Assembly (NCBI RefSeq): GCF_025245835.1
Contig: NZ_JAOBWS010000003.1
Coordinates: 1-64,000 of the forward strand
From: Rheinheimera sp. 4Y26
Lineage (GTDB): Bacteria; Pseudomonadota; Gammaproteobacteria; Enterobacterales; Alteromonadaceae
Length of the DNA: 64,000 nt
Direction of reading: 5' to 3'
Within the stretch, counting starts at the first letter, position 1, and each line of letters starts with the position of its first letter. A program made the translations under genes and the position numbers. The notes under the pieces were generated by a model. It was not told the origin of the DNA. It made no database searches and worked only from the letters and a program-made list of their open reading frames with translations. Below, piece after piece: positions 1 through 64,000 of this stretch.

Positions 1-76
<76 letters not shown>

Positions 77-390
77 ACACCATATTGTTAGCACACACTT
101 AATCGCTTAACTGCGTTGCATCACAAGACGAGGCGCATTCTATGAGGCATACCTATATGTGTCAATACTTTTTTCCAAAGCTGAATCTGTTCGGGCATTT
201 TTTAAACATGAAGGCGAAAATGCGCGCAAAAACAGTAGCATCGGTGCATTTTTCTGCACAAATCAAGCATTGTTGTCAGCGACAAATTTGCCGGATTTTT
301 GCCCCCGCTGTGATATGATCCAACTGTTTTTCACTGTGTAAATGTGCTGCACAGTTTGTTAAGTTGCCGCAACCTTAGGGATAGTCACTG
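77..390. other. Intergenic region between tRNA-Ala and the XrtA ATPase
   Basis: This 314-bp stretch holds the leftward tRNA promoter at 137-165. It also holds a possible rightward extended -10 element, TGATATGAT, at 311-319, about 70 bp before the ATPase start, with no good -35. A 60-codon open frame at 159-341 has no ribosome binding site or recognisable sequence and is not called as a gene. An AGGG about 12 bp before position 391 could serve as the ribosome binding site of the ATPase. Confidence 0.4.
137..165 (-). promoter_or_regulatory. sigma70 promoter of tRNA-Ala
   Basis: On the minus strand a perfect -35 TTGACA (160-165) is separated by exactly 17 bp from a -10 TAGAAT (137-142). A GC-rich discriminator (GCGCC) follows, as is usual for stable RNA promoters under stringent control. 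The tRNA begins about 60 bp downstream. Confidence 0.8.
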
Positions 391-1434
391 ATGTACGAAG
401 CTTATTACGGATTTAACGACCGGCCATTTCAACTCACGCCAAATCCGCAATGGTTTTTTGCCAGCAAGTTGCATAAACGTGCCCTCGCCTACCTGCAATA
501 TGGTTTAAGTCAGGGTGAAGGTTTTATTGTGATCACCGGCGACGTTGGCACAGGGAAAACCACTATTGCTAATCAGCTGCTGGGTAAATTAGACCATCAG
601 CGTATTATTGCCCGGCAAATTGTCAGCTCTAAACTCAGCCCGGACGACTTATTGCGCATGATAGCGTCAGTATTTCAGCTGAGCGTTAAAGACAATAATA
701 AAGCAGCTTATCTGGAAGCCATTTCTAACTACTTAACTCAATTACATCAGCAGAATAAAAGAGCTTTGTTGATAGTAGATGAAGCGCAGAACCTGCCACT
801 GGAATCGGTGGAAGAGCTTCGTATGTTGTCCAATTTTCAGCTGGCCGGTAAACCTTTGCTGCAAAGTTTTTTGCTTGGGCAAAATGAGCTGAACGCCATT
901 ATTCAGTCCCCCCAGATGGAACAATTCAGGCAACGTATTATTGCTTCATCAAATTTATCAGCGTTAACGCCCGAAGACTGCCAGGCCTATATTGAATATC
1001 GTATCGCTCAGGCCGGTGTCAGTCGTCCGCTGCTGGATAGTGCTTGTTATGCGCTTATTCATCAGTTTAGCCAGGGTATACCTCGCAAAATCAATAACCT
1101 GATGGACAGAGTATTACTCTTTGGCTTTTTAGAAGATAAAAACCTTCTGACAGCACAGGATGTACAGGATGTGATTCAGGAGATCCGTGGTGAAGTTGCG
1201 CAGCAGGCGCCACAGCAACTACTTCCCACAACACCAGCTGCGGCAGCGTCGATGAACACTGAGGCAAACACAGCTTCGCAGCCGCAAAACCCTTACCATG
1301 CCATGCTGAGTGAATTGTCGGGTCTGCTCGATAGTTCACTGGAGCATAAAATTAAGATGGCCAAAGAGCTGGATATATTATTAAACCAGCAGCATCAGCA
1401 AGTGATGAAAAAACTGGATAAAGACAACAACTAA
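391..1434 (+). CDS. XrtA/PEP-CTERM locus ExeA-type AAA ATPase
   Basis: A 347-residue P-loop ATPase of the ExeA/general-secretion type, the kind found at XrtA exopolysaccharide loci (the TIGR03015 family, named from memory). It starts with the typical MYEAYYGF segment. Walker A is GDVGTGKT at residues 50-57 and Walker B is ALLIVDEAQ at 125-133. After about residue 260 the C-terminus is low-complexity (Ala, Gln, Pro) and then a short helix, with no membrane segment seen. It is presumed to use ATP to help assembly or export of the polysaccharide machinery, but its exact role is unknown. It is transcribed convergently to the outer-membrane protein gene and shares a terminator with it. Confidence 0.88.
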   Translation: MYEAYYGFNDRPFQLTPNPQWFFASKLHKRALAYLQYGLSQGEGFIVITGDVGTGKTTIANQLLGKLDHQRIIARQIVSSKLSPDDLLRMIASVFQLSVKDNNKAAYLEAISNYLTQLHQQNKRALLIVDEAQNLPLESVEELRMLSNFQLAGKPLLQSFLLGQNELNAIIQSPQMEQFRQRIIASSNLSALTPEDCQAYIEYRIAQAGVSRPLLDSACYALIHQFSQGIPRKINNLMDRVLLFGFLEDKNLLTAQDVQDVIQEIRGEVAQQAPQQLLPTTPAAAASMNTEANTASQPQNPYHAMLSELSGLLDSSLEHKIKMAKELDILLNQQHQQVMKKLDKDNN

Positions 1435-1441
1435 GCCGATG

Positions 1442-1489
1442 AGATAAAAAACAAAAAGGCAGCCTTAGCTGCCTTTTTGTTTTTTATCT
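1442..1489. terminator. Bidirectional rho-independent terminator
   Basis: A perfect 22-bp inverted repeat (arms 1442-1463 and 1468-1489) with a 4-base loop CTTA lies between two convergent genes. The GC core is GGCAGC/GCTGCC, flanked by A-rich and T-rich arms, so a U-tract follows the hairpin in either direction. Confidence 0.92.
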
Positions 1490-1495
1490 GCGGTG

Positions 1496-3145
1496 TCAGA
1501 AATTAAATTTAATATCAAAAGACAATCTGTTTTCCTGATAATCCAGTTCTCGTCCCTGGTAATCAATTTCTGTGTGGCGTGCTGTCAATCCGGCTGTCAG
1601 CTGTGGATTAATCTCGCGGTTAAAACTCAGTGAGTTACTGGCTTGTGTGCCTTGTCTATTGCCAAACCTATTGCCCAGACCATCATCACCATCAAATTTA
1701 AGTTTTGAATAAGACGAGGTGGCTGTCAGGCTGTTGCGTTTGGATAATTGCCAACTTGCATTCAATGACGCCGTTCTATCCTGCAGTTCAGCATCCTGCT
1801 CCAGATAAATATCCCGACGTTCACCCAGTTGTAGCTGCAACTTTAACCGGCTAAAAGCATACCCCAGGTTGTAATTCACAGAACGTCTGACCACCAAAGC
1901 GTCGTTTAAGTCTTCACCCGGCAGCTGGATATTATAATAACGTTCACCAGGTTGAGGCCGGTATTGTGCAGTGGGTGGCTGAAAACAACTGGCTAAACCG
2001 GGCGTTACCCCTGGCGGACATACAAACAAACCAAACTCAGCATCAGCGGCATTTAAGGCCAGCAACGAATTCACAGTATCAGATACCTGCACCGCCATCG
2101 TTAAACGTTTTAAGTTATAACTGCCTGAAAGCTCAGCACTGCGGCCAAAAAACCTTTTATCCAGGCTGCCGCTTAACTTTGTGCGCCTTGATGGCTGAAA
2201 GTTAAACTGAGTACCAAGGTACTCACTTTCACCAAGAAAGTTATTAATTTTGTTGTAAGTGATATTCCACCAGGATCTATCTGAGATATTCCACTCAAAG
2301 CCGCCACCGACACTCTGAAAGCTACGGTAATTAGCAAATTGCGGGTTGGTTGACACAAGGCCACTGTTACTTTCAAAACTGCCCTGGGCTATCATGGCAA
2401 CACGCCAGAAGAATGGTACCCCAATCACACCATTGCCGCGTCTGTTGTAAAGATCTTCACCCAGTTCACGGCTGGTTTTCAGACCATTAGCCCGAAAACC
2501 GTAAAAAAACTTACTGGCACGGCTACGCGACTTAATTTCAGCACTGCCACTGAGCATTTCGTTATCGATGCCGGTGTCAGCAAAAGGGTCATCATCAAAC
2601 AGCACAGAAACACTTTTGTCTGTACTGGCTTTGCTGGCATTCACGTCAACAAAACCATTCAGCCAGATATAAGGGTCAAACCTGTAACCAACACCAACAT
2701 CTCTGGTCTGCACTTTGGCCATATCGCCGCCGGCGGTAATTTCGTCCACATAGCGCGATACATTGGATGTTGCAGCACGATAAGACTGGCCGGCGCCAAG
2801 CCGCAAAGACAATTGATCGCTCAGCAAGCTGGCTCTGTTGGTCAGACGAAAATCGGTATAACTTTCGTTTTTCCGTTGTTCATCCCGATAAATGACCGCT
2901 TTTTGTTCAACATTAAATGCTGATTGCAACCAGGAATTATCGTAAGTCAGACTCACACCGGGGGCCAGAGTTTGAGCCAGGCCCCGGTCTGTGCCGTTAT
3001 CTGCAGCTTTAAGCCGGTATGCATGTGTTTCCAGTGTCAGGCTCGGGATCACATCCACTGCACTGAACACTGGTGTGCTCAACATCAGTAAAGGCAGGGA
3101 CAATACCCCACCTATCCTGACAGAACGCACTTTGTTATTCCGCAT
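1496..3145 (-). CDS. PEP-CTERM system-associated outer-membrane beta-barrel protein
   Basis: A protein of about 549 residues ending in a C-terminal aromatic (…FDIKFNF), typical of outer-membrane beta-barrels. It is rich in alternating polar and hydrophobic strands. The synteny (tyrosine kinase, chain-length and export genes directly upstream) matches the uncharacterised XrtA-associated barrel family TIGR03016 (named from memory). I start at the Met at 3145 because it begins a clear signal peptide (MRNNKVRS, hydrophobic core, …PVFSA). Upstream in-frame starts exist at 3178, 3166 and 3154. With the chosen start it overlaps the 3' end of the kinase gene by 11 bp, suggesting translational coupling. 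It probably takes part in secretion across, or anchoring to, the outer membrane. Confidence 0.82.
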   Translation of the reverse strand: MRNNKVRSVRIGGVLSLPLLMLSTPVFSAVDVIPSLTLETHAYRLKAADNGTDRGLAQTLAPGVSLTYDNSWLQSAFNVEQKAVIYRDEQRKNESYTDFRLTNRASLLSDQLSLRLGAGQSYRAATSNVSRYVDEITAGGDMAKVQTRDVGVGYRFDPYIWLNGFVDVNASKASTDKSVSVLFDDDPFADTGIDNEMLSGSAEIKSRSRASKFFYGFRANGLKTSRELGEDLYNRRGNGVIGVPFFWRVAMIAQGSFESNSGLVSTNPQFANYRSFQSVGGGFEWNISDRSWWNITYNKINNFLGESEYLGTQFNFQPSRRTKLSGSLDKRFFGRSAELSGSYNLKRLTMAVQVSDTVNSLLALNAADAEFGLFVCPPGVTPGLASCFQPPTAQYRPQPGERYYNIQLPGEDLNDALVVRRSVNYNLGYAFSRLKLQLQLGERRDIYLEQDAELQDRTASLNASWQLSKRNSLTATSSYSKLKFDGDDGLGNRFGNRQGTQASNSLSFNREINPQLTAGLTARHTEIDYQGRELDYQENRLSFDIKFNF

Positions 3146-4112
3146 AATATCCATAACCGTAGCCATATCCTTTATCACGACTGTAATATGCCTTATTGAT
3201 CACAAAACCAACGGCCAGCTCTTTTGGCAATAAACTCAATGCTTTATCCAGCTCATTCAGTTTGGTTTTGTTTTCTTCCAGCACCACAACGGCCTGACCA
3301 CACATACCAGCCATTACACAAGTTTCGTTGACACCAAGCAGAGGCGGTGCATCAAAAATCACGATCCGATCCGGATAACGGGATGCAAACTCCTGCACCA
3401 GTTCCATCATCTTGTCACTGGCCAACAGTTCAGTGGATAAATGATGGGGTTTACCTGCGGTAATAATCTTCAGACGCTCAACATTGGTACTGTACATAAT
3501 GTCAGAGACATCAACATCATTTGAACTCAGATAGTCGGTTAAACCAAGCTGGGTTGAAATCTCCAGCGTACGCGACACATTCGGGCGTAGCACATCGGCA
3601 TCCACCAGCAGTACGGTTTTATCCTGCTCCAGCGCAATACTGAGCGCCAGATTCACAGAGGTAAAAGTTTTGCCTTCCCCCGGCCTGCTGCTGGTTACCA
3701 GTATCAGATTCGGGTGGTGTAAGGTTTTGCTTAAACTGCCAAAAGCGTTATTGATAAGCTTTCGTTTGATCACCCGGAATTCTTCGTAAATGAGCCGGCG
3801 CTCTGTGGCCATGGACACAAAGTTACGCTCGCTGAGGCTGGCAAGGTCGATATTCAGCATCAGTTTTGGCGCAGTGGCACTATCAGCCAAAGCTCCGCTA
3901 TCAGCCACAGCGCTATCAGCCACAGTGGCCGCCGGCTGTGCAGCCTTTGATTCTGAGCTTGCTGCAACAGATGCAGTCGCACCTGATGCAGTCTCCTGTA
4001 CTGTGTTCTCAGGCGCGGCAGTATCAACTGTTGTGGCCTTTTCAGCCACAGGTTCGGCTGTTGCCGGGTTCATCGCCCCCAGTTTATCCAGAGCTTTTTC
4101 TATTGTGCTCAT
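3135..4112 (-). CDS. XrtA-associated tyrosine autokinase (CpsD/CapB type)
   Basis: A 325-residue bacterial tyrosine kinase of the BY-kinase cytoplasmic-domain type (TIGR03018 group, from memory). Residues 25-80 form an Ala/Ser/Asp/Val-rich linker with imperfect repeats such as ADSA. Walker A is SSRPGEGKT at 141-149, Walker A' is VLLVDADVLRP around 168-176, and Walker B is RIVIFDAPP at 249-257. The C-terminus is a tyrosine cluster, GYGYGYGYY, the expected autophosphorylation tail. It should pair with the membrane chain-length protein encoded just upstream, whose stop overlaps this start by 4 bp, and control polymer length and export. Confidence 0.93.
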   Translation of the reverse strand: MSTIEKALDKLGAMNPATAEPVAEKATTVDTAAPENTVQETASGATASVAASSESKAAQPAATVADSAVADSGALADSATAPKLMLNIDLASLSERNFVSMATERRLIYEEFRVIKRKLINNAFGSLSKTLHHPNLILVTSSRPGEGKTFTSVNLALSIALEQDKTVLLVDADVLRPNVSRTLEISTQLGLTDYLSSNDVDVSDIMYSTNVERLKIITAGKPHHLSTELLASDKMMELVQEFASRYPDRIVIFDAPPLLGVNETCVMAGMCGQAVVVLEENKTKLNELDKALSLLPKELAVGFVINKAYYSRDKGYGYGYGYYAE

Positions 4113-5701
4113 AACAACCGTCCCAATAATTGTTTGGCGGTAAAACCAAAAACCATTTCATTGGTTATCAACAGACAATAGCTGAATAACAACATGCCGC
4201 TTAAACCAAGGAAATACACCAAATGTTTTTTATTCTGCCGCAATAAAGCCGCTTTTTGTGTATGTGACACCAAACCAAATACCGGGAAATCGGAAATAGT
4301 CTTCAGCTGTAAAGCACTGGTCACCACAGGTTGCAATTGACTGCGGGCAAAAGCCATAAAGACGCCGGCCGCAATACCGCCCAATAGCACCAGGGTGTAA
4401 AACAGTACCCGCGGTGGCCCGGACGGCTTCATCGGAACATGAGGTGGTTCAATAATTTTGAACTGAACGTCCTGCTGTGATTCATCGGCTTTTTGAGATA
4501 AATCAATCGCTTCGCGTCTGCTCAACAACTCTTCGTATTTGGCTTTGGTAATTTCATAATCACGGTTTAAGCCGGTGAATTTCGCTTCAATGTCCGGTAT
4601 TGTGTTGCGTTGAGATTCAAGCTGAGCCAGTTTTTCCGAATAATTGCGCACCCGTACACTGACTGATGCCATTTCATTTTCCAGCCGCGCTACATTCAGC
4701 TTCAATTCCTGATACACCTGATTCTGACTCAGACTGCTGCTGGTTCCGGGTGACGTTGCCGCAGCTTGTTCCAACTGTGCGATATCAGCGTTCCGAAGTT
4801 CCTGCAAAGTTTCAATCAGTTTTTTTGTTTCAACTACATCAGGGTGCGCTTCTGTGTAACGAATAAGCAGAGCGTCCATCTGGTTTTGCAGCGCGCGGAT
4901 CCGTTCATCATATTGTGAACTGAATCCGGCCGGTGCCCCAGTGCTGTAGTCAAACATCACCGGATCCTCACCTTCCAGCTGACGGCGGGCTGAAGAGAGC
5001 TGCCCTTCAAGCTCACGCATTTGCAGTTGTGCTTCTTCCAGCCGTTGTTTTTCCGCTTCAATACGGGCGTAAAAGCCAGTATCAGCAGTAGGACCTGTTA
5101 ACAGCTCGTTTTTCTTGAACTCAGATAAACGCGCTTCAGCTGCTTCCAGCCGGCTTTCATATTCTTTAATCTGACTATCGAGAAACTCTGCAGTCTTTTT
5201 GTTATCAGCAGCGGCGTTACCCACTCTGCTTTCAACAAAAATATTTAATGTTTCCTGCACCAGCCGTTTTGCCAGTTGCGGTGACGCATTGGCATAAGAA
5301 ATCACGTAAATGTTTTCCCGGCCGGCAGATGACAACTTAATGTTCTTCTGCAGTCCATCAATCAGATTTTCGTAGGATTGACGGTCAGAAACTGTCACAT
5401 CCAAATCTGTTGCCATCGCAATTTTTTCCAGATTTGGCCGGCTTAACAAGGTTCTGGCCATCAGTTGAATTTCTTCATCCGGATTGGTTCTGATAGTCAG
5501 GCCCTGCAGCGCAGGGTCCAGAATAGAGCGGGTTTCTACATATAACTTGGTGTTGGCTTCATAAGTAGGTGGCATATTAAACACCACCAACCAGCCAATT
5601 GGACAAATCACCCAGGCGGTGATCACAATATAGCGGCGTCTTAACCAAACTCCCTGTAAATAGATAAGCAACATCTCTATTGCAAGGTTTAATTCCTTCA
5701 T
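4109..5701 (-). CDS. XrtA system polysaccharide chain-length determinant (Wzz/GNVR)
   Basis: A 530-residue inner-membrane co-polymerase. One membrane segment lies at about residues 24-42. A long periplasmic coiled-coil region (roughly 150-400) is full of Glu, Gln, Leu and Arg heptads. A Pro-rich KPSGPPR motif comes just before the second membrane segment (about 430-450), and a third hydrophobic segment lies near 493-515. This is the architecture of polysaccharide co-polymerases of the PEP-CTERM locus (TIGR03007, from memory). It is expected to set chain length with the adjacent autokinase and to contact the export lipoprotein encoded 22 bp upstream. Confidence 0.93.
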   Translation of the reverse strand: MKELNLAIEMLLIYLQGVWLRRRYIVITAWVICPIGWLVVFNMPPTYEANTKLYVETRSILDPALQGLTIRTNPDEEIQLMARTLLSRPNLEKIAMATDLDVTVSDRQSYENLIDGLQKNIKLSSAGRENIYVISYANASPQLAKRLVQETLNIFVESRVGNAAADNKKTAEFLDSQIKEYESRLEAAEARLSEFKKNELLTGPTADTGFYARIEAEKQRLEEAQLQMRELEGQLSSARRQLEGEDPVMFDYSTGAPAGFSSQYDERIRALQNQMDALLIRYTEAHPDVVETKKLIETLQELRNADIAQLEQAAATSPGTSSSLSQNQVYQELKLNVARLENEMASVSVRVRNYSEKLAQLESQRNTIPDIEAKFTGLNRDYEITKAKYEELLSRREAIDLSQKADESQQDVQFKIIEPPHVPMKPSGPPRVLFYTLVLLGGIAAGVFMAFARSQLQPVVTSALQLKTISDFPVFGLVSHTQKAALLRQNKKHLVYFLGLSGMLLFSYCLLITNEMVFGFTAKQLLGRLL

Positions 5702-5723
5702 CGAACTACTCCAGCGACTACTA

Positions 5724-6353
5724 TCAGAACCAGGCTTCCGGAATAATTACGATGTCACCAGGCAACATATCTACGTTGGCAGAAATATCACCTTCGCGGA
5801 TCAAATCGTCGAGTTTCACTTCATAACTGACCTGTTTACCATTCACGGTACGTACCAGTTTGGCACTGTTGCCACTGGCAAACTCAGTTAAACCGCCTGA
5901 AGCGATCATTAAATCAAGCAATGTCATATATTGGCGGTAAGGATAAGCCTGCGGCTGAGCAGCAGCACCAATCACACGAACCTGCTCGCTGTACGGCCCG
6001 ACAAAACCATTCACTGATACTGTTACCACAGGGTCGCGGATAAACTTAGACAAGATGGTTTCCATTTCGCGCGCCAACTGGGTTGGCGTTTTACCGGCAA
6101 CGGCAATGTCTTCAACTAAAGATGTGGTGATTTGACCATCCGGACGCACGATAAAAGAGCCCGACAACTCCGGGTTGCGCCAGACGAAGATGTTAACAGT
6201 GTCATTGGGGCCAATCAGGTATTTGTAGTCGGTGACCGCAGTGGTCATAGAATTGTGAACAGTGGCAGGTGCTAACTGATTACTGCTACACCCCTGCAGC
6301 ACCAGCATCGCACCAATGGCGAAGATTTGAGCCAAAACTAACTTTGCATTCAT
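5724..6353 (-). CDS. XrtA system polysaccharide export lipoprotein (Wza-like)
   Basis: A 209-residue lipoprotein with a signal peptide ending in the lipobox LQGC (Cys22). It continues into a Poly_export domain (YLIGPNDTVNIFVWRNPELSG, about 45-130) and an SLBB-type segment (RVIGAAAQPQAYPYR onward), ending in PGDIVIIPEAWF. It is short compared with Wza and fits the PEP-CTERM export family TIGR03027 (from memory). It should form or gate the outer-membrane channel for the polymer. It is the first gene of a four-gene minus-strand operon (export, chain length, kinase, barrel) and is divergent from the initiating sugar transferase. Confidence 0.92.
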   Translation of the reverse strand: MNAKLVLAQIFAIGAMLVLQGCSSNQLAPATVHNSMTTAVTDYKYLIGPNDTVNIFVWRNPELSGSFIVRPDGQITTSLVEDIAVAGKTPTQLAREMETILSKFIRDPVVTVSVNGFVGPYSEQVRVIGAAAQPQAYPYRQYMTLLDLMIASGGLTEFASGNSAKLVRTVNGKQVSYEVKLDDLIREGDISANVDMLPGDIVIIPEAWF

Positions 6354-6537
6354 ATATTGCGTCCTTATTGCTAATGCGTTTGTAATATAACCGAATTTTA
6401 CAACGATGTGGCTGCAGACATAAAAAATTAATTTCAGTTTTATTCACACAAGCGTATACTTCTCCAGCAAATTCACTTAGTCAAGTGGACAAATTTTAAA
6501 ACTGAAATTGTTGTTTCAGACTCAGGAAGAAGTGTGA
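6354..6537. promoter_or_regulatory. Divergent promoter region with inverted-repeat operator
   Basis: The 184 bp between the divergent export and sugar-transferase genes contains a perfect 13-bp inverted repeat. AATTTCAGTTTTA at 6430-6442 is repeated in inverted orientation at 6497-6509, with 54 bp between the arms. A third TTTCAG half-site follows at about 6514. A second dyad, TTGTAA-N12-TTACAA (6380-6403), lies closer to the export gene. No convincing -35/-10 pair was found. An AGGAAG about 9 bp before 6538 is the ribosome binding site of the plus-strand gene. Confidence 0.6.
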
Positions 6538-7944
6538 ATGAATAAGGCTGTTCGTTTCGGAAAAAATACGCTGGCTGATAAGTTGTTTTTACTCGGGGAA
6601 ATGTTGTTATTACTCGTTTCCAGCCTGCTCGCCTCGTACATCTACTCTTTTTTTCAGCCGGTTGACCAGGAACTGGCTGCCATTAACGCTGTCCTTTTCA
6701 CCGGCAGTGTGATGTTGTGTGCACTTTCTGTTGGCCTTTATGATCAAAAACTGCGTGAAGACACAGGCGGTGTTTTTAAACGCGTTGTTATCACCTTGAT
6801 TCTGGCCGGTATTTTGCTGGAAGTTGTAATTTTCAGCATAGTGCCTTCTTTGCACTTAGGCCTGACTTACAGCCTGACCGCTTCTTTATTGTCCATGGTT
6901 ACCCTCACCTCTTTTCGCATGTTGTTCCAGTATCATGACATTACCAAAATCAGTCGCCGTAAGGTGATGATATTAGGTTCAGGTGAACGGGCTTCAATTA
7001 TTGAACGACGTATGCGTCGTAACGTCGATAAAAGAAACTTCGAAGTACATGGTTTTGTATTCATTGATGGCGACCAGCCTGGTCACATTCCGGAAGCAAG
7101 AACGATACATTTTGATTACAAAAATGATTTGTACGAATATGCCTGCGAGCATGAAATTGAACAATTAGTCATCGCCTGTGATGAAAGACGCAATATGTTG
7201 CCTGTTGAACATTTATTCAAATGTAAAACCAGAGGCATAGATGTTATCGAAATCCTCGACTTTATTGAGCAGGAAACCGGTCAGATAGCAGTAAACCTTA
7301 TTTATCCAAGCTGGGTTATTTACTCCAATGGTTTTGAAATGAATCATCGTTTTAAAACCAGTCTGGATCACCGCTTAAACGCCTTGCTGGCAATTTGTGT
7401 ATTACTGGTTGTTTGGCCGCTGATGCTGATCACCGCCCTTGCCATTTACCTAGATGATGGCCGCCGCACCGGCACCCCTGTGTTATACAAACAAATCCGT
7501 ATTGGCATTGATGGCAAGCCGTTTCATATTCTGAAGTTTCGCAGTATGAGAGCGGACGCGGAAAAAAATGGCGCCAAATGGGCCACTGTCAATGACGACC
7601 GTGTCACCAAAATTGGTGGTTTTATCCGCAAATACCGCATCGACGAGCTGCCACAGCTGTTTAACATTATTGTGGGTGACATGGGCTTTGTTGGCCCAAG
7701 ACCGGAACGTCCGGAGTTTGTCGAAAAGCTGGTCAAAGAAATTCCGTATTACAACCAGCGCCACAACGTAAAGCCAGGCTTAACCGGCTGGGCGCAGCTT
7801 AAATATCCTTATGGCTCCACCACTGAAGATGCACAGGAAAAACTGAAGTTTGATTTGTATTACATCAAACACCGTACCCTGCTGCTTGATCTGGTTATTC
7901 TCATCCGTACCGTCGAGATTGTACTTTTTGGCAAAGGGCGTTAA
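6538..7944 (+). CDS. XrtA system initiating sugar-phosphate transferase (WbaP/EpsB type)
   Basis: A 468-residue polyprenyl-phosphate sugar phosphotransferase. Four to five membrane segments lie within residues 15-125. A nucleotide-binding-like CoA-fold segment (KVMILGSGERA) starts near 142, and a further membrane helix is at about 275-295. The bacterial sugar transferase domain runs to the end with KFRSM near 331 and VGPRPERPEF near 385. It matches the PEP-CTERM-specific subfamily TIGR03013 (from memory). It should place the first sugar on undecaprenyl phosphate. It is the first gene of the long plus-strand biosynthesis operon; the deacetylase start lies 5 bp after its stop. Confidence 0.94.
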   Translation: MNKAVRFGKNTLADKLFLLGEMLLLLVSSLLASYIYSFFQPVDQELAAINAVLFTGSVMLCALSVGLYDQKLREDTGGVFKRVVITLILAGILLEVVIFSIVPSLHLGLTYSLTASLLSMVTLTSFRMLFQYHDITKISRRKVMILGSGERASIIERRMRRNVDKRNFEVHGFVFIDGDQPGHIPEARTIHFDYKNDLYEYACEHEIEQLVIACDERRNMLPVEHLFKCKTRGIDVIEILDFIEQETGQIAVNLIYPSWVIYSNGFEMNHRFKTSLDHRLNALLAICVLLVVWPLMLITALAIYLDDGRRTGTPVLYKQIRIGIDGKPFHILKFRSMRADAEKNGAKWATVNDDRVTKIGGFIRKYRIDELPQLFNIIVGDMGFVGPRPERPEFVEKLVKEIPYYNQRHNVKPGLTGWAQLKYPYGSTTEDAQEKLKFDLYYIKHRTLLLDLVILIRTVEIVLFGKGR

Positions 7945-7948
7945 ATCG

Positions 7949-8797
7949 ATGACATTGTTGCCAAAATTAAACGCCTTAACGGTGGACGTAGAAGACTATT
8001 TCCATGTTGCCGCTTTTGAAAACAATATTAAACCTGCCGACTGGCATAGCATGCAGCCAAGGGTTGATCGCAACACGCGGCTGCTGCTGGATCAGTTTGA
8101 CCGTAATGGTGCCAAAGCCACCTTCTTTTTCCTCGGTTGGGTCGCAGAACGTTTTCCGGAGCTGGTCAAAGAGGTAAAACGCCGTGGTCATGAAGTGGCA
8201 AGTCATGGTTATGCCCATACCCGGGTGCATCAGCAAAGCCAGGCAGAATTCACCGCTGATATTGTCAAAGCCAAAGATATCCTGGAACAACTGACAGGCG
8301 ATGCTGTGATTGGCTATCGTGCTCCCAGTTTTTCGATTAATAAACAAAGTGAATGGGCTTTTGACATTCTTAAGCAGGCCGGTCATTTATACAGTTCCAG
8401 CACTTATCCGGTAAAACACGATTTATATGGGGTGCCGGACTGGCCACAGCAGCCTTACCTGCGCCCGGAAGGGATTTGGGAAATCCCGATGCCAACTCTG
8501 ACCATGTATGGTCGGCAATTGCCGATTGCCGGTGGCGGTTATTTCCGCTTAATGCCTTATTGGCTCAGCAAAAGGCTTATCAGTAAGTTTTTACATAACG
8601 ACGAAATGCCTTATATGTTCTATTTCCACCCCTGGGAAATAGACCCTGCACAGCCCAGAGTCGCTGGCGCTGGTCGCAAATCCAGGTTCCGGCATTATGT
8701 CAATCTGGACAAAATGGAAGATAAACTGGATCGCCTGCTGACAGACTTTCAATGGGGCAGTCTGGGTCAGGTGTATCAGGACACACTAAAGCGCTGA
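7949..8797 (+). CDS. XrtA system polysaccharide deacetylase
   Basis: A 282-residue NodB-fold deacetylase. The metal and catalytic motifs are visible: TVDVEDYFHV (Asp13, Asp16), SHGYAHTRVH (His86, His90) and GYRAPSFS. The C-terminal DUF3473-like part contains MFYFHPWEID. I start at the ATG at 7949, preceded by AAAGGG, not at an open frame beginning at 7850 inside the upstream gene. This is the locus-specific deacetylase subfamily (TIGR03006, from memory). It is expected to remove N-acetyl groups from hexosamines in the polymer or its lipid-linked precursor. Confidence 0.93.
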   Translation: MTLLPKLNALTVDVEDYFHVAAFENNIKPADWHSMQPRVDRNTRLLLDQFDRNGAKATFFFLGWVAERFPELVKEVKRRGHEVASHGYAHTRVHQQSQAEFTADIVKAKDILEQLTGDAVIGYRAPSFSINKQSEWAFDILKQAGHLYSSSTYPVKHDLYGVPDWPQQPYLRPEGIWEIPMPTLTMYGRQLPIAGGGYFRLMPYWLSKRLISKFLHNDEMPYMFYFHPWEIDPAQPRVAGAGRKSRFRHYVNLDKMEDKLDRLLTDFQWGSLGQVYQDTLKR

Positions 8798-8833
8798 AAT
8801 AAATTCAATAAAAAACACAACTAAAGGATTTAG

Positions 8834-9865
8834 ATGTATCAGATCAACACTTTAGCCTTGGATGATCCGAAGCGCACAGCATGGGATGCCTTTGTTGACC
8901 AACACCAGGACGGTACTTTTTTTCATCTTTGTGGCTGGCAACTGGTGTTGCAGCAAAGCATGGGCCACCCAACCTACTATTTATACGCCACCGAGCAAGA
9001 CCAGATTGTGGGTGTGCTGCCGCTCGCCTGGGTAAAAAGCAAACTTTTTGGTAATGCCCTGGTTTCAACTCCCTTCTGTGTGTATGGCGGCGCTGTTGGC
9101 GCGCCTGAAGTACGACGTGCGCTGGAACAAAAGGCCGTTGAGATTGGCCGTGAGCTGGGCGTTGATCACGTTGAACTTCGCTACCGCGATGCCCAGGACA
9201 ACGACTGGTTAACCCGCAGTCAACACGCCACTTTTGGCTGTGAGCTGGCAGAAGATGATGCGGCCATTCTGGCTGGTATTAAAAAGAATCAACGGGCGCT
9301 TATTCGCAAAGCCCTGCAAACACAAATGAGCTGGCAACTCGACAGCGATAATCAGGACTTTTACGCTATATATTCCGAAAGCCTGCGCAACCTCGGTACG
9401 CCGGTGTTCAGTAAGCAGCTGATAGACGCACTACAGCAGGTGTTCCCTACCCAAACCGAAATTCTGACCATCAGAAACGGCAATGAAGCTGTGTCATCGG
9501 TTTTTAATTTTTATTATAAAAATCAGGTGCTGCCCTACTACGGTGGCGGTAAACCTGTGGCACGCGAGCTGAAAAGTAATGACCTGATGTATTACCAGCT
9601 GATGTGTCATGCTAAAAACGATAAAAACTGTACTTTTTATGATTTTGGCCGCAGCAAACTGGACTCCGGCGCTTACAGTTATAAAAAGCATTGGGGCATG
9701 CAACATCAGTTATTGCATTATCAGTTTAAGCTGATTAATGCGACCGAACTTTCCAACCTCAGCCCAAACAACCCAAAATACCAGTTGTTTATTAAGATGT
9801 GGCAAAAGCTGCCGTTGGCCGTTAGCCGCTGGCTGGGCCCCAAACTTGCGCATTATCTGGGGTAA
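8834..9865 (+). CDS. FemAB-like protein, XrtA/PEP-CTERM associated
   Basis: A 343-residue protein of two GNAT-like halves, as in the FemAB peptidyltransferases. The C-terminal half has FNFYYKNQVLPYYGGG and FYDFGRSKLDSGAYSYKKHWG, typical of the XrtA-linked FemAB family TIGR03019 (from memory). FemAB relatives transfer amino acids from aminoacyl-tRNA, so this protein may add an aminoacyl group to the polysaccharide or its precursor; the acceptor is not known. It lies 36 bp after the deacetylase gene and 3 bp before a glycosyltransferase gene in the same operon. Confidence 0.88.
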   Translation: MYQINTLALDDPKRTAWDAFVDQHQDGTFFHLCGWQLVLQQSMGHPTYYLYATEQDQIVGVLPLAWVKSKLFGNALVSTPFCVYGGAVGAPEVRRALEQKAVEIGRELGVDHVELRYRDAQDNDWLTRSQHATFGCELAEDDAAILAGIKKNQRALIRKALQTQMSWQLDSDNQDFYAIYSESLRNLGTPVFSKQLIDALQQVFPTQTEILTIRNGNEAVSSVFNFYYKNQVLPYYGGGKPVARELKSNDLMYYQLMCHAKNDKNCTFYDFGRSKLDSGAYSYKKHWGMQHQLLHYQFKLINATELSNLSPNNPKYQLFIKMWQKLPLAVSRWLGPKLAHYLG

Positions 9866-9868
9866 AAA

Positions 9869-11080
9869 ATGGCAAAACCGAAGATCCTTTATCTGTGCCA
9901 CCGCATTCCTTATCCGCCGAATAAAGGCGATAAGATCCGTTCTTTTAATGTGCTTAAAGCTCTGGCGGAACACTTTGAGGTGTATCTGGGGTGTTTTGTC
10001 GATGACGAATACGACTGGCAATATCAGGACAGGTTAACAACCTGGTGCACTGAATATAAATGCCTGCCACAACATAAAACGCTTGCCAAGCTGAAAGGTT
10101 TAACCTCATTTTTAACCAGCAAGGCAATTACCGAACCCTATTATTTTGATGCCAGAATGCAACTTTGGGTTGATGAAACTATTAAAAAGCATCAAATAAC
10201 AAAGGTATTTATTTTCTCATCGGCAATGGCGCAATTTGTTGATAAACCAGAATATAGCCATTTGCATCGGGTGATCGATTTTGTGGATGTGGATTCGGAT
10301 AAATGGCGACAGTATGCACAAGCACATCAGGGACTGATGAAATGGGTGTATCAGCGTGAACATCACAAGCTGCAACAGGCCGAACAAAAATACTGTGAAC
10401 GCTTTAACCACAGTGTGTTTGTATCCCCGGATGAAGCGGCGTTATTCCGCTCTTTGATGCCGTCCGCTTGCAGTGACAAAATTACCCATCTGCTGAATGG
10501 TGTTGATGTTGATTTTTTTGCACCTGAACAGGCAGCTACAGTCACAGCAACCGAAGTTCCGTTAAACAGACGTTACCTGGTATTTACCGGCGCGATGGAC
10601 TATTGGGCAAATGTGGATGCTGTGCGCTGGTTTGCCGATGAAGTCTGGCCTGCGTTAGTTGAGGCACAGCCGGACTTGCATTTTATTATTGCCGGCGGTA
10701 ATCCTACTGCAGAAGTAAAAGCATTAGCACTAAAACACAATATTGTTGTGACAGGGCGGGTCAAAGATGTCCGGCCTTATATTCAGCATGCGCTGTTTGT
10801 GGTGGCTCCGCTTCGCATCGCCCGTGGTATTCAAAACAAAGTGCTTGAAGCCATGTCGCTGAATAAAGCAGTGGTAGCAACAGACATGGCGATGGAAGGC
10901 ATTAACGCACCACAATCGCCCTGGCTGCGTCAGACAGACAGTGCAGAAACCTTTATCTGTTACTGTATGGATTTATTACAAAATCCGGTTGATGACATAG
11001 GGGCAAGGCAATGGGTTATCGAAAACTTTACCTGGCAAGCCACATTGGCACCATTGCAACAGCTGGTTACTGAAGCATGA
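9869..11080 (+). CDS. XrtA system GT4 glycosyltransferase (stp1 type)
   Basis: A 403-residue GT-B fold enzyme. The N-terminus ILYLCHRIPYPPNKGDKIRSFN is diagnostic for the PEP-CTERM glycosyltransferase family TIGR03087 (from memory). The C-terminal donor-binding half contains VAPLRIARGIQNKVLEAM, the region where retaining GT4 enzymes place the E-x7-E motif. It adds one sugar of the repeating unit, of unknown identity. Its stop overlaps the xrtA start by 4 bp (ATGA), so the two are translationally coupled. Confidence 0.92.
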   Translation: MAKPKILYLCHRIPYPPNKGDKIRSFNVLKALAEHFEVYLGCFVDDEYDWQYQDRLTTWCTEYKCLPQHKTLAKLKGLTSFLTSKAITEPYYFDARMQLWVDETIKKHQITKVFIFSSAMAQFVDKPEYSHLHRVIDFVDVDSDKWRQYAQAHQGLMKWVYQREHHKLQQAEQKYCERFNHSVFVSPDEAALFRSLMPSACSDKITHLLNGVDVDFFAPEQAATVTATEVPLNRRYLVFTGAMDYWANVDAVRWFADEVWPALVEAQPDLHFIIAGGNPTAEVKALALKHNIVVTGRVKDVRPYIQHALFVVAPLRIARGIQNKVLEAMSLNKAVVATDMAMEGINAPQSPWLRQTDSAETFICYCMDLLQNPVDDIGARQWVIENFTWQATLAPLQQLVTEA

Positions 11081-12573
11081 AGCTATCTGCCATCAGCAAG
11101 ACATCATGGGGTTTGCTTGCCGCTGCGCTGATGCTATGGGTTTTGCTGTTCTGGCCAACCCTGGTGCAGCTGGAATCTGTCTGGCAGGGTTCTGATACCT
11201 ATAGTCACGCCTACTTTATTCCACTGATTGTTTTGTGGTTATTGCACCGTGGTCAGGCGGGCAGCACTGAGCTGCCCAAAGCCGACTGGCGTCCGCTTAT
11301 TTTGCTGCTCCCACTGCTGTTTTTGTGGCTGATCGGATTTGCGTCAGATACCGGAGCTTTGGCCCAGCTGGCGGCCATTGTTTGCCTGCAATTGATTCTG
11401 GTTGGCTGGATGGGCTTGCGCTTGGCTAAACATCACCAGTTTGCCGTGTTTTATCTGATTTTTATGCTGCCGTTCGGCGAAGAGTTACACCCCATATTGC
11501 AGAATATCACCGCCGATTTATCGGTCTGGTTTTTACATCTTGCGTCAATTCCGGTATTTCGTGAAGGTTTATACCTGACCACACCGGTTGGCCACTTTGA
11601 AGTGGCTGTCGCCTGCTCAGGTCTGCGCTTTTTAATTACCTCGCTCGCCATTGGTACTTTGTATGCCCATCTCACCTATCAGAGTCTCTGGCGGCAACTG
11701 TTATTTTTAGTGGCGCTGATATTATTTTCGGTGCTGGCCAATGGCCTGCGTGCCTTTTTGCTGATCTACATCGCCGAACAAACCAATATGGCCTATGGCT
11801 TTGGTGATGACCATTATGTCTACGGCTGGCTGGTGTTTGGTCTGGTACTGCTGATCATGTTTTGGCTCGGCGGTAAATTCAGCGATTACCCAACAGAGAG
11901 CACAGAGCAAACGACAACAGTGCCCGCCACTGACAAGCCAATTGAGCATCAGACAGCGGCAACACAAATCAGTGGCATTGCCCAGGGTTTTACGCTGTTG
12001 CAGTTTTGCTATCTGGCCGCACTTTTTGCCGGTTTTATGCTGTGGCGCCAGAGTCTGCCATTGGCAACAGTGCCTGCAACCCCTTCTGCTGCACTTCTGG
12101 CATCTGATGCAATGCCAGCCGCCGATTCAGACTGGGGGATTGAGTTTGTGGCCAGCCAAAAACAGAGTTTATTAAAAACCGCTGACGGCTTTGAGTTTTT
12201 CCGCGCTGAGTATGCCCACCGCCAGCAGCAAGGCGAACTGGTGAGCTGGAGTAACAAACTGTTTAAAGCTAAACACTGGACCATTACAGCCCGGCGCCCC
12301 TGGCAACATAACGGCTTAGAAGCTGAAGTGATCACCCTGAAAAGTCTGGGTGGCAATAGCCGTACCCTGCTGTATTGGTATCAGGTCGGCGACCAGACAA
12401 CGGTCAGCAGCTGGCGGGTAAAACTGGCACAGACTGTTGCGTTACTAAGTGGTAGCTCTGCCGTCGGCCAGTTTAATGCGGTGTCGGTGAATGCAGAACT
12501 CAACTTAGACGATCAAAAACTGCAGCAGGCGGTACAAAGGTTACAGCAATGGGAAACAGCCCATGGCGGATAA
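11077..12573 (+). CDS. xrtA: Exosortase A (XrtA) fused to an EpsI domain
   Basis: A 498-residue integral membrane transpeptidase with about eight transmembrane helices in residues 10-270. The presumed catalytic residues are all present: Cys180 in VACSGLR, Arg225 in NGLRAF and His246 in DDHYVYGW. Residues about 300-498 form a soluble EpsI-like (DUF3485) domain after another membrane segment near 297-312, so this is the fused XrtA-EpsI form. XrtA cleaves the C-terminal PEP-CTERM tag of exported proteins and probably passes them to an unknown acceptor. It sits between two glycosyltransferase genes and overlaps both. A candidate substrate gene is at 45150-46043. Confidence 0.96.
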   Translation: MKLSAISKTSWGLLAAALMLWVLLFWPTLVQLESVWQGSDTYSHAYFIPLIVLWLLHRGQAGSTELPKADWRPLILLLPLLFLWLIGFASDTGALAQLAAIVCLQLILVGWMGLRLAKHHQFAVFYLIFMLPFGEELHPILQNITADLSVWFLHLASIPVFREGLYLTTPVGHFEVAVACSGLRFLITSLAIGTLYAHLTYQSLWRQLLFLVALILFSVLANGLRAFLLIYIAEQTNMAYGFGDDHYVYGWLVFGLVLLIMFWLGGKFSDYPTESTEQTTTVPATDKPIEHQTAATQISGIAQGFTLLQFCYLAALFAGFMLWRQSLPLATVPATPSAALLASDAMPAADSDWGIEFVASQKQSLLKTADGFEFFRAEYAHRQQQGELVSWSNKLFKAKHWTITARRPWQHNGLEAEVITLKSLGGNSRTLLYWYQVGDQTTVSSWRVKLAQTVALLSGSSAVGQFNAVSVNAELNLDDQKLQQAVQRLQQWETAHGG

Positions 12574-13795
12574 TGCTCTGCAATCTGCGCAGACTGCCGC
12601 CGCGAACAACTGCGCTCAGCCGTTGCATATAGTGCATTATGTGTGGGGTTTTCACACAGGTGGCCTGGAAAATGGTGTGGTCAATCTCATCAACCATTTA
12701 CCTCAGGGTTTATACCGCCACAGCATTATTTGCCAGAAAGGTTATGATCCGGCTTTTTTCGCCCGCATCCACAGCCCCAACGTCGCCATTTTTGATATAG
12801 CCAAACAGGATGGTACTGATCTGGCGCTATTCTGGCGTTTAGCCAAACTATTACGGCAGTTAAAACCCGATGTTTTTCATAGTCGCAACCTCAGTACCAT
12901 GGAAGGCCAGCTTATCGCTGCGCTGTTGCGCATTCCGCTACGGGTGCATGGTGAACATGGCTGGGACGTCAGCGATATCGGTGGCACCAACAGGCGTTAT
13001 CAGAAGTTGCGTCGGTTGTTAAAAGGTTTTGTGCATCAGTTTGTCGCCCTGTCATCCGAAGCAGAACATTATTTAACGGCAGTGATTGGTGTTCCGCAGA
13101 AGCGTGTACAACGCATTTGTAATGGTGTTGACCTGAGCCGCTTTGATAAAAACAATTTTGATAAAAACAACCTTGAGCAAAATCCTGATCTAAACAATGC
13201 ACAGACACTGCCCTGGCGCTTTGAAAAGTCGCAATTTGTGTTTGGCACTGTCGGCCGCATGGCTGCAGTGAAAAACCAACAATTATTACTCGAAGCCTTT
13301 ATTTTGCTCTGCCAACGTTACCAGGAAAAAGCCGCAGCACTTCGTTTATTGCTGGTTGGCGACGGTGCGCTCAGGGAGAGTCTTGAACAAAGAGCCATGG
13401 CTGCCAATCTGCAGCATGCGGTGATTTTTGCCGGCAACAGCAATAATGTTCCCTTGATGCTGAGTCAAATGCAGGTGTTTGTGTTGCCTTCGTTAGCCGA
13501 AGGCATCTCTAATACCATTCTTGAAGCTATGGCCAGCGGCTTGCCGGTTATCGCCTCCAGAGTTGGTGGCAATCCGGAATTATTGTTGCCTGAGCATCAA
13601 GACAGTCATTTGTTTGAAAGTAACAATGTGGAACAACTTGCCGATTGTATGGCACTGTATATAAAACACCCTGAGCGGTATCAAGAAGACAGCGTTTTGG
13701 TGAAAAAGCACTGCCAAAACAACTTTAGTCTCGATAGCATGGTGCAACGCTACCATCAGCTTTATCAGTCAGTCAGTAACAAGGATCTTATTTAA
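12563..13795 (+). CDS. XrtA system GT4 glycosyltransferase (stp2 type)
   Basis: A 410-residue GT-B glycosyltransferase. The N-terminal half has HIVHYVWGFHTGGLENGVVNLIN, and the C-terminal half has FGTVGRMAAVKNQQLL and VLPSLAEGISNTILEAMASG with the GT4 Glu pair. It fits the locus family TIGR03088 (from memory). The start overlaps xrtA by 11 bp. A short in-frame duplication encodes DKNNFDKNNL near residue 193, in a loop between the two domains. Confidence 0.93.
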   Translation: MADNALQSAQTAAANNCAQPLHIVHYVWGFHTGGLENGVVNLINHLPQGLYRHSIICQKGYDPAFFARIHSPNVAIFDIAKQDGTDLALFWRLAKLLRQLKPDVFHSRNLSTMEGQLIAALLRIPLRVHGEHGWDVSDIGGTNRRYQKLRRLLKGFVHQFVALSSEAEHYLTAVIGVPQKRVQRICNGVDLSRFDKNNFDKNNLEQNPDLNNAQTLPWRFEKSQFVFGTVGRMAAVKNQQLLLEAFILLCQRYQEKAAALRLLLVGDGALRESLEQRAMAANLQHAVIFAGNSNNVPLMLSQMQVFVLPSLAEGISNTILEAMASGLPVIASRVGGNPELLLPEHQDSHLFESNNVEQLADCMALYIKHPERYQEDSVLVKKHCQNNFSLDSMVQRYHQLYQSVSNKDLI

Positions 13796-13796
13796 C

Positions 13797-15686
13797 ATGT
13801 GTGGAATCGCTGGCATTTATTTTCCGACTAGCCAACAACAACCCGATGCCGACACCTTAAGGCAGATGAACGACAGCCAGTTGCATCGGGGGCCGGACGC
13901 CGGCGATTATTTTTTTGCGCCCGGTGTTGGCCTGGCACACCGCCGTTTATCTATTATCGACCTTGATGGCAGCCCGCAACCGATGCGTACACCGGATAAC
14001 AGCGTCTGTGTGGTATTTAATGGCGAAATTTATAACTTTAAAGAGCTGCGTACTGAGCTGCAGGCCAAGGGTTATCAGTTTATCAGTCAGGGCGACACCG
14101 AAACTATTCTGCACGCCTGGCGTGAGTGGGGTGTGGATTGTGTGCATCATCTGCGCGGTATGTTTGCCATTGGTATCTGGGATGCAAAAACCCAAAGCCT
14201 GTTTTTGGCCCGCGACCGGCTGGGCGTAAAACCGATGTTTTACAGTTTATTGCCAGGCAATGAGTTTATTTTTGGCTCTGAATTAAAAGTCTTAAAACAG
14301 CATCCGAAATTTGACCGCACGCTGCGCCATACCGCTATTGAAGACTATTTCAGTTTTGGTTATGTACCTGAACCTTATACCATTTATCAGCATTGTTTTA
14401 AGCTTGAACCAGGCTATCGCATGTTGTTAACACCAGGCATGACCAGCCTGCCTGAGCCGGAGCAATATTGGGATATTCCAACCGAGTGGTCCAAAGATGT
14501 CACCTCAACAGAAGCCCAAAACGAACTGGTAACGCGGTTTAAAGAAGCTGTTGGCATTCGCATGGTGGCAGACGTACCTCTTGGCGCCTTTTTGTCCGGC
14601 GGTGTCGATTCATCTGCCGTAGTTGCCATGATGTCGCAGTTACAAAGCGAGCCGGTAAACACCTGTGCCATTGGTTTTGACGTGCCCACTTTTAACGAAA
14701 CCGAATTTGCCCAGATGGTGGCAGACCGTTACCACACCAATCACAGTGTGCAGGTGGTCAGTCAAAATGATTTCGAGCTGATTGATATGCTGCCGTCGCT
14801 GTATGACGAGCCTTATGCCGACAGCTCAGCCATGCCCACCTACCGGGTTTGCCAAATGGCACGCAAAAAAGTAACTGTTGCGCTTTCCGGTGATGGTGGT
14901 GACGAAGTGTTTGCCGGTTACCGTCGTTACAATATGCATTTACATGAAGATAAAGTGCGTAACCTGCTACCACTTGGCCTGCGTAAAGCCGTTTTTGCGC
15001 CGCTTGGCAAGTTGTATCCAAAACTCGACTGGGCGCCGAAATTCCTGCGTGCCAAAACCACTTTTCAGTCGATGGCGATGGACTCGGTTGAGGGTTATCA
15101 CAACTCTATCTCTATTTTGCGTGCTGACGAACGTGAAAAGCTGTTTTCGAAGGAGTTTAAACAAAAACTCAATGGGTACAATTCGCTGCAGGTATTCCGT
15201 CGTTATCAGAAAAACACACAAGCGTTAGATCCGTTAAAAACAGTGCAATACCTTGATTTAAAGACTTATTTAGTGGGCGATATTTTAACCAAAGTCGACC
15301 GTGCTTCGATGGCACATTCGCTGGAAGTAAGGGTGCCCTTTTTAGATCACAAGTTTATCGAGTGGGCCTTTAAGCTTGAATCAGGCGCCAATCTGCAAAA
15401 CGGTGTTGGTAAATTCAGTCTGAAAAAACTGATGGAACCTCATCTGCCGCATGATGTGTTGTACCGGAAAAAAATGGGCTTTTCAGTGCCATTGGCCGAC
15501 TGGTTCCGTGGTCCGCTGCAACAAAAACTGCAAGACTCTGTCTTGTCTGAACGTATGCTCAGCTGTGGCATTTTTGACCCAGCCCAATTAAAACGTTTAG
15601 TCAAAGATCATATCAGCGGTTTAAAAGACAACAGTGCATCACTCTGGACCCTGATGATGTTTGATGGCTTTTTAAGGTTGGAATAA
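13797..15686 (+). CDS. XrtA system amidotransferase (asparagine synthase type)
   Basis: A 629-residue class II glutamine amidotransferase plus ATP-pyrophosphatase. Cys2 of MCGIAGIYF is the N-terminal nucleophile. The glutaminase domain covers about 1-210, and the synthase domain has the PP-loop SGGVDSS at 267-273 and LSGDGGDEVFAGYRRY. It belongs to the XrtA-associated subfamily TIGR03108 (from memory), probably amidating a carboxylate on a sugar such as a uronic acid and not making free asparagine. It starts just after the stop of the preceding glycosyltransferase gene, and the next glycosyltransferase is 11 bp downstream. Confidence 0.93.
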   Translation: MCGIAGIYFPTSQQQPDADTLRQMNDSQLHRGPDAGDYFFAPGVGLAHRRLSIIDLDGSPQPMRTPDNSVCVVFNGEIYNFKELRTELQAKGYQFISQGDTETILHAWREWGVDCVHHLRGMFAIGIWDAKTQSLFLARDRLGVKPMFYSLLPGNEFIFGSELKVLKQHPKFDRTLRHTAIEDYFSFGYVPEPYTIYQHCFKLEPGYRMLLTPGMTSLPEPEQYWDIPTEWSKDVTSTEAQNELVTRFKEAVGIRMVADVPLGAFLSGGVDSSAVVAMMSQLQSEPVNTCAIGFDVPTFNETEFAQMVADRYHTNHSVQVVSQNDFELIDMLPSLYDEPYADSSAMPTYRVCQMARKKVTVALSGDGGDEVFAGYRRYNMHLHEDKVRNLLPLGLRKAVFAPLGKLYPKLDWAPKFLRAKTTFQSMAMDSVEGYHNSISILRADEREKLFSKEFKQKLNGYNSLQVFRRYQKNTQALDPLKTVQYLDLKTYLVGDILTKVDRASMAHSLEVRVPFLDHKFIEWAFKLESGANLQNGVGKFSLKKLMEPHLPHDVLYRKKMGFSVPLADWFRGPLQQKLQDSVLSERMLSCGIFDPAQLKRLVKDHISGLKDNSASLWTLMMFDGFLRLE

Positions 15687-15697
15687 GGCATATCCCG

Positions 15698-16906
15698 ATG
15701 AAAATTCTGCACTTATTCGACCATTCAATTCCGCTGCACAGTGGCTATACCTTCCGCTCGCGCGCTATTTTGCAGCAACAAGCCAATATGGGTTTTCAAA
15801 CCTGTCATGTCACGAGCCCGAAACAAGGTGCATGTCAACAGGCAAAAGAAACTGTCGACGGACTCACTTTTTACCGCACCGAAGCGCCTGACGGCTTCCT
15901 CAGCAAAATCCCTGTGCTGAACCAGCTTATCCTTATTCCGGCGATGAAAAAACGCTTGCTGGAAGTGATAGCGCTGGAAAAACCTGATGTAATTCATGCG
16001 CACTCCCCTGCATTAAACGGTATGGCCGCGCTGTTAGCCGGTAAAGCCGCCGGCATTCCGGTAGTGTATGAAGTACGGGCTTTTTGGGAAGATGCTGCAG
16101 TTGATCACGGCACCTGTAAAGAAGGTGACTTACGCTATCGCCTGACCAAAGCCATGGAAACCTATGTGCTCAAAGGTGCCGACGCTGTCACCACCATTTG
16201 TGAAGGTTTACGCAAAGATATGCTCAGCCGTGGCATAGCTGCCGATAAAATTACGCCTATTCCCAATGCAGTCAATGTTGAACAGTTTCAGCTGATTAAC
16301 CAAAAAGACCAGCAGCTGGCAGAAAAGCTTGGCCTGCAAGGTAAAAAAGTGCTGGGGTTTCTCGGGTCTTTTTACGCTTACGAAGGGCTGGATTTACTGG
16401 TGGCGGCTATGCCAGCCATTTTAAAGCAGGTGCCGGACGCTGTGTTATTGCTGGTCGGTGGTGGCCCGCAACAACAGGCGCTGGAGCAACAAATTCGTGA
16501 GCTTGGGCTGGAGCAGCATGTGATCATGCCTGGCCGGGTGCCACACAGCGTGGTGAACAGTTATTACAGTCTGGTGGATTTACTGGTTTATCCGCGTAAA
16601 TCCATGCGCCTGACTGAACTGGTCACCCCATTAAAGCCGCTGGAGGCGATGGCGCAAGGCAAGGTGCTGCTGGCATCTAATGTCGGTGGACACCATGAAC
16701 TGATTGAACATGGTAAAACCGGTTGGTTATTTCAAAGTGACGATGTGACCGCGTTAAGCAATGCGGCTGTCGAGCTGTTAAATGCCACCGAACAATGGCC
16801 GCAAATTCGGCAAAATGGCCGCAACTTTGTGGAAAATGTGCGGAACTGGCAACAATCCTGTAGCCCTTATCTGAACATCTATCAGAGACTCTGCCATGCA
16901 AAATGA
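15698..16906 (+). CDS. XrtA system GT4 glycosyltransferase (stp3 type)
   Basis: A 402-residue GT-B enzyme with N-terminal ILHLFDHSIPLHSGYTFRSR, characteristic of the exosortase-A-associated family TIGR04063 (from memory). DVIHAHSPALNG and VPVVYEVRAFWEDAAV lie in the acceptor domain. VLGFLGSFYAYEGLDLL and LTELVTPLKPLEAMAQGK are in the donor domain. It should add one sugar of the repeat. Its 3' end overlaps the next glycosyltransferase gene by 11 bp. Confidence 0.93.
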   Translation: MKILHLFDHSIPLHSGYTFRSRAILQQQANMGFQTCHVTSPKQGACQQAKETVDGLTFYRTEAPDGFLSKIPVLNQLILIPAMKKRLLEVIALEKPDVIHAHSPALNGMAALLAGKAAGIPVVYEVRAFWEDAAVDHGTCKEGDLRYRLTKAMETYVLKGADAVTTICEGLRKDMLSRGIAADKITPIPNAVNVEQFQLINQKDQQLAEKLGLQGKKVLGFLGSFYAYEGLDLLVAAMPAILKQVPDAVLLLVGGGPQQQALEQQIRELGLEQHVIMPGRVPHSVVNSYYSLVDLLVYPRKSMRLTELVTPLKPLEAMAQGKVLLASNVGGHHELIEHGKTGWLFQSDDVTALSNAAVELLNATEQWPQIRQNGRNFVENVRNWQQSCSPYLNIYQRLCHAK

Positions 16907-18020
16907 GCTCGCTGGCCTGCGCATTTGTTTAATTGGCCCCATACCTCCGCCTGCCGGTGGTATGGCCAATCAAACACGCCAGCTGAAATTATTACTGGAG
17001 CAGGAAGGTGCGGTTGTGAACATGGTTGCGGTGAACGCGCCTTATCAACCGGTGTTTATCGGCAAAGTACCAGGGCTTAGAGCTGTATTTCGTCTTGTTC
17101 CTTATCTGTTGGCTTTATACCGCAATATCGGCAATAACGATGTCTGCCATTTAATGGCTAACTCTGGCTGGTCCTGGCATCTATTTGCAGCTCCGGCTAT
17201 CTGGATTGCCCATTGGCGCAAAAAACCTATGGTGATGAATTATCGTGGTGGCCATGCCAAACAGTTTTTCGAAGGTGCCTGGTCTGTGGTTGGCCCCTCG
17301 GTGCGCCGTTGTAGTGCTGTAGTGGTGCCTTCGGCCTATTTACGCCGTGTGTTTGCTGAATTTGCCACTGATGCAGTTGTGATACCCAATGTGCTGGAAC
17401 AAAAACGCTTTTATCCGGCCGCTGATTTAAATGCCAAACTCAGAGTGATCCCGGCAAAACCTCATCTTATTGTGACGCGTAATCTTGAAGCTATTTACGA
17501 CATTGCCACCGCAGTTCGTGCTTTTGCCCTGCTCAAAACCAGCTTACCTCAGGCAACATTATCGGTGGCAGGTTCTGGCCCGGAAGAACATGCACTCAAA
17601 GCTCTTTGCCAGGAATTAAAAATCAGCGATTCAGTGCATTTTCTCGGCCGGCTCGATGCTGACCAGATGGCTGAGCTGTATCGCAGTGCAGATTTAATGC
17701 TCAATACCAGTTTGGTGGATAACAGCCCTAATTCGGTTATCGAAGCGCTGGCTTGTGGCATACCGGTATTAACCAGTAATGTCGGTGGTATTCCGGATTT
17801 AGTCTCTGACGGTGTGGATGCAGTGCTATTGCCACCCGGTGATGCAACACTTTTTAGCCAACACGCCGTCGAAGTCTTAACCAACAGCAGGCTGCGTCAA
17901 CAGCTGGTAGAAAATGGCCTGGCAAAAACTGCCCGTTTTGCCTGGTCAAGTGTCAGCCAGGCACTGCTTCATACATACCAGACAGCCATCAGCTCCCGCA
18001 ATCAGGCAGGTTCACAATGA
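16896..18020 (+). CDS. GT4 family glycosyltransferase
   Basis: A 374-residue GT-B fold protein. The N-terminal phosphate-binding region is CLIGPIPPPAGGMANQTRQL. The donor domain has LSVAGSGPEEHALKAL and SPNSVIEALACGIPVLTSNVGG, with the conserved Glu of GT4 enzymes. Substrates cannot be read from the sequence. Its start lies inside the end of the stp3-type gene (11 bp) and its stop overlaps the next start by 4 bp, so it is embedded in the operon. Confidence 0.9.
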   Translation: MQNELAGLRICLIGPIPPPAGGMANQTRQLKLLLEQEGAVVNMVAVNAPYQPVFIGKVPGLRAVFRLVPYLLALYRNIGNNDVCHLMANSGWSWHLFAAPAIWIAHWRKKPMVMNYRGGHAKQFFEGAWSVVGPSVRRCSAVVVPSAYLRRVFAEFATDAVVIPNVLEQKRFYPAADLNAKLRVIPAKPHLIVTRNLEAIYDIATAVRAFALLKTSLPQATLSVAGSGPEEHALKALCQELKISDSVHFLGRLDADQMAELYRSADLMLNTSLVDNSPNSVIEALACGIPVLTSNVGGIPDLVSDGVDAVLLPPGDATLFSQHAVEVLTNSRLRQQLVENGLAKTARFAWSSVSQALLHTYQTAISSRNQAGSQ

Positions 18021-19378
18021 GCACTTCTTTATATACAAAGCTGGTAGCCGGGCTATTGTTCCCCCTTCACGAATGGTTAAAAAAACACCACACCGTGAAA
18101 GAGTTTAAGCGCCTGGAACAAAGCCAGTGGCAAAGCAGCAGTGACATTGCCAGCATTCAGTCACAAAGATTACAGGCGTTTATTCAAAGCATTTACCAGC
18201 ATGTGCCCTATTATCGCGAACTGTTTAAAAAACTTTCGTTAACACCGGATGACATCCGCACTGCTGCTGACTTAACTAAACTGCCATTTTTAACCAAAGA
18301 TGTGATCCGCAACCATTTTGAGCACTTTAAAGCCGACAATGCCGGCCCGCTGAAACGCTTTAATACCGGCGGCTCCAGCGGCCAGCCATTGGTATTTTTG
18401 CTGGGGAACGAGCGTGTTTCTCATGATGTGGCGGCAAAATGGCGCGCCACCCGCTGGTGGAATGTAGATATAGGTGATAAAGAAATTGTGGCCTGGGGCT
18501 CCCCTATTGAACTCACCAAACAAGACAAGATTAAAATCTGGCGCGATAAACTATTTCGCTCCACCCTTATTCCGGCCTTTGATTTAACCGAAGCAAAGCT
18601 CCTTGATTTTATTAAACAAATACAAGACACCAAACCAACAATGCTGTTTGGTTACCCTTCAGTGTTTCACCTGATTGCACAAAACGCCGTTAAACATCAG
18701 ATTGATTTAACCGGTCTTGGCATTCAGGTTGTGTTTGTTACATCAGAACGCCTTTACCCCTACCAGCGTGAACTGATTGAGCAGGTATTTAATGCCCCCG
18801 TTGCCAATGGTTACGGCGGCCGCGATGCCGGTTTTATTGCCCACCAATGCCCGGCAGGTGGCATGCATATCAGCGCGGAAGACATAGTGGTAGAAATTGT
18901 TGACCGCGAAGGCAAACCGGTCGAAAAAGGTGTTCAGGGGGAAATTGTGGTCACTCACCTCGCCACCTCCGAGTTCCCTTTTGTGCGCTACCGCACCGGC
19001 GATATTGCGGCTTTATCCACCCAAAGTTGCAGTTGTGGCCGTGGCTTGCCTTTGCTGGAACAACTTGAAGGCCGCTCGACCGATTTTGTGGTGGCAGCCA
19101 ATGGCACCATGATGCACGGTCTGGCGCTGATTTATATTCTGCGCGACATTCCGGCCATCGACGGTTTTAAAATTACCCAGCACAGCCTGCTGCATAGCCA
19201 GGTGCAAATTGTCACTGCCAACAACAAGCTGCCAGCTGAAACTGAAGCTGTCATTCAGCAGCAATTTAAACAACGTTTAGGCCAGGACGTACATATCGAT
19301 ATTGAGTATGTTGCTGAAATAGCACCAGAAAAGTCTGGCAAATACCGTTATGTTATTAGCAAGGTTGTGCCGTTATGA
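18017..19378 (+). CDS. Phenylacetate-CoA ligase-like (PaaK/CapK) adenylating enzyme
   Basis: A 453-residue ANL-superfamily protein of the PaaK/CapK type. It has the phosphate-binding loop FNTGGSSGQP, the motif YGGRDAGFIAHQC and YRTGDIA. The spaced cysteines and histidines (HQC, SCSCGRG) resemble the zinc site of the PaaK group. CapK-like proteins occur in many capsule loci, and their acyl substrate is usually unknown. Activation of an acyl or amino-acyl group for decorating the polysaccharide is a reasonable guess. Its TGA overlaps the ATG of the 27-codon peptide gene that follows. Confidence 0.87.
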   Translation: MSTSLYTKLVAGLLFPLHEWLKKHHTVKEFKRLEQSQWQSSSDIASIQSQRLQAFIQSIYQHVPYYRELFKKLSLTPDDIRTAADLTKLPFLTKDVIRNHFEHFKADNAGPLKRFNTGGSSGQPLVFLLGNERVSHDVAAKWRATRWWNVDIGDKEIVAWGSPIELTKQDKIKIWRDKLFRSTLIPAFDLTEAKLLDFIKQIQDTKPTMLFGYPSVFHLIAQNAVKHQIDLTGLGIQVVFVTSERLYPYQRELIEQVFNAPVANGYGGRDAGFIAHQCPAGGMHISAEDIVVEIVDREGKPVEKGVQGEIVVTHLATSEFPFVRYRTGDIAALSTQSCSCGRGLPLLEQLEGRSTDFVVAANGTMMHGLALIYILRDIPAIDGFKITQHSLLHSQVQIVTANNKLPAETEAVIQQQFKQRLGQDVHIDIEYVAEIAPEKSGKYRYVISKVVPL

Positions 19379-19458
19379 TTGACCAGCTGTATTTACTGGC
19401 CGTTGTTGTCGCCGTGATTTACCTGTTTCGCTGGTCAGCGAATAAGGATGACAACTAA
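19375..19458 (+). CDS. 27-residue single-pass membrane peptide
   Basis: A very short open frame starts MIDQLYLLAVVV, continues as one hydrophobic helix and ends …RWSANKDDN. Its ATG overlaps the TGA of the PaaK-like gene (ATGA), and its TAA overlaps the ATG of the O-glycosylation ligase gene (TAATG). The two genes are therefore joined exactly by this frame with no spare bases. About 17 consecutive hydrophobic residues followed by a positive and then polar tail predict a membrane peptide with a cytoplasmic C-terminus. This is unlikely to be chance in an intergenic linker, but translation is unproven and no family is recognised. Confidence 0.6.
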   Translation: MIDQLYLLAVVVAVIYLFRWSANKDDN

Positions 19459-20768
19459 TGCGCGATATTCTGCTGGTCGCCTTCTTTTTTATGGCCATTT
19501 ATTATTCCTTTAAAAAACCCTATATCGGCGTTTCCGCCTGGATTTGGATAGCCCTAACAGCCCCCACCAAATGGGCCTTTGGTTTTTCTACCAGCTTACG
19601 GATGAATTTTACGATCGTTCTTGTTACTTTAATGTCTTATCTGATTGTATTTAAAGAGAAGAAGTTTTCCATCGGTAGTGTTGGTTTTTTTATTATTTTA
19701 TTTTTATTGATGTGTTTTATTTCGACAATGGCACAAAATACCATTCATGCTTCTGACGTAAATGCAGAATATATTGAACATTTCAAAACAGCTTTATTAT
19801 TTGTTTTTACCGCACTCATTCTTCGAACTAAGCATCAGTTGATTACTTTTGTCTGGTGTATTGTATTGTCAATTTCATCTTATGCCGGAATGGAAGCCGT
19901 CAAATTTTTACTATCCGGAGGAGGCCACCAGATAGTTGGCCGAGCTGGTATTATTATTGATCGTAACGACTTGGCTGTTGCTATTAATATGTGCTTGCCT
20001 CTGGTTTTCTTTCTGATTTATGTCACTGAAAATACTTTCGTGAAAAAAGGCTTATGGATCCTGGCTATTCTGAATATAGTTGCAGTAGTCGGCACTTATT
20101 CACGCGGTGGCTTTATTGGTTTAAGTATTATTGCATTTGCCGCTTGGTTAAAAAGCGATAAAAAAGTGATTTGGGCCATTTTGGCCTTCACCTTTTTACC
20201 TTTTTTATATAGCCAAACCCCGGAAGAATGGCGTGAACGGCAGAACACAGTCAGTACTGCAGCGACCGAAGACAGCTCTTTTATTGGCAGACTCTGGGCA
20301 TGGAAAATATCAACGTTAATTGCACTGGATGATCCTCTGACCGGAGCTGGTTACAAAGCTGTGACGGACCCAATTTTATGGCGTTATTATGCCCCCTTTA
20401 CCCCAAACTTTGGTCCACTGGAAACCCCCCCTATCCCAGCTGATTTGGCCCCCAAAGCTGCCCATAATATTTATTTTCAGGTGCTTGGCGATCACGGTTT
20501 TATTGGTTTGTTTTTATTTATCATTATTCTGAGCAAATGTTTTTTAACCAATAGGGCTAATCAGCGCAAAGCAAAACAACTGGGCTTAGGCTGGCTGGAG
20601 AATTTTTGTAGTGCACTGAACGTATCAATTATTGGATATTGTATTACCGGGATGAACGTCAGCCTGGCTTATTTTGATTTGATTTACGCTGTATTTGGTT
20701 TGGTGGTGGTATGTAATATTATCCTTGCCAATACCACAGCAACAACGGCTGATGTTGCCAAAAGCTAA
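19458..20768 (+). CDS. Putative O-glycosylation ligase, exosortase A associated
   Basis: A 436-residue multi-pass membrane protein of the Wzy/WaaL O-antigen ligase superfamily, starting with RDILLVAFFFMAIYYSFKKPYIGV, typical of TIGR03097 (from memory). About ten to twelve hydrophobic segments are visible. The large periplasmic loop contains EDSSFIGRLWAWK and KAAHNIYFQVLGDHGFIGL, the HN-x-Y/F motif of the ligase family. It is thought to transfer glycan from lipid carrier to protein or to polymerise it. The reading frame is more AT-rich than the upstream genes. It is coupled to the 27-codon frame by a TAATG overlap. Confidence 0.92.
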   Translation: MRDILLVAFFFMAIYYSFKKPYIGVSAWIWIALTAPTKWAFGFSTSLRMNFTIVLVTLMSYLIVFKEKKFSIGSVGFFIILFLLMCFISTMAQNTIHASDVNAEYIEHFKTALLFVFTALILRTKHQLITFVWCIVLSISSYAGMEAVKFLLSGGGHQIVGRAGIIIDRNDLAVAINMCLPLVFFLIYVTENTFVKKGLWILAILNIVAVVGTYSRGGFIGLSIIAFAAWLKSDKKVIWAILAFTFLPFLYSQTPEEWRERQNTVSTAATEDSSFIGRLWAWKISTLIALDDPLTGAGYKAVTDPILWRYYAPFTPNFGPLETPPIPADLAPKAAHNIYFQVLGDHGFIGLFLFIIILSKCFLTNRANQRKAKQLGLGWLENFCSALNVSIIGYCITGMNVSLAYFDLIYAVFGLVVVCNIILANTTATTADVAKS

Positions 20769-20843
20769 CCGTTGTTCAATCTTGTCAAAGCGCCCGAATT
20801 GCGTTTTGGTGTTCTTTTTTAGTTTATAAACAGGCAAATCAAC

Positions 20844-21572
20844 ATGAGTTATTCAACAATTTACCTAAGCATTTTTGGCATTTTTTGTTGTATTGCCTCA
20901 TTTTCCAGCCGGGCTTTTGATGTAGTGATAACTGAATCCGAATTCAACCAGCTGCACAGGTCATGTCAGTTATTTTACGGTAGCTCTGTTATTGGGCGAT
21001 CATTAGGTTATGCAGACAAATTTTCGGCCACTGAAAAGAAGCAAGCTTTTATTGACGCCGAAAAAGTAGGTGGAGCCTGGCACTATTGTGCTGGTCTCGT
21101 CATTTTGAAGCGTGCGCAACAAACTCTTGATGAAAGAAAAAAGGCCGCCCTTTATAAAAAAGCACTTAATGAAATTAGTTTTACTGCTCGTAAAGTACCT
21201 CAGCACAATCCGTTTTATGGAGAAATAAAGTTAAATTTGGCTAGAGCTCAGTTCTCTGTGGGTTCATTTGATAAAAGCAGCGCCACATTAAAGACTCTGT
21301 TAAAAGAGCTCCCTAGCTATTTGCCTGCTTACATTGAGCTTGCCCGTCAACACGATAAAAAAGGCAAAACTCAGGAAGCAATTGCTATCTTAAACTCAGC
21401 AGATGAGAAACATAAACAAACTTCTGCCGACTTAAATTATTTTATTGGTATTTATTATTTTAAAACCAATGATTATGAAAAGGCGAAACAACATGCCAAA
21501 GTGGCTTATGCCAGAGGCTACCCCTTGCCGGGTCTGCGGCGGATGTTAAAAGAAAAAGGTCATCAGATTTAA
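20844..21572 (+). CDS. Secreted TPR-repeat protein of unknown function
   Basis: A 242-residue protein with an N-terminal signal peptide (hydrophobic stretch ending SSRA, then FDVV). It has helical tetratricopeptide-like repeats over about 90-235, for example AYIELARQHDKKGKTQEAIAIL and YFIGIYYFKTNDYEKAKQHA. No lipobox is seen, so it is probably periplasmic. It lies between the O-glycosylation ligase (75-bp gap) and the flippase gene (38-bp gap). It may scaffold polymer assembly; I do not recognise a named family. Confidence 0.7.
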   Translation: MSYSTIYLSIFGIFCCIASFSSRAFDVVITESEFNQLHRSCQLFYGSSVIGRSLGYADKFSATEKKQAFIDAEKVGGAWHYCAGLVILKRAQQTLDERKKAALYKKALNEISFTARKVPQHNPFYGEIKLNLARAQFSVGSFDKSSATLKTLLKELPSYLPAYIELARQHDKKGKTQEAIAILNSADEKHKQTSADLNYFIGIYYFKTNDYEKAKQHAKVAYARGYPLPGLRRMLKEKGHQI

Positions 21573-21610
21573 GTTTTTCCGATTGTTGTCAGACCTTTTA
21601 TGGAAGTTTT

Positions 21611-23044
21611 ATGTCATCGTCATTAAACACAGCCCGTCAGGCATTTAAGTGGACCTTGTATCTACGGGGTATGTCGCAGGTCGCAACCTGGCTGATTTCG
21701 CTGATTGTGATCCGCTACCTGACCCCTGCTGACTACGGCATAGTGGCATTAACTGAAATTATTTTTATGTTAGTGATGTTATTTTGCTCCGCAGGTTTGG
21801 GTGATGTCGTGATCCAGCGCACCGATGCAGACGAGCAATTTAATAAAAAAGTGCTGAGTTTGTTATTGCTGCTCACCAGTGTGATGTGTTCACTGCTGTT
21901 AATCTCAGCGCCTTATTTAGCGCGGTATTACAATCAACCCGACCTCACGCTGGTATTGCGTTTAAGTGCATTGGTGTTTATGTTCACCCCCTGGCTGGTG
22001 TTGTCATCCAGCATTCTTGCTAAAAATATGGATTTTAAATCCCGTGGCAAAATAGACCTTTATGCGGCGGTTAGCACTGCATTGCTGTCATTGGTATTGG
22101 CCTATGGTGGTTTTGGGTTTTGGTCACTGATTATCTCCAGCCTGCTGAATATTCTGCTCAGAACTTTGGGTTACAACCTTATTTTGAAAAAGTTCTACCT
22201 ACCCGCTTTTGAACTCACCGGCATGTGGTCGCCTCTGAAGTTTGGCCTGACAGTGGCCGCCACCAGTTTGCTGTTTGGTTTGTTTATGAAAGTGGATATT
22301 CTGGTGATTGCTAATCAAATTGACAGCCAGACTTTGGGCTATTATGCACTTGCCATGCATCTGGCCTTGCTGCCTATGGTCAAAATTATGCCACTGGTGA
22401 ACGAAGTTGCTTATCCGATGTACGCCAATATCAAACACAATCCGACCGAGTGCCGCCGCATTTTTAGTTATATGCTTCGGCTGATTTGTTTTGCTGTTTT
22501 CCCGCTGTTTTCTATTTTTAGTGCTGTAGCACCAGAACTCGTGGAGCTTTTACTTGGTAAACAATGGCTACCAGCTGTTATAGCTTTACAAATAATTCTG
22601 CTGACAGTGCCATTTCGGATTGTCAGTAATTTATTTTCACCGCTATTAAAAGCACTTGGTCACCCGCAAACGGGCTTGCAACATGTCAGCTTTTCTTGTG
22701 TGGTGGTGGCTTTGTTATTTTATTTTGCTGCCCCTTATGGTTTACAAGGCCTGGCTTTGGCCTGGTTGATTGCCACACCGCTAATTCTGGCTTTTGCGCT
22801 GAATTTATCTACCCGCAGAGCAGATATTCCTTTTTTTATGTTAATTGCAACAATGCTGCGCCCAGCTTTGGTTGCAGCTTTAACCTTAGGGGCGCTGTAT
22901 TGGTTGTCAGTTTACCTGCCTGCCGACTGGCATAAGCTAGTGTTGTTGTTGCTAAAATCTTTTGCCGGTGCCGTGCTTTACCTTTTATTATCCTGGGTAT
23001 TTAACCGCGCTCAACTACTGGAAGCTGCAAAGTTCAGACTTTGA
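21611..23044 (+). CDS. Polysaccharide flippase (Wzx/PST type)
   Basis: A 477-residue MOP-superfamily exporter with about 12-14 hydrophobic helices. Its N-terminus (SLNTARQAFKWTLYLRGMSQ, then WLISLIVIRYLTPADYGIVAL) is typical of lipopolysaccharide-biosynthesis flippases. It should translocate the undecaprenyl-linked repeat unit to the periplasmic face. It is the last of the core genes before the tailoring subcluster, and the next gene starts 13 bp after its stop. Confidence 0.92.
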   Translation: MSSSLNTARQAFKWTLYLRGMSQVATWLISLIVIRYLTPADYGIVALTEIIFMLVMLFCSAGLGDVVIQRTDADEQFNKKVLSLLLLLTSVMCSLLLISAPYLARYYNQPDLTLVLRLSALVFMFTPWLVLSSSILAKNMDFKSRGKIDLYAAVSTALLSLVLAYGGFGFWSLIISSLLNILLRTLGYNLILKKFYLPAFELTGMWSPLKFGLTVAATSLLFGLFMKVDILVIANQIDSQTLGYYALAMHLALLPMVKIMPLVNEVAYPMYANIKHNPTECRRIFSYMLRLICFAVFPLFSIFSAVAPELVELLLGKQWLPAVIALQIILLTVPFRIVSNLFSPLLKALGHPQTGLQHVSFSCVVVALLFYFAAPYGLQGLALAWLIATPLILAFALNLSTRRADIPFFMLIATMLRPALVAALTLGALYWLSVYLPADWHKLVLLLLKSFAGAVLYLLLSWVFNRAQLLEAAKFRL

Positions 23045-23057
23045 TTTATGGATAGCT

Positions 23058-23963
23058 ATGAAACTGTATTATTTTAAAGATCCGCATGGAAATTTTGGTG
23101 ACGATTTAAATCCATGGTTATTTGGCCAGTTATTCCCGGAGCTGCTGGACGACAATGAACAAGACCTGCTGGTTGGTGTCGGCACTTTATTAAACCACCG
23201 TATTCCAACCGCCAATAAGGTCACGGTATTTGGTTCTGGTCACGGTTATGGTCAACTGCCGGCCATCAATGACAACTGGACATTCAGTTGTGTACGTGGA
23301 CCTCGGACTGCTAAAGCACTGGGTCTGAGTGCTGAAACCGCCATTACCGATGCGGCTATGTTGACACCGTTGTTTTTTAATGAGTCATTGGAAAAACGTT
23401 ACCAAACTTCTTATATGCCACATTGCCACAGTGCTTTGCTTGGCGACTGGCAATATCTGTGCACTCAGGCCGGTGTTCATTTTATTGACCCAAGGCAACC
23501 ATTTTTGCAGGTATTTAAAGAGATCAAACAAAGTAAACATCTGATCACCGAAGCCATGCACGGCGCCATACTGGCCGATGCTTTTCGTGTTCCCTGGACG
23601 CCAGCAAAAGCTTATCCGCATATTTCCGAATTTAAATGGCAAGACTGGTTAGATTCAGTTGCAGTCACAGCTGAATTTAACTTTTTGCCGGCGGTGTACC
23701 GGGGTGATGAACTTTTTGGTTTCAAAGACACTGTCAAACATAAAATTAAACGCCTGCTGCACAACACGCCATTGTGGCAAAACCACTGGCAAGAAGCGCC
23801 AATTGCACGCTCCAGTCAACAAGTTGTCGATAGCTGCGCATCAGCTTTACAACAGTTGGCGGCAAAACAGCAGATGTTTTTAAGTGATGATGACAGGTTA
23901 AAACAAAATACCGAGCGTTTATTGGCAAAAGCCACAGAGCTGCGGAGCCGTTATGCAGGCTAA
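23058..23963 (+). CDS. Polysaccharide pyruvyl transferase family protein
   Basis: A 301-residue protein that begins MKLYYFKDPHGNFGDDLNPWLF. The NFGDDLN segment and the later TEAMHGAILADAF motif are hallmarks of the polysaccharide pyruvyl transferase (GT-B-like) superfamily. I choose the ATG at 23058, not an open frame from 22962, because the earlier part overlaps the flippase gene and is out of family. It probably adds a pyruvate ketal to a sugar and gives the polymer negative charge. Its 3' end overlaps the GT2 gene by 11 bp. Confidence 0.88.
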   Translation: MKLYYFKDPHGNFGDDLNPWLFGQLFPELLDDNEQDLLVGVGTLLNHRIPTANKVTVFGSGHGYGQLPAINDNWTFSCVRGPRTAKALGLSAETAITDAAMLTPLFFNESLEKRYQTSYMPHCHSALLGDWQYLCTQAGVHFIDPRQPFLQVFKEIKQSKHLITEAMHGAILADAFRVPWTPAKAYPHISEFKWQDWLDSVAVTAEFNFLPAVYRGDELFGFKDTVKHKIKRLLHNTPLWQNHWQEAPIARSSQQVVDSCASALQQLAAKQQMFLSDDDRLKQNTERLLAKATELRSRYAG

Positions 23964-24906
23964 TGTGTTGTGCCCCAAAGTCAGCGTAATTATGCCCTGC
24001 TACAACAACGGCGCTTTTGTACGTCAGGCCGTTGACAGTGTATTACAGCAGGACTACCCCAATATTGAACTGATTGTGGTAGATGACGGCTCAAAAGATA
24101 ATAGCCTGGAAGTGCTTGCCAGTTATGGTGATCGTATCAGGGTTATTGTTCAGCCCAATCAGGGCCCGGCGGCGGCTCGTAATAACGGTATTCGTCATGC
24201 CACTGGTGACTATATCGCTTTTCTTGATAGCGACGACTTATGGTTGCCGGGTAAACTCAGTGCCCAGCTGGAGTTTTTGCAAACAAATCCGGATTTTATT
24301 GCCTGTTTTTGCAGCTGGTCGGTATGGGATGGTAATGATCCAGCATCATTTAACCAACCATCCCCTGAACAGCGGCTCGAGTTACAACCAGAAAGAACAG
24401 GATGGTTATATCTGCCTTTGTTACAAAGCTCAGTTATTCATACCATTAGCATTGTGATCAAAAAACAAATTGTGGATACGGTAGGTTTTTTTAACGAAGA
24501 GCTCAGGGTTGGGGAAGATCATGATTATTGGCTGCGTTTGTCGCGTATTGGCAAAATAGCCAAACTCAAAACTGTGTATGCGTTATACCGTGCCAATCTG
24601 CAAAGTACCACCAACAAAGTGCATGCAAAAAATTTCAGTTTATTGGTATTGCAAACAGCAGTTGAAAAATATGGTTTCTGCAGCCCGGATGGCAACTGCC
24701 TGACAGAAGATTTATACCAACAATATTTGGCTGAACGCCATTTTATGTATGGTTATCAGAGTTTTTGGGCCGGTCACAGAGATAAAGCAAAACAATCTTT
24801 TATTGGTTGTTTAAAAAACAAAAATTTTATCATTAAATCAATTATTTATTTATGCATTTGCATGTCTGATTTTGGATATAAACACGTTATCAAATTTAAA
24901 AAATGA
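23953..24906 (+). CDS. GT2 family glycosyltransferase
   Basis: A 317-residue GT-A fold glycosyltransferase. VSVIMPCYNNG and VVDDGSKDN bind the nucleotide sugar. The metal-binding DxD is FLDSDDLW at about residues 90-97, and GEDHDYWLRLS is the catalytic-base region. The C-terminus is helical and basic with no clear membrane anchor. The last 60 or so codons are AT-rich. The acceptor and sugar cannot be assigned. It is followed by a 217-bp gap. Confidence 0.92.
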   Translation: MQANVLCPKVSVIMPCYNNGAFVRQAVDSVLQQDYPNIELIVVDDGSKDNSLEVLASYGDRIRVIVQPNQGPAAARNNGIRHATGDYIAFLDSDDLWLPGKLSAQLEFLQTNPDFIACFCSWSVWDGNDPASFNQPSPEQRLELQPERTGWLYLPLLQSSVIHTISIVIKKQIVDTVGFFNEELRVGEDHDYWLRLSRIGKIAKLKTVYALYRANLQSTTNKVHAKNFSLLVLQTAVEKYGFCSPDGNCLTEDLYQQYLAERHFMYGYQSFWAGHRDKAKQSFIGCLKNKNFIIKSIIYLCICMSDFGYKHVIKFKK

Positions 24907-25123
24907 GCCTTATACTTTTTTGTTAGCAGAAATCAAACTATCAAACTTCTTTTGATTAAACGAATGCACAAAAATCAGTCTGTTTTTACTTCGCGAAAGA
25001 CCATGGGGTGCCCTCAATACAAAACAGCTAAGGTTTTGTTTATTCAGGCCTGCGGCTATGCAAGATGGCGGAAAAAAGGTAACTTAGCGGCAATAAAAAC
25101 TTTGAAGGGAAGACTAAGTTTGT
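24907..25123 (+). other. 217-bp gap before the second asparagine-synthase-like gene
   Basis: No gene is called here. A 63-codon frame at 24952-25143 runs into the next gene and has no family resemblance. An AGGGAAGA sequence at about 25107 is a distant ribosome binding site for the start at 25124. The stretch could be an untranslated leader or an internal promoter for the tailoring genes. I checked for a cyclic-di-GMP riboswitch or ops/JUMPstart element and saw neither. Confidence 0.3.
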
Positions 25124-26929
25124 ATGTGGATCCAAAGCCTTAACCCGACTGAAAACTTCAGCAGTCCTGCCCTCGCCGGCCAAGTTGTTGAATTCACGCT
25201 GACAACCGAATCCTGGCACCAGACATTCAGCTTTTACCATAAAAACCCGTTACAGCAATATGAAACTGCTGACGCTATTTTATTGGTATTGGGACGGGTA
25301 CGGCCTTATGGTGAAGATTACCCACAAAGCAGCAATTTAGAGTGGCTGCTGCAATTATTGCTGGCAAAACCGGCTGACTATTACAGCCAACTGGCGGGCT
25401 TCTTTAGCCTGGTGCTGCTGAATAAACGCGATGGCTCTCTGTTATTGCTGAACGACCACGTTGCTTCACTGCCACTTTATTACCATATTCCTGCCGCGAC
25501 AGATGTGCAGCAACAGCAGACACAACACCTATGGGTCAGCGACCATTTAAAACACCCTGCGGCCACCAAAGCGCCGCTAAATCCGCAGGCCATTTTTAAC
25601 TACTTCTTTTTTCACTGTATTCCATCGGCCACTACTATTTTTAAACAAACGCTGAAACTGGAACCTGCCACTGAACTGCACCTTGCTGCCAATGGTAAAC
25701 AGCAACAACAAGAACTGTATACACCGGATTATCCGGTAACTGCACTGACTGAAGCGCAATTGCAGCAACAATGCCGTGATGCCATCAGCAAAGCAGTACA
25801 ACGTAATGTGGCACCAAACAACGCCGCGTTTTTAAGTGGTGGCCTCGACAGCTCAACGGTCAGTGGTTATTTATGTAAAAACCAGCCAGGCGCCCGTACT
25901 TTTTCCATTGGGTTTGACGCCAAAGGCTACGATGAAACCGAGTATGCCTTAATTACCGCCAAACACTTTGGCAGTAACCACCATGTGCACTATCTGCAAC
26001 CTAATGAAATAGTTGAAAACTTTGTCGAAGTTGCCGGTTATTTTGACGAACCTTTTGGTAACTCATCGGCCATGGCGGCTTTTATCTGCGCCAAAATCGC
26101 CAAACAGCATGGTGTAAAAGTGATGTTGGCTGGTGATGGTGGTGATGAAATATTTGCCGGTAACGAACGTTACGCAAAACAAAAAGTGTTTGAAGTGTAT
26201 CAAGAGGTACCTGGTTTTATCCGCTCACCGCTCGAGTTGTTATTAAAAACGCCGCTGGCCAAATTACCGGTGGTAAATAAAGCCAAAAGTTATGTCGACC
26301 AGGCCAATGTGCCACTACCCGACCGGCTCGACAGCTACAACTTTTTAAACCGTTTTGCCTTAGAAGATATGTTCTGCGCTGAGTTTTTAGCAAAGGTTGA
26401 CGCTAATGCACCGGCACAGGCCAAACGTGACCGTTATGGCTCCTGCAAGTCTGCCGATCCGGTTGAACGAATGATGTACCTCGACTGGAAATTTACCTTA
26501 GCCGACAATGACTTTGTCAAAGTTAGCTCTATGTGCCACAAAGCCGGCGTTGAAGTGCGTTATCCGCTGTTTGAAAAAGAAGTGGTGGATTTTAGCTGTG
26601 AAGTGCCAACTGCACTGAAGCTGCCAGGTAAAAAACTGCGTGATTTTTATAAAAACAGTTTCCGTGGTTTTTTGCCGGATGAAACCCTGGCTAAAAGCAA
26701 ACACGGTTTTGGTTTGCCTTTTGGCGTTTGGATGAAAGAACAGCCAGCGCTACAGGCACTTACCGTACAAAGCCTGAACCAGCTCAAAGGGCGCCACATT
26801 GTCAAAGCTGAGTTTATTGATGAAGCCTTGAAAATTTACCAGAGTGGGCATTCAGGTTATTACGGCGAGCTGATTTGGATCATGGTGATCCTCGAGTTGT
26901 GGCTGGAACAGCTGGGAGCCACACACTGA
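25124..26929 (+). CDS. Asparagine-synthase-like protein lacking the Cys2 nucleophile
   Basis: A 601-residue homologue of asparagine synthase B. The synthase half is intact: PP-loop SGGLDSS at 238-244, LAGDGGDEIFAGNERY, and a C-terminal KSKHGFGLPFGVW. The N-terminal half keeps glutaminase-fold features (LLLNDHVASLPLYYH) but begins MWIQSLN, not MCGI, so the catalytic cysteine is absent. It may use free ammonia or another amine, or act as an amide ligase like beta-lactam synthetase. Its stop overlaps the deacetylase start (TGATG). It is separate in sequence from the copy at 13797. Confidence 0.86.
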   Translation: MWIQSLNPTENFSSPALAGQVVEFTLTTESWHQTFSFYHKNPLQQYETADAILLVLGRVRPYGEDYPQSSNLEWLLQLLLAKPADYYSQLAGFFSLVLLNKRDGSLLLLNDHVASLPLYYHIPAATDVQQQQTQHLWVSDHLKHPAATKAPLNPQAIFNYFFFHCIPSATTIFKQTLKLEPATELHLAANGKQQQQELYTPDYPVTALTEAQLQQQCRDAISKAVQRNVAPNNAAFLSGGLDSSTVSGYLCKNQPGARTFSIGFDAKGYDETEYALITAKHFGSNHHVHYLQPNEIVENFVEVAGYFDEPFGNSSAMAAFICAKIAKQHGVKVMLAGDGGDEIFAGNERYAKQKVFEVYQEVPGFIRSPLELLLKTPLAKLPVVNKAKSYVDQANVPLPDRLDSYNFLNRFALEDMFCAEFLAKVDANAPAQAKRDRYGSCKSADPVERMMYLDWKFTLADNDFVKVSSMCHKAGVEVRYPLFEKEVVDFSCEVPTALKLPGKKLRDFYKNSFRGFLPDETLAKSKHGFGLPFGVWMKEQPALQALTVQSLNQLKGRHIVKAEFIDEALKIYQSGHSGYYGELIWIMVILELWLEQLGATH

Positions 26930-27861
26930 TGCTGCACGCCTTTTTAAAAGTGGCAGGTCAGCTGCTTGGTCGCGGCAAGCTTTCTATTCTGATTTACCAT
27001 CAGGTAGTACCAACACGGGACCCAATCCGCCCCAGTGAACCAACGGCTGCAGAATTTGACTGGCAAATGCAGCTATTGGCGCGTTATTTTACGCCGCTGT
27101 CGCTTGACGAAGCCGTGCAGCGTTTGGCTTCAGGTACACTGCCTGCCAACGCGGTTTGTGTCACTTTTGATGATGGTTACCTGAATAACCTGACAGTGGC
27201 ACAACCTATTCTGGCCAGATATAACATTCCAGCCACTGTGTATGTGGCGACAGCGTTTCGAAATGGCGACAATATGTGGAATGACCGCATTCAGGATTTA
27301 TGCGCCGACCCAAACCGCTTTGTGCTTAAAACCAGCGAAGCTGAAATTCAGCTTGGCGACTGGCCAAGCCGGATAACCGCGGCGCAACAGTTATTAAAAA
27401 AACTGAAATATTTGCCAGTGGCCGAACGGCTGCAGGCTGTGGATGAGCTGTACAGGCTTAATCAGGCGGATGAATACGCGCCACGTATGATGAACGACAG
27501 TCAGCTGCAACAGCTGTCCGCTTTGGGGGTCACTATTGGCGCTCATACCCATAACCACCCTATTTTAAAAAGTCTGGATGCCAAAGCCCAACAGGCAGAA
27601 ATTGAGCAAAGCAAAACTTTGCTTGAACAAATTCTGCACAAGCCAATTGAGCATTTTGCCTACCCCAATGGCGTGGAAGGCCGTGATTTTGATGATGTGG
27701 CAGTGCAATGGGTGGCAGCAGCTGGTTTTAAGTCAGCCGTGATGACCAACTGGGGTTATTCCACAGCCGCAACATCTCCGCTGCGTTTAAAGCGGTTTAC
27801 GCCCTGGGATCAACATCCGCTGAAATTTCATCTTCGTTTGATAAAACAACTAATGTCATAG
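26929..27861 (+). CDS. Second polysaccharide deacetylase
   Basis: A 310-residue NodB-fold protein. CVTFDDGYLNN (Asp81, Asp82) and GAHTHNHP (His206, His208/210) supply the catalytic base and metal ligands. HFAYPNGVEGRDF is the later conserved segment. I start at the ATG that overlaps the preceding TGA; an open frame from 26875 is out of family at its N-terminus. It is distinct from the XrtA-specific deacetylase at 7949 and probably deacetylates a different sugar or works on exported polymer. No signal peptide is clear. Confidence 0.88.
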   Translation: MLHAFLKVAGQLLGRGKLSILIYHQVVPTRDPIRPSEPTAAEFDWQMQLLARYFTPLSLDEAVQRLASGTLPANAVCVTFDDGYLNNLTVAQPILARYNIPATVYVATAFRNGDNMWNDRIQDLCADPNRFVLKTSEAEIQLGDWPSRITAAQQLLKKLKYLPVAERLQAVDELYRLNQADEYAPRMMNDSQLQQLSALGVTIGAHTHNHPILKSLDAKAQQAEIEQSKTLLEQILHKPIEHFAYPNGVEGRDFDDVAVQWVAAAGFKSAVMTNWGYSTAATSPLRLKRFTPWDQHPLKFHLRLIKQLMS

Positions 27862-27869
27862 GAAAGAAC

Positions 27870-29015
27870 ATGCAAGCAAAGAAAAATGCTGCGGTATTAA
27901 TCATTGGGCTTTGTAGTCATGGCCTTGCGATGGCTCGGGCACTTCATAAGGAAAATGTAGTTGTTTATGCAGTTGAAAAAAATATGTCTCTGCCAGGAGT
28001 ACAAACAAACTGCGTTGAAAAAGTTTTTCAGGTTGATAGTTTCGAAGATACCTATCTTAAAAATGCGCTGATCACTATACGTAACACGTTAAGTCAGTGG
28101 AAGGATATAGTATTGATGCCAACCAATGATAATCATGTGAAGTTTGTAGGTAGTCATATTCAGGAAATCTGTCAGCATTATTTAGTCAGCTGGGCCAATT
28201 GCCACGAAAACATTCTAAAACTGCAAAAGAAAGAGGAGCTTGAAGCTGCTTCTGCTAACAGCGGCTTAAATTACCCGCGCTCTTATCTTATTTCATCGGC
28301 AGCTGAAAATCTTTCTGCCCTTGATGAATTCAGATACCCATTAATTATTAAACCTGCAAAGCCACTTTCATCATTCAAAACAGAAATGATAAAAAACCCA
28401 TCTGCTCTAAAAGAGGCGTTGCTCAGGTTCCAAAAGGATCTGCCTATCCTCGCTCAGGAGTTTATTGCAGGCTCGGACTCAAGTATCTATTTTGCCGAGA
28501 TGCTCTTGCAAAATGGCGAAGTGATTCAGATAAACACCGGCAGAAAACTACGTTCATATCCACCGGAAAGAGGCCAGGCAACGATTGCTGAACTTTATGA
28601 TGACGCCAAAGTTGCACAGTTAGCCACGCAGTTTGTTGAGCCTTTTGCATTAAACGGCCCTATAGCTCTTGAACTTAAAAAAGATCAACATGGTGAATAC
28701 TGGGTTATTGAACCTACAGTGGGCCGCACTGAGTTCTTAGTGCAAATTATTATTGCAGCCGGAGTAAATCAGCCTTATCAGGAGTTTATGCTTGCAATTG
28801 GGGAACAGGTACCCAGGTATACAACCATCACCCCTACCATTTGGTTTGATAACGAACGTGAACCACTTTCGTTTTTGGAATTGTGCTGGAAACAAAAAAC
28901 GCTGACTCCTTATCAGAAAAAGCCAACATTCACTTATTTTGACAAAAGGGATTTAAAACCATTCGTTTACGCACTGGCAGCACTCGCTAAACGAGTATTG
29001 TTGCAGAGAGCCTGA
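27870..29015 (+). CDS. ATP-grasp domain protein
   Basis: A 381-residue protein of the ATP-grasp superfamily (carbamoyl-phosphate-synthase-like). The N-terminal Rossmann-like segment is AAVLIIGLCSHGLAMARAL. The ATP-binding lysine region is YPLIIKPAKPLSSFK, with a later GPIALELKKDQHGEYWVIEPTVG carrying the metal-binding acidic residues. Such enzymes ligate a carboxylate to an amine through an acylphosphate. Between an asparagine-synthase-like gene and a GNAT/FemAB-like gene it may attach an amino acid to a uronic acid or aminosugar. The gene is AT-rich compared with its upstream neighbour. Confidence 0.83.
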   Translation: MQAKKNAAVLIIGLCSHGLAMARALHKENVVVYAVEKNMSLPGVQTNCVEKVFQVDSFEDTYLKNALITIRNTLSQWKDIVLMPTNDNHVKFVGSHIQEICQHYLVSWANCHENILKLQKKEELEAASANSGLNYPRSYLISSAAENLSALDEFRYPLIIKPAKPLSSFKTEMIKNPSALKEALLRFQKDLPILAQEFIAGSDSSIYFAEMLLQNGEVIQINTGRKLRSYPPERGQATIAELYDDAKVAQLATQFVEPFALNGPIALELKKDQHGEYWVIEPTVGRTEFLVQIIIAAGVNQPYQEFMLAIGEQVPRYTTITPTIWFDNEREPLSFLELCWKQKTLTPYQKKPTFTYFDKRDLKPFVYALAALAKRVLLQRA

Positions 29016-29016
29016 C

Positions 29017-30090
29017 ATGCTGGTAAATGTGGCAGATTGTGATGTTCATATTGTCCCGCTGAATAGACTGAATTCCAGCCAAATTTTTTGGCTGGAATCA
29101 CATAAAAAACATGAGGTGTTTGGCGCACTCAGCTGGTTTCAGAATATTACCCGCTTTGAAGTCGAAACAAAAAACCTTCAAAACGACAATTTTTTGATGT
29201 TATTTGTAAAGCAAGGCAATGCAGCAATCCTGGCTGTGCCGCTGTTTTCAAAAAACGGACGTATTTCTCTGATCTCAAATTTTTATACACCAGCACAGTT
29301 TATCTTCTTCGACAGTAGTGTACTGAATGAAGAAACAGCATGGTCGCTTTTCATCCATTTACTACATGACAACAGGCTACAATGGAATAGACTTTATTTG
29401 CCTGAGATGAGCAGCTCACAACTAGAAACTATTCAGTCTGCATCTGATAAATTTTCCGGCGCATTGTACTTTATCGAACACACCAAAAACTATTCTGTCG
29501 AATTTGACAACTTCCAGGCCTATTGGCAGCAACGCCCTTCGATAATCAAGAACACAATAAGCCGGAAATATAAGCAGCTGAAAAAACGTGCTTATACCGT
29601 GGTGATTAAAAGCAATATTGATGCAAAGGACAGAGAAGACTACTGGGCTGTTTATGCAAACAGCTGGAAATGTTCGGAACCAAACTGCAATTTTATCAAC
29701 TGGTTGATGACAGAACACTATAAAAATGCTGATGTTTATATTGGTTTTGTTTATATCGACGATATACCGACGGCAGCTCAGCTTTGGATTTTTAATGCAG
29801 GTGTTGCAAGCATTTTTAAGCTTGCACAAGACAAGAAATTTGACCCTTTATCACCCGGCAGCATCCTTACCTACGAAATGATTCAACATGCAGCTAACAA
29901 TCAAATACGCAAAATAGACTTTTTGTTAGGCAGCGATCCTTTTAAAGAACTTTGGATGAACGAAAAATCTCCGATTTATAACGTCGAAATGTTCAATATA
30001 AACACCTTAAGCGGCAAATTATTGTCCCTGCTCCAGAAATTAAAAACCTTCATGAAACTGATACTTCGGAAAGCGTTTCGTCATGATTAG
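29017..30090 (+). CDS. GNAT/FemAB-like acyltransferase
   Basis: A 357-residue protein of the BioF2/CelD-type GNAT fold. The N-terminal half resembles an incomplete GNAT domain. The C-terminal half has YIGFVYIDDIPTAAQLWIF, SIFKLAQDKKFDPLSPGSIL and IRKIDFLLGSDPFKELW, the usual pattern of this group. It starts 1 bp after the ATP-grasp stop, so the two are co-translated. It likely adds an acyl or aminoacyl group to the polysaccharide precursor. The substrate is unknown. The gene is AT-rich. Confidence 0.8.
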   Translation: MLVNVADCDVHIVPLNRLNSSQIFWLESHKKHEVFGALSWFQNITRFEVETKNLQNDNFLMLFVKQGNAAILAVPLFSKNGRISLISNFYTPAQFIFFDSSVLNEETAWSLFIHLLHDNRLQWNRLYLPEMSSSQLETIQSASDKFSGALYFIEHTKNYSVEFDNFQAYWQQRPSIIKNTISRKYKQLKKRAYTVVIKSNIDAKDREDYWAVYANSWKCSEPNCNFINWLMTEHYKNADVYIGFVYIDDIPTAAQLWIFNAGVASIFKLAQDKKFDPLSPGSILTYEMIQHAANNQIRKIDFLLGSDPFKELWMNEKSPIYNVEMFNINTLSGKLLSLLQKLKTFMKLILRKAFRHD

Positions 30091-30898
30091 CACACAATTT
30101 AAACAAATTGATGGCCACAGCTGCTTTACCCACTACTACCAAACAGCTAATCGTTGTGATGTTGTGCTTTTTGTTAGTGCTTTTGCCGAAGAGTCGAATA
30201 AAACCAGGCATCTCCTGAATAAAACAAAAATAATGCTTTACCAACAGGGGATTAGCTGTTTCCATATTGATGTGTTTGGCACAGGTGACAGCGAAGGTGA
30301 TCTATCAGAAGCAACTGCCCAGCAGTGGCGAGCGAATTACAAATCAGCATTCGATTTTTTAGCAGAGGAAGGATTTCGAACAGTTTCATTAATTGCAATT
30401 CGCTATGGCGCCCTACAACTAATTGATTTATTGGCAACAGAAGCCCTACCACTACCGGTAAATAAAATACTGTTATGGCAACCTTATTTGCAAAGCAGCA
30501 CTTTTTTACAGCAGTTTTTCCGCTTAAAAATTGCCGAACAAATGGCAACAGGCAATAAAACAACACAAAAAGAGCTGGAATATCAATTGAGTACAGGTGA
30601 GGTAGTGGAAATTGCCGGTTACCCTATTACACAAAATTTTGTCAGCAGTATTTATGCACTCAAAGATGTAACTGCCCTACCCGCACTTTATCAACAAACG
30701 CCGTTGTTGTGGCTGGAAACCTCCATGTTGCCCAATATCAGTCCGGTTTGTGAAAAAGGTATGGGCTTGTTGTCGCAATATTTTGCCGCAGAGTTTGCGC
30801 AGCTGCAGGGGCCGGCCTGGTGGAATGCCACAGAGCTGGTGCAAAGCCCGGAGCTGATTGCCCGTAGTGTCGAATTTTTAACAGGCAAAACAGCATGA
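30083..30898 (+). CDS. Exosortase A-associated hydrolase 2 (alpha/beta fold, Arg at the elbow)
   Basis: A 271-residue alpha/beta-hydrolase-fold protein. CFHIDVFGTGDSEGD is the oxyanion-side loop. The nucleophile elbow reads AIRYG, with Arg107 where serine is expected, as I recall for the XrtA-associated hydrolase 2 family (TIGR03101). It may therefore not be a classical esterase. It overlaps the GNAT-like gene by 8 bp and the next hydrolase gene by 4 bp. The pair is a regular part of XrtA loci; its role is unknown. Confidence 0.85.
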   Translation: MISTQFKQIDGHSCFTHYYQTANRCDVVLFVSAFAEESNKTRHLLNKTKIMLYQQGISCFHIDVFGTGDSEGDLSEATAQQWRANYKSAFDFLAEEGFRTVSLIAIRYGALQLIDLLATEALPLPVNKILLWQPYLQSSTFLQQFFRLKIAEQMATGNKTTQKELEYQLSTGEVVEIAGYPITQNFVSSIYALKDVTALPALYQQTPLLWLETSMLPNISPVCEKGMGLLSQYFAAEFAQLQGPAWWNATELVQSPELIARSVEFLTGKTA

Positions 30899-31767
30899 CA
30901 GAACAAGCCATTCAATTTCAGAGCCTTTCGCAAACAACACAGCAGCAACAAACTTTGGTGGGCATTTTAAGCCCTGCCGCTGGCAGCACCGGGTTACTCA
31001 TTGTGGTTGGTGGCCCACAATACCGAATTGGCAGCCACCGGCAGTTTGTCAAAATATGCCGCGCAGCTGCAGCGCAAAACATTCCGGCTTTTCGGTTTGA
31101 CGTCAGCGGCATGGGTGACAGCTCAGGCGAGCCAACGCCTTTTTATCAGCAAAGCGCTGATATTCATGCTGCTATCAATCAATTTTTTAGCCTGCAACCC
31201 CAGTTAACTTCTGTGGTGCTCTGGGGCTTATGTGATGGCGCCAGCGCAATTTTACTGGCTCTGAGGCAACAACCAGATCCAAGAGTGACCGGACTGGTGT
31301 TATTAAACCCCTGGGTGCGCCAGCAACAAAGTTATGCCAAAACCATGGTGAAACACTATTACCTGAAGCGTTTAACCAACAAAGAGTTCTGGCAAAAATT
31401 ATTCTCCGGCAACTTTAAAGTGCTGCAAAGCGTGAAGTCGTTATGGCAAAACCTGCAACAGGCCAACAGCAAAGCGGTCAGTGTCAGCAATACTCCTGAA
31501 GCAAGTAACGAGCAAAATTACGTGCTGCATATGCAGCAAAGCTGGTCGAAGCTGCAGGCAAAGGTGTGTGTGATCACCAGCGGTGAAGACTTAACAGCAC
31601 AGGAGTTTCTGGATTTATGCCAGCAACAGCCAGAGTGGCAACAGTTACTGCAACAGGCAGAGCACCATCATTTGCCCGGTGCTAACCACACTTTTTCAAC
31701 AGAAGTCTGGCGGCAACAGGTGCAGCAGATAAGTTGTACTTTTGTGTTAAACCAGACAAAAGTTTAA
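30895..31767 (+). CDS. Exosortase A-associated hydrolase 1 (alpha/beta fold, Cys nucleophile)
   Basis: A 290-residue alpha/beta hydrolase. GGPQYRIGSHRQF and FRFDVSGMGDSSGEP are characteristic of the locus family TIGR03100 (from memory). The elbow is GLCDG with Cys113 as presumed nucleophile. A late HHLPGANHTFS segment supplies the catalytic histidine. A Cys elbow suggests acyl-thioester or dienelactone-hydrolase-like chemistry, possibly releasing acyl groups from carrier protein or sugar. It is the last gene of the long plus-strand cluster and ends at a terminator. Confidence 0.88.
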   Translation: MTEQAIQFQSLSQTTQQQQTLVGILSPAAGSTGLLIVVGGPQYRIGSHRQFVKICRAAAAQNIPAFRFDVSGMGDSSGEPTPFYQQSADIHAAINQFFSLQPQLTSVVLWGLCDGASAILLALRQQPDPRVTGLVLLNPWVRQQQSYAKTMVKHYYLKRLTNKEFWQKLFSGNFKVLQSVKSLWQNLQQANSKAVSVSNTPEASNEQNYVLHMQQSWSKLQAKVCVITSGEDLTAQEFLDLCQQQPEWQQLLQQAEHHHLPGANHTFSTEVWRQQVQQISCTFVLNQTKV

Positions 31768-31778
31768 ATAGCAGATAA

Positions 31779-31807
31779 AAAAACAGCATCTGATTGATGC
31801 TGTTTTT
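31779..31807. terminator. Bidirectional terminator between hydrolase 1 and sulfatase genes
   Basis: Inverted repeat AAAAACAGCATC (31779-31790), loop TGATT, GATGCTGTTTTT (31796-31807). The T-run follows the hairpin on both strands. It separates two convergent transcription units. Confidence 0.88.
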
Positions 31808-31850
31808 CACCGGGTGACTTCAAAAGTTTCTTAACAGCCGCGGCTTTGCT

Positions 31851-33836
31851 TCACCTTTTGACAATATCCAGGCTGTTTTGTTGTTGCCGTTGCACCAGCT
31901 CAGATGCCCAGCGCTGCAGCAATAGTGTTGCTCTGTGGGCATCGTCACCTTCCAGTGTGTCATAAGAACTACAGCGCTGCTGCTCGACAAAACACACCAT
32001 TCTGGATTCAAACTTTAAGGTGGTTAAAGTACCTTGTTGTCCAGCCAAACCAATTTGATTGGGTCTTGCCAAGCCCCCCACATACATAAATGGAGGCGCT
32101 GCCACTTGTTGCTGTGGGGTGCCATTAACCAGACCTAAAACAATACTGCGAAAATCACTTAAGCTGACCGGCCCTGGTGGCAGGCTATTCGCTTTGTTAG
32201 ACACCAGAAATGTTGCATTCTGATGGTAATTAATCACATGTCCATGTCCTAAAAACCCTTCGTCATACAATTCTTCACCATGATCTGAAGTGACAAACAA
32301 CAGGGTGTTTTGCCACACCCCCAACTGTTTCAGTTTTGCCACCAAGGCGCCTAACTGTTGGTCTGAATGCGCAACAACGTTCCAATAAGTCTCAGCAACC
32401 AAATCTTTGTTTTTAATTGAAATATCATCGCGTTTTATCGGCTTTTTAATCAGGTTAAGCGCCACATCAGGGTGATGATACGGAAAATGCGGTGACTGAA
32501 AATTAAAATATAAAAACACCGGTTGTTGCCACTGCCGCGCCTCACTGAAGTGACTGTCAAATGCTTTTAACAGATGTTGTTCGTCAACCAGCAAAGAACC
32601 TTTGGCGGCAAAACTGAAAGCACGTTTGTCTTTTAAGGTTTCGGCATCAACATAAATATCGGCATTCTGTTTCATCCGCACCGTGGCAGAAATATCACCA
32701 AAACTTTCCGGCTGACCGGAAAAAACGCCAATTTTGTAGCCATTTTTCTTGAAATCATCAAATAAAGACGGAGATAGCATGTCGGGTAATAACTCTCCGC
32801 TAAACAATGATTTTAACGAATAAGTAGTAAAACCAACATGACTAAAGTTCGGAGACGCCAGACTCCCCCCCTGTACCAGGGCTTCCAGATGAGGCGCCAC
32901 AGGTTTGCCATGGAGCCGCTTGCCAATCACATCACTGCGGGTACTTTCAATAACAACCACAACCACATGGGGAGGTGCAGCTGAAAATTTGTTGTTTACC
33001 GCAAGCGGAGTTAACTTTTCCAACTGCAACTTAGCGTTAAAACCACCAATACTGATACTGTTATCGGCGTGAAGCGCAATGGAATAAGGATAACTATCAC
33101 CATCAAAGGGCGCTTTATCATACAGGTGATGAAACAGGCCATATCCGTCCGCATCAAAATCTGTTGCCGCATTCAGCAATACCGAGCCAGTCTGATAAGC
33201 CAGTGTTTTACTCAAACCATGCTGGGTGTCGCCAGCCACTCTGGGTACCATAAAAGCACAAACAATAAAGGAGGCACTGATTGCAACAACAGGCAATAAC
33301 AACCCCCGCTCCTGTCTTTTGGCACCACTATGCAAGCGTTGTTTTAGCCAACGCCAGCACAGCAGATTGATCAGCAGCATGATGACAATAACAAACAAAC
33401 CGACGGCAACTTCATTAAAAACAAACAGCAGCGCATCAACAACACTACCGCCACCAAGATTTTTCACCAAAGTAAAACTTAGCGCATCACTAAAATAACT
33501 ATGCAGCTGAAACTTAACCGTCAGCAGCAGAATTGTGGTTTGTAGCATCAACAAACTGAAAATAACAGCGGTGGTCCAACGGGGCAGCCGTCTGGTGATA
33601 AAACGGGCAAAACTCCACAGCAAGATGGCGAACAAACCTTGCGCCAGCAAATAGCCCAGTACAAACCAAAGTTGCTCCCCCAGGTTGTCAACAACAATAG
33701 AACTACCAAAACCGCCGGTGAAAACACCAAACTTGCGATTGATTAAAAATATCTCTAAAGCAGAAACAAACAACAGGGTAGTAATAATGATTACATCGTC
33801 AATATGTGAAAAGAACCAGGACTTTATTCTATTCAT
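31851..33836 (-). CDS. Membrane sulfatase/phosphoglycerol-transferase-like enzyme
   Basis: A 661-residue protein. Five hydrophobic segments lie in about residues 15-210, followed by a periplasmic alkaline-phosphatase-superfamily domain. The nucleophile motif is VVVVIESTRSDV with Thr299. The metal sites include FVTSDHGEELYDEGFLGHGH. Thr in place of a Cys/Ser sulfatase signature, together with the membrane anchor, favours an LtaS/EptA-like phospho-substituent transferase over a true sulfatase. It probably adds a charged group to the polymer. It is convergent with the hydrolase genes; a possible promoter lies at 33904-33932. Confidence 0.84.
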   Translation of the reverse strand: MNRIKSWFFSHIDDVIIITTLLFVSALEIFLINRKFGVFTGGFGSSIVVDNLGEQLWFVLGYLLAQGLFAILLWSFARFITRRLPRWTTAVIFSLLMLQTTILLLTVKFQLHSYFSDALSFTLVKNLGGGSVVDALLFVFNEVAVGLFVIVIMLLINLLCWRWLKQRLHSGAKRQERGLLLPVVAISASFIVCAFMVPRVAGDTQHGLSKTLAYQTGSVLLNAATDFDADGYGLFHHLYDKAPFDGDSYPYSIALHADNSISIGGFNAKLQLEKLTPLAVNNKFSAAPPHVVVVVIESTRSDVIGKRLHGKPVAPHLEALVQGGSLASPNFSHVGFTTYSLKSLFSGELLPDMLSPSLFDDFKKNGYKIGVFSGQPESFGDISATVRMKQNADIYVDAETLKDKRAFSFAAKGSLLVDEQHLLKAFDSHFSEARQWQQPVFLYFNFQSPHFPYHHPDVALNLIKKPIKRDDISIKNKDLVAETYWNVVAHSDQQLGALVAKLKQLGVWQNTLLFVTSDHGEELYDEGFLGHGHVINYHQNATFLVSNKANSLPPGPVSLSDFRSIVLGLVNGTPQQQVAAPPFMYVGGLARPNQIGLAGQQGTLTTLKFESRMVCFVEQQRCSSYDTLEGDDAHRATLLLQRWASELVQRQQQNSLDIVKR

Positions 33837-33903
33837 AATCAGGCAACATCCTTAACCGACAAGCCGGATGATGACAGCTTTGCTAAAGGATTAGCAGCTT
33901 AAG

Positions 33904-33932
33904 ATTATTACTACAGGATATAACCAGAACAA
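33904..33932 (-). promoter_or_regulatory. Possible sigma70 promoter of the sulfatase-fold gene
   Basis: On the minus strand TTGTTC (33927-33932) is 17 bp from AATAAT (33904-33909), about 70 bp before the start codon. The -10 is good and the -35 is weak. Confidence 0.3.
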
Positions 33933-34115
33933 CAGGCTAAAAAGCTGTTTCTATTTAAAATACAACCTATCCGCTTGGATATAACAAATGACACCGGCCA
34001 TAAAGATGCCGGCAGATAAAACTATCGCTCATAAATATAAACCAGTAGTGTTGAAATGACAGTTCGCCAGGGCTAATAAATGAAAAACCCGACATAGTTA
34101 CAACCGGTTAATATC

Positions 34116-35189
34116 TTATTTTCTCTTTATTATTCTCAGAAAGTAATATTCAAAATAATACAGAAATACCGACAAGACGAAGGTAATGCTTAAAAAGATA
34201 ACAGTGTAAAAATAAATCATAAACCAGCGCCCGTCAGCCAATGCCCACTCAAACATTGGGGTTCGGCAAAACCCATTCACCAAGAAAATTTGCAATGATA
34301 TTTGACCGATAAAAAGTACTGATTTTTCAATAAAACTGCCTTGAGTCAGGCAATTTTTAAGATAAACAAATAATGCTAAAAACAGCAGTCCGGCAGTGAT
34401 ATGGGTAAACACAAAAAAAGCTTCAAAAAAGTTACCTAACACAAACAGTATCAAACAACAAAGCAACAGGCCTTTGCTTAGTTCAAACTGTGGATTACAG
34501 GCAAGGTAGATGCCAAAACAGATCACGGGTAGATGCGGCAACACTGTGTAATAGATACCAAAAGGCACCAGATCTGCCGAATACCCCGCCAGAATTCCGA
34601 CCGCCGAAATAGCCAGCAGCGCAAGGTTGCCATAACGTTGATGCAGACTGCTCAGTAAAGGAAACAACAGATAAAACTGAAAGATAAAGGGGATAAACCA
34701 CCAGGGACCAACGGGTTCCAGTTCATACCCCGGAATAAAAGACGATAACAACAACAGTTTTAGTGCGATGGCCGGTAGCTCCAGCCTGGCTACACTGAAG
34801 TCATCTTGCAGCAATAACCATAAAACTCTTAAACATAACCAGGCGAGAATAGCCAGCAAAAATGCCGGGTATATTTTTTTCATTCTGGAAACAACAAAAC
34901 GGCCGTAATATTGCTTTGCGTTGTAATGACTTAACGTTAAACCATAAGCACTGATAATAATAAAAACCTGAACACCAAAATGCCCCAGATAAGAAAACAG
35001 CCCCTGAACAATCATCTCCGGGGTTTTATAAAAAATCTCTATAAACTGATCAAAAAAGACCCGTTGATAAGTAAATTCATTTTGGCTTGGGGTTGGAAAC
35101 GAATGCAAAAAATTGTGTAATGCTATCATCAGAATGGCAAAACACTTAAATATCTGCACATCCTTTAATGTCAGCTCACCTGGTTTCAT
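34116..35189 (-). CDS. Acyltransferase-3 family membrane protein (OafA/NodX-like)
   Basis: A 357-residue integral membrane acyltransferase. The early helix has CFAILMIALHNFLHS, placing the catalytic His within the first membrane segment. About ten hydrophobic helices follow, including FGVQVFIIISAYGLTLSHY, the usual second motif region. It probably O-acetylates a sugar of the polymer. The start has AAGGA about 9 bp upstream. About 280 bp separate it from the sulfatase-fold gene downstream; that gap contains a weak GCCGGC-type hairpin near 33990-34012. Confidence 0.88.
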   Translation of the reverse strand: MKPGELTLKDVQIFKCFAILMIALHNFLHSFPTPSQNEFTYQRVFFDQFIEIFYKTPEMIVQGLFSYLGHFGVQVFIIISAYGLTLSHYNAKQYYGRFVVSRMKKIYPAFLLAILAWLCLRVLWLLLQDDFSVARLELPAIALKLLLLSSFIPGYELEPVGPWWFIPFIFQFYLLFPLLSSLHQRYGNLALLAISAVGILAGYSADLVPFGIYYTVLPHLPVICFGIYLACNPQFELSKGLLLCCLILFVLGNFFEAFFVFTHITAGLLFLALFVYLKNCLTQGSFIEKSVLFIGQISLQIFLVNGFCRTPMFEWALADGRWFMIYFYTVIFLSITFVLSVFLYYFEYYFLRIIKRK

Positions 35190-35619
35190 TCTGTATTATC
35201 CTTCAAGCAGTTAAACAGCATCTTTAAATATGCCCATGTTTCACAACGCAAGACGACAAAGCTGTACAACAGTGAACTACCAGTGAGCGAACACAACCAA
35301 CAAAAAAGACCTTTGTCACATAAGCACAAAAATAGAACAAGAAAACATCAACTGGTATGAGTAGCCTGCTTTTGATCATCCAGCCGGCCAAACCAGCTTA
35401 GCGCAAATATAAAAGCGGCAACTGCCAGATAATAATTTATGGCCAATTGTTGTATTGGCACATAGTTATTTCTGTCCGGACTTAATAAAAACTGCAAAGC
35501 ACTAAAGCTTTGATTGTATTTGTAAATATAAGGTACCAACGCCACATCACAAGTTATTCCAGGAATTACTTATTGATTGCAAATCGTCAGTGTCACTCGC
35601 TTTACTCTGCATATTTCTA
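35190..35619 (-). other. 430-bp gap with a possible small or remnant frame
   Basis: Between the acyltransferase and polymerase genes there is one 65-codon frame, 35348-35545, beginning at a GTG. Its product has a single membrane helix (INYYLAVAAFIFALSWFG) and a short polar tail. No ribosome binding site is evident, and the frame stays open for only about eight codons upstream of the GTG before a stop. It could be a tiny membrane protein or the 3' remnant of a longer gene. The rest is AT-rich with no other signal. Confidence 0.3.
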
Positions 35620-38070
35620 TTATTGAGTTTTTAATCTTGTTAGATTTAACGAAGCACCCAAAAATAACAACGTTTGAAACACCCATGCCATTCTGGCGCC
35701 ATCAACAACACTATCAAAAAAACCTATCACCATCAGGCCAGCTATGGAAGCCGCTATTGCTGGCGCTAAAGGGTGCTGTTGGCTGCGTCCGAATAAAGTG
35801 CGGGCTAACACATAACCTGTGAGTAGTAGCGTTACAGCAAGACCAATAACTCCTTGCTCAAAAAACACGTGCATCAGCAAGTTTTTCAAATGGTATGGCA
35901 TATGGTTACGATCACTGGTAAAAAACCAAAACGCCATGTCTTGGCTAAACTGGCCATTTTTAATCATTGAACGTCCGTGCTCATCGACCAACTGCACATC
36001 ATCGAGCAAAATTTTGGTATCTGGTTTACCGACATACAACATAAACATTAAATGCCGCACCTGCCCCCAATCTGATGTATGCAGGTCACCCCTGTTTAAC
36101 TTAATCTGATAGTTTTTCCAGTCGGTATCAACATCAATTTTGGTAGAACCGCTGATACAACTGCCATGATACAGTAACTGTTTTTCACATAACTCAGCGC
36201 TAAGAGATGTATCTTTTGTCGATTTTGCTCTGAATGTGAGTGTCGGCCGTCCTGCAGGCGTAAAGACTTGTTGTGTGATACGGAGTACTTCGCCGTAACC
36301 ATGCATATGGTTTCCTGTATGCATGAACAGCACATTATCGCCTTTGTCCTGAACTAATTGAAAACTACTAATCCGCTCTTTCTCAGGGCCATGCCAATAA
36401 GTCGCGTTGACAAAACGGCCTGTGCCACTGCCCGTCCACAATCCGCCCATCTTCTGTTGGATGTCACTGGCTTGCTGCCAATGGTCAAATCGACCAAATA
36501 GATCTCGATCAACTGAAGAAAAACGTTGGTCAATATAACTACTACTCATAAACATCGCAAAAACCAGGGTTGTAATAAGTAATAACGCAGAGCCGGCTCC
36601 AACCTCCACTACATTGAGCTGAACTTTAAATAAATGAACCTTCTTACACAGCAGATAAAATAGGGTAAACACTGCATAAAGTACAATTGACATAGCCAGT
36701 GACTGGCCGTATTCATGCGATTTATTCCAATAAAAACTGATACTTGGAATAAAGTTCAGTGTAATAACGATAAGGAGTAAAACCACACTAAAATGTTTTG
36801 GCTTTTCGCGAAAATACGCCCAAAACAGCAACATAAATGCAAAGCTCGAGGATAAGAAAAAAGCGATATATGGCAATTTATCGATAGCTGCGAAACTTAA
36901 TAACGGCCATAACAAAGCCAACCCAAGCACCATCGAACTAAACCAGCTTCGGTACGTGATACCGCTTAAAAATGGCCATGACCAATAAATCAGGATTATG
37001 ACTGCGACATAAGCAAGTGAGGCACGGTAGCCGCCTTCCGGGAATACGTAAAACGTGCCTACAGCTGCTAACACTGTAAAAGCGACTAACACGCGTACTT
37101 TTATTGAACGCCAGGCCATAACCTGAGTTTGATGTTGCATCGCGGCCAGCATCACACAAACTGCAAGCGGAACCGCCGCATAGACAGCACGTGAAAATGT
37201 AGTAATAACGGCATACAGAATAAGTGTATAAAAAAGTATCAATAGCCCTCTCGCCCAATGTGCTTTTGTGATTGGCCACAAAGCTAAGGCAAACGGGATA
37301 GTCACCGCGAGGTATCCATCCAGTGCAGCACCACCAAGGTGCATCTCCCAAAACCACGCTGTAGTACGATAGTCTGTTGACATATTACTTAGCCCGGTAA
37401 AGATATAGCGCTCATAAATACAACCAAAAACTGCAAACGCCAGCCCGATACTCATTCCGTAAACAAGGGCCAGATACAGTTTGTGTTTGTCTGAACGCGC
37501 AAGTGCATACCATGCAACAACAAAAACTAAGGCTAGTAACAGTGACTTGCCGGTTCTCAATGCGTTTTCAGCGGTTTGATAATTTGTAAAGAAGCGCCAG
37601 CTGAAATCACCAGCTTGAGTCAATCCATACCAAAAGCTGTAACCGCCAATCATGAAAAATGCCAACAACAACAAAACACCTTTGCTGTTAAATCGATAAT
37701 CTGCTCTATCAGGGCATGGAAAAACGTGAAGTGGCTGCAAAAATTGTCTCAGACAAACAGCTGCGGCAAAAACAAGCACTAAAATGTCAAATTCTTCGAC
37801 AACTAACCAACCGGTCCATGGGGCGAAGCTAAACCATGGAAAAACGGCCAAAACAGTAGCTAAAGCATAAAAAGGTTTAACGTAGCAAAACATTGCAGTT
37901 GCGGCATAAATCGCAACAAGCCAAAGCCCAACGAGCGGATGCAGTGACAACAATGCGATAGATACAACGCTACATCCTGCAATTACAGACAACCAGAGAA
38001 ACCAGGGGGTAGCCTGGCGTTCTGTTTTTATATCTTGACCTTCGTTCGATGTTGAGCGCTGAAAAGACAT
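35620..38070 (-). CDS. O-antigen polymerase/ligase with a large inserted soluble domain
   Basis: An 816-residue protein. About twelve hydrophobic helices occupy residues 25-515. A soluble segment of roughly 200 residues (about 520-725) contains a jelly-roll-like stretch (RPTLTFRAKSTKDTSLSAELC… and TKILLDDVQLVDEHGRSMIKNGQF), as in CBM4/CBM9-type carbohydrate-binding domains. It is followed by YHLKNLLMHVFFEQGVIGL, the Wzy_C/ligase motif, and final helices. Usual family length is 400-500. It probably polymerises or ligates the polysaccharide, with the insert binding glycan. GGAAG lies 7-8 bp before the start. Confidence 0.82.
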   Translation of the reverse strand: MSFQRSTSNEGQDIKTERQATPWFLWLSVIAGCSVVSIALLSLHPLVGLWLVAIYAATAMFCYVKPFYALATVLAVFPWFSFAPWTGWLVVEEFDILVLVFAAAVCLRQFLQPLHVFPCPDRADYRFNSKGVLLLLAFFMIGGYSFWYGLTQAGDFSWRFFTNYQTAENALRTGKSLLLALVFVVAWYALARSDKHKLYLALVYGMSIGLAFAVFGCIYERYIFTGLSNMSTDYRTTAWFWEMHLGGAALDGYLAVTIPFALALWPITKAHWARGLLILFYTLILYAVITTFSRAVYAAVPLAVCVMLAAMQHQTQVMAWRSIKVRVLVAFTVLAAVGTFYVFPEGGYRASLAYVAVIILIYWSWPFLSGITYRSWFSSMVLGLALLWPLLSFAAIDKLPYIAFFLSSSFAFMLLFWAYFREKPKHFSVVLLLIVITLNFIPSISFYWNKSHEYGQSLAMSIVLYAVFTLFYLLCKKVHLFKVQLNVVEVGAGSALLLITTLVFAMFMSSSYIDQRFSSVDRDLFGRFDHWQQASDIQQKMGGLWTGSGTGRFVNATYWHGPEKERISSFQLVQDKGDNVLFMHTGNHMHGYGEVLRITQQVFTPAGRPTLTFRAKSTKDTSLSAELCEKQLLYHGSCISGSTKIDVDTDWKNYQIKLNRGDLHTSDWGQVRHLMFMLYVGKPDTKILLDDVQLVDEHGRSMIKNGQFSQDMAFWFFTSDRNHMPYHLKNLLMHVFFEQGVIGLAVTLLLTGYVLARTLFGRSQQHPLAPAIAASIAGLMVIGFFDSVVDGARMAWVFQTLLFLGASLNLTRLKTQ

Positions 38071-38191
38071 CCGTCATCTTCCGTGTCGTTGGTGAATAAC
38101 ACTTTTGCCAATCGCTTCGTTGTTAAAAATGTAACATCGTTACGACTGATAATAACACCTGTTAGTTTTCAAGAGCCTGGCACTATCTGTG

Positions 38192-38224
38192 ATGGCAGCA
38201 TGCTACCTATATGCTCTCTGCCAT
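38192..38224. terminator. Imperfect hairpin downstream of the decarboxylase gene
   Basis: Inverted repeat ATGGCAG (38192-38198) and CTGCCAT (38218-38224), with inner GCAT/ATGC pairing in the loop. It lies between the decarboxylase stop and the start of the polymerase gene. There is no strong T-run, so termination is uncertain. Confidence 0.35.
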
Positions 38225-38246
38225 TCACTAAACGTAAATTAGCTAT

Positions 38247-39485
38247 TTAAAGCAGTATTTCCGCCACTGCCGGGTGTCCAAGAAAATCCTGAGGACTGGC
38301 CGTTGCGCCATAAGCGCCAGACTGATACACCACCACCCAGTCGCCTACTTCGGCTTTGGGCAGCTCCATTCTGTCAGCCAGAATATCCAGCGGTGTACAA
38401 AGCGGGCCAACCACTGTGACCTGCTCGGTGTCCTGTTGCCCCATCCGGTTGGCGATGGCCACCGGATAGTTTTTGCGGATAACCTGACCAAAATTGCCGG
38501 AGTTGGATAAATGATGATGCAGACCACCGTTACACACCAGATAAGTGGTGCCACGCGACTGTTTTTTATCCAGCACTTTACAGGCATATAATCCTGCTTC
38601 AGCCACCAGAAAACGGCCAAGCTCAATCACCAGTTCAATACCGTCCAGTTGCTGCTTATATTGTTCAGTGAGCGCTGTTAATGAAGCACCAACAGCGGCA
38701 ATATCCAGCCTTTTCTCACCGGCAAAATATGGAATACCTAAACCACCGCCAAGGTTAATCACTTCTGGTTTATAAGGACAAGCCGCAGTGAGTTTGGCAG
38801 CCAGCGCAAAAGTGAGCTGATGGGCTTCAATTAGTGATTCAGCTTTTAAGTTTTGGGAACCACAAAAAATATGAAAACCACGCAGTTTCACCGCATAAGC
38901 GGAAAAATCTGCCAGTAAATCAAAAACCTGCTCTTCATCAATACCAAAAGGTTTGGCGCCACCGGCCATCTTCATACCGGACGATTTCAGCTCAAAAGAT
39001 GGGTTGACTCTAAGCGCCACCTGCGGTGTTTTGCCTGCAGCAAGGCCAAGCGCATGAATACGATTGAGTTCGCCCACAGACTCCACATGCAAAGTCACGC
39101 CAAGTTCGATGGCAGATCGCAGCTCAGCGTCGCCTTTACCCGGGCCCGCAAAGCTGATGTCTTTGGCCGGCATACCGGTTTGAATGGCCAGCAGCATTTC
39201 TTTTTGCGAAGCCACATCAAAACCATCAACCAAGGCACGCAAATGGTTCACCACAGGCCAATAAGGATTGGCTTTCACCGCATAATGTAAATGAATACGT
39301 GACGGCATAAACTGGCGAAACTTATGCACCTGAGCGGTAATCACGTCGCGGTCATAGGCGTAAAACACCTCTTTACCAAGCGCCTGACTGATTTGTGTCA
39401 TGCTCATGCCGCCAAGCAGCAGCTGCTGCCCTTGTACAGCAAATTGGTTCATCACTTCATGTTGGGGCACGGCTGGCGCATTCAC
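38247..39485 (-). CDS. PLP-dependent decarboxylase, exosortase A associated
   Basis: A 412-residue fold-type III (alanine-racemase-like) decarboxylase. The pyridoxal-phosphate lysine is Lys71 in HYAVKANPYW. FHIFCGSQNL, INLGGGLGIPYF and VVGPLCTPLDILAD follow, as in the ornithine/diaminopimelate decarboxylase family. It matches the locus subfamily TIGR03099 (from memory). The substrate is probably an amino acid loaded for the acyl-CoA ligase partner whose stop overlaps this start by 4 bp. Free amine production for polysaccharide or protein modification is inferred. Confidence 0.92.
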   Translation of the reverse strand: MNAPAVPQHEVMNQFAVQGQQLLLGGMSMTQISQALGKEVFYAYDRDVITAQVHKFRQFMPSRIHLHYAVKANPYWPVVNHLRALVDGFDVASQKEMLLAIQTGMPAKDISFAGPGKGDAELRSAIELGVTLHVESVGELNRIHALGLAAGKTPQVALRVNPSFELKSSGMKMAGGAKPFGIDEEQVFDLLADFSAYAVKLRGFHIFCGSQNLKAESLIEAHQLTFALAAKLTAACPYKPEVINLGGGLGIPYFAGEKRLDIAAVGASLTALTEQYKQQLDGIELVIELGRFLVAEAGLYACKVLDKKQSRGTTYLVCNGGLHHHLSNSGNFGQVIRKNYPVAIANRMGQQDTEQVTVVGPLCTPLDILADRMELPKAEVGDWVVVYQSGAYGATASPQDFLGHPAVAEILL

Positions 39486-41083
39486 AGATTTTGTCCTTCA
39501 GAAAAATAATGCTGGTATTCACCAGAGAGTAATTTGCGGTCAATTTTGCCATTGGCATTTTTCGGCAAGCTGTCTTTTTGCAGTAACACTTTGGGCACCA
39601 TAAACGAGGGCAGCGCTTTTTTCAGTTGTAACAACCAGGCATTGGTATCGACCTGCTGCTGATGTTGCATCGCCACCAACACCACAATGGCCTGATCCAG
39701 CTCCGGGTGCGGAATGCCCAGCGCGGCCACATCAACAATGGCCGGGTCCAGCGCATAAACGGCTTCTTCCACTTCAGTGGGGCTGACCCTGTTACCCAGG
39801 GTTTTGATCATTTCATCGCGTCGGCCGACAAAATACAAAAAGCCTTCTTCATCGTATTTCACCGTATCGCCCGACCACACCGCCATTGGCGCCAGCAGCG
39901 CCCCTTTTGGCATAACCGGGTCAAATTTAAAACGTTCCGCAGTTTTTTCCGGTGAGTTCCAATAACCTAAACTCACCAAAGGCCCACGGTGCACCAGCTC
40001 ACCCGGCTCATTCGGGCCACATAAAGAACCGTCTTCCCGTACCACCACAATTTCGGCATTCGGAATAGCTTTGCCCATCGAACCTCTTTTACGGGGTAAA
40101 TCAGCCGGTGGTAAATAAGTGGAACGGAATGCTTCGGTTAAACCGTACATCAGATATGGCGCCGCATTTTTAAAAATACCCTGCAACTGGGTTAGCAATG
40201 CATCAGGCATAGCACCACCGGAGTTGGTGATATAACGCACTGAATCTGCAGAACCTTCTGGCCATTTGGCTTTGGCAAGCTGCGCCCAGAGCGGCGGCAC
40301 AGCGGCAAGGCCCGTCACCTGATGTTGTTCTATCGCCCGCACCACATCCTGCACCAGGAAAAAGTCCAGCAGCACCACAGTGGCACCGGTTAAAAACGCA
40401 GTGGTGATCTGGCTTAAACCATAATCAAAACTCAGTGGCAATAATGCCAGAATCACATCTTCTGGTTTGTTTTCAAGATAGCTGGACACACTTAGCGCCC
40501 CCACTATCATATTGCGGTGCGTTAACACCACCCCTTTGGGTTTACCAGTGCTGCCTGAGGTATACAAAATGGCGGCCATGTCGGCATCTGTGGGCGCCAC
40601 ACGCTCGTTCAGTTCAGCTTGTGCTGCATCATTTTGATGAAAAGCTGCAATATGCAAATGGCCCTGCTGCTGCACAAAATCCGCCGCTACATCCACCAGT
40701 AATACAGTGTGCAGGTCTTCACATAAGGCTAAAGAGTCTGCCAACACCTCAAAACGGTCTTTGCTGGTGACTAAAATCCGTACGTTACAGTCTTGTAAAA
40801 TGTGTTGCACCTGCAATGGCTTCAAAGCTGGATTTACCGGCACAAAAACGCCACCACAGCGTGAAGTGGCAAAAAAGCTGCTGACGGTTTCAAATTGTTT
40901 GGGCAAATAAACCGCAAGGCGCTGGTGCCGGCTCAGGCCAGCCTGAATAAAACGGCCTGCTGCTGCTGCAGTTATTTCTGCAAACTCAGAATAAGTGACT
41001 GATTCTTTTTTAAATTTTAACGCAGTTCGCGCCGGAAACTGCAAAGCGCCTTGAAGCACTATATCATGGAGGTTACTAATCAT
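39482..41083 (-). CDS. Acyl-CoA ligase, exosortase A associated
   Basis: A 533-residue ANL-superfamily AMP-forming ligase. The AMP-binding motif is AILYTSGSTGKPKGV, and YGLTEAFRSTY, SGDTVKYDEEGFLYFVGRRDEMIKT and a C-terminal PKNANGKIDRK supply the other signatures. It fits TIGR03098 (from memory). I choose the Met at 41083, preceded by AGGG, over the upstream Met at 41125 that has no ribosome binding site. With the decarboxylase and the divergent acyl carrier protein it forms an acyl-activation module that could supply a group to the polymer or the PEP-CTERM acceptor. Confidence 0.92.
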   Translation of the reverse strand: MISNLHDIVLQGALQFPARTALKFKKESVTYSEFAEITAAAAGRFIQAGLSRHQRLAVYLPKQFETVSSFFATSRCGGVFVPVNPALKPLQVQHILQDCNVRILVTSKDRFEVLADSLALCEDLHTVLLVDVAADFVQQQGHLHIAAFHQNDAAQAELNERVAPTDADMAAILYTSGSTGKPKGVVLTHRNMIVGALSVSSYLENKPEDVILALLPLSFDYGLSQITTAFLTGATVVLLDFFLVQDVVRAIEQHQVTGLAAVPPLWAQLAKAKWPEGSADSVRYITNSGGAMPDALLTQLQGIFKNAAPYLMYGLTEAFRSTYLPPADLPRKRGSMGKAIPNAEIVVVREDGSLCGPNEPGELVHRGPLVSLGYWNSPEKTAERFKFDPVMPKGALLAPMAVWSGDTVKYDEEGFLYFVGRRDEMIKTLGNRVSPTEVEEAVYALDPAIVDVAALGIPHPELDQAIVVLVAMQHQQQVDTNAWLLQLKKALPSFMVPKVLLQKDSLPKNANGKIDRKLLSGEYQHYFSEGQNL

Positions 41084-41245
41084 ATGACCCTGAAGACAAT
41101 TCACATTTAATCCCTTTGTGTGCAATAATAAATCACTTTAAACAGAAAGCCGACAGTATTTTACCGACAGATTTCATTTGTTCGATGTAAAAGCAGCTTA
41201 TGTCAGTGATTTGTTGATATTAACGCCGTAATCAAGGATCGACCC

Positions 41246-41482
41246 ATGACACATCAGTTACTTACCGATATTCTCAATTCTGTTTTGCAAATTAATAAAA
41301 ATTATCAGACTGACACCGGCTTATTGGGTGCTATAGCCGAATTTGATTCTATGGCCGTGATTGGTGTGATCACAGCATTGGAAGAACAGTTAGGTATTCA
41401 TGTGGATGATGATGAAATTTCCGCTGAAGTTTTTGAAACTTTTGGCTCACTGTTGGCATTTATTGAAACCAAACAAGCCTGA
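41246..41482 (+). CDS. Acyl carrier protein, XrtA locus
   Basis: A 78-residue acyl carrier protein. The phosphopantetheine site is Ser35 in EFDSMAVIG, followed by the acidic helix region. Ile/Val-rich helices cover the expected length. It is divergent from the acyl-CoA ligase gene and points toward prsT. It should carry the acyl or aminoacyl group made by the ligase. The 162 bp between it and the ligase start contains CCGACAG twice, 14 bp apart (41149-41155 and 41163-41169). Confidence 0.88.
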   Translation: MTHQLLTDILNSVLQINKNYQTDTGLLGAIAEFDSMAVIGVITALEEQLGIHVDDDEISAEVFETFGSLLAFIETKQA

Positions 41483-41492
41483 AAGCCAGGCC

Positions 41493-41523
41493 TTGACACA
41501 ATTCCCGTAGATTTAAGGATAAT
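41493..41523 (+). promoter_or_regulatory. Possible promoter of prsT
   Basis: TTGACA at 41493-41498 is 19 bp from GATAAT at 41518-41523, about 40 bp before the prsT start. The spacing is longer than ideal, so the call is tentative. Read-through from the acyl carrier protein gene is an alternative. Confidence 0.3.
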
Positions 41524-41560
41524 CACTCAGCAAAGCTGAGTTAACCCGGAGTGTAGTTTT

Positions 41561-44320
41561 ATGAAAAAAACCAGCCTGCTCGCCACCGCCGTTATGCTGG
41601 CTCTGCTTAGTGGATGCAGTAAAAAAGACAGTGCGGAGCATTACGCCGACGCGCAAAAGTTCTTGCAAAACAATAACTACCCTTCCGCCATGATTGAATT
41701 AAAATCTGCGGTGCAACAAGACCCGGAAAACAAAGAATACCGGCTGGCGCTTGGCAAAGTGCATCTGAAAACCGGTGATGTGCTGGCTGCAGCCAAAGAG
41801 CTGGATCGTGCTTTGTCGTTGGGCGCCAGCAAAGAAGTTGTGGCTGTACCGCTGTTTAAAAGTTATTACGCCGCCAAAGACAACAAACCTATTCTTGAGC
41901 TTTTTGCCAACGACAAAGATATCAGTGAATCTCAGCACGACTACCTGAATTTATACCGTGCGCTGGTTGAACTGGAATCTGGCAATAAAGATCAGGCACT
42001 CAGCTTGTTTGATGAACTGGCACAACAACAGCGTAATGCCGATGTTGCCGCCATCGCTCAAAGTTATTTGCAAATTGCCGCTGAAAAACTGGATGTTGCC
42101 TTAACGCTGATTGCTCAGGTAACAGAATCCAGCCCACTGTACAGCGAAGCACTGCTTGTTAAAGCACGACTGCAACAGTCGCTCGGTCAACACGCACCTG
42201 CTGTAGAAAGTTTCCGGTTATATAACACCCTGATGCCGCGTGATTTTATCGCAAGGCTGATGTTAAGCCAAAGCTTGGTTGAGCTGGAAAAGTTTGATGA
42301 AGCCGATACTGAGCTGAATCTCATCCTCAAAGGTTACCCAAATCAGCCACTGGCTAACTACTTAAAAGCGGTGAGTCTGTACGAGAAAAAAGAATATAAC
42401 CAGGCCAAAGACCATGCCGAACGCGCTATTAATGCCGGCATGAAAGACAGCAGCACCAGATTATTGGCTGCGTTAAGTGCGATTAATCTCGACTTACCGG
42501 GTCAGGCGCTGGCGCATCTGGATGCCATTAAAAATTTATTGTCGGCCAATCCTGAATTAGAAACGTTGTATGCCAGCTTATTGCTGGAAGCTGGCCGCGC
42601 CGACGAAGTCAGCGCTTCTTTAATTAAAAAAGATATTACCAATGCCGATTATAAAATGATTGCGGCAACCTCTTATCAGCTGCTGAAACAAGGTTCCTTA
42701 ACAGCTGCGCAGCAACTGATTGAAAAATATGATCAAACCAAACCAACCGATAACGCCACCCGCACCATTATGGCCACTGTGAAGTTGGGCGTAGAAAGCT
42801 TGCGGGAACAAGGGGTTTCGGAGCTGGAAGATATTCTCAAAGCGGATCCAACACAGGACAAAACCAGAATTATTCTGGCGCAAACCTATATCCGTTTAGG
42901 TCAATTTGATAAAGCCCGCGCTCTTGCTGATCAATGGCTGAAAGATGAAAAGTCTGCCCTTTTGGCCTACAACCTCAAAGGTTATGTCGATTTACTGCAG
43001 AACAACAATCAGAGCGCAACCGAAATGCTGGCAAAAGCCGAAGCCATCAATGCAAATAACCCATTTACGCTGATGCTGCAGGCAATGGTTGCTATCAAAG
43101 AAAAAGATTTGGCCAAGTCCGCTCTGTTGCTGGAAAAAGCTATGCAGGCGGACCCAACCTATGTACCTGTCCTGTCGCAATATTATGCGGTGAGCAAATC
43201 GCAAAATGAAGCAGGCAAAGCCGTGGCGCGCGCCGAGCAAATGCTGAAAGCTAATCCGGATAACAACGGTATTCGTTTGACTGCTGCAGCCATTTATCTG
43301 GCTGAGCAAAACGCAGCGGCCACTGTAGCGACTCTGACTGATGCTGCCGCCAAGTTTACAGACAAGCCGCCGATGTACTGGGCTTTACTGTTAAATGCGC
43401 ATGCAGAACTGAAAAACAAACAACAGGTACTGACGGTTGCGCGTGAATGGGTGCAACAGAATCCTGACTCTGTTGATGCGGAACTCTCATACGCCAATGC
43501 TCTGGCGCAAAACGGTGAAATGGCCCGTGCCATTGAGATTGTAGATAAACATCTAAAGACAAAACCTGGTAATCCGGTACTACTCAGAAGTAAAGCTTCT
43601 TACCAGGCTGATATGAAAGATTATAAAGGCGCTTTAGCGACTATTGCCTTACTGGGTGAAGAAGAAAATAACAAACCCAATGTGTTGTATCTCAAAGGCC
43701 GGCTGCTGACTCAAGCAGGTGAAACCAGCAAGGCAATGGTTGCATTTGAGCAAAGTTACCAGCAAGAACCAAACCCAGCGGCATTAGCTGCATTGGCGGA
43801 GCTGACCGCCTCACAAAAATCTCTGGCAGCCGCGGCCGCTATGGTTAAACAGCATATGGACACTCATGGAGAGAACCCGACGCTACAGGGGTTATACGCC
43901 AACTATATGCTGGCCGAAAAACCGGAGGAGTCGTTAAAAACTTATCAGCAACTGCTCAGCAAAAATGCCAATGACTACGTAGTGTTAAACAACTACGCCT
44001 GGCTGTTAGCGGAACAAGGCAATACAGATGAAGCGGCTGTGCACATTGAAAAAGCACTAAAGCTGGCACCACGTCATCCGGATGTGCTGGACACCCAAGG
44101 GAAAATTTTATTAAAACAAGGCAAATTAACTGAGGCGCAAGCGGCTTTTGAAACATCACTGGAAATTCGTCCCAACAGTGTCGATGTGAAACTACACCAT
44201 GCCGAAGCACTGATTAAAAATGGTCAAAAAAACAAAGCACTGGCACAGTTAAGCAGTATTGAAAATGCAGATGAAACGCAGCTCAAACGTAAAGCTGAAC
44301 TGGAAGCTGAGGCGAAATAA
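41561..44320 (+). CDS. prsT: PEP-CTERM system TPR-repeat lipoprotein PrsT
   Basis: A 919-residue lipoprotein. The signal peptide ends in the lipobox LLSGC with Cys19. The rest is tetratricopeptide repeats (more than 20 helical hairpins, for example YPSAMIELKSAVQQDPENKEYRLALGKVHLKTGDV and YVVLNNYAWLLAEQGNTDEAAVHIEKALKLAPRHPDVLDT). Length and layout fit the PrsT family TIGR02917 (from memory), a regular partner of PrsK/PrsR and XrtA. The outer-membrane or periplasmic TPR scaffold may organise polymer export. A strong terminator follows. Confidence 0.93.
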   Translation: MKKTSLLATAVMLALLSGCSKKDSAEHYADAQKFLQNNNYPSAMIELKSAVQQDPENKEYRLALGKVHLKTGDVLAAAKELDRALSLGASKEVVAVPLFKSYYAAKDNKPILELFANDKDISESQHDYLNLYRALVELESGNKDQALSLFDELAQQQRNADVAAIAQSYLQIAAEKLDVALTLIAQVTESSPLYSEALLVKARLQQSLGQHAPAVESFRLYNTLMPRDFIARLMLSQSLVELEKFDEADTELNLILKGYPNQPLANYLKAVSLYEKKEYNQAKDHAERAINAGMKDSSTRLLAALSAINLDLPGQALAHLDAIKNLLSANPELETLYASLLLEAGRADEVSASLIKKDITNADYKMIAATSYQLLKQGSLTAAQQLIEKYDQTKPTDNATRTIMATVKLGVESLREQGVSELEDILKADPTQDKTRIILAQTYIRLGQFDKARALADQWLKDEKSALLAYNLKGYVDLLQNNNQSATEMLAKAEAINANNPFTLMLQAMVAIKEKDLAKSALLLEKAMQADPTYVPVLSQYYAVSKSQNEAGKAVARAEQMLKANPDNNGIRLTAAAIYLAEQNAAATVATLTDAAAKFTDKPPMYWALLLNAHAELKNKQQVLTVAREWVQQNPDSVDAELSYANALAQNGEMARAIEIVDKHLKTKPGNPVLLRSKASYQADMKDYKGALATIALLGEEENNKPNVLYLKGRLLTQAGETSKAMVAFEQSYQQEPNPAALAALAELTASQKSLAAAAAMVKQHMDTHGENPTLQGLYANYMLAEKPEESLKTYQQLLSKNANDYVVLNNYAWLLAEQGNTDEAAVHIEKALKLAPRHPDVLDTQGKILLKQGKLTEAQAAFETSLEIRPNSVDVKLHHAEALIKNGQKNKALAQLSSIENADETQLKRKAELEAEAK

Positions 44321-44347
44321 TCTAAACGCCTGACTCCGGACTGATAC

Positions 44348-44377
44348 AAAAAGCTGCCTGTGACCGGCAGCTTTTTT
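44348..44377 (+). terminator. Rho-independent terminator after prsT
   Basis: AAAAAGCTGCC (44348-44358), loop TGTGACC, GGCAGCTTTTT (44366-44376), with a continuing T-run. It starts 28 bp after the prsT stop. Confidence 0.92.
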
Positions 44378-45108
44378 ATTGATAACTAAATATCCCAATG
44401 ACCCGATTCACATCGAACACCTGAAAGAACGACGTCTTTGCCTGCGATAAATTGCGCCTAAGTCGCAGCTTAAGCTGGGTGGTTTTAGCTTTCGTCTGGC
44501 CTGCCAAGGCGATGCTGATAAGCTATTTTTATTGCCTAATCATTCAGGTCTTAAATTTGGGGTAAAGGTCAGCAATAATATAAAAATGAGCTGCAGACCA
44601 CATCTGATAACACAACAATATATCTGATACCGCACTGTCTGTGAGCTTTTTGCGCAATATCAGCACAAAAGCAGCTGCAGTATGCTTTACCTCTTCACAA
44701 CTTAGTTTCTGTTTTACGTAAGATCAGCGCCACGACAGCTGCCATAACCCGATACATTTATTTAATTTTGCGAATTGTAACCTTGTTTGTTTCACAAAGT
44801 TCACTTGAAACACTAAAAAGTATATATTTTAGGGAAAGACTCAATCTACGGGATATTGTCTGAAGTTATTTCTTTGCCTTATTATGCACAACAAACAAAG
44901 AGAACAGTATTTTTACAAGCTAACTATGCCTGCCAGCCTCAAAACATGCTTTATGCATCAATCTACAAATTGATATTGCATGATTCTATCAAAGGCAAAA
45001 TATACAAAGAGTGACTATTGGCTTATTAAACTGATTTTGCAGCAATTATATCCACCAATAAATACTCCCCCTTCGCGTGGCGGTTATTTGTGACACTTCA
45101 ATGACAAT
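44378..45108. other. About 730-bp gap without a recognisable gene
   Basis: AT-rich DNA between the prsT terminator and the PEP-CTERM gene terminator. No open frame above 60 codons exists on either strand. An imperfect stem-loop (TGCATCAAT … ATTGATATTGCA) lies at 44953-44981. A run near 44807-44835 with TTGAAA and AT-rich sequence could be a promoter, but nothing obvious follows it. It may hold a small RNA or the decayed remains of a gene. Confidence 0.3.
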
Positions 45109-45136
45109 AAAAAAACCGGCTGACGCCGGTTTTTTT
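45109..45136. terminator. Terminator of the PEP-CTERM protein gene
   Basis: Seven A's then CCGGC (45109-45120), loop TGAC, GCCGG then seven T's (45125-45136). Read on the minus strand it comes 14 bp after the PEP-CTERM stop, with a T-run on that side. Confidence 0.92.
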
Positions 45137-45149
45137 ATTCTTTAGCTTA

Positions 45150-46043
45150 TTAAGCTTGTTTTCTGCGGCTTAAACCTAAGCCCAGTAAACCTAAACCTAA
45201 GATAGCGATTGACGTTGGCTCTGGAACATTAAATGCCAGTGAACCATCGTGCAAAGCACGGGCTAAAGTGAAAGTTTTAGTCAGTGCGTCATAGCCTGTC
45301 ACTGCTGGTAACGCAGCTACGTTTTGGTCAACTAAAAACTGGAAGTTTTGTTGTTGACCAGACAGTGCTAACGTATCGTGGATGTCACGGAATGACTGAT
45401 TGCTACCACCAAACATTGTGTTAAAAATGTCACCTGCAATAACACCATTGATGCTTTGTGCAGAGTTAAAGTTTGTCAGGTAACCGTTCAGGATAGTAGC
45501 GCTTGGAATGTTGCCACCATTGGTTACGTTCATATCAAAGAGACGAGTGAAGCAATTAATGTTATTGCCAATGGCGCACGCCGAGATATTGGTTGTAGCA
45601 TAAAAAGAAATTGTACCGCTTACCCAATTCACGCCACCAAAACCATCAATTACACCAGTCAGGTTATTAAAACCAAAGCTCAACTCCCAACCACTTTTAT
45701 AGCCATTGTTGCTTGGGCCAAAAGCGCCAAACTCCTGAGGCAAGAATGAGCTGATAGAGTTGTTACCATATTGAGCGGCAAAGTTGTTAAAACCTGAGCC
45801 TAACAAACCACCAGATGAAGTAATGACATCACCGGCGTCGATAGTGAGGTTGTTGTTCGAATCGAACACTTTTGACCAAGAGTTATAGTTAAACTGGAGT
45901 TCTTCTAACCAACCTGTAGTGGTTGTTCCATCAACATAGTTTGCATTCCCACCATAATCTGCGCCGATATCGATGTAGATTGGCTGAGCTACCACTGGAG
46001 CTGCTAATAATGCACCTACGAGGGCTAAAGCTTTAAATTTCAT
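45150..46043 (-). CDS. PEP-CTERM sorting-signal protein (candidate XrtA substrate)
   Basis: A 297-residue exported protein with all three parts of an exosortase substrate. It has a signal peptide (cleavage predicted after VVA19). A polar Gly/Asn/Ser/Thr-rich body follows. The C-terminal tag is VPEPTS (PEP at 274-276), a hydrophobic helix ILGLGLLGLGL and the basic end SRRKQA. The body includes DSNNNLTIDAGD at 61-72, a 12-residue EF-hand-like calcium loop with Leu at position 6. Length and composition resemble floc-associated PEP-CTERM proteins, but I cannot assign a specific family. A sigma54 promoter precedes it, and AGGAGAG lies 7 bp before the start. Confidence 0.95.
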   Translation of the reverse strand: MKFKALALVGALLAAPVVAQPIYIDIGADYGGNANYVDGTTTTGWLEELQFNYNSWSKVFDSNNNLTIDAGDVITSSGGLLGSGFNNFAAQYGNNSISSFLPQEFGAFGPSNNGYKSGWELSFGFNNLTGVIDGFGGVNWVSGTISFYATTNISACAIGNNINCFTRLFDMNVTNGGNIPSATILNGYLTNFNSAQSINGVIAGDIFNTMFGGSNQSFRDIHDTLALSGQQQNFQFLVDQNVAALPAVTGYDALTKTFTLARALHDGSLAFNVPEPTSIAILGLGLLGLGLSRRKQA

Positions 46044-46097
46044 ATTTTACTCTCCTGTAAATCCGGGGCGTCGTATCTGTGTCTGTCTTGCCAAATA

Positions 46098-46114
46098 AAG
46101 CAACATGCATGCCA
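46098..46114 (-). promoter_or_regulatory. Sigma54 (RpoN) promoter of the PEP-CTERM gene
   Basis: The minus-strand sequence TGGCATGCATGTTGCTT has the -24 GG and -12 GC exactly 10 bp apart and matches TGGCACG-N4-TTGCW except for one common substitution. Transcription would start near 46088, giving a leader of about 45 bases. PrsR, encoded at 52088, carries the GAFTGA loop needed to activate sigma54. Confidence 0.85.
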
Positions 46115-46164
46115 TATCGTATGTCATTGTTTTTGTTGAGGTTAATTAAAATACAAAACATAGG

Positions 46165-46193
46165 TGAAAAAAATCCTGACAGTATTTTTCTCA
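46165..46193. promoter_or_regulatory. Candidate enhancer-type activator site (PrsR)
   Basis: Inverted repeat TGAAAAAAAT (46165-46174), 9-bp spacer, ATTTTTCTCA (46184-46193), with one mismatch. It lies 50-80 bp upstream of the -24 element, a usual place for sigma54 activator binding. The sequence is A/T-rich, so this could be chance. Confidence 0.35.
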
Positions 46194-46338
46194 ATATGAA
46201 CCTGCGTTTCATTTAACTTTTTCTAAAACCTATCGCCAAAACACCTGCCCTTTCCGGCAACTACAATCAAATCTGCGTCACAGCAAAAGGAACCTGTACT
46301 ATGGGTTCTAAATTTGCGGGAAAGGTCTGCGTGGTTAG

Positions 46339-46378
46339 AAAACAAAAAAGCCAAACTTAGGTTTGGCTTTTTTGTTTT
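46339..46378. terminator. Terminator of the ThiF-like gene
   Basis: Perfect inverted repeat of 18 bp, arms 46339-46356 and 46361-46378, with loop TTAG. The core is AGCCAAAC/GTTTGGCT with A- and T-runs outside. It is downstream of the minus-strand ThiF stop at 46400 and could also stop transcription from the left. Confidence 0.9.
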
Positions 46379-46399
46379 TTGCTCACAGGTGGAACTGTT

Positions 46400-47299
46400 T
46401 CAGTTCATTTGCAGAATTTTTTTAAGCCGCCAGAACATGTATTTCTGTAACGGATTATTGTTTCCAAATGGGCGCCAGGTTTTGATCAGCTTGTTGCGGT
46501 AAGCATCAAAATGCAGACCTCTTGGTGCACAAATCACTTCGCCTCTTTTCAGGATAATTTTCAGCACATTAGTGCAAAGCACACCTGCGGCTAAAGAGAT
46601 CCCCATGCAGGTTGACGGAACTTTCTTTTTAAAGAAGTTAACTGAACTACGCTCAACCAGATAATGACGTTGTTGCACTGAAGGTGAAACTCCAATCACA
46701 AAACGCATGATGTTGTCGCTGAAAATCTGTTGTTTTTGCGCTTCGCTTGCATCTGCAGGGGTATCCTGCATGCAAAAATATTCTTCGAAGGTCATTTCAC
46801 CAGGCATAAATACCAGCATCGCCGTTCCCATCCCCATCGGTGCGGCCGTAATACATGGAATGCCTTTTTCGTAACAACGCTGAAAAACCTTTCTTCTTAT
46901 TTCCAGCGCAAAAATATCGAGGCTATCAATGTAAACCGAAACACCGTCTAAAAACTCTTCGATATTAGCTTCGCTGATCCCACTGTTGAAGTTGCGGATC
47001 TGTGCTTCAGGGTTGATGTTGCGCAGCGTTTGTTCCATCACTTCAGCTTTAGGTAAACCTAAGGTCAGCATAGATGCACCAGCCTGGCGGTTAAAATTTG
47101 GCACGTCATAGGTGTCTAAATCAGAAATATTAAAACGGGATATGCCTAGTCGCGCGCACACGATAGCATGATCACCTCCAACGCCACCGAGGCCACCAAT
47201 GGCAACTTTGGTATTACGTAAAATTTGTTGTTCTTCCGCCGTGACCCAGCCGATATTTCTGGAGAAGGCTTCGTTGTAATCAAATTTATATTCTGCCAC
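46400..47299 (-). CDS. ThiF/MoeB/HesA-like (E1-like) adenylyltransferase
   Basis: A 299-residue E1-superfamily protein. GGLGGVGGDHAIVCARLG (GxGGxGG around 36-42) is the ATP-binding Rossmann loop. SDLDTYDVPNFNRQ (Asp60, Asp62, Asn68, Asn70, Arg71) is the classical catalytic set. No CxxC zinc pair is seen. Such enzymes adenylate a C-terminus of a small protein or a carboxylate and may cyclise it (TcdA-like) or form amides. It sits 31 bp after the acyltransferase stop on the same strand, so the two may form one transcript. Its target is not known. Confidence 0.85.
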   Translation of the reverse strand: MAEYKFDYNEAFSRNIGWVTAEEQQILRNTKVAIGGLGGVGGDHAIVCARLGISRFNISDLDTYDVPNFNRQAGASMLTLGLPKAEVMEQTLRNINPEAQIRNFNSGISEANIEEFLDGVSVYIDSLDIFALEIRRKVFQRCYEKGIPCITAAPMGMGTAMLVFMPGEMTFEEYFCMQDTPADASEAQKQQIFSDNIMRFVIGVSPSVQQRHYLVERSSVNFFKKKVPSTCMGISLAAGVLCTNVLKIILKRGEVICAPRGLHFDAYRNKLIKTWRPFGNNNPLQKYMFWRLKKILQMN

Positions 47300-47330
47300 C
47301 AGACCACTCCATTTTGGTTATCCACCACAG

Positions 47331-48191
47331 TTACACTATCGCCAGTACAGCACCAAAATAACCATCTTCAGACCCAGCTTTTTCCGTTTCGGTATGGAAT
47401 AGATCGTACTCTACTGCTTCTAGCAACTTCAGATAACCAGAACTCATTGATTTTTTTAATGTTCTTGAGTCTATGTAATATGGAGCTCTTTGACCATGAA
47501 ATTCTATGGTATCGCCGATTTTTACAAAATTAATACCTACAAAACTTAAGCTACGGGCCAGTCTAGGCTCCATCATCACAAAGGTGTGATATCGTTTTGT
47601 TTTGTAGGACATCGCTGCTGCAGCCATATAAAGGCAAATAGCAATATAAGGGAAACATCTGAGCTCAGTTGCTGAAAATACAGTCTCATCAATTGCACCT
47701 GTTGCAACACCGGCAAATTTATCAATCTGACGTTTACGGAATGCGGCCGGAACTGCCAGACGGGACATTTCACAAATTTCGTTTCTGGCAAAGTTCTTCG
47801 GATGAAGTTTGGGGTCTGTCACTGCGTGCAGACAAAACTTTTCCATCGGCAATAACTGGTCAGCACTTGCCGATGTAATCAGTCTGACTGTACCAGCCAG
47901 CTGATCAGAACTCAGATGGCGGATGAAACAGTGGATAGCTCTGGGATCAAATTCATCGAACTCTTCATATCCCTGGCGCACGTCTTCAAAATGAAGTTCT
48001 TCACAATAGACCTGATGTCTGAGCTTATAAACTTCTCGCCTTAGATCATCAGACTTTGCAATCTGTGGTTTTAAATACATCGAAAAATGCTCGGAAATGG
48101 AGTTTGCTTCATTACTGGCCAGCGAAGAAATTGCCTTTTTAACAATACCACCGATGATTGGCTTATCCACTAAGCTCTTCAGCTGTTTCAT
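47331..48191 (-). CDS. PEP-CTERM/exosortase-associated acyltransferase (LuxI-like)
   Basis: A 286-residue GNAT-fold protein related to N-acyl amino acid synthases and LuxI-type autoinducer synthases. LRREVYKLRHQVYCEELHFE is the N-terminal signature. FIRHLSSDQLAGTVRLI and CEMSRLAVPAAFRKRQ follow. It matches the exosortase-system family TIGR03694 (from memory). GGGGA lies 6 bp before the start. LuxI relatives transfer an acyl chain from acyl-ACP to a small amine; an acyl carrier protein is encoded at 41246. It may therefore make a lipid signal or an acylated intermediate. Confidence 0.88.
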   Translation of the reverse strand: MKQLKSLVDKPIIGGIVKKAISSLASNEANSISEHFSMYLKPQIAKSDDLRREVYKLRHQVYCEELHFEDVRQGYEEFDEFDPRAIHCFIRHLSSDQLAGTVRLITSASADQLLPMEKFCLHAVTDPKLHPKNFARNEICEMSRLAVPAAFRKRQIDKFAGVATGAIDETVFSATELRCFPYIAICLYMAAAAMSYKTKRYHTFVMMEPRLARSLSFVGINFVKIGDTIEFHGQRAPYYIDSRTLKKSMSSGYLKLLEAVEYDLFHTETEKAGSEDGYFGAVLAIV

Positions 48192-48275
48192 AAAATTCCC
48201 CGTTTATAGAAAGCTCAGTTACAACTGTAAATTAACCGAACCTGTTTATACTACAAAACATTCAGACATTATGAT

Positions 48276-49142
48276 TTATCGTACTGCAGTTTCAAAAATA
48301 TAACTCTTCAACTTGATTGGGATCACTGAAAACGCCGTGATATAGCCAATTTCGTACAGCCGCTCTTTTTCTTCACTGGTCATGTCAAACTTCACTGATG
48401 AAATATTGCCGGTATTGATAACAATCGTATTATGCCAATACTGAGCATGCACATACTCACGCGACATTGCATTCATAAAAGTTTGAATCAACATCAGTAC
48501 ATAGGACACCAGCGGCAAAAATCTGCGTTTGGGTACTGGCCTGTGTTCACTCTCACTTTTTAACCGAAAGCAAATGACAGGAACACCATGGTTAGACCAA
48601 TCCTGATGCAATGCATCTTCAGCCAGAATAACCCCATCTGCCATCACATGATTTTCAAACGTCTTGAAAGAAAACAGCAAGGGAATAGACATGGAGTACC
48701 GCACCGCAACCGAAACTTTTAAATCCGGTGTGTTTTTCCTGTTAAACACTACAGGACCGCCACCGTTAATATCTGTTGCCAGAACGTGTAAATCCAGTTT
48801 CATGTCGCTGAAAGTTTGACCTTCCAACTGATTATCTATCCATTGTTCAAAAATGTCACCACTGGAAAGTCCACCTGTACGCAAAAGGTTTAACAATGAG
48901 AAACCTCGAAACTGTTTAAAATCTGTTTCAAGCGCTAACATTTTCATTTCTTTCATTGTCTTACCAGAAGCAAGCAGTGCTGCAACTATGCTGCCACCAG
49001 AAACTCCGACCACATGTTTAAAGTCTAAATTAAGCTCAGCTAAAGCACTTAGAATACCAATGTAGCAGGGTAAACGGGTTCCCCCGCCAGAAAAAATAGG
49101 AACAATCTCTTTTGTTGTGAGGTCTGTGGACAACGACACCAT
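48276..49142 (-). CDS. Patatin-like phospholipase
   Basis: A 288-residue patatin-fold lipase. The oxyanion loop is SGGGTRLPCYIG. The nucleophile is Ser48 in GVSGGS and the catalytic Asp is Asp169 in MADGV. A hydrophobic stretch (ISVLPLVSYVLMLIQTFMNAM-like, about 225-245) may bind membrane. I choose the Met at 49142, preceded by AGAGGAC at 5 bp, over an open frame from 49280 with no family match. No signal peptide is seen, so it is probably cytoplasmic and membrane-associated. It is divergent from the protease/prsKR operon and the third gene of the minus-strand cassette. Confidence 0.88.
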   Translation of the reverse strand: MVSLSTDLTTKEIVPIFSGGGTRLPCYIGILSALAELNLDFKHVVGVSGGSIVAALLASGKTMKEMKMLALETDFKQFRGFSLLNLLRTGGLSSGDIFEQWIDNQLEGQTFSDMKLDLHVLATDINGGGPVVFNRKNTPDLKVSVAVRYSMSIPLLFSFKTFENHVMADGVILAEDALHQDWSNHGVPVICFRLKSESEHRPVPKRRFLPLVSYVLMLIQTFMNAMSREYVHAQYWHNTIVINTGNISSVKFDMTSEEKERLYEIGYITAFSVIPIKLKSYIFETAVR

Positions 49143-49283
49143 GAAGTCCTCTGTTGCAAACGCCGTCTGACAATCTGCATTAGTATGATCGAATTTACTA
49201 AAGTTGCGAATTTCATTTCCAGCCTTGAACACTGCAGTTACACTGTTACAACCTCTGTTTGGCTGAACTGGAAAGGACAAAAC

Positions 49284-50033
49284 ATGATACGGATCATTCT
49301 GTTATTTTTTCTGTTTCTTACTTCGGAAATAACTGCGGCAGAACTAAGCAATCTGATACCTAAAGTGAAACCAGCTGTTGTAGCAATCGCCCTTTATAAC
49401 CCAACCTCAGCCCCCAGGCTTAAGCTTATCGGCAGTGGTTTTGCGGTTGCGCCAGGTAACAGAATAGCGACGAACTTTCATGTGGTTGAAAAATTGCCTG
49501 ACATCAGCAAAAACGAAAGCTACGTCGTGTTATCGGGGCATGGCAGTCAACCACAGATGCATCAGATTAAGCATATACGTTCGAACCGGGAGCACGATCT
49601 GGCTTTACTTGAAATTGCTGCCACTTTGCCTTATCTGAACCTGGCTGACGAAGACGTTATTGCTGAAGGCACTGAAGTAGCGTTTACCGGCTACCCGATA
49701 ACAGCTGTTCTTGGACTCTACCCGGCCACCCACAGGGCAATTATCAGCGCCGTCACGCCTATTGCCATACCAGCAGATCACTCGACTGCACTTAACCCCA
49801 GAACATTACGCCAGTTGCAACAACCCTTTCCGGTCTACCAGCTCGATGGCACTGCTTATCCGGGCAATAGCGGCAGTGCTCTGTACCGGCAATCCGATGG
49901 TAAAGTAGTCGCCGTGATTAATATGGTGTTGGTGAAAGCAAGCCGCGAAGCTGCACTCAGCGATCCCAGTGGCATTACATTTGCCATCCCGGTTAAACAT
50001 TTAAAACAGCTGATGGCGCAGAATGATGACTGA
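49284..50033 (+). CDS. Periplasmic trypsin-like serine protease
   Basis: A 249-residue protease of the S1 trypsin/DegP fold without a PDZ domain. The signal peptide is MIRIILLFFLFLTSEITAA. The catalytic triad is His66 (IATNFHVVEK), Asp105 (REHDLALLEI) and Ser196 (YPGNSGSAL). AAAGGAC is 6 bp before the chosen start; a longer frame from 49185 has no ribosome binding site or family support. The stop overlaps prsK by 11 bp, so protease and sensor are made together. It may process PEP-CTERM proteins or the sensor itself, by inference only. Confidence 0.88.
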   Translation: MIRIILLFFLFLTSEITAAELSNLIPKVKPAVVAIALYNPTSAPRLKLIGSGFAVAPGNRIATNFHVVEKLPDISKNESYVVLSGHGSQPQMHQIKHIRSNREHDLALLEIAATLPYLNLADEDVIAEGTEVAFTGYPITAVLGLYPATHRAIISAVTPIAIPADHSTALNPRTLRQLQQPFPVYQLDGTAYPGNSGSALYRQSDGKVVAVINMVLVKASREAALSDPSGITFAIPVKHLKQLMAQNDD

Positions 50034-52062
50034 CGTTTTTGTCCCAGTAACGCTTGAATTTGGCCGTTATGGCTTTTGGTTCGCGGGTTTAGGTTACTTG
50101 TTATTCTGGGCATTATTACTCACCGTAAAAACCAATAATGCGCAAAAAATACTACTGAGCATCTATACCCTGGTGTGTATCGGCTGGGCTTATATCAACA
50201 GCCACACAGAAATACTGCCATTTAGTAACCACGCCTCCTTTATCCTGGAAAATCTGCAGAAATATAGTTTGGCGCTATTTTTATTTGCCGCTTTAAGCCG
50301 CTCTGAGCAAAAACTCAGCCAACTGCTATGGCAACCGAAACTGCGTCTTGTGCTGGCGACTTTTGTTATCTGGCTTGTCGCAGGTCTTTTTGTAAGCACG
50401 CAAATGCAGTTATTAGCGGCACTTATTCTGACTGTTGTTCTGTTGGCTATGGTTGAAGCAATATATCGCCAGGCCGGTATTCAGAAATGGCAGTTTAAGC
50501 CGCTGGTGATCGCTGTGGCCGGCAGTGTGTTATTTGATTTTTACCTGCTGGCTGAAGCGGCCTTACTGGGCGAAGTAAACCGTCAAACCTGGCAAGCGCG
50601 TGGGTACGTGCATGTGATGATGCTGCCCTTTCTGGTGGTTGCAGTTAAACGTATCAAGTCGTGGGGTATTAATGTTTATGTGTCTCGCGATATTGTACTG
50701 CAAAGTTCAATGGTATTAGGCGCCGGCATTTACCTGTGCATATTGGCCGTGGTTGGTTATTATCTGAGTTATTTTGGTGGTGACTGGACCACACTGCTGC
50801 AGGTGGTTTTTGTTGTCAGCGGCTGTGTGGTATTGTCAGTTTTATTATTTTCAAACAGCATCAGACGTAAGTCCAAAGTCTTCATTGAAAAGCATTTTTT
50901 TGCCAATACTTTTGACTATCGACTGAAATGGGTAGAATTAAGTCGTCAGTTAAAACAGATTGAAATTGTTGATCAGAATGCGCCACAGGTATGTCTGCAA
51001 GCATGGTGTCAGGCCATTGGGTACAGTCATGGCGCTTTAATTAAATTTACCCAGGATGACGCTCCAATACTGTTAGCCCATACACTTGCGTATCAACCAG
51101 ACTCACAGCTATTGCTATTAATACAGCGCTATCAGCGCGAATTTAGCCATAAATACTGGCTGCTGGATTTTAGCGACACACAAGATGAACATGTAAATAA
51201 GCTGCTGTCAGAAACCGGATTAACTCAGAACAATTCTTTGTTACTGGTTCCTATTCAACAAAAAAGCCGGCTCTGGGGCTGCTGTCTGTTAAAACCTGAA
51301 GTGAATGAAAAACTGAAACTGAACTGGGAACTGCGCGATTATATGAGCGCGGTTTCAGAGCAAATCAGCAGTTATTTATTTATGAGTGAAGCCAGTAAAG
51401 AACTGTCTGAAAATGCTCAATTTGTTGCGTTTAGCCGCATGTCAGCTTTTGTAGTTCATGATTTAAAAAACATTAAAGCTCAGATAGATATGTTGTTGAA
51501 AAATGCTGAGCGGCATCGCCATAATCCTGAATTTATTGACGACGCTTTTACCACCATAGAAGCAATGCAACAACGTCTGCACAATATGTTGTCGCAACTG
51601 ACCAACAAACAAGCCGGCACTGAGCGCTTAGCCCGGGTGAAAGTAGGTGCCATGCTAGGCACCCTGCTCGCACAACGTTGCCAGGCCCACACACCGGTAC
51701 CAACATTACAGATCATACGTGATTGCGAACTGCTGATTGACTCGGAGCGCTTTTCAAACGTGATCTTCCATTTGGTTGATAATGCACAACAGGCAACGCC
51801 GGACCTGGGATCTGTTACCCTGACGCTTGATTGTCATGATCAGTTTATGCAACTGGAAATCTCGGATACCGGCTGTGGCATGAGTGAGGAGTTTATCCGG
51901 GAGCGGCTTTTTAAACCCTTTGATACCACAAAAGGAAACGCCGGTATGGGCATAGGTGCCTACGATGCGCAAAGTTTTATTGTACAAAATGGCGGGCGCT
52001 TAATGGTACAAAGTAAGCTTACGATTGGCTCTACCTTTACCATCCGGCTTCCATTAAACTAA
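50023..52062 (+). CDS. prsK: PEP-CTERM system sensor histidine kinase PrsK
   Basis: A 679-residue sensor kinase. About eight to ten hydrophobic helices occupy residues 12-290. A GAF-like soluble domain lies at about 320-460. The phosphoacceptor is His479 in VVHDLKN, and the HATPase domain has NAQQATPDLGS, DTGCGMSEEF and GNAGMGIGAY. This layout fits the PrsK family TIGR02916 (from memory). It should signal envelope or polymer state to PrsR. It overlaps the protease gene by 11 bp and precedes prsR by 25 bp. Confidence 0.95.
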   Translation: MMTDVFVPVTLEFGRYGFWFAGLGYLLFWALLLTVKTNNAQKILLSIYTLVCIGWAYINSHTEILPFSNHASFILENLQKYSLALFLFAALSRSEQKLSQLLWQPKLRLVLATFVIWLVAGLFVSTQMQLLAALILTVVLLAMVEAIYRQAGIQKWQFKPLVIAVAGSVLFDFYLLAEAALLGEVNRQTWQARGYVHVMMLPFLVVAVKRIKSWGINVYVSRDIVLQSSMVLGAGIYLCILAVVGYYLSYFGGDWTTLLQVVFVVSGCVVLSVLLFSNSIRRKSKVFIEKHFFANTFDYRLKWVELSRQLKQIEIVDQNAPQVCLQAWCQAIGYSHGALIKFTQDDAPILLAHTLAYQPDSQLLLLIQRYQREFSHKYWLLDFSDTQDEHVNKLLSETGLTQNNSLLLVPIQQKSRLWGCCLLKPEVNEKLKLNWELRDYMSAVSEQISSYLFMSEASKELSENAQFVAFSRMSAFVVHDLKNIKAQIDMLLKNAERHRHNPEFIDDAFTTIEAMQQRLHNMLSQLTNKQAGTERLARVKVGAMLGTLLAQRCQAHTPVPTLQIIRDCELLIDSERFSNVIFHLVDNAQQATPDLGSVTLTLDCHDQFMQLEISDTGCGMSEEFIRERLFKPFDTTKGNAGMGIGAYDAQSFIVQNGGRLMVQSKLTIGSTFTIRLPLN

Positions 52063-52087
52063 GCGAAATTTTTACACGGAACGTGAT

Positions 52088-53482
52088 ATGAAAACATTGT
52101 TAGCTATTGATGACGACCTGGGTATTCAAAAACAATTAAAATGGAGTTTAACTGACTACGAAGTTGTATTTGCCGATGACCGTGTATCTGCACTGCAACA
52201 AGTGCGTCGCTACGAACCTGCCGTGGTTACACTGGATTTGGGGTTGCCACCGGATCCAACCAATGCTTCAGAAGGTCTGGCCTGCCTGACTGAAATTCTG
52301 CAGCACAATCCGGATACAAAAGTTATTGTAATTACCGGCAGCACCGATACAGAACATGCGCTACAGGCTGTTGCACTTGGCGCTTACGATTATTATCAAA
52401 AACCTATTGATGTTGATGTTTTAAATATCATTGTTGGCCGTGCATTTCGCCTTGCTGAACTGGAAGCAGAAAACCGGGCACTGAAAGCGGCAAACTACAA
52501 AAGTCAGGATATTATCGGCAACAGTGAAGCCATTCAAAAAGCCTGCCGGATGGTTGAAAAAATTGCACCTACCGAAATTACCACTTTGTTACTAGGTGAA
52601 AGTGGCACCGGCAAAGAAGTGTTTGCCCGTTCTATTCACAAACAAAGCCCCAGAGCTAGCAAACCTTTTGTTGCCATCAACTGTGCTTCAATCCCGGATA
52701 ACCTGCTGGAAAGTGAACTCTTTGGTTATGAAAAAGGCGCTTTTACCGGTGCACACAAAACTACACTAGGCAAAATCGAAACCGCCAATGGCGGCACCTT
52801 GATGCTCGATGAAATTGGCGATATGCCACTTGCACTTCAAGCCAAAATGTTACGCTTTTTACAGGAGCGGGTTATTGAACGTGTAGGCGGGCGCAACGAA
52901 ATTGAAGTTGATGTTCGTGTCATTTGTGCAACACACCGTAATCTGGCGGAAATGGTTGCGGAGCAAAGTTTCCGTGAAGACTTGTTCTACCGTGTCAGTG
53001 AAATCACCTTAAACATCCCGCCACTGCGTAGCAGAGGACAGGACATTATCGTTATTGCAAAATCGCTATTGCAGAAGTTCAATAACGAATTTAATACTAA
53101 TATTCAAGGTTTTACAGAAGATGCCATTAACGCCATGTTAGGCCATCGCTGGCCCGGCAATATTCGTGAATTACAGAATAAATTAAAATCCGCTGTCATT
53201 ATGGCTGACAACAAATTTATCAGTGCTGAAGATCTAGGCTTGCAGGCAGATGTTGATGGCAAATTCGCCCCTTTAACTTTAAGAAAAGTGCGTGAGCAAG
53301 CTGAAACACAGGCTATACGTCATGCCTACAACTTATCCAACGGTAACTTGTCTAAAACTGCTGATTTGCTTGGTGTAACCCGCCCTACTTTGTATGCGCT
53401 GATTGATAAGTACAAGATGCTGGACCTGCGTAGTTCGCTCGGTGATAGTGATACTTCGTTACCAAATACCGAAGAGCTTTGA
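52088..53482 (+). CDS. prsR: PEP-CTERM system sigma54-dependent response regulator PrsR
   Basis: A 464-residue NtrC-type regulator. The receiver domain has the acidic pocket DDD at 8-10 and phospho-acceptor Asp50 in VVTLDLGLPP, with Lys105 near KP. The AAA+ domain has Walker A GESGTGKE at 170-177 and the sigma54-contact loop GAFTGA at 217-222. The C-terminus is a Fis-type helix-turn-helix (LSKTADLLGVTRPTLYALIDKY). It fits TIGR02915 (from memory) and should activate sigma54 promoters such as that at 46098. A terminator-like hairpin follows at 53641. Confidence 0.96.
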   Translation: MKTLLAIDDDLGIQKQLKWSLTDYEVVFADDRVSALQQVRRYEPAVVTLDLGLPPDPTNASEGLACLTEILQHNPDTKVIVITGSTDTEHALQAVALGAYDYYQKPIDVDVLNIIVGRAFRLAELEAENRALKAANYKSQDIIGNSEAIQKACRMVEKIAPTEITTLLLGESGTGKEVFARSIHKQSPRASKPFVAINCASIPDNLLESELFGYEKGAFTGAHKTTLGKIETANGGTLMLDEIGDMPLALQAKMLRFLQERVIERVGGRNEIEVDVRVICATHRNLAEMVAEQSFREDLFYRVSEITLNIPPLRSRGQDIIVIAKSLLQKFNNEFNTNIQGFTEDAINAMLGHRWPGNIRELQNKLKSAVIMADNKFISAEDLGLQADVDGKFAPLTLRKVREQAETQAIRHAYNLSNGNLSKTADLLGVTRPTLYALIDKYKMLDLRSSLGDSDTSLPNTEEL

Positions 53483-53640
53483 GGCCGGCGGAAATTACCG
53501 CTTTATTCACTCCAGAACGTGGCATTGTCAGATGTTGTATGGGAATGCCACTACATAACCTTTTATTTGTTCTACATACATTGAAGCCAGCATGATGCTA
53601 ATCACCACCTCCACCTTAGCTGGTACAAAGTCGAACATAA

Positions 53641-53664
53641 AAAAACCCGCCGAAGCGGGTTTTT
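53641..53664. terminator. Bidirectional terminator between prsR and the TPR gene
   Basis: AAAAACCCGC (53641-53650), loop CGAA, GCGGGTTTTT (53655-53664). An A-run and a T-run flank it, so it can serve the convergent prsR and TPR genes. Confidence 0.9.
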
Positions 53665-53677
53665 ATTATTAAGCATC

Positions 53678-54934
53678 TTACAGAGTAATGCCCTTTTTAC
53701 TGGCCCTTTCTCTGATGTAAGGACCCCAGCTGTTGGCAACTTTCTCTTGTCCGTTGGCACGAGCCAACTCAACATGACGGTAAGCTTCTTTCAGCTTGGC
53801 CTGGTAGAAATATGCTTCGATCAGAGCGGTATGCACCTTACCCTTATCTTTCACACCAACTTCCAGAGCTTTCTGCAGTGCTGTAATAGCCTCTGGTTGT
53901 TTACCAGCCATTAGATAAGACAGACCTTGGCGACGGTAAAATTCACCGTCGTTTTCCATCTTAGCTATTTCACCGTAGTAAAAAGCGGCTTTATCAAAGT
54001 CACGGGATGAATTGTAAGAACTCGCGATACTACTCAGTACGCTACGATCTTTCTTCACTAACCCAGCTTTCATATGCTTTTCAAGCAATGCTGCGGCACG
54101 GTGTGGAATGTTATTGTTGTTGTACAGGTTAGCCAACAACTTAATTTCATTCTCAGTCTTCAGATAACCTTGCTTATAAGCCAGATCTACAGCGGCAAGA
54201 GCCTTACCGTATTGTTCATCCAGGTTATAAAAATTACCTAACTGCACCCACCACTGCTTATCATCCGGGAATACAACAACCATGGTCTCAAGCACTTCGA
54301 TCGCTTTTTTGATCTGCTTGTTTTCATAGTATGCACCCAGCTTCATGATGTAAGGATCCTTTTTCGGAGTCTTCATCAGAGCAATAGCAGCATCTGCCGG
54401 AGCAATAACTTTGTTGTATTGCTTCATTTCGTAATAACAGTTGGCAATACGCATATAAACATCTGGGTTGGTTTCACCAGTGAAATCCATCCATTTGTTA
54501 TAGTTGTTTAATGCTTCCTGATATTTCTTTGCACCTAAGTTCAGGTCGGCAATAGTACGGTAAAGCTGTGCCTGGTCGTTAAAGCTTAGTACGTCAAGTT
54601 TTGCGGCGTCTGTCAGCATTTTCAGCGATTTTGCAGGGTCTTTTTCCGCGTACAACGTGCCTAAAAACTTATATAAATATGCTTTATCGAAGGCAGCTGT
54701 TGGTTCAATACCACTCAATACCGCGATGGCTTCAGAAATTTGGTCTGCACTGTAGAGCTCATAAGCTTTACCTATTGCTTTACCAACTTTTTCACCAACG
54801 GCTTGAGATTTCCTTGCTTTTCGTTCAGCTATTTTTGCCGGATCCGGCGCTGCATAAGCTGAGTTGATAGGCAATGAAATCGCACCAATCGTTGCAAATA
54901 CAACCAAAGCTGACGTCAGTTTATTCAATTTCAT
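53678..54934 (-). CDS. TonB2-operon TPR-repeat protein
   Basis: A 418-residue protein with an N-terminal signal peptide (…INSAYA, then APDPAKIAER) and tetratricopeptide repeats throughout (for example DVYMRIANCYYEMKQYNKVIAPADAAIALMKTPKKDP). It is the last gene of the TonB2-type operon, with its start 2 bp after the tonB stop. Periplasmic TPR proteins of this type sit in the same place in Vibrio and Shewanella TonB2 operons and are believed to support transport; the mechanism is not established. Confidence 0.85.
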   Translation of the reverse strand: MKLNKLTSALVVFATIGAISLPINSAYAAPDPAKIAERKARKSQAVGEKVGKAIGKAYELYSADQISEAIAVLSGIEPTAAFDKAYLYKFLGTLYAEKDPAKSLKMLTDAAKLDVLSFNDQAQLYRTIADLNLGAKKYQEALNNYNKWMDFTGETNPDVYMRIANCYYEMKQYNKVIAPADAAIALMKTPKKDPYIMKLGAYYENKQIKKAIEVLETMVVVFPDDKQWWVQLGNFYNLDEQYGKALAAVDLAYKQGYLKTENEIKLLANLYNNNNIPHRAAALLEKHMKAGLVKKDRSVLSSIASSYNSSRDFDKAAFYYGEIAKMENDGEFYRRQGLSYLMAGKQPEAITALQKALEVGVKDKGKVHTALIEAYFYQAKLKEAYRHVELARANGQEKVANSWGPYIRERASKKGITL

Positions 54935-54936
54935 GA

Positions 54937-55557
54937 TTAACCCCCAGCTTGATCAAGATTGAAATCAAGTTGTACTTTTTGGCCTGTCTGCTTCAAAGCT
55001 TTACCGTTTTCAATCTTCGGTGAATATTTCCAACGCTTCAGCGCACGTATAGCTTCACGGTCAAATACACGTTTAGGTTGAGCATCGATAACTTCGATTT
55101 CATCAACACTACCGTCTTCCATAATTGAAAAACGTAACTGTACCCAACCGTTAATGCCATCACGAGCAGCCTGAACCGGATATTTGGGTTCAATACGTAC
55201 TATTGGTGTTGCATCACCATCACGCATCATCGCTGCTGACGGATCACCTAAACCAGTGCTGACACCACCAACATCTACAGTAGGAGCATTAAAGCCAATG
55301 CTGCTTGAATCGTTCGTATTTGATTCAGATACGATTTGCTGCTTCGGCGGCTCTGGCGGCGGCGGCGGCGGCGGTGGCGGCACCCGCGTCCGCGTCTGAG
55401 CTTTTGACTCAGGCGGCTGCGAGTTTATCTCAATAACGATATTATCCTTTTTAGCATTGGTGAATGTACCATCCCCACCTACAAGGAATGCCATCAATAC
55501 GTACAGGAAAAACGTTATTACCGCACCAATAATAAGTGAAAGTAATAACCTTGCCAT
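54937..55557 (-). CDS. tonB: TonB energy transducer protein
   Basis: A 206-residue TonB. One N-terminal membrane helix (LLLSLIIGAVITFFLYVLMAFLV) carries no obvious SxxxH pattern beyond S7. A proline stretch (nine consecutive Pro then EPP) follows at about 61-72. The C-terminal domain (GWVQLRFSIMEDGSVDEIEVIDAQPKRVFDREAIRALKRWKYSP) contacts outer-membrane receptors. It is short and TonB2-like. It starts 1 bp after the exbD stop. Confidence 0.93.
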   Translation of the reverse strand: MARLLLSLIIGAVITFFLYVLMAFLVGGDGTFTNAKKDNIVIEINSQPPESKAQTRTRVPPPPPPPPPEPPKQQIVSESNTNDSSSIGFNAPTVDVGGVSTGLGDPSAAMMRDGDATPIVRIEPKYPVQAARDGINGWVQLRFSIMEDGSVDEIEVIDAQPKRVFDREAIRALKRWKYSPKIENGKALKQTGQKVQLDFNLDQAGG

Positions 55558-55558
55558 A

Positions 55559-55960
55559 TTACTTATTCTCCGCTGCGATCGAGATTTTATCGATACCAGC
55601 TATCTTGATCTGATCCATTACAGAAACCACAACACCATGCTTCGCTTCTTTGTCAGCCTGGATGATGACAGTGTCTGTTGGTGATTCAGCAAGCAGCTTT
55701 TCGATAGTAGCGCCAACACGTTCTACATCAACAGCACGTTTATCTAACCAAATTTCACCGTTCGCACGGATTGCAACGAAAATAGTTGCAGATGGTTTCG
55801 ATTGTTGTTTTGTTGCTTTCGGACGGTTTACGTCAATACCAGCTTCTTTCACGAACGATGTAGTTACAATGAAGAAGATCAGCATGATGAATACAACGTC
55901 CAGCATTGGCGTTAAGTCAATTGCTGCCTCTTCGGCTTCACGTTTAGTTCTACGTGCCAT
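55559..55960 (-). CDS. exbD: ExbD proton-channel subunit
   Basis: A 133-residue ExbD. The membrane helix LTPMLDVVFIMLIFFIVTTSF carries the conserved Asp21 needed for proton use. The periplasmic part (VERVGATIEKLLAESPTDTVIIQADKEAKHGVVVSVMDQIKIAGIDKISIAA) is typical. It lies between exbB (13-bp gap) and tonB. Confidence 0.95.
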   Translation of the reverse strand: MARRTKREAEEAAIDLTPMLDVVFIMLIFFIVTTSFVKEAGIDVNRPKATKQQSKPSATIFVAIRANGEIWLDKRAVDVERVGATIEKLLAESPTDTVIIQADKEAKHGVVVSVMDQIKIAGIDKISIAAENK

Positions 55961-55973
55961 AAATTACTCTCTA

Positions 55974-56498
55974 TCAATGATGCGGCAAGCTGTCAGTCAA
56001 TTCATGAACTGCTGACTTGACTTTACCTTCCAATTTGGACGTTACAAATACGCCAGATAATGCTGCAACCATACCGGCCATAGTCGGGATTGTTGCCATA
56101 GAAATACCTGCCGCCATCAGTCTTGGGTTACCGGTACCTTGCACCGCCATAATTTCGAATACGGCGATCATACCGGTTACGGTGCCTAACAAACCAACCA
56201 TCGGACATACTGCAACCAAAGTTTTGATTACATTTACCCTTTCATTCAGTTTGGTCGACGCCTCTGAAACCCACGCATCACGAATTTTATGCGCATACCA
56301 TGAGGTTGTATCACTTCGTGCATTCCAGTCTGCGATGATTCTGTCACGCAATACCGGATATTCACGAGTGATAAACCAAAAGCGCTCAATGATTAAAACC
56401 CACATCACAAAGAGCACAAAGGCGACAACATAAAGAACATCGCCGCCGGTAGCGATAAAATCCCTGACAGATTCCCAAAGCTCTATCAGGCTATGCAT
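55974..56498 (-). CDS. exbB: ExbB proton-channel subunit (TonB2 type)
   Basis: A 174-residue ExbB/TolQ protein. The first helix is FIATGGDVLYVVAFVLFVMWVLIIERFWFI. The second and third membrane segments contain VCPMVGLLGTVTGMIAVFEIM and GISMATIPTMAGMVAALSGVFVT, as in the MotA/TolQ/ExbB fold. It is shorter than E. coli ExbB (no extra N-terminal part), typical of ExbB2. Its start overlaps the TtpC stop. Confidence 0.95.
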   Translation of the reverse strand: MHSLIELWESVRDFIATGGDVLYVVAFVLFVMWVLIIERFWFITREYPVLRDRIIADWNARSDTTSWYAHKIRDAWVSEASTKLNERVNVIKTLVAVCPMVGLLGTVTGMIAVFEIMAVQGTGNPRLMAAGISMATIPTMAGMVAALSGVFVTSKLEGKVKSAVHELTDSLPHH

Positions 56499-57862
56499 TA
56501 CGCTTTCTCCTTCTCCGCATGAGCAGCGATGATACCAGCGCTTTGCTCATCCAGAATGTGCAGGACTGAGTTTGATTTAGTTTGTAACATAGAGTGGATA
56601 AACAGCAACGGCAGAGCACATAACAGACCTTGTACAGTTGTTACTAACGCCATTGAAATCTGACCAGCCATGATTTTCGGGTCGCCAGTTCCGTACAGAG
56701 TAATTACCTGGAACGCACCGATCATACCGATAACTGTACCTAACAGACCCAGTAATGGACCTACCGCAGCGATCAGTTTGATAATGCCGATACCTTTTTC
56801 GATAGACGGAGTTTCACGCATGATAGCTTCGTCAAGTTTCAGCTCTAAGTTTTCAACGTCAGCAGACTTGTTGTCGTGGTAAACCTTCAGGATACGACCC
56901 AGCGGGTTGTTTGTATTTGGATTTGACAGGTTCTTCAGCTGAGCATTGATTTTTGAAGAAGCTGATGTCAGAGCTAAGTAGCGAACAGCACTGATTAACA
57001 GACCGATAATCAGTAATGCAGTGATTACATAACCTGGCACGCCACCTTGGTGGAACTGTTCAGACAATGTAGCTTCTTGTGTCTTCAGACGTAATAAAGC
57101 ACCACCAGTTGGGTCCACATAAACCGGAGTAACCTGGCCAGCTGGCGCCGAAGCGAAGTTCTGAGATGCAGACAGGATGTGTGAGTCTGGTTGTTTTGCC
57201 AGCGGCTGCATTTCTTTAGTGTCAGCGTTATAAACCAGATAACCGTTGTCAGAAATCAGGTTAAATGAACCAACACGAACAACATTAGCTGTTGCTTTGT
57301 TACCGTCTAAAGAAACAACTTCGCCTGAGAACTTAGAAACTTTAGCAGACTCAGTCATTTCAGTTTGCAGAGCAATCCACAGCTCTTCTAACTCATTGAT
57401 TGTTGGCAGCTCTTTTGCTACAGATAATTTCTGCAGTAATTCTTCACGGCCTTTGTACTGAGCACTGATGTTTGAAGTTGCGATAGCACCGATAGTTTCA
57501 GTGGCTGAACCACGAACGATACCGAACATCTCACCTAAAGTACCCTGAGCTGTTTGCAACTCTTGTTCTTTAGCGGCTAGTTTGCCTTCATTGTCAGCAA
57601 ACTGCTGAGTTAAAGATTTGCCACGGGCTTCTTCTGCAGCAAAAGCAGCTTTTGCTTTGTTTAACAGAGCTTGTTTGTCAGCACGGTCAGACAAAAACTC
57701 TTGTTCGCGAGCCTGGTCAATTTTACCTTCAGACAAACGATCTTTTTTAACCTGCTCTAACAGCTGATCTAATTTCGCAGTATCTGCAGCAGCAGTTAAA
57801 CACACGCCAGCAGACATAGTCATCGCAGCTGCAATTACTAAACCTTTAAACACTTTCTTCAT
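56498..57862 (-). CDS. ttpC: TonB2 complex component TtpC (ExbB-like with long N-terminus)
   Basis: A 454-residue ExbB/TolQ homologue with a signal peptide (MKKVFKGLVIAAAMTMSAGV…AAA), a long periplasmic coiled-coil N-terminal part (about 30-250, with DRADKQALLNKAKAAFAAEEARG). The C-terminal three-helix MotA/TolQ/ExbB domain includes AVGPLLGLLGTVIGMIGAFQVI. This is the layout of TtpC, which in Vibrio is required for TonB2 function. It lies 6 bp after the DUF3450 gene and 1 bp overlaps exbB. Confidence 0.92.
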   Translation of the reverse strand: MKKVFKGLVIAAAMTMSAGVCLTAAADTAKLDQLLEQVKKDRLSEGKIDQAREQEFLSDRADKQALLNKAKAAFAAEEARGKSLTQQFADNEGKLAAKEQELQTAQGTLGEMFGIVRGSATETIGAIATSNISAQYKGREELLQKLSVAKELPTINELEELWIALQTEMTESAKVSKFSGEVVSLDGNKATANVVRVGSFNLISDNGYLVYNADTKEMQPLAKQPDSHILSASQNFASAPAGQVTPVYVDPTGGALLRLKTQEATLSEQFHQGGVPGYVITALLIIGLLISAVRYLALTSASSKINAQLKNLSNPNTNNPLGRILKVYHDNKSADVENLELKLDEAIMRETPSIEKGIGIIKLIAAVGPLLGLLGTVIGMIGAFQVITLYGTGDPKIMAGQISMALVTTVQGLLCALPLLFIHSMLQTKSNSVLHILDEQSAGIIAAHAEKEKA

Positions 57863-57868
57863 TTATTC

Positions 57869-58642
57869 TTACTCCGCTGCTAACACTGGAAGTTTTAACA
57901 ATTCTGGGGCAGCTTGTTTGCCAGCTACACGAATCGCAAACTTGGTAGATTCCAGGTATTCCTGACCCAGAGCTTCCCACTGACCTGATGCTTTGTTGAA
58001 CATCCAGGCTTGTTTTTCGTCCAGAGATTGAGCTAAAAGCGCTACACGACCTACGTATACGTAGTTCACAGTTAATTCATTGCCATCAACTGTCAGTTTG
58101 TCAGTGTAAGTAACCAGTGAAGTACCCAGGTCTTTTTCGATTTGGTAAGCTTCCAGAACCAGTCGGTACATTTCTGACGTGTTCATCGCTGAGTTGCCCA
58201 TGTAATCACGCAGGCGCTGCACGCGAGCTAAGCGATTTGTCTGGTCAATCGGCATATCGGCTTTGATGAAAGCTTCCAGTGTATCCACCATTTTGTACAT
58301 TAATGGCACGATACCTTGTTTGGTACCTTCAATAGTACCAATTTGCTTGTCTAAAGAAGCCAGCGTCTCATTTTGATCAGCAACCAGTTTAGCAACGTGG
58401 TCGTTGTAAACTTTCAGGTTCTCGGTTTGTTCAACCAGAGCACGGTAATCAGCCAGCAGTTCCTGCGACTGATCATAAATATTGTTGATTTTTTCTTGTG
58501 ACTGAGCAGAAGCATTTGCGGTTTGTGCGTGTGCTTTTTGCAGCTCAGCCAAAGTAGTTGCTGACGCAACTCCACTTACGAGAGTGAAGGCACCAACGAA
58601 TGCTGATGCGATCAGACTTTTACGGATGTTATTGTTAGACAT
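57869..58642 (-). CDS. DUF3450 protein (TonB2 operon)
   Basis: A 257-residue periplasmic coiled-coil protein. The chosen start MSNNNIRKSLIA is followed by a signal peptide ending GVASA. A longer frame from 58765 has no support. Residues about 30-110 are long helices (INNIYDQSQELLADYRALVEQTENLKVYNDHVAKLV). It is the first gene of the TonB2-type operon; DUF3450 proteins sit beside TtpC in other gammaproteobacteria, and a role in assembling the energy-transduction complex is inferred. Confidence 0.88.
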   Translation of the reverse strand: MSNNNIRKSLIASAFVGAFTLVSGVASATTLAELQKAHAQTANASAQSQEKINNIYDQSQELLADYRALVEQTENLKVYNDHVAKLVADQNETLASLDKQIGTIEGTKQGIVPLMYKMVDTLEAFIKADMPIDQTNRLARVQRLRDYMGNSAMNTSEMYRLVLEAYQIEKDLGTSLVTYTDKLTVDGNELTVNYVYVGRVALLAQSLDEKQAWMFNKASGQWEALGQEYLESTKFAIRVAGKQAAPELLKLPVLAAE

Positions 58643-58736
58643 AGTTCCCAACCAATAATTGCTGATTAACGTAACCTGTATAGTGAAGGTCTGTTTTGTA
58701 ATAAAACATGACCTGGTTAGAGGGTAAACCGCCCGC

Positions 58737-58765
58737 ATCATTGCAGCAAAACCTAGGGTTGTCAA
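58737..58765 (-). promoter_or_regulatory. Probable sigma70 promoter of the TonB2-type operon
   Basis: Minus strand TTGACA (58760-58765), 17-bp spacer, AATGAT (58737-58742). It lies about 95 bp before the DUF3450 start. The -35 is perfect and the -10 has four of six consensus bases. No clear Fur box was seen. Confidence 0.45.
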
Positions 58766-58830
58766 TATAACGGCAACCCCGTTCGCAAATGTTTTGCAAC
58801 AAATTCCGCTTGCATTTTTACCCTGAATTA

Positions 58831-58864
58831 CTGTTTAAATATTTGCGTATTAAATTTTAAACAG
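58831..58864. other. Inverted repeat downstream of fba
   Basis: CTGTTTAAA (58831-58839) and TTTAAACAG (58856-58864) form a perfect 9-bp dyad with a 16-bp AT-rich centre. It is 17 bp beyond the fba stop. It lacks a GC core or T-run, so it is a weak terminator candidate or an operator. Confidence 0.35.
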
Positions 58865-58880
58865 TCATTCATTTTTCCGC

Positions 58881-59945
58881 TTATTTAATGTTCGGCGTTA
58901 GTTTCCCCGACTCATATAACTTCACCATTTTCTCTAAAGAAATGGCTTTGATTTTTGACGCCTGCCCAGCTGCCCCAAAGGCCTGGTAGCGATCTTTACA
59001 AATTTCTGTCATTGCGACGACAGAAGCCTGCAAATACTTGCGCGGATCAAACTCGGCCGGATGCTGCGCCATAAAACGGCGGATTGCACCGGTAGAAGCT
59101 AAACGTAAATCAGTATCGATGTTGATTTTACGGACGCCATGTTTGATCCCTTCCTGAATTTGTTCCACCGGAACACCATAAGTTTCCGGAATTTTGCCAC
59201 CAAACTCGTTAATAACTGCCAGCCACTCCTGTGGCACCGAGCTAGAGCCATGCATTACCAGGTGGGTGTCCGGAATGCGGGCGTGAATTTCTTTAATCCG
59301 GTCAATGGCCAGAATATCACCTGTCGGTGGACGGCTGAATTTGTATGCACCGTGTGAAGTGCCACAGGCAATGGCTAAAGCATCGACACCTGTTGCTTTA
59401 ACAAACTGCGCAGCTTCTTCCGGATCGGTCAGCATCTGGTCGTGGCTTAACACACAATCGGCACCAATACCGTCTTCTTCACCGGCAGCACCTGTTTCCA
59501 GACTGCCAAGGCAACCTAACTCCCCTTCCACTGACACACCACCAGCGTGCGCCATTTCAACCACACGACGGGTTACATCAACGTTATATGCATAATCTGT
59601 GGGTGTTTTACCGTCAGTGCCCAGCGAGCCGTCCATCATCACAGATGAAAAACCAAGTTGAATGGCCTGTAAACAGATGGCCGGCGAAGTACCGTGATCC
59701 TGGTGCATCACCACAGGAATATGCGGAAACTCTTCAATTGCAGCCAAAATCAGATGGCGTAAAAATGGTGCTCCGGCATATTTGCGGGCACCGGCAGAAG
59801 CCTGCACAATCACCGGACTGTCGGTGGCATCGGCTGCCATCATAATGGCACGCATCTGTTCGAGGTTGTTGACGTTAAAGGCTGGTACTGCGTAACCAAA
59901 TTCTGCCGCATGATCCAGCATCTGACGTAACGATATTAAAGCCAT
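58881..59945 (-). CDS. fba: Class II fructose-bisphosphate aldolase
   Basis: A 354-residue zinc-dependent aldolase. [16 protein letters not shown] opens the TIM barrel. The motif [11 protein letters not shown] carries the zinc-binding histidines. [17 protein letters not shown] and [14 protein letters not shown] are also conserved, and [11 protein letters not shown] is near the end. The length is typical of the family. It cleaves or forms fructose-1,6-bisphosphate in glycolysis and gluconeogenesis. It is the last gene of the tkt-epd-pgk-fba set, with about 120 bp between it and pgk. AGAGAG is the ribosome binding site. Confidence 0.97.
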
Positions 59946-60065
59946 AGTTGTCTCTCTTTACTGTAGGGTAACAGGTGATGCAGCAGCCCAAAGGTCTTTG
60001 TCTTTGAAAAGTGCCAGCTATTTCTGGTCATAATGTTTGAGCTGCCAATTGTATTATCAAAGTTT

Positions 60066-61247
60066 TTACACAGTTTTTGCGCGTTGCTCAAGGATTTCAA
60101 CAGCAGGCAACACCTTGCCTTCTAAAAACTCGAGGAAAGCACCGCCACCGGTTGAAATATACGAAATTTGATCTGCAACACCATATTTATCAATGGCCGC
60201 CAGAGTGTCACCACCACCGGCAATTGAAAAAGCATTACTTTGTGCAATAGCTTCGGCTATTGCTTTAGTGCCGGCAGCAAACTGGTCAAATTCAAATACA
60301 CCCACAGGGCCATTCCAGACGATAGTGCCAGCCGTTTTCAGAATATCAACCAGTGCAGCTGTACTGTCCGGGCCTATATCAAAAATCATGTCATCAGCGG
60401 CCACAGCGCTGACTGGTTTTAACACAGCCACGGCATCTTCACTAAAGGCTTTGCCTGTCACCACATCTGTTGGCACAGGAATATTACCGCCATTGGCCTT
60501 AGCCGCCGCCATCAGGCGTTGAGCTTCCGGAATTAAATCATTTTCGCACAAGGACTTACCTACGTTAGCGCCTGTTGCAGCAATAAAAGTATTGGCAATG
60601 CCACCACCAACCACCAGTTGGTCAACCACAGTTGATAACGACTCAAGCACAGTCAGTTTAGTCGAAACTTTAGAACCGCCAACAATAGCGACTAATGGTC
60701 GTTTTGGATTTTTCAGCGCTGCAGCCAAAGCGTCAAGTTCAGCTGCCAGTAACGGGCCGGCACATGCAATAGGCGCAAAACGCGCTACACCATGAGTGGT
60801 GGCCTGAGCACGGTGCGCTGTACCAAATGCATCCATCACAAAAACATCACACAAAGCCGCCAGCTTACGCGACAGTGCTTCGTCGTTTTTGCCTTCGCCT
60901 TTGTTAAAACGCACGTTTTCAAACACCACCACTTCGCCATCAGCCAGTTCAATACCGTTCAGGTAGTCAGCAGCTAAACGCACAGGCGCTTTTAAGGCGG
61001 ATTTTAGATAATCAACTACCGGCTGCATGGAAAACTCAGCGTCGTACACACCTTCTTCAGGTCGCCCCAGGTGAGAACACACCATCACCTTAGCACCTTT
61101 GGCCAGTGCCAGCTCGATGGTTGGTAAAGCTGCACGCAGGCGTGCATCAGAGGTTACTTTGCCGTTTTTCACCGGCACATTCAGATCTTCCCGGATCAGC
61201 ACGCGTTTACCGGCTAAATCCAGGTCGGCCATCTTAATTACTGACAT
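60066..61247 (-). CDS. pgk: Phosphoglycerate kinase
   Basis: A 393-residue enzyme that transfers phosphate from 1,3-bisphosphoglycerate to [22 protein letters not shown] is the N-terminal substrate segment, and [37 protein letters not shown] and a C-terminal [12 protein letters not shown] with [13 protein letters not shown] are all present. The length is normal. It overlaps epd by 14 bp and is encoded before fba, as in many gammaproteobacteria. Confidence 0.97.
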
Positions 61248-62286
61248 GACAAACTCCTTGTGAAAAATGGGTAGATTCTGATTGCATCATGGCGATGGCG
61301 GTGTCGATCATCCGATTGGCGAAACCCCACTCGTTGTCACACCACACCAGACACTTGACCAGTCTTTTATGACTGACTCTGGTCTGCGAGCCATCCACAA
61401 TGCAGGAATGAGGATCGTGATTAAAATCGACCGACACCAAAGGCTCTTCGGTGTAGTCAAGAATTTGCGGTAATAGCTGCTGTTTGGCTTTTTGCAAAGC
61501 GGCGTTTACAGCGGCAACAGTGACGTCCTGATGCAATGTGACGCTTAAATCCATTGCCGTGACATTCAGGGTTGGCACCCGTACCGCTATGGCTTCAAAA
61601 CGACCAGCCAGATGCGGCATGATGCGTTCAATCCCCCGGGCAAGTTTGGTATCCACCGGGATAATCGACTGACTGGCGGCTCTGGTGCGACGTAAATCCG
61701 GGTGATAAGCGTCTATAACTTGCTGATCGTGCATCGAAGCATGAATAGTGGTGATAGTGCCACTTTCAACGCCAAAGGCATCATCAAGCACGCTCAGCAC
61801 CGGCACTATGCAATTGGTGGTGCAGGAACCAGCCGAAACCACCCGCATGGTTGGCGTCAGCTGCTGATGATTCACCCCGAATATGACAGTGGCATCGATA
61901 TCCTGCCCTGCCGGATGTGAAAACAACACTTTTTTAGCACCAGCTGTTAAATGCAGCATAGCGTCGGCACGACTGGAAAAAACACCGGTACATTCAAGCA
62001 CAACATCAATATTAAGCTTGGCCCAGGGCAAATCAGCCGGGTTTTCCTTGTGGAATAAAGCTATCGGCTCGCCGGCAACCAGTAAACTCTGGTTTTGCAG
62101 TTCGACCGGGAAGTGAAAACGACCATGGGAGCTATCAAATTTGAGCAAATGCGCCATACCGCGTGCGTCTGCCAGTTCATTAATGGCGACCACCCGGATC
62201 TGTTGCTCCAGCTTATTTTCATAAATGGCCCGCAATATATTGCGGCCAATACGGCCAAAACCGTTGATTGCAACTCGAATTGTCAT
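61234..62286 (-). CDS. epd: Erythrose-4-phosphate dehydrogenase
   Basis: A 350-residue GAPDH-fold dehydrogenase. [19 protein letters not shown] binds NAD. The catalytic Cys is in [13 protein letters not shown] assign Epd over GapA because of [60 protein letters not shown] and [16 protein letters not shown], which follow the Epd pattern I know. It oxidises erythrose-4-phosphate to 4-phosphoerythronate for pyridoxal phosphate synthesis, which suits a locus next to tkt. A GAPDH activity is not excluded. Confidence 0.9.
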
Positions 62287-62310
62287 GCTGTTCCGAAATT
62301 CAGTTAAAGC

Positions 62311-62332
62311 AAAGGGGCAAAAAGCCCCTTTT
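62311..62332 (-). terminator. Weak hairpin between tkt and epd
   Basis: On the minus strand AAAGGGGC/GCCCCTTT forms an eight-bp stem with a 5-base loop. A short T-stretch follows, so it may attenuate read-through from tkt into epd and not stop it fully. Confidence 0.5.
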
Positions 62333-62343
62333 ATTGGTTGGGA

Positions 62344-64000
62344 TTAACCCAATAACTCTTCGGCTGCAGCCAGTACTTTGGCAGTGGTAATGCCAAAATA
62401 CTCAAACAGCTGCTCGGCTGGCGCAGACTCACCAAAACCTGTCATGCCAATAATTTTACCGTTCAGACCAACGTACTTGTACCAGCTGTCGACAATACCG
62501 GCTTCAACAGCAACTCTTTTGGTCACTGCAGATGGCAGTACGGCTTCGCGGTAAGCGGCATCCTGAGCTTCAAACACATCAGTTGACGGCATCGACACCA
62601 CACGCACTTTTTTACCTTTGGCAGATAACTGTGATGCTGCTTGTACTGCCAGCTCCACTTCTGAACCTGTGGCGATAATAATCAGCTCAGGCGTGCCGGC
62701 ACAATCGACCAACACATAACCACCACGGCGGATATTCGCCAGCTGCTCTGATGTTCGCGGCTGCTGCACCAGATTCTGCCGGGTGAAAATTAACGTGGTT
62801 GGGCCTTCGGTGCGCTCTATAGCTGCTTGCCATGCCACCGCGGATTCCACCTGGTCACACGGACGCCAGTTCATCAGGTTTGGTGTAACACGAAGTGAAG
62901 CCAATTGCTCAACCGGCTGGTGGGTCGGGCCATCTTCACCCAAACCAATTGAATCGTGGGTGTACACAAAAATCACCCGTTGTTTCATTAAAGCGGCCAT
63001 GCGCACTGCATTACGGGCGTATTCCATAAACATCAGGAAAGTAGCGCCGTAAGGGATAAAACCACCGTGCAGTGCAATACCATTCATAATGGCGGACATA
63101 CCAAATTCACGCACACCGTAATACAGGTAGTTACCACTGGCGTCTTCATTGCTGACACCTTTGCTGCCTGACCAGAGTGTCAGGTTAGAACCTGCTAAAT
63201 CAGCAGAACCACCCAGCATTTCCGGCAATAAAGGACCAAAAGCGTTTAACGCATTCTGTGATGCTTTACGGCTGGCAATCACTGCTGGGGTAGCCTGCAG
63301 CTGCGCAATATAAGCGTCTGATTTTTCGCGCCAGTCCGCTGGTAATTCACCGGCTAAACGGCGGGATAACTCTGCGGCCAGCTCAGGATACGCGGCTGCA
63401 TAAGCGGCAAATTGTTGTTGCCAGCTTTGTTGTGTGGCAGCACCTTTGGCTTTGGCGCTCCAGCCTTCATAGATGTCGGCCGGAATGTCGAATGGCGCAT
63501 GTTCCCACTGTAAAAACTCACGGGAGGCGGCAATTTCGGCATCACCCAATGGAGCGCCATGGCAGTCGTGGCTACCGGATTTATTCGGTGAACCATAACC
63601 AATAATGGTTTTACAGCAGATTAAGGTTGGTTTGTCAGTGACAGCACGGGCTTCATCAATCGCAGCACGAATTGCTTCTGAATCATGACCATCAACGTTA
63701 CGCACCACATGCCAGCCATAAGCTTCAAACCGGGCCGGCGTGTCATCGGTAAACCAGCCTTCCACATGGCCGTCAATCGAAATGCCGTTGTCATCCCAGA
63801 ACGCAACCAGTTTGCCAAGACCCAGAGTACCGGCCAAAGAACAGGCCTCATGGGACACGCCTTCCATTAAACAGCCGTCACCTAAAAAGGTGTAAGTGTA
63901 ATGATTCACAATGGCATGACCAGGGCGGTTAAATTGTGCTGCCAGTGCTTTTTCAGCAATCGCCATACCCACGGCATTGGTAATACCCTGACCTAAAGGC
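62344..64000 (-). CDS. tkt: Transketolase, 5' end beyond the window
   Basis: The last about 552 codons of transketolase. The frame is open to the right edge, where it encodes [17 protein letters not shown], the thiamine-diphosphate region motif of the family. [19 protein letters not shown] and [19 protein letters not shown] are also conserved, and the end is …AAEELLG. The first about 110 residues lie outside the window, so the true start is not visible. It supplies pentose-phosphate/erythrose-4-phosphate chemistry. A GTG at 63972 is only an internal codon. Confidence 0.97.

Follow-up and report, generated by a model that had tools for sequence, protein, structure and literature searches.

The window, a 64,000-nucleotide stretch of Rheinheimera sp. 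4Y26, contains four genes between a PEP-CTERM protein gene and the regulatory genes prsK and prsR: they encode a ThiF-like adenylating enzyme, an N-acyl-amino-acid-synthase-like acyltransferase, a patatin-family acyl hydrolase and an exported trypsin-like protease (Table 1). Sequence and profile matches located all four where an earlier note on this DNA had put them, and profile matches likewise confirmed the PEP-CTERM gene, prsR, prsT and the genes for the acyl carrier protein and the TIGR03098 ligase. All components of the PEP-CTERM/exosortase A/PrsK-PrsR-PrsT system were found in the window. The four genes do not form a single unit: the three enzyme genes are encoded on the minus strand, the protease gene on the plus strand, giving two divergent units. 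The patatin start was taken as the likeliest ATG (49142), in an open frame extending to 49280, and 31 bases separate the acyltransferase and ThiF genes on their shared strand. A strong hairpin with a T-run divides the PEP-CTERM gene from thiF; this hairpin, at about 46339-46378, is absent from the list given by a consensus terminator scan.

Table 1. Features of the locus and the evidence for each.
Feature	Position	Strand	Evidence
Patatin-family acyl hydrolase, at the head of the enzyme operon	48276..49142	-	PF01734 E 3.5e-27; motifs
N-acyl-amino-acid-synthase-like acyltransferase	47331..48191	-	TIGR03694; FeeM PF21926; model fold; invariant residues
ThiF/E1-like adenylating enzyme	46400..47299	-	PF00899 E 2.8e-39; NF006077; PDB relatives; invariant residues
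Hairpin with T-run, likely terminator, in the gap between thiF and the PEP-CTERM gene	~46339..46378		fold -22 kcal/mol, z -6.2
PepA-like PEP-CTERM protein	45150..46043	-	PF07589; NF033554 38.6 bits (cut-off 80)
Sigma-54 -24/-12 element before the PEP-CTERM gene	46099..46114	-	exact TGGCAYGNNNNTTGCW match
Exported trypsin-like protease	49284..50033	+	PF13365; H66, D105, S196 present
prsK histidine kinase	50023..52062	+	TIGR02916 544 bits
prsR sigma-54 activator	52088..53482	+	TIGR02915 702 bits
Acyl carrier protein, possible acyl donor	41246..41482	+	PF00550 23.8 bits, cut-off 20.8
Exosortase-A-associated acyl-CoA ligase, possible acyl activator	39482..41083	-	TIGR03098 708 bits
prsT	41561		presence confirmed
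XrtA	in frame at 11077		

The acyltransferase scored 224.7 bits against TIGR03694 (cut-off 112), which places it in that curated family, and 29.2 bits against the FeeM profile PF21926 (cut-off 27). A PDB sequence search with this protein gave nothing better than E 0.5, and its identity was settled by a fold search: the model (pLDDT 83) matched LasI, BjaI, RpaI and FeeM, with E 6.3e-9 for LasI and E 3.1e-7 (probability 1.00) for FeeM 2g0b, indicating a LuxI/FeeM fold. Residues R58, Y62, D82, R103, E141 and R144 were invariant across 34 acyltransferase sequences. Family membership strongly suggests that the enzyme makes N-acyl amino acids. Synthases of this kind belonging to the PEP-CTERM system (TIGR03694 / NasY) were reportedly described by Craig, Cherry and Brady in 2011, and the window protein resembles them in family, fold and PEP-CTERM context. 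To our knowledge this link between N-acyl amino acids and exosortase loci has been recognised since 2011; we know of no explanation for it.

The ThiF-like enzyme scored 378.6 bits against NF006077 (cut-off 266), and its PDB relatives include ThiF and TcdA. TcdA makes the cyclic t6A of tRNA, whose ring is an oxazolone. The adenylation motifs were indeed intact: N70, R71, Q72, K84, D125 and D128 were invariant in 81 ThiF sequences. No CxxC motif was found in the window ThiF. The patatin carries GGGTR, GVSGG and ADG motifs, corresponding to the oxyanion GGGxR, GxSxG and catalytic Asp that mark PF01734 patatin phospholipases, and neither S48 nor D169 varied when the window protein was compared with 23 relatives. 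No NCBIfam patatin model reached its cut-off for this protein, and its solved relatives were weak (best PlpD, E 4e-12).

To assess recurrence we used the closest 80 of at least 448 ThiF relatives, a set that includes the window's near-twin, L057; 64 of the 80 loci reached 7 kb in both directions from thiF (full-flank loci). An acyltransferase lay within 7 kb of thiF in 52/64 full-flank loci and was adjacent to it in 35/64, and both an acyltransferase and a patatin of the same family were within 7 kb in 17/64. In a 299-genome sample, seven of the eight ThiF-bearing genomes had an acyltransferase within 5 kb of thiF. One same-family relative, G007, carries consecutive patatin, acyltransferase, ThiF and nitroreductase genes: the published oxazolone set with a patatin added. 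The association of acyltransferase, patatin and ThiF therefore recurs beyond chance. The earlier note had counted rarity of this trio elsewhere against its own proposal: the acyltransferase-ThiF pair is common, and the patatin is the irregular partner, missing from most thiF loci, from 17/28 loci of the window's ThiF clade when the family is counted strictly, and lying apart from the acyltransferase in G276 and G288. The protease overlaps the start of prsK by 11 bases. In the window's genus it adjoins prsK, overlapping it or leaving a gap within about 15 bases, and the two are also neighbours in Alkalimonas (L109). A protease was present in 38/64 full-flank loci and PrsK in 3/64, most proteases having no prsK nearby. 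We rejected co-translation as a defining trait of the enzyme cassette, since the protease lies on the opposite strand to the enzymes and at most loci is not near prsK.

The earlier note knew of no described pathway that combines the acyltransferase with an E1 enzyme and a lipase. For the acyltransferase and the E1-like enzyme, OxzAB, TyzACB and TrzAS are published examples: an N-acyl amino acid is made and then closed to an oxazolone in an ATP-dependent step, with a flavin desaturase taking part (PMC10404671, PMC12856293). Like these systems, the window has a LuxI/FeeM-fold N-acyltransferase and a predicted ThiF-type cyclase in one cluster, with the two genes adjacent and the adenylation residues in place, and NF006077 holds both the window ThiF and a ThiF-nitroreductase (desaturase) fusion (L098, 402.5 bits). 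By analogy, the window ThiF may also carry out ATP-dependent cyclisation to an oxazolone. Unlike these systems, the window has a patatin in place of the flavin-dependent desaturase, and its cluster stands in a setting of exosortase genes with a PEP-CTERM protein gene. A flavin desaturase was found near thiF in 0/28 loci of the window's ThiF clade versus 29/51 other loci. Profile counts of ThiF and nitroreductase used domain-limited profiles, which keep fusions from leaking one profile into the other. The genes scanned near the window's thiF included no nitroreductase-superfamily desaturase (FDO), and a nitroreductase search of its own genome returned nothing at E 0.01; the same query finds the G007 gene at 3e-118. 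ThiF position 237 was A in 29/29 clade sequences and C in 29/29 desaturase-associated sequences, with no overlap. We propose an N-acyl-amino-acid cyclase that works without a desaturase partner. Since neither the clade loci nor the genome yielded a desaturase, a desaturated oxazolone like that of the known pathway would not be expected. Acyltransferase matches were missing from the fetched flanks of 9/28 clade loci, where some contigs end early, so this ThiF may sometimes take another substrate; at L075 a FeeM-PilZ protein stands in place of the acyltransferase.

Two further systems invite comparison. The Stieleria maiorica cluster also brings acyltransferase and ThiF together, and combining two papers puts PEP-CTERM gene Mal15_37300 and ThiF gene Mal15_37260 in one cluster. 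Clusters of this type have a nitroreductase, unlike the window, and the term "patatin" is absent from the main texts of both papers. The PrsK-PrsR-PrsT PEP-CTERM/exosortase A system (PMC1569441) shares with the window its components and a sigma-54 site before the PEP-CTERM gene; ThiF, acyltransferase and patatin are not mentioned in the main text of that paper. In the window, TGGCAYGNNNNTTGCW had a single exact match, before the PEP-CTERM gene; with up to two mismatches it occurred 27 times in the whole window, not above the chance mean of 35. Across the 80 loci, a sigma-54 site lay upstream of 45/71 PEP-CTERM-like genes, compared with 1/70 acyltransferase, 0/28 patatin and 0/66 ThiF genes. 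The lone acyltransferase site was that of L108, and sigma-54 control of the enzyme operon was rejected as a rule; in this the window differs from the PrsK-PrsR-PrsT system.

Comparison within the genus revealed what appears to be a joint exchange of enzyme and surface protein. The acyltransferase was present in 7/22 genomes, with the patatin before it in all seven. The next gene encoded ThiF in three of the seven, all of one lineage, and an FAD-linked oxidase in the other four, one of which was only 33% alike. The candidate tailoring enzyme is thus an exchangeable module, with the FAD-linked oxidase at the same place in sister species. ThiF loci of the genus pair with a PepA-like PEP-CTERM protein and, in 3/4 cases, FAD oxidase loci with a THxN PEP-CTERM protein. 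We use "PepA-like" because the window protein's NF033554 score falls below the cut-off and does not place it in that family; its beta-rich model (pLDDT 74) had no PDB match at E ≤0.001, and structure suggested no function. A full-length homolog of this protein was found nearby at 21/28 window-clade ThiF loci vs 1/51 others, a single-query count made with a protein almost identical to that of L057 itself. The independent tests of pairing were this count and NCBIfam scores, the latter covering a part of the loci. Pairing profiles gave 27/30 and 6/8, which are in-sample values, as the profiles were built partly from the counted loci. In these counts L038 (ThiF 71% identical to the window's), absent from the tree, was placed with the other clade. 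The data support a real, recurrent cassette linked to the PEP-CTERM system. We found no report in the literature of such a pairing with a PEP-CTERM protein.

Taken together, we consider it probable (roughly 0.6) that the product of the operon is an N-acyl amino acid modified at its carboxyl group, formed by a saturated oxazolone route, and that this product works with the surface protein. The TIGR03694 acyltransferase would very probably acylate an amino acid on its amino group, drawing the fatty chain from an ACP or CoA. The ThiF-like enzyme would then adenylate the carboxylate and close a saturated 2-alkyl-oxazolone (azlactone), paralleling TyzB, TrzS and OxzB minus their flavin desaturase. 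The patatin might release the fatty acid used in the initial step, or resolve the product. Saturated azlactones are chemically labile, and acid and methanol open oxazolones (PMC12856293); the true end product may be the acid left after ring opening, or else an ester or amide. An acyl-amide product, proposed previously, is still the best reading. Clusters of N-acyl dehydrotyrosine producers contain ThiF genes and no oxazolone was seen there (PMC12479983), which counts against the oxazolone proposal. The product, the role of the patatin and the link between lipid and protein are all inferred.

The ThiF-like enzyme could instead hand the N-acyl-aminoacyl adenylate to an amine, alcohol or protein, yielding a conjugate rather than a free oxazolone, with the patatin possibly as transferase. 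The missing desaturase, the retained catalytic residues of the patatin and the clean split at position 237 fit this unlikely but serious alternative; the absence of the patatin from so many clade loci and the lack of a known acceptor argue against it. A genuine E1 role, with a ubiquitin-like or sulfur-carrier partner and a chance location here, fits the ThiF superfamily and the intact motifs and was rejected as highly improbable: no 45-130-residue frame ending in GG occurs at 36-56 kb of the window and CxxC is missing, while the acyltransferase adjacency recurs and elsewhere ThiF is fused or adjacent to a nitroreductase.

The earlier note also suggested a signal sensed by PrsK. On this view a LuxI-like synthase would be paired with a histidine kinase, PrsK, and its diffusible product would switch on the PEP-CTERM gene through PrsR and sigma-54. 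Several observations agree with this: the predicted LuxI/FeeM fold, the nearness of the enzyme genes to prsK in the genus, PrsK in 7/8 ThiF-bearing genomes, and a sigma-54 site before the PEP-CTERM gene with mostly none before the enzyme genes, as suits a synthase acting upstream of this circuit. PMC1569441 also describes the stimulus of PrsK as obscure. However, 14/27 PrsK genomes had no TIGR03694 gene and 4/17 TIGR03694 genomes no PrsK, and PrsK was within 7 kb in only 3/64 thiF loci. With about half of the PrsK genomes lacking the acyltransferase, its product can hardly serve PrsK as a ligand in general; these counts weaken the claim as a general rule, and we regard the signalling route as improbable.

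Since enzyme and PEP-CTERM protein seem to be exchanged jointly, the lipid probably works with that protein within the exosortase/exopolysaccharide system. The sorted protein might conceivably be acylated, as the earlier note also suggested. More speculatively, and rather doubtfully, each tailored N-acyl amino acid lipid would serve one PEP-CTERM family as the exosortase substrate's ligand, carrier or covalent acceptor, with enzyme, acyltransferase and surface protein exchanged as one unit; lipids of this ThiF clade would belong to PepA-like proteins, those from FAD-oxidase loci to THxN proteins.

A pathway of acyltransferase and ThiF is already known, and its desaturase-free, patatin-bearing, PEP-CTERM-linked form is a variant. 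What acyl-oxazolones do is described in PMC12856293 as a major unresolved question. A ThiF clade with no desaturase nearby should reveal the cyclase's product on its own, and the locus allows a direct test of lipid-protein pairing, as enzyme and surface protein seem to co-vary within one genus. If each lipid does serve one protein family, the pairing would offer a chemical route to the exosortase attachment target.

The three enzyme genes of the window, found in a host genome of 4.08 Mb, are closed by a strong hairpin with a T-run, and beyond it lies a PEP-CTERM gene of the same orientation. The protease gene is on the plus strand: 142 bases separate its start from that of the patatin gene, it shares 11 bases with prsK, and prsR is next. 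In Rheinheimera sp. UBA8519, which is very close to the window's genome, the ThiF is 99% identical.

Enzyme genes of the window and FAD-linked oxidase genes of fetched comparison loci (L-numbers)
Feature	Coordinates	Strand	Comment
Patatin	49142-48276	-	84-base gap to acyltransferase
TIGR03694 acyltransferase	48191-47331	-	31-base gap to ThiF-like gene
ThiF-like enzyme	47299-46400	-	last of three enzyme genes
FAD-linked oxidase	L045:6292-7950
FAD-linked oxidase	L047:858-2492
FAD-linked oxidase	L048:6426-8057
FAD-linked oxidase	L051:6016-7659
FAD-linked oxidase	L141:10805-12511
FAD-linked oxidase	L142:7015-8721

The acyltransferase model (pLDDT 83) matched LasI, BjaI, RpaI and FeeM in structure. 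Residues R58, Y62, D82, R103, E141 and R144 were invariant and D79 nearly invariant in 34 sequences, which fits the conserved positions of LuxI-type synthases. The link between PEP-CTERM loci and N-acyl amino acid synthases reportedly comes from Craig 2011, which is also reported to have tested the TIGR03694 family. According to an excerpt of PMC11072679, a Methylomonas LW13 mutant in such a synthase gene was among those not forming the wild-type structure.

The earlier note knew of no pathway joining such enzymes; the OxzAB, TyzACB and TrzAS pathways do so. In these (PMC10404671, PMC12856293), an N-acyl amino acid is first formed by an N-acyltransferase; ATP-dependent ring closure by a ThiF domain then gives an oxazolone, which a nitroreductase-type flavin oxidase (the desaturase) desaturates. 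ThiF together with a nitroreductase is also present in gene clusters of organisms that make thalassotalic acid, kyonggic acid or stieleriacines (excerpt of PMC12479983), and the Stieleria maiorica cluster includes a PEP-CTERM gene (excerpt of PMC7293339). Acyltransferase, ThiF and PEP-CTERM gene are therefore already in print together; the excerpts of these two sources do not treat them as a set. Literature searches pairing PEP-CTERM with patatin or oxazolone, exosortase with ThiF, and ThiF with N-acyl amino acid returned no report of this combination in the entries and excerpts retrieved; the PEP-CTERM/oxazolone match concerned methanobactin.

Among 299 genomes of the phylum, the window's own included, NF006077 ThiF occurred in 8, TIGR03694 in 17 (16 above cut-off), PrsK in 27 and an XrtA-like exosortase in 46 (20 above cut-off). 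TIGR03694 lay within 5 kb of ThiF in 7 of the 8 ThiF genomes (exception G294). Of the ThiF genomes, 7/8 carried PrsK and 7/8 an XrtA-like match (exception G115; G276 and G288 below cut-off). Fisher tests of co-occurrence with ThiF gave p values of 4e-9 for TIGR03694 and 2e-7 for PrsK, uncorrected for kinship, with five of the eight ThiF genomes from one family.

Scanning genome contigs yielded at least 448 ThiF relatives. The 80 most query-like were kept, and the sample is therefore skewed towards the window; 64 of these had full flanks, 7 kb either side of thiF. The suggested trio stood in part: within these flanks (best 80 of at least 448) an acyltransferase was present at 52/64 loci, but acyltransferase and the same patatin family together at just 17/64. 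The same 64 loci held a PrsT-like TPR protein in 48, a protease in 38, a patatin in 18 and a PEP-CTERM-like tail protein, by our own pattern, in 51. A DUF218 protein (L038:5248-6222, L046:7019-7783) recurred near protease and acyltransferase, with profile matches in 11 of the best 80 of at least 448 loci.

In a tree of 81 ThiF domains, the window ThiF fell in a 29-row clade (support 100/99). Gene content and recurrence are established, as is the lack of a nearby desaturase in this clade: among the best 80 of at least 448 relatives, a desaturase was near ThiF in 0/28 clade loci and fused or nearby in 29/51 outside loci (L116 excluded for poor placement). The desaturase label has to change 12 times along the tree, or at least 8 times going by starred branches, so outside the clade it was gained and lost repeatedly. 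In G007, a genome of the window's own family, patatin, acyltransferase, ThiF and nitroreductase are consecutive; a desaturase query matched the G007 gene at E 3e-118 and nothing in the window's genome or eight others. ThiF position 237 was Ala in 29/29 clade rows and Cys in 29/29 desaturase-associated rows, a candidate specificity position judging from the alignment.

A full-length homolog of the window PEP-CTERM protein (>180 residues aligned, E <1e-3) was near ThiF in 21/28 clade loci vs 1/51 others (best 80 of at least 448; p 3e-12, uncorrected), and was the gene next to ThiF in 18 of the 21. The 21 include Thiobacillus loci whose fetched flank holds no acyltransferase. With the PepA model, the window protein and six relatives tested stayed under the cut-off of 80, at 37-64 bits. 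Of the PEP-CTERM neighbours at loci outside the clade, three were tested: one was a true PepA at 200 bits, another a THxN protein at 87 bits (cut-off 85) and the third was neither. At L066:6237-7175, in a Thiobacillus MAG, ThiF is preceded by an alpha/beta hydrolase gene and followed by one for a PepA-like PEP-CTERM protein, with no acyltransferase in the fetched flank. Next to a window-clade ThiF in a Bdellovibrionales MAG lay a FeeM-type synthase that carries a fused PilZ domain (L075:3610-4851), an arrangement of the type described for metagenomic N-acyltyrosine synthases (excerpt of PMC4897644).

Within the genus, TIGR03694 occurred in 7/22 genomes, with patatin immediately before it in 7/7. 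Patatin occurred in 9/22; the two without the pairing were G311, where a contig end cuts it, and G308. The G308 patatin (L146:9495-10124) stops early, at residue 208, and neither acyltransferase nor ThiF was found in this sister species, as though the patatin had decayed after loss of the acyltransferase. The gene after the acyltransferase was ThiF in three genomes (G000, the window's own, G306 and G316; in effect one lineage, since they are 98-99% alike) or an FAD-linked oxidase in four (G126, G302, G305 and G309, the last just 33% alike), never both. These oxidases have about 550 residues; the single member scanned with Pfam held FAD_binding_4, and two scanned with NCBIfam reached no cut-off. 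In two bacterial families they adjoin TIGR03694 acyltransferases, occupying the position that ThiF has in the window.

Pairing with PEP-CTERM families in the two groups, and exchange within the genus, are established. A PepA-like protein stood behind ThiF in all three ThiF genomes, whereas in G126, G302 and G305 the oxidase was followed by a THxN PEP-CTERM protein (NF038125, 137-163 bits, cut-off 85); neither was at the G309 oxidase locus. In the fragmented G314 genome, a contig end carried the oxidase and a THxN protein scoring 163 bits; an acyltransferase was looked for in this genome and not found. In another family, G138 and G174 had oxidase relatives with acyltransferase and THxN protein (264 and 275 bits). 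Across all loci, with in-sample profiles, PepA-like proteins were at 27/30 window-clade ThiF loci and THxN proteins at 6/8 oxidase loci, without crossing. The other 59 ThiF loci, by the same in-sample profiles, split into 13 PepA-like, 8 THxN and 38 neither: pairing is therefore loose outside both groups.

Acyltransferase identity was 54-57% between ThiF and oxidase types vs 68-98% within the oxidase type. The drop was smaller or absent for patatin (72-74% vs 75-98%), PrsK (56-66% vs 59-96%) and PrsR (86-94% vs 86-99%), and therefore acyltransferase, next gene and surface protein resemble one exchanged unit. From these identities, the unit appears to sit beside a steadier patatin-protease-PrsK-PrsR stretch, except that a protease was not found in G126. 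Independent exchanges are few.

The sole exact sigma-54 pattern match in the window (46114-46099) belonged to the PEP-CTERM gene. Weaker matches showed no excess (27 vs a chance mean of 35); a looser pattern gave 12 vs 6.6. Allowing at most 2 mismatches in the best 80 of at least 448 loci, sites preceded 45/71 PEP-CTERM-like genes and 23/657 other frames, in agreement with excerpts of PMC1569441 and PMC9850573. In the same loci, sites preceded 1/70 acyltransferase, 0/28 patatin, 0/66 ThiF and 0/44 protease genes. The scarcity at enzyme genes places the enzyme operon apart from the PEP-CTERM sigma-54 regulon. We infer the chemistry of each enzyme step and the role of the patatin; lipid and PEP-CTERM protein would act together.
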